A stretch of 35,721 nt of DNA, from positions 1 through 35,721 of the forward strand of contig JARGFZ010000027.1 of NCBI GenBank assembly GCA_029210965.1, given 5' to 3'. Origin of the DNA: a bacterium (lineage in GTDB: Bacteria; BMS3Abin14). A program made the translations under genes and the position numbers. Positions 1 to 35,721 of this stretch are shown piece by piece (the stretch's first letter is position 1; each line of letters begins with the position of its first letter). The notes beneath the pieces were generated by a model, which saw nothing but the letters and a program-made list of their open reading frames with translations, had not been told where the DNA came from and did no database searches.

Positions 1-60
1 AAGCGCTCCGCCTCTTACACGGAGAGGATACACCTTAAGTTCAAAGGAAAGTGGTCTTGA

Positions 61-660
61 CATTGGGGTCCACTGCAGATCGACACGCTCCTGGAGAACC
101 TGGAACGGATCGAGGGAGGGAAGTGGAAGCCTTCCACGGGTATCAGGGATGCCGTAGACGGTTGTGGCGGGTATGCCGTCCTGACGCTCCATCGGCCTTC
201 CAACGTGGACCGCGAGGAGACCTTCGCTCCGATCTGGCGGGCAATTTCCGAGGTTGGCGAACGGATTCCTGTAATTTTCCCTGTCCATCCCAGGACGCGG
301 ACAAAAATGGAAGAGTTCGGCCTGCTGAAAGGAAATGTGAGGATGATAGAGCCCATCGGATATATTGACATGTTCTGGGCTGTAAAAGGAGCGAAGATGG
401 TCCTCACCGATTCCGGCGGGTTACAGGAGGAAACCACTGTCCTTGGTGTACCTTGTATAACCATCCGGGAAAACACCGAACGGCCTTCAACGATCGAAAT
501 GGGCACAAACTATCTGGTGGGAACCGATCCAGACAGGATCCTCTTTATCGCCAATGAGATTCTGGAGGGGAAGGGTAAAAGGGGTCAAGTTCCACCCCTT
601 TGGGATGGTAAGACATCGGAGAGGATCGTGAATATCATTCAGCGTGACCTTATGGGATAG
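61..660 (+). CDS. wecB: Non-hydrolysing UDP-N-acetylglucosamine 2-epimerase, C-terminal part (5' truncated or disrupted)
   Basis: The enzyme interconverts UDP-GlcNAc and UDP-ManNAc in the cytoplasm. The frame read from base 61 shows the second Rossmann half of the family: IDTLLENLERI, then LTLHRPSNVD (the HR loop), FPVHPRT, the nucleotide-binding DSGGLQEE and the RENTERPSTIEMGTN stretch, ending at TAG 658-660. About 200 codons are visible, against about 370-390 for the full family, so the N-terminal half is missing. Bases 1-57 are in the same frame and include ERIHL, which resembles the ERIHxVGN segment just before IDTLLENL, but a TGA at 58-60 and about nine extra codons interrupt it. The gene is therefore either broken here or misassembled at the window edge. 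A GTG at 205 could start a short product, but no function is expected. The wbpA-like dehydrogenase downstream fits a UDP-ManNAcA or related pathway. Family identity is certain; intactness is not. Confidence 0.82.
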   Translation, partial: HWGPLQIDTLLENLERIEGGKWKPSTGIRDAVDGCGGYAVLTLHRPSNVDREETFAPIWRAISEVGERIPVIFPVHPRTRTKMEEFGLLKGNVRMIEPIGYIDMFWAVKGAKMVLTDSGGLQEETTVLGVPCITIRENTERPSTIEMGTNYLVGTDPDRILFIANEILEGKGKRGQVPPLWDGKTSERIVNIIQRDLMG

Positions 661-783
661 AGAACCAAACCTTGGACCCTTTGGATGAAGCCGGTGGGGA
701 AGGTGGGGCAGTATTTCAACGGTTGACGTACATCCCTGAAGATGGGAACCGGCTGTTGCCGTTAAGGTTCTCATAATAAATAG

Positions 784-1017
784 GGTTCATCCCGTTAATG
801 AGTGTCTGATGTCTTGCCGGTGCCGGGGGTGTTCTCCGGTCAAAGCGCCAATCTTCGCAAAATCCCTTAAGAAGCTACGCTCTGGTCTTTGCCGGAGAAC
901 ATAAGGCCGGTCCCGACTGCGACCCCCAACGGTGAAGTCCCGTCCATGTCATCAGAATCCGCTGGGGGAGACAGGTATCCAATTCCCGGATGAACCATAA
1001 ATAGTAACCTGGCACCG
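784..1017 (+). ncRNA. Possible structured leader RNA upstream of the WecA-like gene (unidentified)
   Basis: The 444 bases between wecB and the next gene hold no convincing coding frame but several long complementary segments. GGTTCATCC (784-792) matches GGATGAACC (988-996) perfectly. GTTCTCCGGTCAAAG (831-845) pairs with CTTTGCCGGAGAAC (887-900) with one bulge, and this hairpin continues inward with AGCG/CGCT and TCTT/AAGA. CCCCCAACGG (923-932) pairs with CCGCTGGGGG (959-968) with one mismatch. CGGTGCC (818-824) is complementary to GGCACCG (1011-1017), which would make a pseudoknot with the outer stem. The layout suggests a cis-regulatory RNA, but I could not match it to cobalamin, c-di-GMP, TPP, FMN, SAM, 6S, SRP or RNase P consensus motifs. 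It could also be the decayed remains of a mobile element. The seven-base pairing alone is expected by chance. Confidence 0.28.
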
Positions 1018-1104
1018 TTGCATAAAAACACCTGGTTAGTTAGTATGTGAGTCTGATCTTATACATGAGCAGAAAACGACCCTTGCAACCCGCGGGGAGG
1101 TTGA

Positions 1105-2769
1105 TTGCAATACATCTTACTGTTTTTCATGGGGGTCATGATCACGTTGTTTCTGACGCCGCAGGCGATTCGCCTGTGCTACCGTTGGGAACTTCTGGAC
1201 CACCCCACAGATCGGAAGATCCACAAGGTGTCCACGCCGCTTGCCGGCGGCCTGGTCCTGTTCCCGGTCACTGTGATCGGGTTCCTGCTTTCATCTCCCG
1301 CAAATCCGCACTTTATCTACTTCACCATCGCGACGACAGGTATTTTTGCTGTGGGGTTGTGGGACGACCTCAAGGGGATCCACTTTTCAACGAAGTTCAT
1401 CGTTCAGATGGGGGCGGCTCTTCTTGTGATAAGATCGGGTATCCTGTTTGATCTCGACAAAGTTTTTTTCTTACAGGGCATGGGTTTACAGGCCGGTTAT
1501 ATCCTTTCCAGTGTCGTTACCGTTGTGTGGATCGTGGGGATCACCAACGCGGTGAACCTCATTGACGGTGTTGACGGCCTGGCGGCGGGGTTGTCCCTGA
1601 ACGCCTTTGCTGGTATCGGTGCCCTGTCCCTGGTCTCAGGTTCCCTCAATTCGGCAGTTCATTGCATCATCATGGTGGGTGGTATCCTGGGTTTTCTGCG
1701 TTATAATATTTTCCCGGCCCAAACCTTCCTTGGAGACAGCGGAAGCCTGCTGCTCGGATTCACCCTGGCCGTGGCCTCCATTATTCAATCGGCCAAAACG
1801 AGCACCTTCCTGGTGCTGGGGATCCCTGTTCTGTTCCTTGCCATACCCGCGCTGGACACATCTTTGGCCTTTTCCAGGCGTGCCTTCTGCCGGAAAAACC
1901 CCTTTCGGGCTGACCGGGAGCATCTTCACCACTACCTCCTGGATCTGAATTTCACCACAAGCCAGGTTCTTGGTATCTTCTACGGCGTATCTGCCTCTCT
2001 CGGCATCCTGGGTTTAGCCCTGGCCCAGACTTTTAAGGTACAGATCCTGGCCCTGGCCTTACTCCTTGTTGCTTTTGTCCTGGCCGGACTCAGGTTCATG
2101 CAAATTTACAATATGGCGGGCTTGATCCGCCTCATTAATATCAGAATGCGTACTGTCGCCGCAAAAGCCGTTGGCTCCGATAGGGACAGTGAGGAGCGGT
2201 GGAAAAAAAATATGGCCGTGCTGGGGGTGGTAGCCATACTGAACATCTTCCTGCTGATTCAGACGGGACAGCTGTTTTCAAGTCTGACTTCCATAGTTTT
2301 GCTTTTTTTTGCACTGGGAGCCGTAGATCTGTACCTTAACAAAATGGAATTTTCGCCCCGGTACGAGATCACGCGTACATCAATTTTCCTCTCCATTGTT
2401 GTAAACCAGGTCCTTTTTATGGGTTTCTGGCAAGGCAACTTTTACCCGGAAAATTTACATGTATTTGGTATATTCGCGATGGTCGTCCTGCTGGTTTGGT
2501 TCCTGTACAGGACCGGTACCTTCGCCATCTTCCTCACCGATCCGGTGGATATCCTGGCCCTTTACCTGGGAACACTGGGGGTGTGGCTTGCCAAGCATTT
2601 CATGGGGGCCCCCTCCTTGCTGCCCTTCGGCGTGGCTCTTGGTAACGCCCTGATCCTGTACGCCATTACCAGGGCTTACCTGGCGGGGTACAAAGTGCGC
2701 TCGAAAACAAAAGCTATTGCGTTTGCAGGTTGTATGCTGTTCCTGATTTTCGTGCCGTGGCTTTCTTAA
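1105..2769 (+). CDS. Polyprenyl-phosphate N-acetylhexosamine-1-phosphate transferase (WecA/TagO/MraY superfamily) with long C-terminal membrane extension
   Basis: This integral membrane protein should move a sugar-1-phosphate (probably GlcNAc-1-P) from a UDP-sugar to undecaprenyl phosphate, the first step of O-antigen or exopolysaccharide assembly at the cytoplasmic face. Family landmarks are in order: HPTDRKIHK near residue 33, Mg-binding DD at 87-88 followed by LKG, NAVNLIDGVDG (148-158), FLGDSGS with D211, and the H-L-HH cluster at H273/H275/H276. The core ends near residue 330. About 220 further residues form extra hydrophobic segments, so the 554 aa protein is well above the roughly 350-370 aa of WecA. 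The TTG start at 1105 is chosen because GGGGAGG (1094-1100) sits 4 nt upstream and the first helix begins at once. The extension contains an A8 run (2203-2210) and a T8 run (2303-2310), possible slippage sites. Superfamily is certain; the exact sugar is not visible. Confidence 0.9.
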   Translation: MQYILLFFMGVMITLFLTPQAIRLCYRWELLDHPTDRKIHKVSTPLAGGLVLFPVTVIGFLLSSPANPHFIYFTIATTGIFAVGLWDDLKGIHFSTKFIVQMGAALLVIRSGILFDLDKVFFLQGMGLQAGYILSSVVTVVWIVGITNAVNLIDGVDGLAAGLSLNAFAGIGALSLVSGSLNSAVHCIIMVGGILGFLRYNIFPAQTFLGDSGSLLLGFTLAVASIIQSAKTSTFLVLGIPVLFLAIPALDTSLAFSRRAFCRKNPFRADREHLHHYLLDLNFTTSQVLGIFYGVSASLGILGLALAQTFKVQILALALLLVAFVLAGLRFMQIYNMAGLIRLINIRMRTVAAKAVGSDRDSEERWKKNMAVLGVVAILNIFLLIQTGQLFSSLTSIVLLFFALGAVDLYLNKMEFSPRYEITRTSIFLSIVVNQVLFMGFWQGNFYPENLHVFGIFAMVVLLVWFLYRTGTFAIFLTDPVDILALYLGTLGVWLAKHFMGAPSLLPFGVALGNALILYAITRAYLAGYKVRSKTKAIAFAGCMLFLIFVPWLS

Positions 2770-2773
2770 AAAC

Positions 2774-2945
2774 TATCCAAAGTCCAAATCCCAAAGTGCA
2801 AAGTCCATAGTCCAGGGTCTAGAGGGGAATAGGGCGTGGGCGCGTGGGGGAGGAAATCCTTGAGGGGGCGAGAGGGAGAGTGGGGGGGGTCCTTACACTC
2901 TACACTCTACATTATACACTGCCTTTTCGGATCACGGATCACGGC
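2774..2945. repeat. Intergenic word-repeat block (tccaaag, tacactc and gatcacg families)
   Basis: The gap between the transferase and the dehydrogenase contains three runs of short imperfect repeats. These are variants of CCAAAGTCC (2776-2820), then TACACTCTACACTCTACATT (2894-2913 region), then GGATCACGGATCACGG (2931-2946). A G8 run lies at about 2882-2889. No gene or terminator is evident in this stretch. Confidence 0.7.
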
Positions 2946-3027
2946 CTTTACTCATTGACCTTACCCCCCTTTCCTCTTAATATTGCGAGGATTTGAATAC
3001 ATAAACGGAACTCTGGAAAGGAGAGAC

Positions 3028-4335
3028 ATGTCTCACAAACAGGAACTTCAAAAAAAGATAGAAGATCGCACCGCCGTCTGCTGTATCATCGGTCTCGGCT
3101 ATGTGGGTCTTCCCCTGGCCGTTGAGCTGGCAGCCACCGGGTTCACTGTTTACGGGATCGATCTGAACACCAATAAGGTTGAGGCGGTTAACCGCGGTGA
3201 ATCCTACATCCCCGATGTTAGCAACAAGATGGTCAAGGAGGGTGTAGATAGCGGAAAACTCAAGGCAACCACAGACTTTAGTGTCGTCAAAGATTGCGAT
3301 GTCGTGTCCATCTGCGTGCCGACGCCCCTCAACAAGACTCGTGACCCTGATATTTCTTACATTATTTCGGCCCTGGAAGTAGGGATCGTTCCCCATGTGC
3401 ACCCGGGTATGCTCGTAGTTCTGGAAAGCACCACCTATCCAGGTACGACCGAGGAGGTTATTGTGCCCGCTTTGATCAGCGGGAACCTGAAGGTCGGTGA
3501 AGATATCTTTGTCGCCTTTTCACCCGAGAGGGTCGATCCGGGCAACCCCCACTTTCAGACCGGTAACATACCCAAGGTTGTGGGTGGAATGACTAAAAAC
3601 TGCTGTCACATAGCGACCCTCCTCTACAGCTCTTTTCTTGCCAAGGTCCACCCGGTCAGTTCAGCCGCCGTGGCAGAAATGGTCAAGATCCATGAGAACA
3701 CATTCAGGAGCGTCAACATCGCCCTTGTAAATGAGCTGGCTCTCATGTGCGACCGGCTGGGCATCGATGTCTGGGAGGTCATCGAAGGTGCTTCCACCAA
3801 GCCTTTCGGTTTCATGCCCTTTTATCCCGGTCCCGGTCTGGGAGGGCACTGTATCCCCATCGACCCTTACTACCTGTCCTGGAAGGCACGATCAGTGGGG
3901 TTCGAGGCCCGGTTTATCGAACTTGCCGGACAGGTGAACAGTTCCATGCCCATGCACGTCGTAAACAAGGCCTCAGATGCCCTTAACAGCGTCGGAAAGG
4001 CCCTGAGAGGCTCTAATGTCCTCATTCTGGGGGTTGCCTACAAAAGCGACATCGATGACGAGAGAGAGTCTCCTGCCATCGACATCATAGATCGGCTTAT
4101 TGCAAAAGGAGCAATGATTACCTACCTGGATTCCTATATCCCGGAACTGGATGTGGGCACGACGGTCCTCAGCGCCTCCGAGATCAGCCTTGAACTTCTC
4201 CAGGAGACTGACCTTGCGATCATCGTTACGGCCCACAGCGATTTTGACTACGACTTCATTCTGGAGCAGGTGCCCCTGATCCTGGATACGAGAAACGCCA
4301 TCAAATCCAGGCAAGATAAGGTGTGGAGGATTTGA
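3028..4335 (+). CDS. wbpA: UDP-N-acetylglucosamine/mannosamine 6-dehydrogenase (WbpA/WecC family nucleotide sugar dehydrogenase)
   Basis: The enzyme oxidises C6 of a UDP-N-acetylhexosamine to the uronic acid with two NAD+, in the cytoplasm, for surface polysaccharide. The N-terminal Rossmann motif IGLGYVGLP is at residues 21-29. LESTTYPGTTE, FSPERVDPGN, KVVGGMT and the central catalytic loop GGHCIPIDPYYL follow, with nucleophile Cys275, then the C-terminal UDP-binding domain. The YPGPGLGGHCIPIDPYYLSW stretch and FSPERVDPGNP resemble WbpA/TviB rather than enterobacterial WecC, so UDP-GlcNAc is the more likely substrate. The start at 3028 (435 aa) is preferred over the upstream 2983 codon because GGAGAG lies just before it and the extra residues are unlike the family. 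The last codons overlap the start of the next gene, which supplies the TGA stop. Confidence 0.92.
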   Translation: MSHKQELQKKIEDRTAVCCIIGLGYVGLPLAVELAATGFTVYGIDLNTNKVEAVNRGESYIPDVSNKMVKEGVDSGKLKATTDFSVVKDCDVVSICVPTPLNKTRDPDISYIISALEVGIVPHVHPGMLVVLESTTYPGTTEEVIVPALISGNLKVGEDIFVAFSPERVDPGNPHFQTGNIPKVVGGMTKNCCHIATLLYSSFLAKVHPVSSAAVAEMVKIHENTFRSVNIALVNELALMCDRLGIDVWEVIEGASTKPFGFMPFYPGPGLGGHCIPIDPYYLSWKARSVGFEARFIELAGQVNSSMPMHVVNKASDALNSVGKALRGSNVLILGVAYKSDIDDERESPAIDIIDRLIAKGAMITYLDSYIPELDVGTTVLSASEISLELLQETDLAIIVTAHSDFDYDFILEQVPLILDTRNAIKSRQDKVWRI

Positions 4336-4655
4336 TCGCATGGCAAAAAGCAAGGGTATTGATTAAAAAAGTCCATGAAGTTTCCGGTAAAGGCTTCTTT
4401 TATAGGGACAGAAATCTAAAAAATCAAATTTGCCGGACCAGCGTTTCTGTAATGTCCAACGTTGCAGAAGGCTTTGAAAGGGAAGGGGAAAAAGAGTTTG
4501 TGCAGTTCCTTTCACAAGCCAAAGCATCCTGTGGTGAAGTCAGATCCCCATTATTTGTTGCTTTGGATCGCGGTTATGTAAATGATGTAGAGTTTAATGC
4601 CCTTCTCAATTTGTCACTTGAAACGAGTAGAGTGATAGCAGGATTGATAGGGTAA
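4323..4655 (+). CDS. Four-helix-bundle protein (23S rRNA intervening-sequence protein family), 5' end fused onto wbpA
   Basis: This small protein belongs to the family often called S23 or 23S rRNA-IVS protein. The family forms a helical bundle; its molecular role is unknown. Diagnostic features are DLIAWQKARVL at the N terminus, QICRTSVSVMSNVAEGFER in the middle, EFVQFLSQAKASCGEVRS, and a final helix LNLSLETSRVIAGLIG. The length, 110 aa, is slightly short. The frame opens with GTG at 4323, thirteen bases before the end of wbpA, and a TAA in this frame at 4317-4319 rules out a longer start. The usual first residues (compare MSKITRF in the second copy at 7409-7696) are absent, so the gene seems to have been inserted into or against the 3' end of wbpA. 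A-rich codon use differs from its neighbours, which suggests separate origin. Expression from this GTG is uncertain. Confidence 0.78.
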   Translation: MEDLIAWQKARVLIKKVHEVSGKGFFYRDRNLKNQICRTSVSVMSNVAEGFEREGEKEFVQFLSQAKASCGEVRSPLFVALDRGYVNDVEFNALLNLSLETSRVIAGLIG

Positions 4656-4772
4656 TTGAAGAAGTCAGAGTATAAAGGTAGTAAATTCATGTGACCATGC
4701 GCATTAGGATTTTTCTCTTTGGACATTGGGCTTTGGCCTTTGGGCTCCAGTTACCAGAATTCGGGAGATTAA

Positions 4773-5759
4773 ATGAGTGATATGAAGCGAATTTTGGTAA
4801 CGGGAGGAGCAGGATACATCGGCAGCCATGTCGTCCTCGCTCTCGGAGAAGCAGGCTACGATGTCCTGACTTTCGACAACCTTTCCTCCGGCAACAGGTG
4901 GGCTGTAATTAAAGGTGAATTTGTCCAGGGTGATCTGTCTGACCGGGAAACCTTCAGGGAGACGGTTCGGAACTTCAAACCGGATGCCGTGATGCACTTT
5001 GCCGCCTCCATCGAGGTGGGTGAAAGCGTTAGATATCCTGTCAAGTATTACTTTAACAATACCGTCAATCTCCTCAATACTGTTGATGTTTTGTCCAGCG
5101 AAGGGGTAGGAAAGATGATCTTTTCCTCTACCGCCGCTGTCTACGGAAACCCCGAAATAGTACCCGTAACGGAAAGTTCACCCCTGGCACCCATCAACCC
5201 TTACGGCGCTTCCAAGATGATGAGTGAGAGGATCCTTGCCGATCAAGGTGAAAGCGGCACCGATTTCAGTTACATCTCGCTAAGGTACTTTAACGTCGCT
5301 GGAGCCGATCCCGGGGGACGGTTGGGTCAGGTGTATAAAAACCCCACCCACCTTATTACGCGGGCGCTCAAAACTGCCAAAGGGGAGTACGAAAGACTGC
5401 AGATCTTCGGAACCGACTTTCCCACACCTGATGGAACCGGTATCAGGGATTACATACACGTCACCGACCTTGCCGACGCACATATTCTGGCTTTGGAGAA
5501 CCTTCTGGCGGGGGGTGCCAACGACACGCTCAACTGTGGTTACGGAACCGGATTTTCTGTGACGGAGGTGATCAATGCGGTGAAAAGGGTCACCGGGACC
5601 GATATTAAATTGGAAAAAATCGGCAGGAGGGCAGGGGACCCTTCGGAACTGATCGCTGACAGTTCACTTATCAGGAAAAGGTTGTCATGGGAACCGAAAT
5701 ACGACGATCTCGATACCATCGTACGGACCGCCTGGAATTGGGAGAAAGGCCGTAATTAG
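4773..5759 (+). CDS. galE: UDP-glucose 4-epimerase
   Basis: GalE interconverts UDP-glucose and UDP-galactose (or the N-acetyl forms) with bound NAD+, feeding galactose into surface glycans. It is an extended short-chain dehydrogenase. GGAGYIG is at residues 11-17, the FSSTAAVYG strand carries the catalytic Ser/Thr (118-120), and YGASK carries Tyr144 and Lys148. SLRYFNVAGADPGGRLGQ and GTGIRDYIHVTDLADAHILAL are typical GalE signatures. The length of 328 aa is normal for the family. The ATG at 4773 has GGGAG 5 nt upstream; a second ATG at 4782 is possible. The four-helix-bundle gene sits between it and wbpA. A hairpin with a T-run follows the stop codon, so transcription probably ends here. Confidence 0.95.
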   Translation: MSDMKRILVTGGAGYIGSHVVLALGEAGYDVLTFDNLSSGNRWAVIKGEFVQGDLSDRETFRETVRNFKPDAVMHFAASIEVGESVRYPVKYYFNNTVNLLNTVDVLSSEGVGKMIFSSTAAVYGNPEIVPVTESSPLAPINPYGASKMMSERILADQGESGTDFSYISLRYFNVAGADPGGRLGQVYKNPTHLITRALKTAKGEYERLQIFGTDFPTPDGTGIRDYIHVTDLADAHILALENLLAGGANDTLNCGYGTGFSVTEVINAVKRVTGTDIKLEKIGRRAGDPSELIADSSLIRKRLSWEPKYDDLDTIVRTAWNWEKGRN

Positions 5760-5765
5760 TAAATC

Positions 5766-5824
5766 GTGAAAAGTGAATCCCGCCTATGGCGGGACCGTTC
5801 ACCTTTCACTCTTCACCGTTTTTT
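5766..5824 (+). terminator. Bipartite hairpin plus T-run after galE
   Basis: TCCCGCC (5778-5784) and GGCGGGA (5788-5794) make a 7 bp stem with a 3 nt loop. It is enclosed by GTGAAAAGTGAA (5766-5777), which pairs at 11 of 12 positions with either 5798-5809 or 5805-5816. TTTTTT follows at 5819-5824, as in a Rho-independent terminator. A relative of the inner hairpin (TCCTGCC/GGCAGGA followed by CCGTTCA) occurs at 29350-29373, so this may also be a dispersed repeat. Confidence 0.6.
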
Positions 5825-5829
5825 CCCAT

Positions 5830-5859
5830 TTGACATATCCCTTAAACATCCGTTATTAC
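5830..5859 (+). promoter_or_regulatory. Possible sigma-70 promoter of the regulator gene
   Basis: TTGACA (5830-5835) is a perfect -35 box. TATTAC (5854-5859), 18 bp downstream, matches four of six -10 positions. It lies after the galE terminator-like hairpin and about 75 bases before the regulator start at 5934. An overlapping TACAAT at 5857-5862 is a better -10 box, but at 21 bp spacing. There is no experimental support. Confidence 0.4.
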
Positions 5860-5933
5860 AATTATGGAATAGTTTTCATTTGGGGGTTAGCAGCCCAGCT
5901 TTACATTGCCAATTTTAACGAGGGGCGGATTAC

Positions 5934-7298
5934 ATGGGTGTATTCCTGGTTGCAGAGGATGATCGTGATTTCAGAACACTATTGACCGATGTGTTCAAAG
6001 ATGCCGGTCACCAGGTGGACCACGCCGTCGACGGCAGGCAGGCCCTGGAAATGGTCAGTGCGCGCAAGTACGATGTCGTGCTTGCGGATATCCAGCTCCC
6101 TGTAAGGGACGGAATGGAAGTACTGCGGGAAACAAAGTATAGAAGCCCCGACACGGAAGTCATCATGATGACCGCTTACGGCACTCTCGACAGCGCTGCC
6201 CAGGCCATGAAACTTGGCGCCTCCGATTATCTACAGAAACCTTTCAGCATCCTCGAACTCGAAATGAGAGTGGAAAAGGCGCTTCGGAACAGGAGCCTGG
6301 CCAAAGAGGTTGCTTATCTCAGGCACACCCAGGAAGTGATCTACAGGATCGAAGATATCATCGGGAAAAGCGATGGGATAAAAAGCGTCCTGGGACAGGT
6401 AAAGGTCCTCGCCAACGACCCATTCCCTGTATTTATCAAAGGTGAGACCGGTACCGGCCGTCTTCTTATTGCTGGAGCCATTCATTTTAACAGCGGCCGG
6501 AGCGAGAACGGTTTTATCCGGGTCAACTGTACGATACAAAATCCGGACCATCTGGAAAGTGACCTGTTCGGGCACGCGGTGGACGCATTCCCCGGTGCGA
6601 AGAACGCAAGGATCGGGAGGATCGAACAGGCCAACGGGGGGACCATTTTCATTGAGGAAATAACGGAAGCGCCTCTGGCGATCCAGGTTAAACTTCTGGA
6701 GTTCATCGAGGAAGGGAGCTTCCGGAGGCTCGGTGGATCAAGGGATGTTTCAGTGGACGCAAGGGTTATCGCATCCACCAGCAGAGATCCGGAAAAGGAG
6801 ATCAAGGCCGGGAAGTTGATGCCGGAACTCCTTGAGGCCCTCAGTCATAAAGTGATCAACATTCCGCCCCTCAGGGAAAGGCCTGAGGATATTCCTCTCC
6901 TGGTTGAATATTTCATCGAAAGGCTGCGCCTTGAACTGGACAATGGACGGGCACTCAATATCACCGACGGGGCTATTGGAAAGCTGAAGGGCTACGACTG
7001 GCCTGGTAATATCCGTGAGCTGAAAAACGTTCTGGAGAGGGCACTTTTTACCAGCCCCAAGGATACCCTGGATATCGCGGATATCCAGCTCCCGGATGAG
7101 CACCCGGCCGCCGGTTCAGTGGGTCTTACTGACAGGAAGCTCAAAGAACTGGAAAAGGAAGCCGTTCTGGAAGCCCTGGAAAAGAGCAATTATGTTCAGA
7201 AAGAAGCTGCAAAGCTCCTGGGCATCTCCAAGAGGGTGATTCACTACAAGATTCAGCAGTTTAATATAAAGCATCCGCGCTGGATCAAGAACAAGTAA
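5934..7298 (+). CDS. NtrC-type response regulator with degenerate sigma-54-interaction AAA+ domain
   Basis: It has three domains: receiver (about 1-120), AAA+ (about 145-370) and Fis-type helix-turn-helix (about 410-454). The receiver looks competent, with acidic D9/D10, phospho-acceptor D52 in LADIQLP, TAYG and KPF. The AAA+ domain has lost the features needed for ATP-driven sigma-54 activation. Walker A reads GETGTGR (170-176), with Arg for the invariant Lys. The GAFTGA loop reads DAFPGA (217-222). Walker B ends FIEE (239-242) rather than FLDE. The usual FREDLYYRL arginine-finger segment reads LMPELLEAL (295-303), with both arginines gone. PPLRERPEDIPLL and YDWPGNIRELKNVLERA are kept. It probably binds DNA and responds to phosphorylation but does not hydrolyse ATP or open sigma-54 promoters; this is inference. 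The ATG at 5934 follows GAGGGG. No histidine kinase gene is nearby. Its targets may be the flanking sugar genes. Confidence 0.88.
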   Translation: MGVFLVAEDDRDFRTLLTDVFKDAGHQVDHAVDGRQALEMVSARKYDVVLADIQLPVRDGMEVLRETKYRSPDTEVIMMTAYGTLDSAAQAMKLGASDYLQKPFSILELEMRVEKALRNRSLAKEVAYLRHTQEVIYRIEDIIGKSDGIKSVLGQVKVLANDPFPVFIKGETGTGRLLIAGAIHFNSGRSENGFIRVNCTIQNPDHLESDLFGHAVDAFPGAKNARIGRIEQANGGTIFIEEITEAPLAIQVKLLEFIEEGSFRRLGGSRDVSVDARVIASTSRDPEKEIKAGKLMPELLEALSHKVINIPPLRERPEDIPLLVEYFIERLRLELDNGRALNITDGAIGKLKGYDWPGNIRELKNVLERALFTSPKDTLDIADIQLPDEHPAAGSVGLTDRKLKELEKEAVLEALEKSNYVQKEAAKLLGISKRVIHYKIQQFNIKHPRWIKNK

Positions 7299-7330
7299 TG
7301 TACTTGAACTTAACTTGTTCTTGATCCAGC
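7279..7330 (+). repeat. Perfect 18-bp inverted repeat spanning the regulator stop codon
   Basis: Bases 7279-7296 cover the last codons of the regulator and its stop codon, and are repeated exactly in inverted orientation at 7313-7330. The 16-base spacer would form the loop. A TTTT follows at 7333-7336, so the hairpin may serve as a terminator or 3' stabiliser. One arm is protein-coding, which suggests that the outer arm arose as an inverted copy of the gene end. Confidence 0.8.
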
Positions 7331-7341
7331 GAGTTTTACGT

Positions 7342-7385
7342 GCTCGCTACGCTCAGGTTCCACGTTCCAACTTCCAGGTTCCAGC
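7342..7385 (-). repeat. GGAAC-word / GAGCGAAGCGAG repeat unit, copy 1 (reverse orientation)
   Basis: Read on the minus strand this is a run of GGAACYTGGAAC-like words ending in CTGAGCGTAGCGAGC. The same composite unit occurs at 10994-11046, 14895-14945, 18909-18958 (reverse) and 27601-27644. It abuts the 3' end of the small minus-strand gene. Confidence 0.7.
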
Positions 7386-7408
7386 GAAAGGACTATAGAT
7401 TCATCCAT

Positions 7409-7696
7409 TTATTCGGAGGAGATATAACCATGATCCAATGCCAGATGCAGGAGTGAGCGTAATTCGCCTGCTGAGCCTTTGGCCATGGAGAGAAACTTCA
7501 CAAACTCCCGGTTGCCATCACGTTCAAATCCTTCAGCGATGTTTGCGGGAACCGAGATGACGGCCCGGCATAACTGATTCTTTAGAGCAAAATCCCGAGA
7601 AAACTCCTCAGATTTGGTCAGGGTCAATATGACGCGTATCAGCTCCCTCGCTTTTTGCCAGGTGAGAAGATCCTCAAAACGTGTAATTTTGGACAT
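7409..7696 (-). CDS. Four-helix-bundle protein (23S rRNA intervening-sequence protein family), C-terminally truncated
   Basis: This is a second member of the same small-protein family as the gene at 4323-4655, on the opposite strand. It starts MSKITRFEDLLTWQKAREL and continues with LCRAVISVPANIAEGFERDG and EFVKFLSMAKGSAGELRSLL. It then stops after HGYISSE at 95 aa, where members usually continue about 20 residues through a last helix. Bases beyond the stop run into a GGAAC-word repeat, so the 3' end looks replaced by intergenic repeat. The translation signal is intact (GGAGGA five bases before the ATG at 7696), so a shortened product may still be made. It stands alone between a regulator and ugd, both on the plus strand. 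The two copies here differ substantially from each other. Function is unknown. Confidence 0.78.
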   Translation of the reverse strand: MSKITRFEDLLTWQKARELIRVILTLTKSEEFSRDFALKNQLCRAVISVPANIAEGFERDGNREFVKFLSMAKGSAGELRSLLHLALDHGYISSE

Positions 7697-7947
7697 AAAT
7701 TCCTCCGCATTGTTTACGGTCTTCCGTTCGATGGCGGGAAAATTATTCTCAACAATCGTGCCATTGTAGAAAATCGTATTGTGATCAGGTTAAATATTGA
7801 AGATTTTCGTGTTTTGGTTCATCATAATTTGTTTTAAAAAAGGATTGTTTTCCCAAATTACCGTTACATGGGAATGAAACAGAATGAAAAGACCTGAGTG
7901 GAAGCCTGGATTGTCTACTTGAAACCTGGAACTTGGAACCTGGAACT

Positions 7948-7966
7948 GAAAAACCGGAGGTTTTTC
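7948..7966 (+). promoter_or_regulatory. Hairpin enclosing the ugd ribosome-binding site
   Basis: GAAAAACC (7948-7955) and GGTTTTTC (7959-7966) are perfect complements separated by GGA. The Shine-Dalgarno GGAGG (7956-7960) lies partly in the loop and partly in the stem, directly before the ATG at 7968. Such a fold could limit ribosome access to ugd mRNA. The three-base loop and A/T-rich stem mean stability is modest. The preceding bases 7905-7947 are GGAAC-word repeats. Confidence 0.45.
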
Positions 7967-7967
7967 C

Positions 7968-9275
7968 ATGCACATCGCAATTATAGGAACTGGATACGTT
8001 GGACTCGTAACGGGAACCTGCTTTGCCGAATTCGGGGTGGAAGTCACCTGTGTGGACAAAGATGAAAGCAAGATCACTCCACTTTTGAAGGGGGAAATCC
8101 CTATCTATGAGCCAGGTCTTCAAGAGCTGGTAAAGAAGAATATAAACGATGGCAGGCTCCGTTTTACAACTGATTTGAGCGAGGGCGTCAAGGATGCCCT
8201 TGTTGTCTTCATAGCCGTTGGAACACCTCCAAGGGAGGACGGCAGCGCGGACCTGAGTCATGTCTTGCAGGTTGCAGGGGAAATCACGGAATGCATGGAC
8301 ACGTACAAGGTGATCGTCACCAAGAGCACAGTGCCCGTGGGTACCGGTGAAAAGGTCAGGAAGGTGCTTTCCAAACGCTTGCCGGCAGAGAAGTTCGACG
8401 TTGCCTCTAACCCCGAGTTCCTGCGCGAGGGTTCTGCTATCGGGGATTTCATGCGGCCAGACAGGGTCATCATCGGCGCGGAAACGGAGCAGGCCAGAGC
8501 TATTTTAAGAGACCTTTACAGACCTCTCTACCTTATCGAGACGCCTTTTGTGTTCACCAATGTCGCCACTGCTGAGCTTATCAAATATGCCTCCAACGCC
8601 TTTCTTGCCACAAAGATCACCTTTATCAACGAGATGGCCAACCTGTGCGAACAGATCGACGGTGATGTCCATGTGGTCGCAAAAGCCATGGGACTTGACG
8701 GCAGGATCGGACCAAAGTTTTTACGTGCCGGTCCGGGATATGGGGGTTCCTGTTTCCCCAAGGACACCCTTGCTCTGTTGAACATATCCAGGGAACTGGG
8801 ACACCCATCGAAGATAGTTAAATCGGTAGTGGAGGTGAACGATGCTCAGAAACAGCGTGCTTACGGCAAGATTAAGGATATCCTCGGCGGTGATGTAAAG
8901 GGGAAAGTTATTGGTCTTCTGGGCCTCGCATTTAAACCGAACACAGATGATTTCAGGGAATCTCCGGCCGAGGTCATCATCAGGGGGATAAGGAACGATG
9001 GCGGGACAGTACAGACTTTTGATCCTGCCGCCATGGACCAGGCCAGAAGCTATCTGGGCGAGGAAGGTATCACCTTTTGTGAGAACAGCTATGATGCCGT
9101 TACGGGCGCTGACGTTATGGTCGTCGTCACGGAATGGAACCAGTTCCGCCTTCTGGACCTGAATAAATGCAAGAAACTGCTAAAGAGCCCCAACCTGGTG
9201 GATCTTAGAAATGTGTACGAACCGAAAGCAGTACGGGACCTGGGGTTTAATTATACGTCTATAGGTAGAGTGTAG
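7968..9275 (+). CDS. ugd: UDP-glucose 6-dehydrogenase
   Basis: It oxidises UDP-glucose to UDP-glucuronate with two NAD+ in the cytoplasm. The N-terminal IGTGYVGL (residues 6-13) is the Rossmann dinucleotide site, with acidic D30 after it. KSTVPVGTGEKV, NPEFLREGSAI (Glu general base region) and PGYGGSCFPKDTLAL with nucleophile Cys262 follow, then GLAFKPNTDDFRESPA of the C-terminal UDP-binding domain. It is 435 aa, as expected. The substrate is judged UDP-glucose from the NPEFLREG and GGSCFPKD signatures, which separate it from the wbpA-like enzyme upstream. The next gene is a UDP-glucuronate 4-epimerase-like SDR, giving a two-step route to UDP-GlcA and UDP-GalA. Translation may be modulated by the hairpin at 7948-7966. 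Confidence 0.95.
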   Translation: MHIAIIGTGYVGLVTGTCFAEFGVEVTCVDKDESKITPLLKGEIPIYEPGLQELVKKNINDGRLRFTTDLSEGVKDALVVFIAVGTPPREDGSADLSHVLQVAGEITECMDTYKVIVTKSTVPVGTGEKVRKVLSKRLPAEKFDVASNPEFLREGSAIGDFMRPDRVIIGAETEQARAILRDLYRPLYLIETPFVFTNVATAELIKYASNAFLATKITFINEMANLCEQIDGDVHVVAKAMGLDGRIGPKFLRAGPGYGGSCFPKDTLALLNISRELGHPSKIVKSVVEVNDAQKQRAYGKIKDILGGDVKGKVIGLLGLAFKPNTDDFRESPAEVIIRGIRNDGGTVQTFDPAAMDQARSYLGEEGITFCENSYDAVTGADVMVVVTEWNQFRLLDLNKCKKLLKSPNLVDLRNVYEPKAVRDLGFNYTSIGRV

Positions 9276-9440
9276 AGTAATCCAGCGTAGAGTGCAGCGT
9301 GTAGAGGGAAAGAACCTGTTTGATGTTTGGGGTTTGGAGTTATGTTAAGGCTTAAACCTGACACCGCAAGGCAATCATTATATGAAACTCGATTTTTTGA
9401 AATTTCAAATTCTCTGCACTCTACACTCGACACTTTGCAC
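9268..9440. repeat. Intergenic word repeats (gtagagt/actctac family)
   Basis: The 197 bases between ugd and the epimerase hold two oppositely oriented runs of the same word: GTAGAGTGCAGCGTGTAGAG-like text at 9268-9306 and CTCTGCACTCTACACTCGAC-like text at 9411-9440. They could pair with each other across the gap. No gene or terminator is apparent. Confidence 0.6.
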
Positions 9441-9502
9441 TCCTCCTGTAACAAGAACACGGATGGCCGCTTATGTTTAACCGTGTTCTTGTAACAGGAG
9501 GG
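9441..9502 (+). repeat. 22-bp inverted repeat flanking the epimerase start codon
   Basis: Bases 9441-9462 are the inverted copy of 9481-9502 at 20 of 22 positions. The inner arm is codons 4-10 of the epimerase, including its internal ACAGGAGGG sequence; the outer arm lies in the intergenic region. The 18-base loop contains the start codon (9473) and a five-codon frame, ATG at 9463 to TAA at 9478-9480, that overlaps it. No normal Shine-Dalgarno precedes 9473. Confidence 0.75.
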
Positions 9503-10435
9503 GCAGGCTTTATCGGTTCAAACCTCTGTGAGGCCCTCCTCGATCAGGGCAGGGAAGTCCTGGTTCTGGACAACTTCAACGATTTTTACCCCCCCTCCAT
9601 CAAGCGGGATAACGTGCAGAAGGTTCTGGACCACCCTTCCTATTCCCTCGTGGAAGGTGATATCCGTGATGAGGAGGCTGTGGGCAGGGTTTTTGACTCC
9701 TTCAAACCCCAGGCTGTTATCCACCTGGCTGCCATGGCCGGTGTGAGGCCGTCCATTGAACAGCCCCACCTGTATAATGACGTGAATATCGCCGGGACGA
9801 CAGTACTCCTGGAGGCTGTCAGGAAGCACCCGGTTCAAAACTTTGTATTCGGTTCCTCCTCCTCCGTTTATGGCTCCCACGACAGGGTGCCTTTCTCTGA
9901 GGAGGATGTCCTGAGCAGACCCATCAGCCCCTACGCTGCAACCAAGCTGGCCGGGGAGCAGCTCTGTTTTACATATCACCATCTGTTCGATTTGCCGGTC
10001 TCCTGTCTCAGGTTCTTTACCGTTTATGGCCCTCGTCAGCGGCCTGAAATGGCCATTCACCTTTTTGCCAGAAAGATCATTAACGGTGATCCCATCACTC
10101 TTTTTGGGGACGGGTCCAGCAGGCGGGACTACACGTATGTTGATGACATCATTGATGGTGTCATAAGGTCCCTGGACAGGGTGCAGGGTTTTGAGATTTT
10201 CAACCTTGGAGAGTCGAGGACTGTGGGTCTTTTAGAAATGGTCTCCATCCTGGAAGATGCCATCGGCCTGAAGGCAGATCTCCGGTATGAACCGGATCAG
10301 CCCGGTGATGTTCCGATAACATACGCAGATGTTTCAAAGGCGGGCAGAGTACTCGGTTATAAGCCTGCAGTACCCATCGAAGAGGGTATCAGGCGCATGG
10401 TTAAGTGGCTTAAGGATCAACACAAGGAGGTATGA
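9473..10435 (+). CDS. NAD-dependent epimerase/dehydratase, UDP-glucuronate 4-epimerase-like
   Basis: This extended SDR probably converts UDP-glucuronate, the product of the preceding ugd, to UDP-galacturonate. GGAGFIG (residues 9-15) binds NAD, FGSSSSVYG holds the catalytic serine, and YAATK holds Tyr154 and Lys158. LAAMAGVRPSIEQPHLY is characteristic of the UDP-GlcA 4-epimerase group, as are FTVYGPRQRPEMAI and the FGDGSSRRDYTYVDDI substrate region. The length of 320 aa is typical. Related enzymes include UDP-GlcNAc or UDP-xylose epimerases, so the substrate is inferred mainly from context. A near-perfect inverted repeat surrounds the start. The stop overlaps the extended end of the next small gene, so the two are probably cotranslated. 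Confidence 0.88.
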   Translation: MFNRVLVTGGAGFIGSNLCEALLDQGREVLVLDNFNDFYPPSIKRDNVQKVLDHPSYSLVEGDIRDEEAVGRVFDSFKPQAVIHLAAMAGVRPSIEQPHLYNDVNIAGTTVLLEAVRKHPVQNFVFGSSSSVYGSHDRVPFSEEDVLSRPISPYAATKLAGEQLCFTYHHLFDLPVSCLRFFTVYGPRQRPEMAIHLFARKIINGDPITLFGDGSSRRDYTYVDDIIDGVIRSLDRVQGFEIFNLGESRTVGLLEMVSILEDAIGLKADLRYEPDQPGDVPITYADVSKAGRVLGYKPAVPIEEGIRRMVKWLKDQHKEV

Positions 10436-10437
10436 AT

Positions 10438-10689
10438 ATGGGGGAAGGAGATCTTCGTGACAGGGAGATGCCCAGATCCAGGGTTTTGGTGATCACCGAA
10501 AAAAGGGAATTTTCAGGTTTTCTTCACAGGATGTCACCAGACCGTCGTGAGACAGACGTTCTTAACGATGAAAGGACATTTATCCATCTCACGGATGTGG
10601 AGTTAAGGATAAAGGGAGAGATTCCCAAGGAGGTCCCTTTTGTTGCGGTAAACAAATCAAACATCATCTGTGTGATACCTGAAGAGTAG
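10438..10689 (+). CDS. Small conserved protein of unknown function (DUF6812-like)
   Basis: I do not know a function for this 83 aa protein. The visible pattern is VLVITEKREFSGFLHRM, then ETDVLNDERTFIHLTDVELR, then PFVAVNKSNIICVIPEE. It is reminiscent of a small beta-rich family with an 'LND..F..LTDV' and 'VAVNK..I..V.P' signature (recalled as DUF6812; to be confirmed by profile search). There are no signal peptide, membrane segment or cysteine pairs. AAGGAGG (10424-10430) lies only one base before an ATG at 10432 but seven bases before the ATG at 10438, so the latter is the likelier start. It sits two bases after the epimerase stop, implying a shared transcript and perhaps a regulatory or accessory role in sugar-nucleotide use. 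Confidence 0.72.
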   Translation: MGEGDLRDREMPRSRVLVITEKREFSGFLHRMSPDRRETDVLNDERTFIHLTDVELRIKGEIPKEVPFVAVNKSNIICVIPEE

Positions 10690-11058
10690 GGAAGAGCAGT
10701 GTAAAGTGCAAGGTGTAGAGTGCAGAGGGTAAAAACCCTCCAGAGTCCAGGGCTTGCCAAGCCGAAGCCTTGGCGAAGGCTGGTCCAAAGTCCAGCGTAA
10801 GAGAAAAAACAACCTTGCGATCATTAGTTCATTTGCCATTATTGGAGTTCCATGGATCAAGGTTTTTCTCTGGATGCTCTGCTCTGGACTCTGGACTGAT
10901 CCTACACTCTGGACTGATTTAACCCGTTGTGATATTTAACAAAATTCGGCCTTAACTGACTTTGCGAAGAAGGTGCCCACTGTTCCTGGTTTGACTTGGA
11001 ACCTGGAACCTGGAACCTGGAATCTGAGCGAAGCGAGCGAACTTGAGACCATAAATTC
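10690..11058. repeat. 369-base gap made largely of word repeats, including GGAAC/GAGCGAAGCGAG unit copy 2
   Basis: The gap begins with GTGTAAAGTGCAAGGTGTAG-type words (10698-10728) and a short GAGGGT/ACCCTC hairpin (about 10725-10741). CCAAAGTCCAG words follow (10778-10797), then CTCTGGACTCTGGACTGAT words (10879-10920). It ends with the GGAACCT tandem and GAGCGAAGCGAGCGAAC (10994-11046), immediately before the PHP gene. Frames inside it look like chance. Confidence 0.65.
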
Positions 11059-11715
11059 ATGATCATTGACTTCCACACACACACATTCGCCAGCGATGGG
11101 GTGCTCCTTCCCTCGGAACTGATCAGAAGAGCTGTCGCGGCCGGTTACCGGGCCATCGGGATAACCGATCACGGCGATGAGACCAATTTGGAAGATCTCC
11201 TCCAAAGGTCGGTTAAGGCTGCGCAGGTATGGGCTGAGAATGTGGATATTGTGGTCATACCCGGTGTAGAGATAACCCATGTGCCTCCTGACAGGATACC
11301 TGCTTTGGCTGCAAGGGCCAGGGAACTGGGCGCGAAGGTTGTCGTTGTGCATGGAGAAACGGTTACGGAGCCGGTGGCCCCGGGCACGAATGCCACTGCT
11401 GTCCGATGTCCGGATGTCGATATCCTGGCCCATCCAGGTCTTCTTTCTGAGGAAGATGCGAGTGCTGCGGCCCAGAATAACGTTTACCTTGAGATCACGG
11501 GCAGGAAGGGGCACTCCGCTGCCAACGGCCGGGTGGCGTCAGTTGCCGCAAAAGCAGGAGCAAGCCTTCTGTTTGGTACTGACACGCATAGCCCTGGCGA
11601 CCTGGCAACTGTGGATCACGCCCGGAAGATTCTCCTCGCAGCCGGCATCGCGGAAGACCAGGTTGATGAAGTTTTCTTAAACGCTGAGCAACTTTTGAAT
11701 CGTATTAGCGGTTAA
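11059..11715 (+). CDS. PHP-domain metal-dependent phosphoesterase (histidinol-phosphatase-like)
   Basis: This is a 218 aa PHP-fold hydrolase, probably a phosphatase with a di- or trinuclear metal site in the cytoplasm. Motif 1 is HTHT (residues 6-9) with D13, motif 2 is TDHGD with D37/H38, and GVEI, VVHGET, LAHPG and a final GTDTHS follow. All the expected metal-binding His/Asp positions can be seen. It is shorter than HisK-type histidinol-phosphatases (about 260-270 aa), and no his genes are nearby, so a histidinol phosphate substrate is doubtful. The ATG at 11059 has no strong Shine-Dalgarno; the preceding 60 bases are repeats. It precedes the TPR and iorAB genes and may be part of the same transcriptional block, though a 10 bp hairpin intervenes. 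Confidence 0.82.
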   Translation: MIIDFHTHTFASDGVLLPSELIRRAVAAGYRAIGITDHGDETNLEDLLQRSVKAAQVWAENVDIVVIPGVEITHVPPDRIPALAARARELGAKVVVVHGETVTEPVAPGTNATAVRCPDVDILAHPGLLSEEDASAAAQNNVYLEITGRKGHSAANGRVASVAAKAGASLLFGTDTHSPGDLATVDHARKILLAAGIAEDQVDEVFLNAEQLLNRISG

Positions 11716-11721
11716 TCGTTC

Positions 11722-11750
11722 AGTGAATGGTTTACCGTTCACCATTCACT
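11722..11750 (+). repeat. 10-bp perfect inverted repeat after the PHP gene
   Basis: AGTGAATGGT (11722-11731) pairs exactly with ACCATTCACT (11741-11750) across a 9-base loop, TTACCGTTC. There is no T-run, so termination would not be classical. The GTTCACC/ATTCACT words resemble those in the hairpins at 5766-5816 and 29339-29383, suggesting one dispersed family. Confidence 0.6.
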
Positions 11751-11789
11751 ATTCACCGTGCACCATTTGATGCAACTCGGAGGAAGTAG

Positions 11790-12506
11790 ATGAGCTACAT
11801 AAAGAAAAGGGTTCCACGTAAACCGGGAATGACGCCACAGGAGATTCTCGCTGACCAGAAGACCCTGGCCAGCTGGTTTACGGATAACGCCAATTTGATA
11901 GCGTATGCATCCGTCGCGATCTTTCTAGTAATTGCTGTAACCTTCGGGATTATCTGGATGAAGGGTCAGAAGAAGGACACGGCCAATGCGGCCCTTTCAA
12001 AGGCCATGGCCTTGTATCAGGTCACCGTTGCCCAGATGGAGACATCCACAAAGGATCTCGAACTGGCTCTGGAAAGCCTGAATGAGGTCGCATCCGAATA
12101 TGCCGATGCTTCCCAGGGGTATACGGCTTCCCTGCTCAAGGCCAACGTCCTCTACCGTCTGGAAAGGTATCAGGAAGGGGCTGCAACCATTGAAGCTCTG
12201 GATATCAGTAATCACGAACTTGTAAACGACATAAACGGATTCTATCTCCTTGCCAGAAGTTACGAGGCGATGGAGGAGTTTAAAATGGCCATAGAGTCCT
12301 ATCAGAAAGCGAAAGGGCGTGCCAGGGGTGACATGATAGCTGTGATAGATATCGACCTGGCGCGATGCAATGAGCTGGCAGGCAATGTGGATACAGCTAT
12401 CTCAATCTACAAAGAGGTCCTGTCCGAGTACCCTGACACTGTTTATGCAACCAGGGCTGAAAAGAAACTGGCTACCCTGGGTATCACTGACCTAGAGACG
12501 CTTTGA
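11790..12506 (+). CDS. Membrane-anchored tetratricopeptide-repeat protein (YfgM-like)
   Basis: A charged N terminus of about 35 residues is followed by one membrane helix at about 36-57 and a periplasmic helical region of TPR type. ANVLYRLERYQEGAATIEAL, LARSYEAMEEFKMAIESYQKAKG and LARCNELAGNVDTAISIYKEVLSEYPD are recognisable repeats. The architecture matches YfgM/TPR_21 proteins, which assist envelope protein folding near SecYEG in enterobacteria. That role is family knowledge, not shown here. The length is 238 aa. The start at 11790 follows GGAGGAAG. Its TGA overlaps the TTG start of iorA, so the two are translationally coupled, an odd pairing of an envelope scaffold with a cytoplasmic oxidoreductase. 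Confidence 0.8.
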   Translation: MSYIKKRVPRKPGMTPQEILADQKTLASWFTDNANLIAYASVAIFLVIAVTFGIIWMKGQKKDTANAALSKAMALYQVTVAQMETSTKDLELALESLNEVASEYADASQGYTASLLKANVLYRLERYQEGAATIEALDISNHELVNDINGFYLLARSYEAMEEFKMAIESYQKAKGRARGDMIAVIDIDLARCNELAGNVDTAISIYKEVLSEYPDTVYATRAEKKLATLGITDLETL

Positions 12507-14278
12507 CCCGCCTTTTTTTTTCAGGAAACGAAGCTATTGCCAGGGGTGCTCTCCAAGCGGGAGTTTCCCTGGCTACTGCCTATCCAGGTACACCCAGCAC
12601 CGAGATCCTTGAAAACCTTTCCCGAATGGGTGGTACCAGAACCATATGGTCCCCCAACGAAAAAATAGCTGTTGAGCTTGCCAGCGGAGTTTCTTTTGCC
12701 GGACACCGGGCCCTTGCCGCCATGAAGCATGTGGGAGTCAATGTTGCGGCAGATCCGATCTTCACCCTTGCCTACACCGGCGTCCGGGGCGGTCTGGTCA
12801 TCATTACTGCCGACGATCCGGAGCTCCACAGCTCCCAGAATGAGCAGGACAACCGCAGGTATGCATCCTTTGCCAGGATCCCCATGCTGGAACCGGCCAA
12901 CAGCCAGGAAGCTCTCGATTTCACCCGGGAAGCTTTTGAGTTAAGCGAGCGTTTTGATATCCCATTCTTCGTGCGAACCACCACCAGGATCTCCCACGGG
13001 AAATCCCTGATCGAGATCAACGAAAAGAGCAATACTGTCAGTACGGTGGTGCCGGGACTCGTAAAAGATCCATCCAAATACGTCATGGTCCCGGCTAACG
13101 CCAGGGTCAAGCACCGTGAGCTGGAAGAGCGGATCGAGATGATAGCCCGGTACGGGGAGAAATGTTCTTTCAACAGTGTTGAGATGAAGGGTACGGCACT
13201 GGGTATCATCACCTCCGGCATCAGCTACAATTATGTGATGGAAGCGGTTCCTGATGCCTCTGTATTGAAACTCGGCCTGGTTTTCCCTCTGCCTGACGAC
13301 CTCATCAGGGATTTTGCATCCCGCTGTGACCGGGTTGTCATCGTGGAGGAGCTGGAACCGTATCTTGAGGAGTGGGTAAGATTTCTGGGGATAGAGTGTG
13401 AAGGCAAATCTCTGATACCCAGGTTCGGAGAGATTGATACCGGGATGGTTCGAAATGCACTGACTACTGTCCCGGAAGGGTACCGTCCATCAAAACCTGA
13501 AAGTATCAATACCGGAGATATACCTGACAGACCTCCTGTGATGTGTGTCGGCTGCCCCCATCGAGGGATATTCCACATCCTCAACCGGAAAAAGGCGTTT
13601 GTCGCCGGTGATATAGGCTGCTACACCCTTGCCGTAACCCCGCCATTGTCTGCCATTCACACCACCGTCTGCATGGGAGCGGGTATAAGCCAGGCTGTTG
13701 GGATCGAGGCTGTTCTACCGGAGGAACACGGTAAGGTCGTGGCGGTAATAGGTGATTCCACCTTCCTTCACAGCGGCATGGGCGGCGTTCTCAATATGGC
13801 CTTTAATGAGATCCCTGCCACAGTCCTGCTTCTGGACAACTACACCACGGCCATGACCGGCCGGCAGGATCATCCGGGAAGCGGGTTCGACGCCACCGGA
13901 AACCGCACCCGGCAGGTGGATTGGGAAACCTTGCTCAATGGCCTCGGAGTCGAGCACGTACGTCTCGTCGATGCTTATGATCTTGATGAGATCCGGACGG
14001 TTTTGGAAGAAGAGATCCACAGGGACGCTCCATCTGTCATCGTTGTTCAGGGCGCCTGTATGCTTCTCAAGAACAAGCCTGTCAAACGACAGGCACCCTG
14101 CAGGATAAACGAAAACCTCTGTACCGATTGCGGAATGTGCCTCAGGATCGGCTGTCCCGCCATATCCAGGAAAAATGGAGCGTCTGAGGAAAAACCGATC
14201 ATTGATGATACCCAGTGCACCGGTTGTGATATTTGTTCCCAGGTGTGCCAGTTCGAAGCCATCGGGAGAGAAGGATGA
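12503..14278 (+). CDS. iorA: Indolepyruvate ferredoxin oxidoreductase, alpha subunit
   Basis: IorA carries the thiamine diphosphate and iron-sulfur centres that oxidatively decarboxylate aryl pyruvates (from Trp, Phe, Tyr) to aryl-acetyl-CoA, passing electrons to ferredoxin. The N terminus FFSGNEAIARGALQAGV with AYPGTPSTEI is the pyrimidine-binding part, and GDSTFLHSGMGGVLNMAFN with NYTTAMTGRQDHPG is the TPP/Mg site. Two cluster motifs close the protein: C540, C543, C546, C551 and C572, C575, C578, C582. At 591 aa the length is normal. The TTG start at 12503 overlaps the TPR stop. A T9 run (12513-12521) covers codons 4-7 and could allow slippage. The gene overlaps iorB by four bases. Confidence 0.95.
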   Translation: MTRLFFSGNEAIARGALQAGVSLATAYPGTPSTEILENLSRMGGTRTIWSPNEKIAVELASGVSFAGHRALAAMKHVGVNVAADPIFTLAYTGVRGGLVIITADDPELHSSQNEQDNRRYASFARIPMLEPANSQEALDFTREAFELSERFDIPFFVRTTTRISHGKSLIEINEKSNTVSTVVPGLVKDPSKYVMVPANARVKHRELEERIEMIARYGEKCSFNSVEMKGTALGIITSGISYNYVMEAVPDASVLKLGLVFPLPDDLIRDFASRCDRVVIVEELEPYLEEWVRFLGIECEGKSLIPRFGEIDTGMVRNALTTVPEGYRPSKPESINTGDIPDRPPVMCVGCPHRGIFHILNRKKAFVAGDIGCYTLAVTPPLSAIHTTVCMGAGISQAVGIEAVLPEEHGKVVAVIGDSTFLHSGMGGVLNMAFNEIPATVLLLDNYTTAMTGRQDHPGSGFDATGNRTRQVDWETLLNGLGVEHVRLVDAYDLDEIRTVLEEEIHRDAPSVIVVQGACMLLKNKPVKRQAPCRINENLCTDCGMCLRIGCPAISRKNGASEEKPIIDDTQCTGCDICSQVCQFEAIGREG

Positions 14279-14871
14279 CCGGAACGGGTGGAAAAATATT
14301 CAACATCCTGCTGGTCGGGGTGGGAGGGCAGGGGACGATCCTTGCAAGCGAACTGTTGGTCCTTGTTCTTCTTGAGGCTGGTTTCGATGTGAAGAAGAGC
14401 GAGGTTCACGGTATGGCCCAGCGAGGGGGGCGGGTGGTTTCTCACGTTCGTTTCGGGGATAAAGTCTATTCCTCCCTCATTGTCAGGGGAGAGGCGGATA
14501 TTCTGGTGGGGTTCGAGATGGCCGAAACCCTCAGGAGTCTTGATTGGCTCTTACCCGGCGCACGGGTGGTGGCCGCGAGGAAGGCCATTTTACCCTATAC
14601 TTCCCAGGTGGGGCAGGCATCCTATCCCTTTGATGCCCTGGACACGGCGAGGGATGCCGGTTTTGATCTTACGGTTGTGGATGGAGAGGCCCTTGCCGAA
14701 CAAACAGGTGAGAAAAAGACCGCCAACGTTGTGCTCATTGGGGCATTGGCACGGTACCTTCCTGTGAAGCGTTCCGTATGGGAGGAAACCATAAAAAAGA
14801 ACATGCCGGAAAAGCTGGTGCAGATGAATTTGACGGCGTTCGGATTGGGATGGAATGAAGAGCAGGTTTGA
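14275..14871 (+). CDS. iorB: Indolepyruvate ferredoxin oxidoreductase, beta subunit
   Basis: This is the gamma-type (CoA/structural) subunit of the IorAB heterodimer. NILLVGVGGQGTILASELL opens the domain, followed by VKKSEVHGMAQRGGRVVSHVRFG, the conserved signature of this family, and later NVVLIGALARYLPV. The length of 198 aa fits. ATG at 14275 overlaps the iorA TGA as ATGA, so synthesis is coupled; this is the reason for rejecting the longer frame from 14233, which lies inside the iorA ferredoxin-like end. IorAB and the following arylacetate-CoA ligase handle the two ends of the same pool (arylacetyl-CoA and free arylacetate). Confidence 0.94.
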   Translation: MTGTGGKIFNILLVGVGGQGTILASELLVLVLLEAGFDVKKSEVHGMAQRGGRVVSHVRFGDKVYSSLIVRGEADILVGFEMAETLRSLDWLLPGARVVAARKAILPYTSQVGQASYPFDALDTARDAGFDLTVVDGEALAEQTGEKKTANVVLIGALARYLPVKRSVWEETIKKNMPEKLVQMNLTAFGLGWNEEQV

Positions 14872-14872
14872 A

Positions 14873-14945
14873 GTTCGATGTTTGAGGTTTGATGTTCAAC
14901 CTGGAACGTGGAACATGGAACCCGGAACCTGAGCGAAGCGAGTGA
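14873..14945. repeat. TTTGATG words plus GGAAC/GAGCGAAGCGAG unit copy 3
   Basis: The 99-base gap between iorB and paaK has TTTGAGGTTTGATG words (about 14879-14895). CCTGGAACGTGGAACATGGA words and CTGAGCGAAGCGAGTGAAC (14895-14945) follow. The repeat stops about 15 bases before the paaK Shine-Dalgarno AAGGAG at 14961-14966. Confidence 0.7.
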
Positions 14946-14970
14946 ACATGAACGAAGCGAAAGGAGTCAC

Positions 14971-16272
14971 ATGATCTGGGACGAAGAGTTTGAGAGCCTG
15001 CCGAGAGAGGCCCTCGAATCACTGCAGCTGTACCGGCTGAAGAAAACTGCTGAAAGGGTCTATGCAACTGTGCCCTTTTACAAGGAAGCATTTGACAAGA
15101 CAAAGATCCATCCATCACAGATTAAATCCATGGATGATCTGCGCCGCCTCCCGTTCACTGTCAAGACGGATCTGCGGGACAATTACCCCTTTGGCCTTTT
15201 TACCCTGCCTCTTCACGAGGTGGTTCGGATCCACGCTTCCTCAGGGACGACTGGAAAACCTACCGTTGTGGGGTACACCAAGAGGGATATTGAGACCTGG
15301 TCCCTTCTGATGGCCAGGACCTTGTCCTGTGCAGGCGTGAAAAAAGGTGACGTGGTTCAGAACGCCTACGGTTACGGTCTCTTTACAGGAGGCCTCGGTT
15401 TTCACTACGGCGCCGAAAAACTGGGAGCTACGGTCATCCCCATCTCAGGCGGCAATACCAAACGCCAGATCATGCTTATGGAAGACTTCGGCAGCACGGT
15501 TCTCGTCTGCACCCCGTCCTACGCCCTGACCATTGCCGAGGCCATGGAGGAACTGGGGGTTTCCAAGGAGCGCCTCAAGCTGAATGTGGGCATTTTTGGA
15601 GCCGAGCCCTGGTCCCAGAGCATGAGGCAGCAGATTGAATCCAAACTGGGTATTGATGCCGTGGATATCTACGGACTGTCCGAGATCATCGGTCCGGGTG
15701 TGTCGGTAGAGTGTATTGAGGCCAAGAGCGGCCTCCACATATTTGAGGACCACTTTATCCCCGAGGTCATCGATCCCGTAACCGGTGAGAACCTTCCCTA
15801 CGGCGAGGAGGGCGAGCTGGTGTTTACCACCATAACGAAAGAAGCTTTCCCGATCATCAGGTACAGGACCAGAGATATAACACGGCTGCACGCCGAACCG
15901 TGCAGGTGCGGCAGGACCCATGTGAGGATGGAAAGGGTCACCGGCCGTACCGACGACATGCTCATCATACGAGGGGTGAACCTGTATCCTAGTCAGATAG
16001 AGAACCTTCTTATGGAGACCGAGGGATTGGAACCCCACTATCAGCTTATCGTTGACAGGGAGGGTACCCTGGACACCTTGGAGGTCCAGATCGAAGTCAA
16101 CGAAAAGATCTTCACCGATGAGATCAAGGGGCTTGAAAAGCTGGAGCGGGGCGTGGAAAAAGAGATCAAGGAAATGCTGGGTGTTTCGGCCAAGGTCCGG
16201 CTGGTGGAACCCAAGACCATCGAACGCTTCGAGGGCAAGGCGAAGAGAGTTATTGATAATCGGAAAATTTAG
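14971..16272 (+). CDS. paaK: Phenylacetate-CoA ligase family protein, copy 1
   Basis: The enzyme activates phenylacetate or another arylacetate with ATP and CoA to the CoA thioester via an acyl-adenylate. The N-terminal [22 protein letters not shown] is typical PaaK. The AMP-binding P-loop SSGTTGKPT starts at residue 90. [43 protein letters not shown] and the hinge [20 protein letters not shown] follow, with Lys near the C terminus (RFEGKAKRV). It is 433 aa, normal for the family. ATG 14971 is preceded by AAGGAG; the in-frame codons back to 14908 are repeat sequence and are excluded. In fermenting or syntrophic anaerobes this partner of IorAB may run in reverse to make ATP, which is an inference. 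Confidence 0.94.
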
Positions 16273-16782
16273 GAACAAATTTGACGTTTGAGGTTTGATG
16301 TTTGATGTTTGAGTTCTTCCGGACAATGCGTACCTGGATTAAGCAACGGTTTTTATAAATGCGATGTTTTTTACCACACAAAGCAATGACTTACAGTGCG
16401 AGTCATTGATTTGGGCGCCCCGAGCGGGGCGCATTGATGGACTTTTTGCGAGTCCATCAAAATTATTGCTTGGTTTAACCCTGTGAAACCCTGCCTTCCC
16501 TGAGCAAAAGACAGTGCGTCGAAGGGTGTACCCTGTGGTGGATTAGTCTTTTGAATTTTGGATTGAACTTGGTAACAGGAACTTGAAACTCGAGGTGCGT
16601 TAGCGACGAGGGGGAAGGGCGGGTTTGGAATTTGGGTTTTCGGAGTTTGAGGTTAAGTACCAATTCATGAACTTTGGTCTGAATAATAAAGAAATTTTTT
16701 GGTTTTTAATGCTTACAGAAGAATGTAAGATAGCAACTTCAAACGTCAAACTTCAAACATTAAGTTCTTTCGGGGGTTTAAC
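16273..16782. other. 510-base non-coding gap between paaK and the ACT gene
   Basis: It contains TTTGATG words (16281-16314), the three-hairpin repeat (16384-16459), and GTAACAGGAACTTGAAACTC-type words (about 16571-16592). A second run of words, CAAACGTCAAACTTCAAACA (16739-16760), ends just before the ACT gene. No convincing gene, tRNA or T-run terminator was found. The length and strong hairpins suggest that the ACT-liv block has its own transcription start. Confidence 0.5.
16384..16459 (+). repeat. Three-hairpin dispersed repeat, copy 1
   Basis: Three consecutive stems are visible. CAATGACT/AGTCATTG (16384-16391 with 16401-16408) comes first, GCGCCCC/GGGGCGC (16415-16421 with 16426-16432) second, and TGATGGACT/AGTCCATCA (16435-16443 with 16451-16459) third. 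A diverged copy in inverse orientation occupies 35649-35721. The arms differ between copies in ways that keep pairing, and the loops keep TTTTTGCG. This looks like a REP/BIME-like or small-element family. Confidence 0.82.
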
Positions 16783-17208
16783 ATGAAAATTGAACAGATC
16801 TCGGTATTTATGGAAAATAAGACCGGCCGCCTGGCCCAGATCACCCGGGTGTTGGGTGCGGCGGACGTTAATATACTGGCTCTTTCCCTGGCCGATACCG
16901 CTGATTTTGGAATCCTGAGGATCATTGTCTCTGATAACGATAAAGCCTATGAAGCCTTGAAAAGTGAGGGTTTTACGGTAGGGCGCAACGACGTCCTCGC
17001 TGTGGAGGTGCCGGACCGCCCTGGCGGCCTCGCGGATTTTCTGGAAATCCTTAAAGTGAACGAAATAAACATAGAGTATATGTATGCCTACAGGAAATCG
17101 GGACATGCAAACCTGATATTCCGTTTCGATAATCTCGACAAGGCTATTGAAGTCCTGCCTGATGCCAACATCAGGATTTTGACGGAGGAGGAGTTGTATT
17201 CGATATGA
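16783..17208 (+). CDS. Tandem ACT-domain protein
   Basis: This is a 141 aa cytoplasmic protein made of two ACT domains (about 1-68 and 70-141), the small ligand-binding fold that senses amino acids. KIEQISVFMENKTGRLAQITRVLGAADVN and VEVPDRPGGLADFLEILKVNEINIEYM show the typical glycine-bearing ligand loops. No enzyme domain is attached. Such stand-alone tandem ACT proteins commonly sit next to paaK, ior and liv genes and are thought to sense amino acids; the ligand here is unknown, though branched-chain or aromatic amino acids are likely from context. ATG 16783 has GGGGG upstream at 16772-16776. The next gene, livK, starts 79 bases downstream with its own ribosome site. Confidence 0.88.
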   Translation: MKIEQISVFMENKTGRLAQITRVLGAADVNILALSLADTADFGILRIIVSDNDKAYEALKSEGFTVGRNDVLAVEVPDRPGGLADFLEILKVNEINIEYMYAYRKSGHANLIFRFDNLDKAIEVLPDANIRILTEEELYSI

Positions 17209-17287
17209 TGATTCGGATGTTGGATCCGTGCATCTGGCAATTCCAGGCAGGTAAAACACAGACAACTGGGGGGAGAGGAGCTAAGAG

Positions 17288-18526
17288 ATGAAAAGGATTT
17301 CGACAGTAATACGGGCAGTAGCGGTGATCAGTGTGATCTCCGGCCTGGCTATAGCCGGTTGTGCAAAGAAACCGGAGGGGCCACAGGAACCGTACAAGAT
17401 CGGAGCTATTTTTGCGTCAACCGGTCCGGCTTCCATGCTGGGTCTTCCGGAGAAGAACACCGTGGAGATGCTCGCGGAAACCATCAATGCGGAAGGCGGT
17501 ATCAAAATAAGGGTCCAGGAAAAAGGGTCTTGGGTTGATCGCGGCGTGCCCGTTGAAGTGATCATGTATGACACGGAAGCCGATTCCACGAAGACAGTCA
17601 CAGTTACAAACAAACTTATCGAAAGTGATAAGGTTGACGTCATCATTGGGCCGACAACCTCGGGTACAAGTCTTGCCATTGTGGATATCGTAACCAAGGC
17701 GGAAGTTCCGCTTATTTCCTGCGCCGCCTCAGTCAAGATCGTCAAGCCGGTCTCGGAACGGTATTGGGTTTTCAAAACTCCCCAGACCGATACCATGGCT
17801 GTGGAGAAAATCTACGAGACCCTGAAAACCAAGGGCCTCACGAAGATAGCCATCCTGACGGTCAGTGACGGGTTCGGTGATTCCGGCCGGGTGGAGCTGC
17901 AGAGACTGGCTGCCGACTACGGCTTGAACATCGTATCGGAAGAGCGGTACGGCGGGAAAGACACGGACATGAGCGCCCAGCTGACGAAGATCAAGGGAAC
18001 CGACGCCCAGGCCATCATCTGCTGGGGAACCAACCCTGGTCCCGCGATCATTGCGAAAAACAGGAAACAGCTTGGCATCACGATACCCCTCTACAATAGC
18101 CACGGTGTGGCGTCTCCCAAGTTCATTGAACTGGCCGGTGATGCGGCTGAGGGTACCTTCCTGCCGGCCGGTAAGCTCATCATCCTTGATCAGCTGCCGG
18201 CTTCCGACCCCCAGAGGGAAGTGCTGAGCCAATACAAAACCGCTTACGAGAGCAGGTTTGGTGCCGGTACGATCAACACCTTCGGCGGCCACGCCTATGA
18301 CGCTTTCAAGATTGCCCTTTTGGCCATCGGGAACGCCGCAAAAGAAGGAAAGCTCGAAGCTGGAAAAGTGGATAGAGCCACTATCAGGAACGAGATCGAG
18401 AAGATCCAGGGGTTTTACGGGACCGGCGGGATCTTTAACTACTCCCCCGAGGACCACAACGGCCTGACCAAGGACGGGTTCGTAATGGTCGAGATCAGTA
18501 ACGGCGGCTGGAAGCTGGCGGAATAA
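17288..18526 (+). CDS. livK: Branched-chain/aromatic amino acid ABC transporter, substrate-binding lipoprotein
   Basis: This periplasmic binding protein of the type I (LivJ/LivK) fold delivers ligand to LivHM. The N terminus MKRISTVIRAVAV...ISGLAIAGC is a lipoprotein signal with lipidated Cys25. The mature protein begins with a KKPEG linker, then YKIGAIFASTGPASMLG, where the first lobe binds the amino acid carboxylate, and GPTTSGTSLAIVDI. FGGHAYDAFKIAL lies in the C-terminal lobe. At 412 aa it is somewhat longer than enteric LivK, as is usual in this lineage. GGAGAGGAG precedes the start. A strong terminator follows at 18666, so livK may be made in excess over the membrane components, as is common for such systems. 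Substrate specificity cannot be read from sequence. Confidence 0.92.
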   Translation: MKRISTVIRAVAVISVISGLAIAGCAKKPEGPQEPYKIGAIFASTGPASMLGLPEKNTVEMLAETINAEGGIKIRVQEKGSWVDRGVPVEVIMYDTEADSTKTVTVTNKLIESDKVDVIIGPTTSGTSLAIVDIVTKAEVPLISCAASVKIVKPVSERYWVFKTPQTDTMAVEKIYETLKTKGLTKIAILTVSDGFGDSGRVELQRLAADYGLNIVSEERYGGKDTDMSAQLTKIKGTDAQAIICWGTNPGPAIIAKNRKQLGITIPLYNSHGVASPKFIELAGDAAEGTFLPAGKLIILDQLPASDPQREVLSQYKTAYESRFGAGTINTFGGHAYDAFKIALLAIGNAAKEGKLEAGKVDRATIRNEIEKIQGFYGTGGIFNYSPEDHNGLTKDGFVMVEISNGGWKLAE

Positions 18527-18665
18527 GACAGTGCAAAGTGAAGGGTCCGTGATTCGTGAATCGTTTTCTTCGTCATTGCTGGAAGCGAAGACCGGTGATT
18601 CGTGATTGGTAAAACCTGAAACAAGGTACACGGAACCTGAGTAGATGTTTTGATCAAAGTAGTGA

Positions 18666-18691
18666 GGGGGCCGGATTCCGGCCCCCTTTTT
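18666..18691 (+). terminator. Rho-independent terminator between livK and livH
   Basis: GGGGGCCGGA pairs with TCCGGCCCCC around a tiny central loop (18666-18686), followed immediately by TTTTT (18687-18691). This is the clearest intrinsic terminator in the window. Readthrough of it would set the ratio of binding protein to the downstream permease genes. Confidence 0.88.
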
Positions 18692-18724
18692 ATGTCCAAA
18701 CGCCGCAAAACATGTTAAAAAATA

Positions 18725-18983
18725 AAGGTTTGAAGTTTGAGGTTTGAAGTTTGAAGTGATACAGCTTAAAAGCTGAAAACTTGAACATCCTCGATTATGA
18801 ACCAAAACTTTTAAAACATGACGTTGGTTAAACTTCAGTATAGCAAATCAGGATTGTGAGGTTGGAATTTGAAGCTTGATCATCAAACACTCGGCGTCAT
18901 TGTTTCAGGTTCGCTCGCTTCGCTCAGGTTCCGAGTTCCATGTCCCACGTTCCAGGTTGAACATCAAACATCAAACAACAAAC
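18725..18983. repeat. TTTGAAG/AAACATC words and GGAAC/GAGCGAAGCGAG unit copy 4 (reverse) upstream of livH
   Basis: The 466-base gap from livK to livH contains the terminator and then repeats. GTTTGAAGTTTGAGG words lie at 18728-18756. A reversed composite unit, TTCGCTCGCTTCGCTCAGG followed by TTCCA words, spans 18909-18958. AACATCAAACATCAAAC (18959-18977) runs to within about 15 bases of the livH ATG. No gene is apparent; a promoter for livHMGF should lie here, but none stands out. Confidence 0.65.
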
Positions 18984-18992
18984 TTTACTGAC

Positions 18993-19877
18993 ATGACTTT
19001 ATCCCAACAAATCCTCCAGTACCTCATCACCGGTGTGACCGTGGGCACCATCTATGCTCTTATCGGCATGGGTTTTAACATCATATACAACTCCACCGAG
19101 ATCATAAACTTTGCCCAGGGCGAATTTGTCATGCTGGGAGGCCTGCTAACCGTTTCCAGCATGCAGGTCCTCCATCTGCCCATTCCCTTTGCCGCCCTTG
19201 TTTCTGTAATCGGGGTAGCGCTCATCGGCACGCTGCTGAATGTCGCAGCCATCAGACCTGTCAGGGATCCCAACCCCATTACGCTCATCATAATCACCAT
19301 TGGCGCTTCGATCTTTATCCGTGGGGTGTCCAGTCTCATTTGGGGCAAAGAGGCATATCCCATCCCGGCATTTTCCGGGGAGGATCCTATCCCCTTCTTC
19401 GGGGCCGTCATCCAGCCCCAGAGCCTGTGGGTCATGGGAGTAGCCTTTTTTATCGTTTTGGGCCTCCGGCAGTTCTTCGGCAGGACGATAACAGGCAAAG
19501 CCATAATGGCCAGCGCCTTCCAGCCGAGAGCTGCCAGGCTGGTCGGGATCGACACAAGGTTTATGGTTCTCATAAGCTTTGCTCTGAGTGGATTGGTAGG
19601 CGCTGCAGCCGGGATCGTGATCGCACCCATAAGTATGACCCAATACGACATCGGTGTGATGATAGGGCTTAAGGGGTTTTGCGCCGCCATTATCGGCGGT
19701 CTGGGTAGTTTCTGGGGTGTCGTTGTGGGAGGTATAACGCTGGGGGTGCTGGAAAGTCTTGGAGCGGGACTCATCTCCAGTGGGTACAAGGATGCCATAG
19801 CTTTCGGTATCCTTCTCCTCATGCTCTTTCTACGGCCCCAGGGGATACTTGGCAAATCCAAAGGAGATCGGGTTTGA
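18993..19877 (+). CDS. livH: Branched-chain amino acid ABC transporter permease LivH
   Basis: It is one of the two inner-membrane permeases of the Liv importer. The N terminus TLSQQILQYLITGVTVGTIYALIGMGFNIIYNSTEIINFAQGEFVMLGG is the LivH signature, and GALVGAAAGIV-like and GLKGFCAAIIGGLGSFWGVVVGG regions form the EAA-like ABC contact loop. About eight hydrophobic segments can be traced over 294 aa. The ATG at 18993 is taken because the frame upstream of it is repeat DNA and does not resemble a permease; it has no clear Shine-Dalgarno. The stop overlaps the livM start (TTGA), showing tight coupling. Confidence 0.92.
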   Translation: MTLSQQILQYLITGVTVGTIYALIGMGFNIIYNSTEIINFAQGEFVMLGGLLTVSSMQVLHLPIPFAALVSVIGVALIGTLLNVAAIRPVRDPNPITLIIITIGASIFIRGVSSLIWGKEAYPIPAFSGEDPIPFFGAVIQPQSLWVMGVAFFIVLGLRQFFGRTITGKAIMASAFQPRAARLVGIDTRFMVLISFALSGLVGAAAGIVIAPISMTQYDIGVMIGLKGFCAAIIGGLGSFWGVVVGGITLGVLESLGAGLISSGYKDAIAFGILLLMLFLRPQGILGKSKGDRV

Positions 19878-20869
19878 GGATTCCTTCCTTTCCCAGATCG
19901 CCCTATGCCGGTTTTTTTCTTTTCGCAGCCTTACTGGCTGTAATGCCTCAATTTCTGACAAACGACTACCACCTCAACGTGCTCATTTTTATCGGGATCC
20001 ATTGCATTATCGCCATCGGTCTGGATCTTCTCCTGGGGTATACCGGGCAAATTTCCCTCGGACATGCCGCTTTTTTCGGGCTTGGGGCCTATATCACCGG
20101 AGTCCTTTCAGCAAAAGCTTCATTGCCACCCATTGCTGGTCTCGCTGTCGCGCTTGTGGGCGTGGGTATCCTGGCCTATTTTATTGGAATTCCCACTCTA
20201 AAACTTCACGGGCACTATCTTGCCATGGCCACATTGGGATTCGGGATCATAATACAGATCTTTTTTAATGAATTGGATTTTCTCACAGGTGGGCCGTCGG
20301 GCTTGGTTGGCATCGAAGACATGTCGATATTTGGTTATGAATTTGATTCCGATCTCAAATACTACTATCTGGTTTGTGTGTCACTTCTGCTTACTTTACT
20401 CCTTTCCATCAATGTAGTTAAGTCCAGGGTGGGCAGGGCTCTCAGGGCCATTCACGGTTCCGAGGTGGCTTCTTCGGTTATCGGAGTTAACGTTTCGCGT
20501 TACAAAGTGGCTATTTTTGTGCTGTCGGCGCTATATGCAGCCTTTGCGGGTTGGCTGTACTCTCACTACATGACCTTCGTGAGCCCCAGCTCTTTTGGTT
20601 TTATGTTTTCCGTCAAACTTATCACCATGGTTGTCATCGGCAGCCTTGGAAGTATATGGGGTGCGATCTTCGGTGCAGCTCTTATCACGAGTATGCCTGA
20701 GTTCCTGCATGTCTTTCAAAACTATGAAACGACTGTTTTCGGTTTCATTTTAATTATAGTCATGATTTTTATGCCCAGGGGGCTTTTACGCGGCCTGGAG
20801 GATCTTCTGTTGTCTTTATGGCACGCGGTACGAAAGAGAATCATCGGAACCAGGGAGGAGACCCCGTGA
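19874..20869 (+). CDS. livM: Branched-chain amino acid ABC transporter permease LivM
   Basis: This is the second permease subunit, pairing with LivH and with the ATPases LivG and LivF. IGLDLLLGYTGQISLGHAAFFGLGAYITG near residues 50-78 is diagnostic. LKLHGHYLAMATLGFGIIIQI, SRVGRALRAIHGSEVASSVIGVN and MVVIGSLGSIWGAIFGAAL, the last being the ABC-contact region, follow. It is 331 aa with about ten hydrophobic segments. The TTG start at 19874 overlaps the livH stop and has AAGGAG at 19861-19866. The end overlaps livG by four bases. Confidence 0.92.
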   Translation: MRIPSFPRSPYAGFFLFAALLAVMPQFLTNDYHLNVLIFIGIHCIIAIGLDLLLGYTGQISLGHAAFFGLGAYITGVLSAKASLPPIAGLAVALVGVGILAYFIGIPTLKLHGHYLAMATLGFGIIIQIFFNELDFLTGGPSGLVGIEDMSIFGYEFDSDLKYYYLVCVSLLLTLLLSINVVKSRVGRALRAIHGSEVASSVIGVNVSRYKVAIFVLSALYAAFAGWLYSHYMTFVSPSSFGFMFSVKLITMVVIGSLGSIWGAIFGAALITSMPEFLHVFQNYETTVFGFILIIVMIFMPRGLLRGLEDLLLSLWHAVRKRIIGTREETP

Positions 20870-21627
20870 ACGTCCTGATGAATACCCGAAACCTTTGCCG
20901 CTATTTCGGGGGTGTGCGCGCCATCCATGACCTGGACATCGAGGTTTGGGAGGGACTGATCCAATCGGTCATAGGGCCTAACGGAGCGGGTAAGACTACA
21001 TTGTTTAATGTCATTTCCGGTATCCTCCCTCCAACATCCGGGACTATTTTCTATAAAGGTAATCCCACAAGCGGGATGGACTCTCACCGTATCGCAGGAT
21101 TGGGAGTGACCAGGACTTTTCAGAACCTGCAGCTTTTTTCGGAAATGACTGTTTTAGAAAACGTCATGGTCGGGATGCACCTCAGGTCAAAGGGAGGGCT
21201 TGTCGCCTCCGCGTTGAAACTGCCGTGGGTTTGGAAGGAAGAGGGCAGGATCCGGGATGTTTCCATGGAGATCCTTCAGTTCACCGGTCTGGAAAAATAT
21301 GCTCCCCTGGTGGCGGGCAGCCTCCCGTTCGGGCGCCAGAGGATCCTTGAGATCGCCCGTGCCCTGGGGGCAGGTCCGAGGCTTCTCATGCTGGACGAAC
21401 CGGCTGCAGGGCTTAATAATCGTGAAACTTCTGACCTTTCGGATTTGATCGGGCGTATTCGAAAACGGGGGATCACCATCCTCCTCGTGGAGCACGACAT
21501 GAACCTGGTGATGGAGATCTCCGATCATGTAACGGTCCTTGACCAGGGACAGAAAATTGCCGAGGGTGACCCGGAAGCGGTGAGAAACGATGAAAAGGTG
21601 CTGAAAGCGTATCTGGGGCAGGAATGA
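20866..21627 (+). CDS. livG: Branched-chain amino acid ABC transporter ATP-binding protein LivG
   Basis: One of two ATPases that energise Liv uptake. Walker A GPNGAGKTT is at residues 37-45 from the chosen start. The Q-loop lies in GVTRTFQNLQLF, the signature is the LivG-type LPFGRQRILEIARAL, Walker B is LLMLDEPAAGLN, and the switch histidine is in LLVEHDMNLVM. It is 253 aa. The GTG at 20866 overlaps the livM TGA and has GGGAGGAG just upstream, so it is preferred to the longer frame from 20818 inside livM and to the ATG at 20878. The protein acts at the cytoplasmic face. Confidence 0.93.
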   Translation: MNVLMNTRNLCRYFGGVRAIHDLDIEVWEGLIQSVIGPNGAGKTTLFNVISGILPPTSGTIFYKGNPTSGMDSHRIAGLGVTRTFQNLQLFSEMTVLENVMVGMHLRSKGGLVASALKLPWVWKEEGRIRDVSMEILQFTGLEKYAPLVAGSLPFGRQRILEIARALGAGPRLLMLDEPAAGLNNRETSDLSDLIGRIRKRGITILLVEHDMNLVMEISDHVTVLDQGQKIAEGDPEAVRNDEKVLKAYLGQE

Positions 21628-21636
21628 GAAAGGCAG

Positions 21637-21716
21637 AATACAGATCGCAGAACGCAGAACGCAGGAGAGATCTTAGGTCTTATTCCACGTTCTACATTCT
21701 ACATTCCACATTCTGA
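21637..21716. repeat. CAGAACG and CTACATT word repeats inside the liv operon
   Basis: The 95 bases between livG and livF consist almost entirely of CAGAACGCAGAACGCAGGAG-like words (21637-21667) and CATTCTACATTCCACATTCTG-like words (21694-21716). They stop seven bases before the livF start, which has no recognisable Shine-Dalgarno. Every other liv permease/ATPase junction overlaps, so this looks like an insertion of repeat DNA into the operon. Confidence 0.72.
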
Positions 21717-21722
21717 AATAAA

Positions 21723-22460
21723 ATGCTCAAAGTTCGCAACATCACAACATATTACGGCCGCATCCATATCCTAAAGGGGGTTTCGATCCACGTAGGGGAG
21801 GGGGAGATCGTTGCGCTCATCGGTGCCAACGGTGCCGGTAAGACCACCCTGATCAACGCTGTGAGCGGACTGCTGAGGATCACTGAAGGCTCTATTACCC
21901 TCAGGGACAGGGAAATCGGGAACATTTCCCCTGAAAAGATCGTCAAGGCCGGACTTTCTCAAGTTCCGGAGGGACGACTTGTTTTTTCCCCGCTCACCGT
22001 TGAGGATAACCTGCTCCTGGGCGCCTATGTCAGGTACCGATCGAAGGAGAAGGAAGAGATCCAGGAGGATCTGCACAAGATCTACGAGATGTTTCCCGTT
22101 CTCAAGGATCGTTCAGGGCAGATGGCCGGTACCCTCAGCGGTGGTGAGCAACAGATGCTGGCCCTGGGCCGGGCACTCATGGCCAGGCCCAGGATCCTGC
22201 TTCTGGATGAACCGTCCCTCGGCCTGGCACCTTTGATCGCTGCGGAAATATTCAGGACCATTTCCAGGCTCCGGGATCAGGGCGTTACGATCCTGCTGGT
22301 GGAACAGAACGCGCGGGCAGCCCTCGGCATAGCTGACAGGGGATATGTTATGGAGACTGGCTCGATTGTTCTCCAGGACCGGGCCGACAGACTGCTTGCG
22401 AACCCGGAGATCCAGCGGGCTTACCTGGGGAAGGGGAAGAGGGAAATTTGGGATGCGTGA
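21723..22460 (+). CDS. livF: Branched-chain amino acid ABC transporter ATP-binding protein LivF
   Basis: This is the second Liv ATPase. Walker A GANGAGKTT is at residues 34-42. GLSQVPEGRLVFSPLTVEDNLLLGA is the LivF hallmark, LSGGEQQMLALGRALMARPR the ABC signature, LLLDEPSLGLAP Walker B, and LLVEQNARAAL carries the variant switch region. The length is 245 aa. The start is set by the family N terminus; no ribosome site is visible because repeat words fill the leader. It may be translated from the upstream operon message by other means, or from a leaderless transcript. Confidence 0.93.
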   Translation: MLKVRNITTYYGRIHILKGVSIHVGEGEIVALIGANGAGKTTLINAVSGLLRITEGSITLRDREIGNISPEKIVKAGLSQVPEGRLVFSPLTVEDNLLLGAYVRYRSKEKEEIQEDLHKIYEMFPVLKDRSGQMAGTLSGGEQQMLALGRALMARPRILLLDEPSLGLAPLIAAEIFRTISRLRDQGVTILLVEQNARAALGIADRGYVMETGSIVLQDRADRLLANPEIQRAYLGKGKREIWDA

Positions 22461-22465
22461 ACTGC

Positions 22466-22571
22466 AATCTCAGATCTCAGATCCCAGATCTCATAACAGG
22501 TCTTTCATTAACCTTGCAACTTATGGATTGGAAAGGTTAATTTGAGATATGAGTTATGAGATATGAGATCA
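22466..22571. repeat. CAGATCTCAGATC and GATATGAG word repeats before the second paaK
   Basis: CTCAGATCTCAGATCCCAGA words lie at 22468-22492, and GAGATATGAGTTATGAGATA words at 22544-22569. The second run leads directly into the AAGGGG Shine-Dalgarno region (22571-22576) of the second paaK. Confidence 0.68.
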
Positions 22572-22582
22572 AGGGGAATACC

Positions 22583-23893
22583 ATGACCGACCACCGCATT
22601 TGGAATGAACAGGCCGAGACCATGCCCAGGGAAGACCTGGAGCAGCTGCAGCTGGAGAGGCTCCAGTCCACACTCAACCGGGTATATAAGAACGTCAAGT
22701 TTTACAGGAACAGGTTTGACGCGCTTGGAATAGAGCCCTCCGATATCAGATCCAGGGAAGACCTGGAGAAGATCCCCTTCACGACAAAAGCTGATCTCAG
22801 GGACAATTACCCTTATGGGATGTTTGCTCTTCCCCTCAGGGAAGTCGTCCGGATCCATTCCTCCACAGGAACGACGGGAAAACCAACGGTTGTAGGTTAT
22901 TCGGCTAACGACCTGGATTCCTGGAGCGAAGTTGTAGCCAGGATCATGACCGCCGGGGGTGTTACGAAGGACGATGTTGTCCAGATTGCCTTCGGGTACG
23001 GACTCTTTACAGGAGGGTTTGGACTGCATTACGGAGCCGAACGGATAGGCGCCTCTGTGATACCCACCTCCAGCGGGAATACACGCAGGCAGCTTATGAT
23101 CATGGAGGATTACCGGACGACCGCTCTGGTTTGTACACCCTCCTATGCGATGTTCCTGACCGAGGTCATGAAGGAAAACGGGATCGACCCGGGGCGTCTT
23201 TCTTTGAAATATGGTCTCTTTGGCGCGGAACCGTGGTCTGAAAAAATGAGGGGTGAACTGGAGAGCAAAACGGGGATCATCGCCACGGATAATTACGGAT
23301 TGTCCGAGGTTATGGGCCCCGGTGTGGCCGGGGAATGCCTTGAAAAAACGGGTCTCCACCTGAACGAAGATCATTTTATCCCCGAGATCATTGATCCTGA
23401 ATCCGGAAAGAACCTTCCCATGGGCGAGTGGGGGGAACTTGTCCTGACCACAGTCAGGCGGGAGGCGATGTCTCTCCTCAGGTACCGGACGAGGGATCTG
23501 ACGCGGCTGTACGTGGATGAGTGTGCCTGTGGCAGGACGCTGGTGAAAATGGAAAAGGTTACCGGCCGGACGGACGACATGATCATATTCAAGGGCGTCA
23601 ACGTATATCCGAGCCAGGTTGAAGAGTTACTTTTTGAGTTTGAGGGCATCACACCCCATTATCAGATCCTTCTCAGCCGTGATGGTGCACTGGATACCAT
23701 GGAGATCCTGGTTGAGGTCAACGAATCCATATTCTTTGACGAGATGAAAAAGCAGGGAACTATAGTGGAAAAAATATCCGATTCCATACGAAGCACCCTC
23801 GGGATCTCCCCAAAGGTCAAACTGGTGGAACCCCGGAGCCTGCAGCGTTTTGAAGGCAAGGCGGAAAGAGTTGTGGATAAACGCGAGAGATAG
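22583..23893 (+). CDS. paaK: Phenylacetate-CoA ligase family protein, copy 2
   Basis: A paralogue of the ligase at 14971, with the same order of motifs. [22 protein letters not shown] opens it, STGTTGKPT starts at residue 94, and [73 protein letters not shown] and RFEGKAERV follow. It is 436 aa. The ATG at 22583 is chosen over 22556 because the latter lies in repeat DNA. The two ligases differ throughout, so they probably serve different arylacetates or acyl acids (for example phenylacetate against indoleacetate or a branched acid); this is inference. It ends the catabolic block; gmd follows after a repeat-filled gap. Confidence 0.93.
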
Positions 23894-23997
23894 AATCTCA
23901 AATCTCAGAGGAGATAATAAATCAGGGCACTACCATAGGCTATGAACTGTTTGCATATCAGTTTTTTGAGATCTGAGATCTGAGATCTGAGATCGCG
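23894..23997. repeat. GAGATCT word repeats between paaK and gmd
   Basis: ATCTCAAATCTCAGAGG (23896-23912) is inverted relative to a run of four GAGATCT-type words (23968-23993). The two could pair into a long hairpin separating the catabolic block from the GDP-sugar genes. No T-run follows. Confidence 0.65.
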
Positions 23998-24010
23998 TTA
24001 CGGGGGTTTT

Positions 24011-25051
24011 ATGAAACGCGCGTTAATAACCGGCATCACCGGTCAGGACGGCTCCTACCTCGCTGAATTTTTGTTGAACAAAGGTTACGAGGTTCACGGG
24101 ATCATAAGGCGTGCCAGCACTTTCAACACCGATCGAGTCGACCATATCTACGTTGATCCCCACGCCACCGACGCGGCATTTTTTCTGCATTACGGCGATC
24201 TGGCCGATTCCGGTCAGATAGACAACCTGATCTACAACATTGAACCGCATGAGATCTACCATCTCGGAGCCCAGAGCCATGTGAGGGTCAGTTTTGACAT
24301 CCCTGAATACACAGGTGATGTTACCGGGCTTGGGACAACGCGGATCCTGGAAGCCGTTCGAAGAAGCGGCGTAAAATCCCGACTGTACCAGGCATCCAGC
24401 AGCGAACTGTACGGTAACTCTCCGCCACCCCAGAACGAGAACACACCTTTTAAACCGCGCAGTCCTTACGCTGCTGCAAAGCTCTACGCATACTGGATGA
24501 CGGTCAATTACCGCGAGGCTTATGATATTCACGCCAGTAACGGTATTATGTTCAACCATGAAAGCCCCAGGAGGGGTGAGACCTTTGTCACCAGGAAGAT
24601 AACAAGGGCTTTGGCAAGCATCCTCGCAGGGAAGCAGGACAAGATTTTCCTGGGGAACCTCAAATCCCGGAGAGACTGGGGTTTTGCCCCCGAATACATT
24701 GAAGCCATGTGGCTCATCCTCCAGCAGGATAAACCAGGCGATTACGTTATTGCCACCGGACAGGCCTATTCCGTGGAAGAGTTCCTCCAGGAAGCCTTCA
24801 GCTACGCGGGCCTGGATCCCAAAAAACATGTGGAGATCGATCCAAAATATTTCCGGCCCACCGAGGTGGATGTTCTGATCGGTGATGCGAGCCGGGCCAG
24901 GGAGGTACTTGAGTGGGAACCAAAGGTCTCGTTCAGGGAACTGGTGCGTATTATGGTGGACGCTGACATGGAAGCTCAGGGCCTTGACGCCATTGGCGAG
25001 GGACAAACCGTTCTGAAGGACAAGGGCCTGGATTGGATGGGGAAACCTTAA
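24011..25051 (+). CDS. gmd: GDP-mannose 4,6-dehydratase
   Basis: It converts GDP-D-mannose to GDP-4-keto-6-deoxymannose with bound NADP, the first committed step to GDP-fucose or rhamnose-type sugars. GITGQDG (residues 8-14) is the cofactor loop with the Gmd-specific [49 protein letters not shown] and YAAAK with Tyr153 and Lys157 follow, then [13 protein letters not shown] and [11 protein letters not shown], all diagnostic. It is 346 aa. GGGGG lies before the ATG. It is followed after 13 bases by fcl, then manC by overlap, forming one transcription unit. Confidence 0.95.
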
Positions 25052-25064
25052 TGGGAGGTTTTTT

Positions 25065-26006
25065 TTGGAATTAAAAGGTAAAAAAATTCTTCTTACGGGC
25101 GGCAGCGGTTTCCTGGGTAAATTCGTCCAGAAGGAACTTATGGCAAGCGGTGTGCGTGAAGAAGATATCCGCATACCTAATCACCTGGATAACGATCTCA
25201 GGGTATGGAAAAACTGCGAGGAAGCAGTCCTTGGGATGGACCTGGTGGTCCACCTTGCGGCAAGCGTAGGCGGGATCGGGTTCAACCAGCGAAATCCGGG
25301 GGTCCTTTTCTACGATAACATGATCATGGGTGCCCACCTCATGGAGGCGGCCCGCAAGCGTGGTGTTGAAAAGTTTATTCAGATAGGAACGGTTTGCGCC
25401 TACCCCAAGTTCACACCGGTACCGTTTAAAGAAGACAATCTCTGGGACGGGTACCCTGAAGAGACAAACGCTCCCTATGGTGTCGCCAAAAAAGCACTCC
25501 TCGTCCAGGCTCAGGCTTACAGACAACAGTACGGGTTAAACGCCATCTATCTCCTCCCGGTAAACCTTTACGGTCCGGGGGACAACTTCCACCTGGAAGA
25601 TTCCCACGTAATACCTGCCCTTATCCGAAAGTGCGTCGAAGCGGTGGATTCCGGTTCGGACACCATCACAGTCTGGGGTACCGGGGAACCAACACGGGAG
25701 TTTCTCTATGTGGAAGACTGCGCCAGAGGGATTGTTCTGGCTGCCCGGGACTACGACGATCCTGAACCGGTGAACCTGGGATCCGGCGAGGAGATCAGCA
25801 TCAGGGATCTAATTACCCTTATTGCCCGAATAACCGGGTTTGACGGAAACATACTCTGGGACGCGACCAGACCTGACGGGCAGCCTCGCCGATGTCTCGA
25901 TACGGAAAGGGCCGGGAAGTTCGGTTTCAAAGCGGAGGTTTCCTTTGAAGACGGAATAGCCAGAACGGTCCAGTGGTATATTGAGAAAGGGGAGGGGGCG
26001 CTATGA
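25065..26006 (+). CDS. fcl: GDP-L-fucose synthase
   Basis: The enzyme epimerises and reduces GDP-4-keto-6-deoxymannose to GDP-L-fucose with [14 protein letters not shown] is the cofactor loop near residues 9-17. GIGFNQRNP with YDNMIMG matches fucose synthase, GTVCAYPK stands where most members have GSSCIYPK (Thr for the catalytic Ser), and APYGVAK carries Tyr138 and Lys142. [11 protein letters not shown] retains the catalytic His. The length of 313 aa is normal. TTG 25065 is the start supported by GGGAGG (25053-25058). The start codon's first two bases belong to a T8 tract (25059-25066), so its length sets the spacing to the ribosome site. It overlaps manC by four bases. Confidence 0.92.
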
Positions 26007-27409
26007 ATGAGCTATATGCGCTGATCCTCGCAGGGGGGTCCGGGACACGCCTTTGGCCTATGAGCCGGCAGGCATCCCCCAAGCAGCTCATAAGCCTGGG
26101 AAGGGAGTTGAGCCTTTTCCAGGAGACGGTGAGCAGGATCAGGACAAGGATCGAGCCGGAGAGGATGATCTTCGTAACCTCCCGGGAGCTCGCGGGCGAC
26201 ATAAGAGACCACCTTCGTCGATTGCTGGGCGAAAAATCCAATGGCTGTATCATCGTTGCTGAACCATTGGGAAGGAATACTGCTCCCGCTATTCTGCTTG
26301 GTGCAAGGATCGTTCAGGCAAGGGACCCCAAAGCGCTCCTCCTGGTGGCACCATCGGATCACATTATCCAGGACACACCTTCCTTTATTCAGGCCATCGA
26401 AAATTCCCTGGACGCAGCCGCGTCCGGAATGGTCGTAACTTACGGAATAACACCCACCCGGCCTGAGACAGGATACGGTTACATCAAGGCCGGTGAGAAG
26501 GAAGGGAATGTTTACAGGGTAGAGAGGTTCGAGGAAAAACCGGACGCAGTCAGGGCCGAAGAGCTGCTTAAGGATAAAAATTACACCTGGAACAGCGGGA
26601 TCTTTCTGTTTTCTGTTAAGTCTATTATGGAGGAGGCGGAAAAATATCTCCCCGTGCAAACCAGTGCCCTGAAGAATATCGACCCGGAGACCCTCGATGG
26701 GCTGGATGAGGCCTATAGCGGTATGGAACCGATGTCTATCGACCACGGCATCATGGAAAAGACCGACCGGGCCGCCGTGATCCCTGTTTCCATGGGGTGG
26801 AGTGACCTTGGAAGCTGGGACTCCTTTTACGAAATGAGGGAAAAAGAAAGCTCCGGCAACGTTGTCAGCGGTGATGTGTTCGGTCTGGAGAATGAGGATT
26901 GTCTGATCCTGGGGGAGGGCAAATTTCTCGCGGTGAGCGGAATGAAGGACACGATAGTCGTCCAGACGGAAGACGCCACCCTGATCTGTCCCAGGGGCAG
27001 GTCCCAGAATGTTCGCCACATAGTTGCTCACCTTGAGGAACAGGGCAGATCGGAAAGATTGGTACATCTTACCGTCAGAAGGCCGTGGGGATCTTACACT
27101 GTTCTCACCGAAAGCGACCTGTACAAGGTCAAAAGGTTGTCGGTAGACCCGCACCAGAAAATGAGCCTCCAGAAACACGAAAGGAGATCGGAACATTGGG
27201 TGGTTGTTAAAGGTGAGGTCATCGTCACCCTGGGAGAGGACCAGATAACCTTGAAGGCCAACGAGGGCATCACCATCCCTATAGGAACGCTGCATCGGAT
27301 CGAGAATCCAGGTGAAGAAACGGCCGAACTTGTTGAGGTCCAGTTGGGTGACTATGTGGGCGAGGACGATATCGTCAGGTTCGATGATGATTATGGTAGA
27401 GCGAAATAA
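26003..27409 (+). CDS. manC: Mannose-1-phosphate guanylyltransferase / mannose-6-phosphate isomerase
   Basis: A bifunctional enzyme making GDP-mannose (N-terminal nucleotidyltransferase) and interconverting fructose-6-P and mannose-6-P (C-terminal cupin). [16 protein letters not shown] at residues 7-22 is the nucleotide site, then [27 protein letters not shown] and RFEEKPD. The cupin runs from about residue 352, with [27 protein letters not shown] and [10 protein letters not shown]. The length is 468 aa, usual for ManC/AlgA. The ATG overlaps the fcl stop. With the phosphomannomutase downstream it completes GDP-mannose synthesis for gmd. Confidence 0.95.
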
Positions 27410-27734
27410 TTGGAGAATGTAGAACACAGAACACAGAACGCAGAATAGGATCAAAAGCGGACTAACCACAACACAGCTGGCGAAAGGGCAAAACCCAAAG
27501 GCTGATTTAACAGGGATAAAAGGGATACAGGGGATAAAACAAGACCAAAAGATATGCAGTATTGCGGATTGAGGATTACGGATTAAGAATAAATGCTTTA
27601 CCTGGAACCTGGAATTCGGAACACGGAACTTGAGCGAAGCGAGCCCCCATCCCTTTCACCCCCCTTCATCCCTGTTAGAAAAAACATAGGGGAGATGTTA
27701 TGAACTCGAACCCTGAAATTTGGAATTTTGGAAT
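27410..27734. repeat. 325-base gap with several word families and GGAAC/GAGCGAAGCGAG unit copy 5
   Basis: AGAACACAGAACACAGAACG words lie at about 27421-27445. GGGATAAAAGGGATACAGGG lies near 27513-27535, GGATTGAGGATTACGGATTA at 27565-27585, and the composite unit TGGAACCTGGAATTCGGAAC...GAGCGAAGCGAG at 27601-27644. TAACAGGGAT (about 27508-27517) is complementary to ATCCCTGTTA (about 27669-27678). There is no gene; manB begins at the end of the gap. Confidence 0.6.
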
Positions 27735-29219
27735 ATGAAACCTGATCTTTTTCCACATCATATCTACAGGAAGTACGACATCCGGGGAGCCTATGGCCTG
27801 GAGCTGACCGAGGAGGTTGCCTACCGAACAGGAAGGGTTTTTGGCGCCCTGTGTCGGGAAAGGACCGGGAAGGACACTCCGGTCATCTCCATTGGAATGG
27901 ACGCCAGAGTTCACTCCCCGCAGCTTCGGGACGCTTTTGCCTCGGGACTTGCCGGAGCGGGGTGTACCTGGCTCGATATTGGACTTTGTCCCACACCCCT
28001 GACCTATTTCAGCACTTTCAAACTTGAGGTTGACGGTTTCGCCATGGTAACAGCGAGCCACAACCCTCCAGGCGATAACGGATTCAAGCTGGGAATAGGA
28101 CGGGAAACGATTCACTCGGAAAACATGGTGCTTCTGGGAAATATGGCCAGCGCCGACGACCAGCCAGTTAATCTGGAAAGGCCAGATCCCATCCGCAAGG
28201 TCGATATCATCGGGATCTACCAGGAGTTTATCCTGGAGGCGTTTTCGGGTCTGAAGGAAGCTTTAAAAGCGCTGGGAAGGGAGTTTAATGTTGTTGTGGA
28301 CTCGGGCAACGGGACAGCCGGGATCGTTTTCCCCGAGATCCTGAAAAAACTCGGTATGAAGGTTCACGAGCTTTATAGCGAACCGGACGGTACTTTCCCC
28401 AACCATCACCCTGACCCGACCCTCCCGGAGGCCCTCGAAAGCCTCAAAGCTGAAATATTGCACACCGGCTCACTGCTGGGGATCTCCTTTGACGGGGATG
28501 CCGACCGGATCGGCGTCCTGGACGAAAAGGGTGATGTTATCTGGGGAGATATGCTCCTGCTCATCCTTGGCCGAAATATCATTGAAAACTGGCGCAAAGA
28601 GGGAGGGGAGGGCGATTCTCCTCTTGTTATCTCGGAGGTTAAGGCTTCCCAGATCCTTTACGACGGTATTTTACAGGCAGGCGGAAGGGTCCAGATGTGG
28701 AAAACGGGGCACTCCCTTATAAAGGTCAGGATGAAGGAGACCGGGGCATCCATCGCAGGGGAGATGAGCGGACACCTTTTCTTTGCCGACCGGTATTTCG
28801 GGTTCGATGATGCTCTCTATGGGGCCTTAAGGATACTGGAGGTCTACATCGGTGCCCTCCGGACCGGATCCTGTGAGTATTTCTCGGAGCTTCTCGGTGA
28901 TATCCCCGATACGGTTTCCACTCCGGAGATCCGCTTTCCCTGTGAAGAAGCGGGAAAGTTCCTCCTTGCCGACAGGTTCGCCGATGCCCTGGGTAAGCAC
29001 ATGAAATCTGCCGCTGATCCGGCCGTTCTCGAGATCATCGATATCGATGGAGTCAGAGCCAGGTTCGATGATGGTTGGGGCCTGCTAAGGGCCAGCAACA
29101 CTCAGCCGGTGCTCGTCATGCGGTTCGAGGGTCCCGATGCGGAAAAGGTGGAGCTGTATCAGAAGTTCTTCAACAGACTACTTGAAAAAGTCACGGTGGA
29201 TGGAAAAGCAAATACATGA
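27735..29219 (+). CDS. manB: Phosphomannomutase/phosphoglucomutase (AlgC/ManB family)
   Basis: It interconverts mannose-6-P and mannose-1-P (and probably the glucose phosphates), feeding manC. HIYRKYDIRG opens the protein. TASHNPPGDNGFKL contains the phosphoserine Ser108, the same number as in AlgC. DGDADRIG (residues 253-260) binds Mg, GEMSGHLFFADRYFGFDDALYG forms the sugar-binding loop, and RASNTQPVLVMRFEG closes the phosphate-binding domain. It is 494 aa. The ATG at 27735 is preferred to an upstream codon at 27720 in repeat-like sequence; the ribosome site is weak (GGAA). It stands about 325 bases from manC and may have its own promoter. Confidence 0.93.
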   Translation: MKPDLFPHHIYRKYDIRGAYGLELTEEVAYRTGRVFGALCRERTGKDTPVISIGMDARVHSPQLRDAFASGLAGAGCTWLDIGLCPTPLTYFSTFKLEVDGFAMVTASHNPPGDNGFKLGIGRETIHSENMVLLGNMASADDQPVNLERPDPIRKVDIIGIYQEFILEAFSGLKEALKALGREFNVVVDSGNGTAGIVFPEILKKLGMKVHELYSEPDGTFPNHHPDPTLPEALESLKAEILHTGSLLGISFDGDADRIGVLDEKGDVIWGDMLLLILGRNIIENWRKEGGEGDSPLVISEVKASQILYDGILQAGGRVQMWKTGHSLIKVRMKETGASIAGEMSGHLFFADRYFGFDDALYGALRILEVYIGALRTGSCEYFSELLGDIPDTVSTPEIRFPCEEAGKFLLADRFADALGKHMKSAADPAVLEIIDIDGVRARFDDGWGLLRASNTQPVLVMRFEGPDAEKVELYQKFFNRLLEKVTVDGKANT

Positions 29220-29338
29220 AGGAAATACGGAAATCTGGTATAAACAAAAGATTTAAATTTGAGGTTTGTGGTTTGGAGTTTTTGCGAAACCGGAAATGTT
29301 TCAGAAATGAGCCTTGAGAATGGAGAAATGGTGAAAAA

Positions 29339-29383
29339 TGAATTGTGAATCCTGCCAATGGCAGGACCGTTCAATGTTCACCG
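29339..29383 (+). repeat. Hairpin related to the galE terminator, upstream of the UbiA-like gene
   Basis: TCCTGCC (29350-29356) pairs with GGCAGGA (29360-29366) over an AAT loop, flanked by GTGAA and CCGTTCA. The same framework, GTGAATCC.GCC..ATGGC.GGACCGTTCA, is found at 5773-5801, with compensated stem differences. No T-run follows here, so it is a repeat family rather than only a terminator. Confidence 0.65.
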
Positions 29384-29395
29384 ATTACTGAACTG

Positions 29396-30265
29396 ATGCT
29401 TTCCCCCTACTTAAGACTACTCAGACCTCATCAGTGGGTCAAAAACGGGTTTGTTCTGGCACCTCTCATCTTTGCCGGCAAGCTTCTGCACGTCCCGTCA
29501 CTGGTCCTTGGAATCTCTGCATTTGCCATTTTCTGTATTGCATCCAGCTGTGTATACGCATTTAACGATATTTTCGATCGCGAAAAGGACCGGAACCACC
29601 CCAAAAAAAGAAACAGACCTGTTGCTTCGGGTAAGATCAGTGTCTTAAGGGCCGCTTTGGTGGGAGCAGGCCTTTTTGTGATAAGTCTTCTGGGAGCGGT
29701 CACCATAGGAAAGGAGTTTTTCCTGTGGGTTTCTTTTTACCTCCTTCTGCAGTTTGGATATAACGTCGCATTCAGGAATATCGTAATACTCGACATCCTT
29801 GCCATTGCCATGGGTTTCGTTATAAGGGCGGTTGCGGGAAGCATTGCTATCGGAGTGGTTATATCTCCGTGGCTCATTCTCTGTTCTCTCCTCATCGCCC
29901 TTTTCCTGGGGTTCGCCAAACGCCGACAGGAAATAGTCCTCCTGGGGGATGCTGCCCCGGAACATAGGTCGATCCTCAAGGAGTATTCCGTACCGTTTCT
30001 GGATCAGCTGATAGGGATTGTTACCGCCGCTACCATAGTCTGTTACGCCATCTACACCCTTACGCCGGAAGTGACCGAGCGCCTGGGTTCACGATACATG
30101 GTCCTGACCCTTCCCTTTGTTCTTTACGGTATCTTCAGATATTTATATATGGTTCACGTTTGTGAAAAGGGGGGTAGCCCGACGACGGACCTGCTCACAG
30201 ACACACCCCTCCTGCTGTCCATCGCTTTGTGGACGATCACATCAGTGGCCCTTATCTATTTATAA
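29396..30265 (+). CDS. UbiA-family prenyltransferase, decaprenyl-phosphate phosphoribosyltransferase-like
   Basis: This is an integral membrane prenyltransferase. RLLRPHQWVKNGFVLAPLIFAG at the N terminus, NDIFDREKDRNHPKKRNRP (N57, D58, D61, D65) and FLGFAKRRQEIVLLG match the group that transfers 5-phosphoribose-diphosphate to polyprenyl phosphate. The second Asp-rich loop of quinone-forming UbiA proteins is replaced accordingly. About nine membrane segments span 289 aa. The ATG at 29396 is the family-like start; the frame upstream to 29345 is the hairpin repeat. In mycobacteria this activity begins arabinofuranose donor synthesis; here it may make a lipid-linked pentose for surface glycans, but no epimerase partner (DprE) is in the window. 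Confidence 0.85.
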   Translation: MLSPYLRLLRPHQWVKNGFVLAPLIFAGKLLHVPSLVLGISAFAIFCIASSCVYAFNDIFDREKDRNHPKKRNRPVASGKISVLRAALVGAGLFVISLLGAVTIGKEFFLWVSFYLLLQFGYNVAFRNIVILDILAIAMGFVIRAVAGSIAIGVVISPWLILCSLLIALFLGFAKRRQEIVLLGDAAPEHRSILKEYSVPFLDQLIGIVTAATIVCYAIYTLTPEVTERLGSRYMVLTLPFVLYGIFRYLYMVHVCEKGGSPTTDLLTDTPLLLSIALWTITSVALIYL

Positions 30266-30267
30266 GT

Positions 30268-30335
30268 GCAGTCCAAAGTCCAAAGTCCAATGCCCAACGC
30301 GGAGTGTGAAACCTGAAACTTGAAACCTGAAATTG
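30268..30335. repeat. GTCCAAA and GAAACCT word repeats
   Basis: GTCCAAAGTCCAAAGTCCAA (30270-30289) is followed by GTGAAACCTGAAACTTGAAA words (30306-30335), filling the gap before the DUF362 gene. The last 25 bases before that start are free of repeats and hold its ribosome site. Confidence 0.7.
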
Positions 30336-30368
30336 AAACTCTAGTCTCTGGCTGGAAGAGGAGCGCAG

Positions 30369-31448
30369 GTGAAACGAGCCAAAGTAGTCGTGCTGAAAAC
30401 ATCTCCCGCGTCGGTGGTTGCCGATTACGGTGAACTTATGAGAAGAGCTGGATACAGGGAGGTTCTGAAACCTGAAATTCCGACACTTATCAAGCTCAAC
30501 CTTTCCTGGACAAAATACTTCCCAGCCTGCTCATCCCAGCCCTGGCAGGTTCACGGTGTCGTCAAGACCATGATCGATGACGGTTACGAGAGAGACAAGA
30601 TCATCCCCATTGAGAACAAAACTGTGGTTACAAACCCGATCAAGGGGGCTAACAACAACCGCTGGATGAAGGTACTCGATCAGTATGGGCTGGATTTTGT
30701 TCCTCTCCCCGATGTCAAATGGATCAAACACCAGTTTTCGGAGCCTCTCATGAAGTTAAGTGAGATATTTCCGGAAGGTATTGAGGTTCCTGAAATGTTC
30801 ATGGGAAAAAACGTGGTGCACCTGCCCACCGTCAAGACCCACGGCCACAGCACCACTACCGGCGCCATTAAAAACTCTTTCGGAGGACTCCTGAAGACTG
30901 TACGGCACTATGCTCACAAATATATGCATGAAGTGCTGGTGGACCTCATGATAATGCAGAAGGAGCTTCATCCTGCGATCTTTGCCGTTATGGACGGCAC
31001 CGTTTGCGGTAACGGAGCGGGTCCGCGTACCATGCTGCCTGTGGAAAAAGACTACATCCTGGCCAGTTCAGACAGCGTTGCCATCGATTCCGTAGCCGCT
31101 TCCATGATGGGTTTCGACCCCATGACCATTCCCTACCTCCGGATGTGCCACGAGCGCGGCCTGGGGGTCGCTCGCCCTGATGAAATTGAGGTCGAGGGGG
31201 AGGATATCGAGGGTGTTAACTTCGGATTTACGGTGAAGCGCAGTTTCGTCATCTGGGGAGACCAGTTGATCCGAAAGGGCTGGCTGCAGCCCATGGAAAA
31301 GCTGCTTCTTCATTCCCCTCTGGTGGTATGGGCCCCCTTTGCCTCCAACGTGTATCACGACATGTTCTGGTATCCCACGGTGGGCAGGTCAAGGATCAGA
31401 CAGTTCAACAAGGGTAAGTGGGGGAGGCTGTTTGACTCCTACGGTTAG
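30369..31448 (+). CDS. DUF362 domain-containing protein
   Basis: The 359 aa protein matches the DUF362 family, whose biochemical role is not established. Recognisable parts are LIKLNLSWTKYFPACSSQPW near residue 40, NVVHLPTVKTHGHSTTTGAIKNSFGGLLK near 152, and MDGTVCGNGAGPR near 207. ASSDSVAIDSVAASMMGFDPMTIPYLRMCHERGLG follows. No ferredoxin motif is fused, unlike many relatives. There is no signal peptide, so it is probably cytoplasmic. GTG 30369 follows GAGGAG (30358-30363). Its last codons overlap the start of the membrane protein gene in another frame, so the two are likely coupled. Position between two lipid-related membrane proteins hints at a polyprenyl-glycan role, which is only inference. 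Confidence 0.85.
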   Translation: MKRAKVVVLKTSPASVVADYGELMRRAGYREVLKPEIPTLIKLNLSWTKYFPACSSQPWQVHGVVKTMIDDGYERDKIIPIENKTVVTNPIKGANNNRWMKVLDQYGLDFVPLPDVKWIKHQFSEPLMKLSEIFPEGIEVPEMFMGKNVVHLPTVKTHGHSTTTGAIKNSFGGLLKTVRHYAHKYMHEVLVDLMIMQKELHPAIFAVMDGTVCGNGAGPRTMLPVEKDYILASSDSVAIDSVAASMMGFDPMTIPYLRMCHERGLGVARPDEIEVEGEDIEGVNFGFTVKRSFVIWGDQLIRKGWLQPMEKLLLHSPLVVWAPFASNVYHDMFWYPTVGRSRIRQFNKGKWGRLFDSYG

Positions 31449-32451
31449 ACCAAAACGGATCTGGAAGAGCGGGAATATCGCGATCTGGACCGTCCTCTCG
31501 GCGGTGGTTGTTTTCATTCTCGTCAGCCTCATTTCCGACCTGGAAACCCTTAAGACAGCCTTGTCGGGTTTTCCCCTGCGCTTCCTTGTGCCTGTAGGTC
31601 TTCTTTCTGTCGGTAATTACTTTCTCAGGTATGTAAAGTGGCACTGGTATATGAAGCTCCTGGACCACAGGATAGACCGGTTCCCAAACTTGCTGGTATT
31701 CCTCAGCGGTTTTGCCCTCACCGTCACACCCGGTAAAGTAGGGGAGTTCATTAAGGCCTATATCGTCAAAGAGCGCTTTAACGTTCCCTACACCGCCTCC
31801 ACAGCGGTGCTCCTGATGGAGCGGTTCACCGATGTGGCAGCTTTAGTCCTTCTGAGCTGCCTTGGCCTTTTCCTGAGTTTTCTGGCCTGGTGGGTAGCCG
31901 TTTTGGCTTTACTGGCCTTTTTTGCCTTTCTGATGCTCGTGAGAAACCGTTCCCTAGCAGGGTGGGTCATCGACCAGACAGCTCGTTTCAGGCTGCTCAA
32001 GCGCTTCTCAGAGCCCTTGAAGACCTTTTACCAGGAGGGGTGGATCCTCCTTGATATGGGAATTTTTCTCCCCTCACTTCTTCTCAGCCTGGGTGCATGG
32101 TTCCTGGAGGGGCTGGGCTACGCTATTGTGGCCTGGGGTCTCGGTTCGGCGATCACTCTCATGGAGGGCGTGTTCATATACTCTGTGGCCCTTCTTGGAG
32201 GCGGTCTGACCCTGTTTCTGGGTGGCCTGGGCGCTACCGAGGGCGGCATGGTGGGTCTGGGAATCTTCTTTGGCATGTCACGATCCACCGCGGCAGCTTC
32301 CACAATTATCGTACGGGTCATGACCCTCTGGTTTGCGGTTTTAATCGGGTGGGGGGTTTTTCTGTTCACCCCCGGTCTCAGATCTCTGCTTAAAGCCGCC
32401 AGAACAGATGAGTTGGAGCTGACGAGGGAGGAAATAGAAGTGAAGGGATAA
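31432..32451 (+). CDS. Flippase-like integral membrane protein (lysylphosphatidylglycerol synthase TM / UPF0104 family)
   Basis: A polytopic membrane protein of about 339 aa with around eight hydrophobic segments. NYFLRYVKWHWYMKLLD, LLVFLSGFALTVTPGKVGEFIKAYIVKERF, TASTAVLLMERFTDVAALVLL and GGGLTLFLGGLGATEGGMVGLGIF are typical of the flippase-like domain family. Relatives transport or flip lipids or act with lipid glycosyltransferases; no catalytic domain is attached here. TTG 31432 is proposed as start because GGGGGAGG (31420-31427) lies 4-5 bases upstream and the first helix starts about 18 residues in. The longer frame from 31339 lies within the DUF362 gene. The start is the least certain part. 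Confidence 0.82.
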   Translation: MTPTVRPKRIWKSGNIAIWTVLSAVVVFILVSLISDLETLKTALSGFPLRFLVPVGLLSVGNYFLRYVKWHWYMKLLDHRIDRFPNLLVFLSGFALTVTPGKVGEFIKAYIVKERFNVPYTASTAVLLMERFTDVAALVLLSCLGLFLSFLAWWVAVLALLAFFAFLMLVRNRSLAGWVIDQTARFRLLKRFSEPLKTFYQEGWILLDMGIFLPSLLLSLGAWFLEGLGYAIVAWGLGSAITLMEGVFIYSVALLGGGLTLFLGGLGATEGGMVGLGIFFGMSRSTAAASTIIVRVMTLWFAVLIGWGVFLFTPGLRSLLKAARTDELELTREEIEVKG

Positions 32452-33076
32452 GTCAACACCTGAACGCAGAACACAGAACGCAGAACGCAGGAGAAAAATA
32501 AACCTTATTCCGGACATCTCCCATAGAGCGAAAATGCTAAAACCCAATGCTAAACAGCATGTTAGGCTATTGTGGTTAATAATCAACATTATATATCGAA
32601 AGACTGCTGTAGAGGGGAAAATTTTTTGACACAAAGACGCGAAGACACGGGGGCACGGTGTAAGAGCAGCATGGGCGCTTGGCAGGATGGGTGTAAAGGT
32701 CCGTGGCTAGTGATTCGTGATTAGTAAAATGGCTTAGATCAAGGATAAAAGGCCGTTTCAATCCTGTGTGACATTTTATAGTATTTAAAGCCTAAATCTA
32801 CTTGTTCGCATAAGTAACGTTATGTAAAGTTTTAGATTTGAACAATTACGCCGTGACAAGCTGTGTAACTCTGCGATGGTTACTGGTGATTACTTCTGCG
32901 GCCCATCTGCCTGCTCTGAGCCTGTTGAAGGGCGTTAAGGCTTTTGAACCCCGAGATCGCTTCGCATGCGTATCAGCTCCCACCTTCGCTAAAGCTATGA
33001 TGGGCAGGCGCGATGACAGCGTGGGAACCGTACTTTCCCCGTGTCTCCGCGTCACCGCGTCCTGTGATTTTTTAAC
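32452..33076. other. 625-base non-coding gap at the convergent junction of the plus- and minus-strand genes
   Basis: The gap holds GAACGCAGAACACAGAACGC words (32461-32490), an A/T-rich middle (about 32570-32640), GACGCGAAGACACGGGGGCA words (32635-32655) and GTGATTCGTGATTAG words (32707-32724). A GC-rich tail lies at 32880-33060 and carries an open frame on the plus strand. The frame lacks a ribosome site and its translation looks like low-complexity repeat text, so I do not call it a gene. No clear terminator serves the convergent genes. Confidence 0.5.
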
Positions 33077-34135
33077 CTACCGGCTCCCGGCTCCTGGATT
33101 CTGGCTCCTGACTTTCAAAACCCCTTCAAACGCCTCTCCACAGCTTGGGCAGTTGCCCTTCTCAGTCACGTTGACAGATTTTACCTTAAAACCAGATCGC
33201 TGAATAAGGACCTCTCCGCAGCTGAAACATTTCGTTTCATCACCCCTACCCGGGACATTTCCCGGATATACATATTTCAGGCCGGCCTCCTCCCCTATTT
33301 GACACGCTTTTTCAAGGGTTTTAACAGGAGTTGGGGGCGCATCCTGCAGTTTATAGGTAGGAAAGAACTTTGAAAGGTGCCAGGGGATCGAAGGATCAAC
33401 CGATGCTATGAAGGCCGCCATGAACTCCAGAGAGGCTCTGTCGTCGTTATATCCGGGAATTATGAGGGTTGTCACCTCGATCCAGACACCGGCCTTGTGG
33501 AGGGCTCTGATGGAATCAAGGACCGGCTGGAGGCCTGCCCCGCAGACTTTACGGTAATGCTCTTCTGAGGCCCCCTTGAGGTCCACATTGGCCGCATCAA
33601 GAAAGTCCCCGGCAAGGGCTGCCGATTCGTCCGACATGTATCCGTTGGTGACAAAAACGTTGGATAGGCCTTCTTTTGCGGCATGGACTGCACAGTCCCG
33701 TGCGAACTCCATGAAGATAGTCGGTTCGGTGTAGGTATAGGAAATGGACGAGCAACCAGCCCTGATCGCCTCGTTTACCACATCCGCTGGCGTTGAATCG
33801 TCACCGGGTATGGGATCTATCAGGGGTGCCAGGACGCTGATCTGGTAATTCTGACAGTGTCTGCAGGCCAGGTTGCAACCTGCGGTGGCGATAGAATAGG
33901 AAAGTGTTCCGGGCTGAAAGTGGTAGAGGGGTTTTTTTTCTATGGGGTCGACGTTCCTGGCCACCAGTTTGCCGTAAACCAGTGTATACAGGGTGCCGTC
34001 ACGGTTTTCGCGAACGCGGCAAATTCCCCTTTTCCCCTTCTTTATGGTGCAGTAATGGGCACATAGCCTGCACCTTGTACTGGAATCCGGGTTTTTGTCG
34101 TAAAGAATGGCTTCAAACTGGGATTGCTTCGACAT
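33077..34135 (-). CDS. amrS: AmmeMemoRadiSam-system radical SAM enzyme
   Basis: This radical SAM protein belongs to the family that co-occurs with AMMECR1 and Memo proteins; its substrate is not known. The N-terminal metal knuckle has C22, C25, C29 and C39, then TRENRDG-like text. The [4Fe-4S]/SAM motif is AGCNLACRHCQNY with C87, C91 and C94. SYTYTEPTIFMEFA and VDLKG follow in the barrel, and two CxxC pairs (CFSCGE and CPSCGE) form a C-terminal zinc ribbon. It is 352 aa. Relatives begin close to 'EAILY'; here the start MSKQSQ comes from a dispersed CATTGCGAGG...GAAGCAATCC repeat. The last residues VRSQNPGAGSR come from a GGAGCCGGGAGCCGG word run. AMMECR1 and Memo genes are not in the window. 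Confidence 0.9.
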   Translation of the reverse strand: MSKQSQFEAILYDKNPDSSTRCRLCAHYCTIKKGKRGICRVRENRDGTLYTLVYGKLVARNVDPIEKKPLYHFQPGTLSYSIATAGCNLACRHCQNYQISVLAPLIDPIPGDDSTPADVVNEAIRAGCSSISYTYTEPTIFMEFARDCAVHAAKEGLSNVFVTNGYMSDESAALAGDFLDAANVDLKGASEEHYRKVCGAGLQPVLDSIRALHKAGVWIEVTTLIIPGYNDDRASLEFMAAFIASVDPSIPWHLSKFFPTYKLQDAPPTPVKTLEKACQIGEEAGLKYVYPGNVPGRGDETKCFSCGEVLIQRSGFKVKSVNVTEKGNCPSCGEAFEGVLKVRSQNPGAGSR

Positions 34136-34156
34136 GATCTACGGCCTCGCAATGAC
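34121..34156 (-). repeat. CATTGCGAGG...GAAGCAATCC dispersed repeat at the amrS start
   Basis: Read on the minus strand: TCATTGCGAGG, a spacer CCGTAGATCATGTC, then GAAGCAATCC. The outer parts form ATTGC/GCAAT pairing. This sequence resembles a repeat commonly seen between genes in diverse bacterial genomes. Its GAGG could serve as the ribosome site, and the ATG lies nine bases later, inside the element. Confidence 0.65.
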
Positions 34157-34274
34157 AAGCCGGCCTGGATTCTGGTTTAACCAGTTCAGGGTCTCTGGTT
34201 CCTAGCTGCAAGGCACTAGGTCCTAAGTGCTATGTTTTTACTTCGACACCTCGATACCTGGATACAGCCTTACT

Positions 34275-35456
34275 TCAAGCCGTGGGATCGATAACTTGCT
34301 TGCACTGAGGGCAGCGTATGCGGACCTTCTTTTTCGAGTACAGGCGTTTGGCCTCAATAAACCCGGAGGCATCGCAGCCGGGACAGGTGATCCTGATCCT
34401 GGCCTCACGGTCCATGGCCATGGTTTGGTCCTGGCTGTCAGTTGAAACAAGAGGGACATCTTCCGCCGGGGACCGCGGGAGCACTACCTGGATTATATGG
34501 CTTCCAATAGTAATTTTGTCGCCGTCCTGGAGAACAAACTCCTTGGTGAAGTGATCGTTGACAAAAATCCCGTTAAGACTGTCAAGGTCTCTGACGCTTA
34601 CCCTCCCCTCCTTTTCCTCAATGACTGCATGCTGGCGGGATGCACCGGCATCTCCCAGTACAAGGTCGGCTTCGCTGCTTCGTCCGAGAATGAAGGGGAA
34701 GTGGTCCACGGTGACCCGCTTCAGTGTACGGACTTTGTCGCGAATAATGAGTTCCGGGAGGGGCTTTGTGAAGTATTTGTAAACGCCGCCGTGAAAATGG
34801 GCATCTCCCTCAAGGTAATCGGAAGCGGGAGTGGTGTTCATATCTTCGTAGATCCGAATTTGTGTCTGCTGCCCCCTGATCTGATAGACCTCAATTTTCT
34901 GAAAAAGATCCAGCCACTCCAGTCCCCCCGATGATTCGACGATCTGGTCGTAAAAGTACGCTTTCACCACCTTTCCCCCCTTGGCGAAAGCAAAGCTGAA
35001 CCTTCCATCCTGGACCAGTGCAACCAGAGCGTCTTTACGGCCCTCCATGAGGTCAACAACCTGGTTTTCGATGCGGACAAATTCCGCTGATCCCTGCGTC
35101 TCGGGGTGGCATTCCTGCAGAACCAGGAGGGACTTGATGAGAATGGGATCCGTTTTCAAAAAATAAAGACGGACCTTGGGATGCTGAGCAAGGTATACAA
35201 AGAAATCCCTGATCGTTGTTGATTGTATATCCTTGGGGCCCGAGAAAGTACCTGCTGCGTAGGGTTTGCGCTGGAAGATGAGGAGGTAGCGTCTTTGCTC
35301 AATGTTCTCTTCTGTTGTCACACAATAACCGAATTCGAAATCGGCCAGGTCCCCCTCCCCTTTCAGGATCGAATCGAAAAGCGCAGGGTCAGGTGCTACT
35401 TCCTCAAGCTCAATGGAACCGAAGGGAAACGGTATTAAGATATCCTGCCTACCCAT
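34275..35456 (-). CDS. FHA-domain protein with C-terminal zinc ribbon and uncharacterised N-terminal domain
   Basis: Residues 1-235 form a domain I do not recognise, mixed alpha/beta with RRYLLIFQRKPYAAGTFSG and VALVQDGRFSFAFAKGGKVVKAYFYD; the latter hints at a DUF4388/roadblock-like or stress-sensing fold, low confidence. A forkhead-associated phosphothreonine-binding domain spans about 246-327: FILGRSSEADLVLGDAGASRQHAVI, then DLDSLNGIFVN. A CPGC/CPQC pair at 358-361 and 382-385 makes a zinc ribbon. It is 393 aa, without signal peptide or membrane helix. ATG 35456 is chosen because AGGAG lies 7 nt upstream; a TTG at 35462 is less well placed. A perfect palindrome sits in the leader. It suggests Ser/Thr phosphorylation signalling, but no kinase gene is nearby. 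Confidence 0.85.
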   Translation of the reverse strand: MGRQDILIPFPFGSIELEEVAPDPALFDSILKGEGDLADFEFGYCVTTEENIEQRRYLLIFQRKPYAAGTFSGPKDIQSTTIRDFFVYLAQHPKVRLYFLKTDPILIKSLLVLQECHPETQGSAEFVRIENQVVDLMEGRKDALVALVQDGRFSFAFAKGGKVVKAYFYDQIVESSGGLEWLDLFQKIEVYQIRGQQTQIRIYEDMNTTPASDYLEGDAHFHGGVYKYFTKPLPELIIRDKVRTLKRVTVDHFPFILGRSSEADLVLGDAGASRQHAVIEEKEGRVSVRDLDSLNGIFVNDHFTKEFVLQDGDKITIGSHIIQVVLPRSPAEDVPLVSTDSQDQTMAMDREARIRITCPGCDASGFIEAKRLYSKKKVRIRCPQCKQVIDPTA

Positions 35457-35471
35457 ATTCAATCTCCTGGC

Positions 35472-35497
35472 ATCGTGTCGAAAAATATAGACACGAT
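35472..35497 (-). promoter_or_regulatory. 8-bp palindrome (operator or hairpin) upstream of the FHA gene
   Basis: ATCGTGTC (35472-35479) and GACACGAT (35490-35497) are exact complements separated by 10 A/T-rich bases. On the minus strand the spacer reads TATATTTTTC, whose TATATT fits a -10 box in five of six positions. The site is 16 bases from the start codon, a position suited to repressor binding or to mRNA folding at the ribosome site. Confidence 0.45.
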
Positions 35498-35539
35498 TTG
35501 AATGTTTGACGAACTGTATTTACCGTACTTTATCTTGAG

Positions 35540-35577
35540 ACATCCTTTTATGAGCCCTCAGGTGAATAAAAGGATGT
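35540..35577. repeat. 12-bp perfect inverted repeat
   Basis: ACATCCTTTTAT (35540-35551) pairs exactly with ATAAAAGGATGT (35566-35577) around a 14-base loop. It lies about 85 bases upstream of the minus-strand FHA gene. It could be a terminator for a gene beyond the window or an operator. Confidence 0.6.
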
Positions 35578-35648
35578 TAGCCTACGAGGAGTTTGTTGAC
35601 AAGGGTCAGGGCGAAACATAGAATCAGTTTGAGGTTTGGGGTTTAAGG

Positions 35649-35721
35649 TTGATGACTTCGCAAAAAGTCATCAACGCGCCCCGAGGGGGGCGCCCGAATC
35701 AATGACTGCGGGTGTAAGTCA
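35649..35721 (-). repeat. Three-hairpin dispersed repeat, copy 2 (cut by window end)
   Basis: TTGATGACT/AGTCATCAA (35649-35657 with 35665-35673) is followed by GCGCCCC/GGGGCGC (35676-35692 region) and then AATGACT...AAGTCA up to the last base. On the minus strand it lines up with the copy at 16384-16459. The loops TTTTTGCG and GAG and the order of stems match, while several arm bases differ in a paired way. Confidence 0.82.

Follow-up and report, generated by a model that had tools for sequence, protein, structure and literature searches.

A response regulator from a bacterium of the GTDB lineage Bacteria; BMS3Abin14 raises the question of what a protein descended from the activators of sigma-54 polymerase does once its motor domain has degenerated. 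Its gene, called D below, was found in the window, the whole stretch of 35,721 nucleotides analysed here (GenBank assembly GCA_029210965.1, contig JARGFZ010000027.1, positions 1 to 35,721), as an open frame of 454 codons with an ATG at 5934 and a stop at 7298. The gene and its parts were placed as follows.

5934..7298, + strand: D gene, a response regulator of 454 aa with receiver, degenerate AAA+ and Fis helix-turn-helix (HTH) domains (ORF, Pfam, six orthologues).
5946..6272, + strand: receiver, residues 5-113, with D9, D10, D52 (6087-6089), T80 and K102 kept (Pfam, alignment).
6441..6461, + strand: Walker A, GETGTGR, residues 170-176, K176R; Arg in six of seven D proteins (alignment).
6582..6599, + strand: L1 loop, DAFPGA (217-222) instead of GAFTGA (alignment).
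6648..6659, + strand: Walker B, FIEE (239-242), D241E in six of seven D proteins, catalytic Glu242 kept (alignment).
6780..6782, + strand: sensor I, Ser for Asn283; Asn absent from all seven D proteins (alignment).
6816..6842, + strand: arginine-finger segment, LMPELLEAL (295-303) instead of FREDLYYRL; R296 and R302 lost in the window protein (alignment).
6999..7025, + strand: sensor II region, WPGNIREL-K, R361 kept, E364 replaced by Lys or Arg in all seven D proteins (alignment).
7140..7262, + strand: Fis-type HTH, HTH_8, residues 403-443 (Pfam).

The layout of receiver, Sigma54_activat AAA+ domain and Fis HTH makes D an NtrC-type (group I) enhancer-binding protein by descent. Pfam matched the receiver with 101 bits, AAA_lid_14 at residues 314-385 and Sigma54_activat at residues 142-304 with 160 bits, as against 240 bits for the canonical twin of D in genome G005 (this twin is called C below). 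Annotation based on Pfam will label D a sigma-54 activator, and caution is needed on this point. D fell short of the NCBIfam equivalog cut-offs for AtoC (345 of 714 bits), NtrC (318 of 558.6), NtrX (303 of 600) and the PEP-CTERM response regulator (301 of 502.6).

The losses listed in the first-pass annotation (Walker A Lys, GAFTGA, Walker B Asp and both arginine fingers) were all found at the positions given there, as were the features it reported as remaining, namely D52, PPLRER (residues 311-316), WPGNIREL (356-363) and the Fis HTH. With R176, E241, S283, M296 and A302 the window protein does not carry the catalytic set of a sigma-54 activator, and its L1 loop has Pro where Thr or Ser is expected at the fourth position. 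R256, which is conserved elsewhere, was also lost. The Walker B catalytic E242, the glutamate-switch N198 and the sensor-II R361 were kept, and so the nucleotide pocket appears remodelled rather than erased. Across the D proteins E242 and R361 are invariant, the P-loop glycines are kept and N198 is nearly so.

The structure of D was predicted with AlphaFold2 on 15 sequences. The model had a mean pLDDT of 85.9, about 90 in the AAA+ core, and a pTM of 0.56, so the arrangement of its domains is uncertain. Single AAA+ chains of PspF, FleQ, FlrC, ZraR and NtrC1 matched it with TM scores of about 0.84-0.94 by their own length, and superposition on the AAA+ chains of PspF, FleQ and NtrC1 gave about 1.6-3.0 Å over about 245 residues. 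The best full-length matches were NtrC1 and NtrX. The AAA+ fold of D is predicted to be kept; the model is silent on activity.

Other activators of the same genome served as a control. The genome encodes RpoN, and the 15 other sigma-54-activator-type proteins inspected in it (found by similarity) all have canonical motifs: Lys in Walker A, Asp-Glu in Walker B, Thr or Ser in a GAFTGA-type loop, and an FRxDLxxR-type segment. Window D was the one degenerate protein among them. Among the other NtrC-type proteins listed, none outside the D clade showed its set of losses. This absence, together with the same or most of the losses in six orthologues, argues that the losses are not due to chance. C was not found in the window genome, where the next best activator-type protein is 40% identical to D.

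Orthologues were sought in 12 genomes of the phylum, all of one family. D was present in seven species, the six others being 52-59% identical to window D and fully or mostly degenerate like it; the canonical C was present in five genomes and is 48-52% identical to window D. A tree was built with the five motif stretches left out; a protein from Acidobacteriota and one from a different family served as outgroups. The seven D proteins formed one clade (support 100/99), sister to the five C proteins, with 99/96 at the node joining D and C. Grouping of D as an artefact of the motif columns is ruled out, as the clade stands with these columns removed. Truncation of the canonical copy in G003 was rejected, as its C-terminus is masked with N in the sequence. 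When 386 genomes were searched, only two proteins of other phyla scored beyond E 1e-101, both of them canonical, and within these genomes the D form looks confined to the phylum. The same substitutions thus occur in relatives, and the relatives with normal motifs are paralogues; orthologues with normal motifs, which the first-pass annotation had named as the mark of recent decay, were not encountered in close relatives. Losses common to the orthologues rule out recent decay.

The losses are graded within the clade. Thr220 of GAFTGA is absent from all seven D proteins (P, P, E, D, D, D and E in its place), as is the sensor-I Asn, the basal protein D_G011 included. D_G011 is also the only one to keep the Walker A Lys (K176), the Walker B Asp (D241) and R302, and R296 is kept only in D_G005 and D_G010. 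As Thr is lost in all seven and the Walker residues survive in D_G011, contact with sigma-54 was probably lost earlier than the Walker residues. At 16 positions a residue is fixed in at least six of seven D proteins and absent from C and the outgroups. These include K350, Q385, V366 and residues 10, 12 and 16 in the first helix of the receiver. This helix is the usual kinase-docking surface, and D may therefore answer a kinase other than that of C. The receiver of D_G008 also looks worn. A regulator with the opposite kind of loss was noted in an outgroup (L159:5625-6986, G035), with canonical AAA+ motifs and a receiver that has no phospho-acceptor Asp (LLEVQ).

Purifying selection acts on D. 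With all D proteins taken together, codon-model omega was about 0.10 in the AAA+ domain (0.07 for C), 0.05 in the HTH and 0.13 in the receiver; these clade-wide values are rough, synonymous sites being likely saturated on deep branches. Fixing omega at 1 cost D about 217 (AAA+), 96 (HTH) and 126 (receiver) lnL units. Pairwise dN/dS for D_G005 and D_G010 was 0.15 overall and 0.17 in AAA+, and 0.07 for both in C. These values, with the losses carried by the orthologues, bear out the view of the first-pass annotation that the domain was repurposed and not decayed. Its picture had missed that D is the degenerate member of a pair, adjoined in relatives by C and a PAS histidine kinase.

The neighbourhood of D was compared between genomes. 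In the window it comprises:

4323-4655, + strand: 23S_rRNA_IVP-type homologue.
4773..5759, + strand: galE-like epimerase, upstream neighbour of D, syntenic in G008 (synteny, Pfam).
7409-7696, - strand: 23S_rRNA_IVP-type gene (Pfam match).
7968..9275, + strand: UDP-glucose dehydrogenase (ugd), downstream neighbour of D (synteny, Pfam).

The ugd gene follows D in G003, G005, G008, G009 and G010. In G005, G010 and G009 a PAS histidine kinase gene is followed by C, D and ugd, among nucleotide-sugar genes, and then by PHP-domain, TPR and oxidoreductase genes (canonical C with its PAS kinase lies at L119:3589-6180, and also in L006 and L170). C belongs to the same family as D and has the same DNA-binding end, but none of its catalytic or sigma-54 motifs has been lost. 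In G003, 14 kb separate D from the kinase and C, and D is still ahead of ugd. In the window D occupies the same locus, between galE and ugd, with the kinase and C missing; no remnant of either was found in the window besides D itself, and none above the level of ordinary paralogues elsewhere in the genome, which is 99% complete. G008 (80% complete) resembles the window in that D is present and the kinase and C were not found. In G011 D stands on one contig, and a second contig ends with the kinase and, after it, the start of C; in G007 the kinase and C are followed by the contig end. G001, G002, G004 and G006 yielded neither C nor D at the thresholds used, nor a close kinase. Outside the phylum, kinase-C pairs with canonical motifs were found on an Acidobacteriota contig (L006), which is short and carries no D, and in G068 (another family), with an epimerase gene nearby. 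The tie of D to sugar genes is by position only. Genes or homologues of the 23S_rRNA_IVP type recur among the nucleotide-sugar genes of the D cluster in several genomes (further cases are L115:4971-5393, three copies in L117, and L158:2-244).

The DNA-binding ends of D and C are far more alike than the rest. D-C identity is 45% in AAA+ and 80% in the HTH, the HTH being above AAA+ in 28 of 28 pairs, whereas C-outgroup pairs give 57% in AAA+ and 36% in the HTH (above AAA+ in 1 of 100). The D-C pattern is the reverse of that of ordinary paralogues, which are more alike in AAA+ (57%, against 36-38% in the HTH). Two features were placed at the end of the gene.

7194..7295, + strand: C-terminal DNA-binding stretch, residues 421-454, near-identical to C; the tract looks homogenised in G005 (alignment).
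7278..7331, + strand: hairpin with a 19-bp stem over the end of D, one arm being the coding end of D (-33.4 kcal/mol, z -9.3).

In the G005 pair, residues 421-454 include 33 positions with the same amino acid in D and C, of which 27 also have the same codon; the corresponding count for AAA+ is 31 of 77 (Fisher p 5e-5; the tests were chosen after the alignment had been seen). This sharing also exceeds that of cross-species D-C pairs (17/31 and 16/31; p 0.02 and 0.01), and the G005 alignment has one mismatch in the last ~75 coding bases followed by ~17 matching bases past the stop. The G005 tract is likely to reflect recent gene conversion over the recognition helix. The excess in G009 is weaker (p 0.05) and a pooled comparison gave p 0.02 from non-independent pairs; both fit but do not prove repeated conversion events. 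The hairpin at 7278..7331 is a probable transcription end, and hairpins on or just after stop codons of D and C were also seen in L119 (after 6180 and after 8112).

Intergenic regions were searched for regulatory sites. No sigma-54 promoter with a good -24/-12 was found in the cluster intergenic regions of any genome, and two-mismatch matches in the window were fewer than in shuffles (4 vs 7.8). No sigma-70 promoter-like sites above chance were found around D, and no dyad common to at least three genomes in intergenic regions near the cluster; candidate shared dyads were ribosome-binding-site, hairpin or two-genome matches and were discarded. Among the perfect sigma-54 sites found genome-wide, some lie in front of pilin-like, ccmE-like and outer-membrane-like genes; none of the sites could be tied to C or D. 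Across species of the phylum such matches precede similar-looking genes of these three types (L143 and L152; L144 and L151; L146 and L149). Dispersed intergenic repeats of the type GGAACCTGGAACCT occur at 7342-7383, 7917-7959 and 10994-11038 of the window and in intergenic regions of relatives; in G004, G009 and G011 similar units precede ugd. A near-perfect 21-nt inverted repeat (9442-9501; -39.8 kcal/mol, z -6.8) surrounds the start codon of an epimerase at 9473; one arm is coding and the other an inverted copy upstream, and at the RNA level the repeat would mask the start region.

We consider it probable that D is an ATPase-dead DNA-binding twin, uncoupled from sigma-54, which competes with or replaces the active C at shared sites. 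D would have arisen when the response regulator in a PAS kinase/sigma-54-activator pair linked to nucleotide-sugar genes was duplicated. Its AAA+ domain no longer has the Thr that contacts sigma-54, nor the sensor-I Asn; in most lineages the Walker A Lys, the Walker B Asp and the arginine fingers have gone as well. To judge by these residues, it could neither hydrolyse ATP nor remodel sigma-54 polymerase. Selection has preserved the receiver and the AAA+ fold, and most strongly the DNA-binding end. The product would be a receiver-controlled, motorless DNA-binding protein at an operator that, going by the protein sequences, C would also recognise. Where C exists D would compete with it or temper it. 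In the window species, where C and the kinase were not found, D would act alone and independently of sigma-54, probably as a repressor, although this direction is presumed. This is the simplest reading because the DNA-binding end has been held equal to that of C. Against it, no operator was found, the shared site being deduced from protein sequence; the first receiver helix differs between D and C, so that input may differ; and the G008 receiver is worn. The persistence of D without C in the window genome (G000) speaks against D being nothing but an antagonist of C.

More tentatively, and with the balance somewhat against it, the active activator and its motor-dead twin may form a built-in on/off pair on the same operator, the dead twin of the window lineage having outlived C and taken over its sites. 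If so, the recognition helix was kept the same partly by gene conversion while the AAA+ halves diverged to 45%, and the window lineage offers a natural case of sigma-54 activation being exchanged for control that does not depend on sigma-54. The series from active C, through the partly degenerate G011 and more degenerate proteins beside C, to a degenerate protein without C allows a test of how a sigma-54 activator becomes a sigma-54-independent regulator; the idea that a dead twin on the shared operator sets the threshold of activation can also be tested.

Second to the motorless competitor stands a non-catalytic subunit in mixed rings with C, tuning its ATPase and sigma-54 contact in the manner of HrpR/HrpS or FleQ/FleT. 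D adjoins C in G005, G009 and G010, its AAA+ fold is kept and under selection, and hetero-oligomers of paralogous activators are known (PMC9542535). We regard this as unlikely. It is weakened by the persistence of D without C in the 99%-complete window genome, C being likewise not found in G008; both arginine fingers and conserved residues such as R256 are lost, and D and C are 14 kb apart in G003.

Rather doubtful too is a sigma-70-type activator like Rhodobacter capsulatus NtrC or VpsR, which may bind ATP without hydrolysis and recruit ordinary RNA polymerase. The Arg Walker A and Glu-Glu Walker B shared by six of seven D proteins, and the invariant E242 and R361, look as if the pocket were still used. 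Arg for Lys in the P-loop usually weakens nucleotide binding, and the sites searched for around D gave nothing above chance. R. capsulatus NtrC itself needs ATP binding and not hydrolysis (PMC10274813). The present data do not distinguish activation from repression, and sigma-70 activation fits D nearly as well as repression does.

A copy decaying towards a pseudogene is very improbable: D evolves faster than C in AAA+ and one receiver is worn, but frames of ~450 codons are intact in seven species, omega is far below 1 in every domain and 16 positions are fixed. Least credible of all is a working, unusual ATPase with Arg Walker A and Glu Walker B that activates sigma-54, for which the conserved pocket residues and the K176, D241 and R302 of D_G011 speak, but which faces the loss of the GAFTGA Thr throughout, of both arginine fingers in window D, and the lack of a good sigma-54 promoter in local intergenic regions. 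Contact with sigma-54 is made through the GAFTGA loop, in which the Thr (86 in PspF) is important, and opening cannot proceed without ATPase activity (PMC7057263). Activation of sigma-54 by D is very unlikely because, judged from its sequence, contact and ATPase residues have both been lost.

Loss of GAFTGA from NtrC-type proteins is already known in about 110 homologues, most commonly as Thr to Pro, Glu also occurring (PMC3162934), and relatives without it are repressors or work at sigma-70 promoters (PMC3162934, PMC10274813). D belongs with the sigma-54-independent NtrC-type proteins: like TyrR, DhaR, HupR, VpsR and the NtrC of R. capsulatus and Caulobacter, it is of activator descent, has lost GAFTGA and has kept its DNA-binding domain (PMC3162934, PMC10274813). 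Proteins of the TyrR/HupR/VpsR kind lost GAFTGA by substitution or deletion; D differs in having also lost the Walker A Lys, Walker B Asp, sensor I and arginine fingers, and in the active sister adjoining it in relatives. Caulobacter NtrC, unlike D, still needs its Walker A and B residues (PMC10274813). NtrX of Brucella (PDB 5m7n, 5m7o, 5m7p), which the title of its structure paper calls an unusual NtrC-family member, has the same receiver-AAA+-Fis layout and is among the nearest full-length folds; it is 27-29% identical to D in structural alignment and is not an orthologue.

Loss of sigma-54 contact and activator pairs are thus already known; in the open-licence literature we found no report of a degenerate Walker A in the NtrC family and no description of a receiver-type pair of active and motor-dead twins, which appears undescribed there. 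HrpR/HrpS, FleQ/FleT and VnfA1/VnfA3 each likewise consist of two related activators, which interact or cooperate (PMC9542535). HrpRS and FleQ/FleT are without N-terminal regulatory domains (PMC9542535), whereas D and C both keep the receiver. A partner in the same genome, as in these pairs, is present in relatives as C and was not found in the window genome. D and C differ from all three pairs in that one twin is motor-dead by sequence, and in that this dead twin exists alone in the window species.

Follow-up and report, generated by a model that had tools for sequence, protein, structure and literature searches.

It was concluded from sequence comparison that the amrS gene very probably received its start codon from a dispersed 33-base palindrome, and that a heptanucleotide array independently provided its stop codon and C-terminal tail. 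The gene lies in the window, that is, the whole analysed stretch of 35,721 nucleotides. The features discussed below are as follows.

33077..34135, minus strand: amrS, AmmeMemoRadiSam system radical SAM enzyme (TIGR04337; Pfam Radical_SAM)
33077..33113, minus strand: AGGAGCC-family heptanucleotide array, which encodes residues ~342-352 (VRSQNPGAGSR) and contains the TAG stop
34122..34154 (strict), minus strand: dispersed palindromic element of the 33-bp class (CATTGCGAGGC-N10-GYCGAAGCAATC), from pattern search and consensus
34118..34135, minus strand: repeat-encoded N-terminus MSKQSQ, residues 1-6
34133..34135, minus strand: ATG start codon of amrS within the variable loop of the element
34139-34141, minus strand: in-frame TAG upstream of the ATG, also within the element (TAA in the sister species)
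34145..34148, minus strand: candidate ribosome-binding word GAGG inside the left arm of the element, 9 nt before the ATG; putative role
34136..34274, minus strand: spacer of 139 nt between amrS and the upstream gene
34275..35462, minus strand: upstream gene with an FHA domain and a weak C-terminal zinc ribbon, from domain search and family comparison

The amrS start and the palindromic element

The 352-aa product of amrS was assigned to the AmrS family by a score of 348.7 bits against TIGR04337, the curated cut-off being 220, and the profile match began at residue 14. When amrS of the two sister species was compared, 638 of 694 bases were identical at codon positions 1 and 2, and 237 of 347 at position 3; the gene looks functional and under purifying selection. 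The original prediction had placed the feature at 33077-34156. The gene itself spans 33077-34135, a small correction, and its overlap with the repeat held.

The minus strand across the start reads TGTCATTGCGAGGCCGTAGATC|ATGTCGAAGCAATCCCAGTTTGAAGCC. As had been claimed, the element (34122-34154) covers the ATG and the first codons, MSKQSQ is repeat-encoded, and GAGG lies nine bases before the ATG. The right-hand consensus of the element continues as GCAATC-CCGGTTT, hence Phe7 may be repeat-encoded too. The N-terminal peptides predicted for the repeat start in this species or its sister are (M)SKQSQFEAILYDK or (M)PKQSPFEAILYDK. No other ATG, GTG or TTG was present in the amrS frame before codon 58 (GTG58), a position past the first conserved cysteines, and a downstream standard start was rejected on this ground. 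Since an in-frame TAG precedes the ATG and the next standard codon is GTG58, the ATG of the repeat is the only standard start.

It is presumably this ATG and this GAGG that the cell uses. SD-like words were found before 99 of 213 sampled genes, compared with 38 of 213 control windows taken from within genes. A 9-nt spacer was recorded for 7 of the 99, which puts it at the long end of the range, yet it occurs. Six copies were folded and each gave a predicted hairpin; the z-score was below -1.8 in four, the copy of the window not being among these. The hairpin around the amrS ATG was weak (-5.5 kcal/mol, no better than shuffles; -8.2 kcal/mol for the copy in G001), and it might lower initiation.

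The pattern CATTGCGAGG…GCAATC gave 40 strict copies in the 3.19 Mb genome G000, 22 forward and 18 reverse, and the reversed control pattern gave 0. It matched once in the window and never in 100 shuffles; a chance origin of the element was ruled out on both counts. Strict copies start with CATTGC and finish with GCAATC, as set by the search pattern itself. Most copies of the 33-base class had in common their arms and their flanks, TGT to the left and CCGGTTT to the right; the conserved flanks widen the amrS element to about 34115-34157. Some ten loop bases varied by copy. The loops differed between almost all copies and were kept between orthologous-looking ones (e.g., G000:C49 and G001:C449); it looks as though every insertion came with a loop of its own. 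The element was carried by each of the 11 further family genomes, and a domain-wide sample of 386 genomes had it in 86. It is REP-like in being a short imperfect palindrome with 40 dispersed copies, of which 39 lie clear of scored ORFs. The RAYT transposase profile PF01797 had two matches in G000; ATTGC…GCAAT did not occur within these two loci (L213, L214), so that the copy-flanked RAYT of REP systems was not found there and a link of the element to a neighbouring RAYT was dismissed. An Rfam search returned a sub-threshold lncRNA match only, and the words of the element led, by titles and abstracts of open-access papers, to unrelated subjects only.

Start donation by the element was rare. Only one of the 40 copies in G000 overlapped a predicted gene. 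When four genomes with 82 strict copies were taken together, overlap with a scored ORF occurred four times, namely with amrS twice, a 121-aa ORF in G001 and a weak antisense ORF in G006. ATG-bearing copies were located at 34 places in 14 genomes, of which 30 loci were fetched, giving 31 matches (one locus held two nested ones). Among these 31 loop-ATG copies, none but the orthologous pair at amrS clearly opened a conserved gene; three opened at least 90 codons, these being amrS twice and an ambiguous pilin-like ORF (L235; 201 aa), whose PilX_N match of 14.2 bits was weak and below the 25.5 cut-off. L235 was not accepted as a clear case, its frame staying open upstream. The 121-aa ORF of G001, ArsP_1-like (49 bits) and opened by a GTG in a 43-bp copy, was set aside as well, as it has internal starts. 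Start donation was an exceptional, single event, and this genome has no clear case besides amrS.

Relatives with and without the element

The sister species G001 encodes an AmrS 86% identical to that of the window. Its gene carries the same copy at the same place, and the ATG and frame of the repeat were kept although loop bases had changed (N-terminus MPKQSPFEAILYD). In the next relative, G002 (AmrS 75% identical), the element was absent at the amrS start, as it was in eight more family members. Eight of these nine (G002 and seven others) start at the position of Ser5, and one (G008) at -3. The expectation that relatives begin at or just before EAILY was thus borne out, one of them starting farther upstream. 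The N-terminal residues of repeat-free relatives differed from MSKQSQ, and in a comparison that covered the best 30 of 110 entries, with five duplicate loci skipped, the tails differed in all three genus members. A scan of all 110 amrS loci detected the element at the start only in the window (L031) and in L032/L061, which are one contig entered twice; in L099 it lay 365 bases upstream of amrS on the other strand. The amrS copy resembles the RPE repeats in that it overlaps a conserved gene in frame and is missing from relatives.

The copy is present in both sisters and absent in G002 and the others, which points to its arrival once the lineage had diverged from G002 and while the two sister species were still one. 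In the simplest history, the repeat would have replaced the amrS start within that interval, and the proposal that it removed the native start and gave a new one is supported by the relatives with and without the copy. We infer the direction of change from the outgroups; an insertion would be the event behind it, and the G002 spacer looks different.

An ORF with a similar zinc-ribbon end precedes amrS in all 11 family genomes read. The spacer between the two genes was -4 to 14 nt in seven of 11 family members and longer in G001 (118 nt), G002 (132 nt) and G006 (98 nt). Since it is also long in G002 and G006, the growth of the spacer preceded the palindrome. The element was not found to be more conserved than its surroundings (31 of 33 versus 82 of 91 aligned spacer bases, with 37 gap columns). 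Third positions of the sisters (L031 vs L032) agreed at 28 of 30 in codons 1-30 and at about two thirds in codons 31-340. From the spacer through codon 30 the two species were unusually similar, their upstream genes were 92-99% identical by 90-base window, and a recombination breakpoint inside amrS is possible. Given such similarity, the age of the shared copy could be overestimated if the sisters have exchanged sequence.

Repeats at the N-termini of ORFs are usually dismissed as mis-annotation. It could likewise be argued here that the repeat merely lies upstream and that translation starts at the non-standard ATT10 in EAILY, MSKQSQ being an annotation artefact. ATT starts are very rare, and the absence of standard codons between codon 1 and GTG58 speaks against this reading, as does the sister, which retained the repeat ATG and its frame despite the loop changes. 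The profile match from residue 14 only and the relatives beginning just before EAILY would agree with it, and a passage of PMC3733652 warns that many N-terminal REPs are extragenic; on balance, an ATT10 start was considered unlikely. The other possibility was that nothing had been inserted and that ancestral upstream sequence drifted into resemblance. Only the dissimilar G002 spacer speaks for drift, when the match to the 33-bp class consensus includes both the arms and the flanks (TGT…CCNGTTT) and the 40 copies stand against none for the reversed pattern; the flank match brings this reading close to refuted. Replacement of the amrS start by the palindrome appears about as clear as sequence alone permits, because there is no other standard start and orthologues exist with and without the copy.

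Heptanucleotide arrays and the amrS tail

A second dispersed repeat had been predicted at the 3' end of amrS. A repeat is present there, but of a different kind, a heptad array and not a palindrome. It reads AGTCAGG AGCCAGA ATCCAGG AGCCGGG AGCCGGT AG, and a period-7 run such as that at 33077-33113 was reached by none of 200 Markov shuffles. The tail VRSQNPGAGSR is repeat-encoded, as had been suggested, and the phenomenon proved broader, recurring on other genes. By sequence logic, an AGGAGCC array has no stop in any frame, and every frame yields the cyclic peptide RSQEPGA; translation would thus continue until a variant unit. The TAG of the array comes from such a variant, for example AGTAG.

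The array word had 75 overlapping matches in G000 and one for the reversed pattern. The 75 were merged by hand into 52 places, of which 37 were intergenic, seven lay over the stop of a sense gene and eight were inside predicted ORFs; two of them, C1:207564 and C1:207599, are both at the GalT end, one counted as a stop and the other as inside. Genes were called by our own ORF and hexamer scoring, with no validated gene finder, and the "inside" arrays may reflect spurious ORFs. All seven stops inside AGGAGCC arrays were TAG, compared with 65 of 248 genes (p about 1e-4). Within 364 kb, four unrelated genes end in SSSQEPGAGSQ, NRSQEPESRSQ, RRSLEPGAGNQ and VRSQNPGAGSR; their owners are a PpiC-type gene, a GalT-type gene, a multihaem cytochrome and amrS. 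Orthologues ended where the tail begins in five of six read for GalT and in five of nine for PpiC; in the rest a clean end could not be read.

In 363,721 bp of the genome, N stretches excluded, 105 period-7 runs were counted. Of these, 79 were intergenic, 12 covered a predicted stop, 11 lay inside genes and three lay at starts. Among the other periods from 4 to 21, there were 25 runs at 8, 48 at the multiple 14 and 0-8 elsewhere, which makes period 7 clearly overrepresented. The units were diverse (58 different ones among 106 runs, one being an N run). Gene ends inside heptad arrays are fairly common. The broader claim that intergenic repeats shape gene ends held for the amrS start and for array-made stops; as a trend, start donation failed (one of 40 copies).

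At amrS loci, period-7 runs numbered seven in 34 kb for nine family loci, one in 151 kb for 42 other bacteria and none in 126 kb for 33 archaeal loci. An array covered the amrS stop in all three genus members, with the units AGGAGCC, AGGGCGA and AGTCCAA; in G009, G003 and G007 it followed the stop, and in five other family genomes no significant period-7 run was found at the amrS stop. At the stop of the cytochrome gene, the unit was AGGAGCC here and AGTACCC in G002. The array position seems to outlast the unit, two genes being too few for proof. Two further G000 genes had an array that was absent in their clear G002 orthologues, few genes being comparable.

It was considered whether the shared C-terminal peptide might be a functional tag for degradation, localisation or binding that was spread by selection, in view of the nearly identical 10-residue end on four unrelated proteins. 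Such similarity follows from the DNA, since a heptad array gives one cyclic peptide in every frame; moreover, 37 of the 52 arrays are intergenic, orthologues lack the tail, and amrS of the sister and of G002 carry other tails. A tag was judged very unlikely. A more far-reaching version of the array origin is that the lineage re-cuts gene ends routinely, arrays of any unit being made at fixed places at or after stops. Dozens of genes would then gain stops or tails, and the palindromic start would be the 5' counterpart. The basis for fixed places is the array kept with differing units at the stops of amrS (three of three genus members) and of the cytochrome gene (two of two read in the genus), and this extension is put forward tentatively, as doubtful at present.

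In the window, 22 period-7 runs were noted from 2776 to 33113, other periods being almost absent. Their units included TCCAAAG, TACACTC, CAGGTTC, TGGAACC, ATCTCAG and others, each array having its own. Nearly all were intergenic, many 2-15 nt past a stop codon. By eye, some arrays formed pairs of apparent reverse complements that bracket intergenic regions (7354/7917, 16280/16735, 22467/22540 and 9265/9412), one after the upstream gene and the other before the next start. A rarer period-8 class (25 runs in the sample) is represented by CCGCGTCA at 33039-33061, just downstream of amrS.

Proposed history and known repeat systems

We proposed that a spreading or mobile 33-base palindrome landed at the amrS start in the ancestor of both sister species, where its right arm would have displaced the native ATG. 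A chance ATG in the variable loop, in frame and nine bases past GAGG, would then have taken over initiation and lengthened the N-terminus by four codons. Independently, an intergenic heptad array, of a type common behind genes in the lineage, may have come to cover the amrS stop; the stop-free array would be read through until a variant unit AGTAG gives TAG, leaving a tail of ten or eleven residues. This sequence of steps was fitted to what was observed directly: the existence and location of the copies, their presence or absence in relatives and the matching tails elsewhere.

Re-cutting of gene ends by small repeats is already known from REP, RPE and RU elements. According to PMC3733652, REPs (GTAG and CGTC superfamilies) are palindromes of 20-40 bp that lie mostly between genes and in some cases overlap the end of an ORF; those of the GTAG type often supply a TAG stop to flanking ORFs, and slightly more than 10% of intragenic REPs lie at the coding end and more at the N-terminus. 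Most N-terminal REPs are doubted in section 15 of that paper, as translation may start downstream. In contrast to the REPs described there, amrS has no near standard downstream start, its orthologues with and without the copy document a replacement, and its tail comes from heptads and not from palindromes. GCGAGG, GCAATC and ATTGC at the start of a word are absent from the main text of PMC3733652. The Rickettsia palindromic elements (RPEs; Ogata et al. 2000, as cited in PMC2229807 and PMC3733652) are palindromic repeats lying in frame in conserved genes, and expression is reported there for some proteins that carry RPE-1 N-terminally. Their stated length is 105-146 bp, whereas the amrS element has 33 bp and supplies the start itself. 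In Delihas 2007 (PMC2759123), RU-1 removed a stop codon and extended the C-terminus of an amidase, and RU-2 makes up the N-terminal portion of a protein; RU-1, RU-2 and RU-3 are described as MITE-like units of 103-168 bp in enterobacteria, whereas the amrS tail comes from a 7-nt array.

Heptad arrays are described for Geobacter metallireducens (GGGACCG elements; PMC2700814), Xanthomonas/Nostoc (PMC4692102) and Beggiatoaceae (TAACTGA; PMC4679880). Those arrays are likewise short, mostly intergenic and in part over coding ends. The reports on them deal chiefly with one or a few units per genome, as against 58 units in 106 runs here, where a single array-encoded tail is also common to several genes. 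Searches of open-access papers on start donation, heptad arrays and tails returned, among the entries read, none that describes this palindrome as the source of a start codon. Three aspects are new: proof by comparison in the case of a start codon, the re-cutting of both ends of a single gene and an array-encoded tail that recurs. The SQEPGAGSQ-type tail indicates that one repeat family re-cuts the ends of unrelated conserved genes, and it is a marker usable in proteomics or genome annotation.

Some copies of the palindrome contained a repeat within a repeat, with a second CCCTGAGCTTGTCGAAGGG-type palindrome in the loop (G010:C8:167903, G005:C23:48300, G005:C41:57508, G009:C2:34761 and G001:C600:7392). 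The highest number of strict copies among the 386 sampled genomes, 454 (235 forward, 219 reverse), was recorded in the distant genome G073, mostly as a 22-base form in the places listed.
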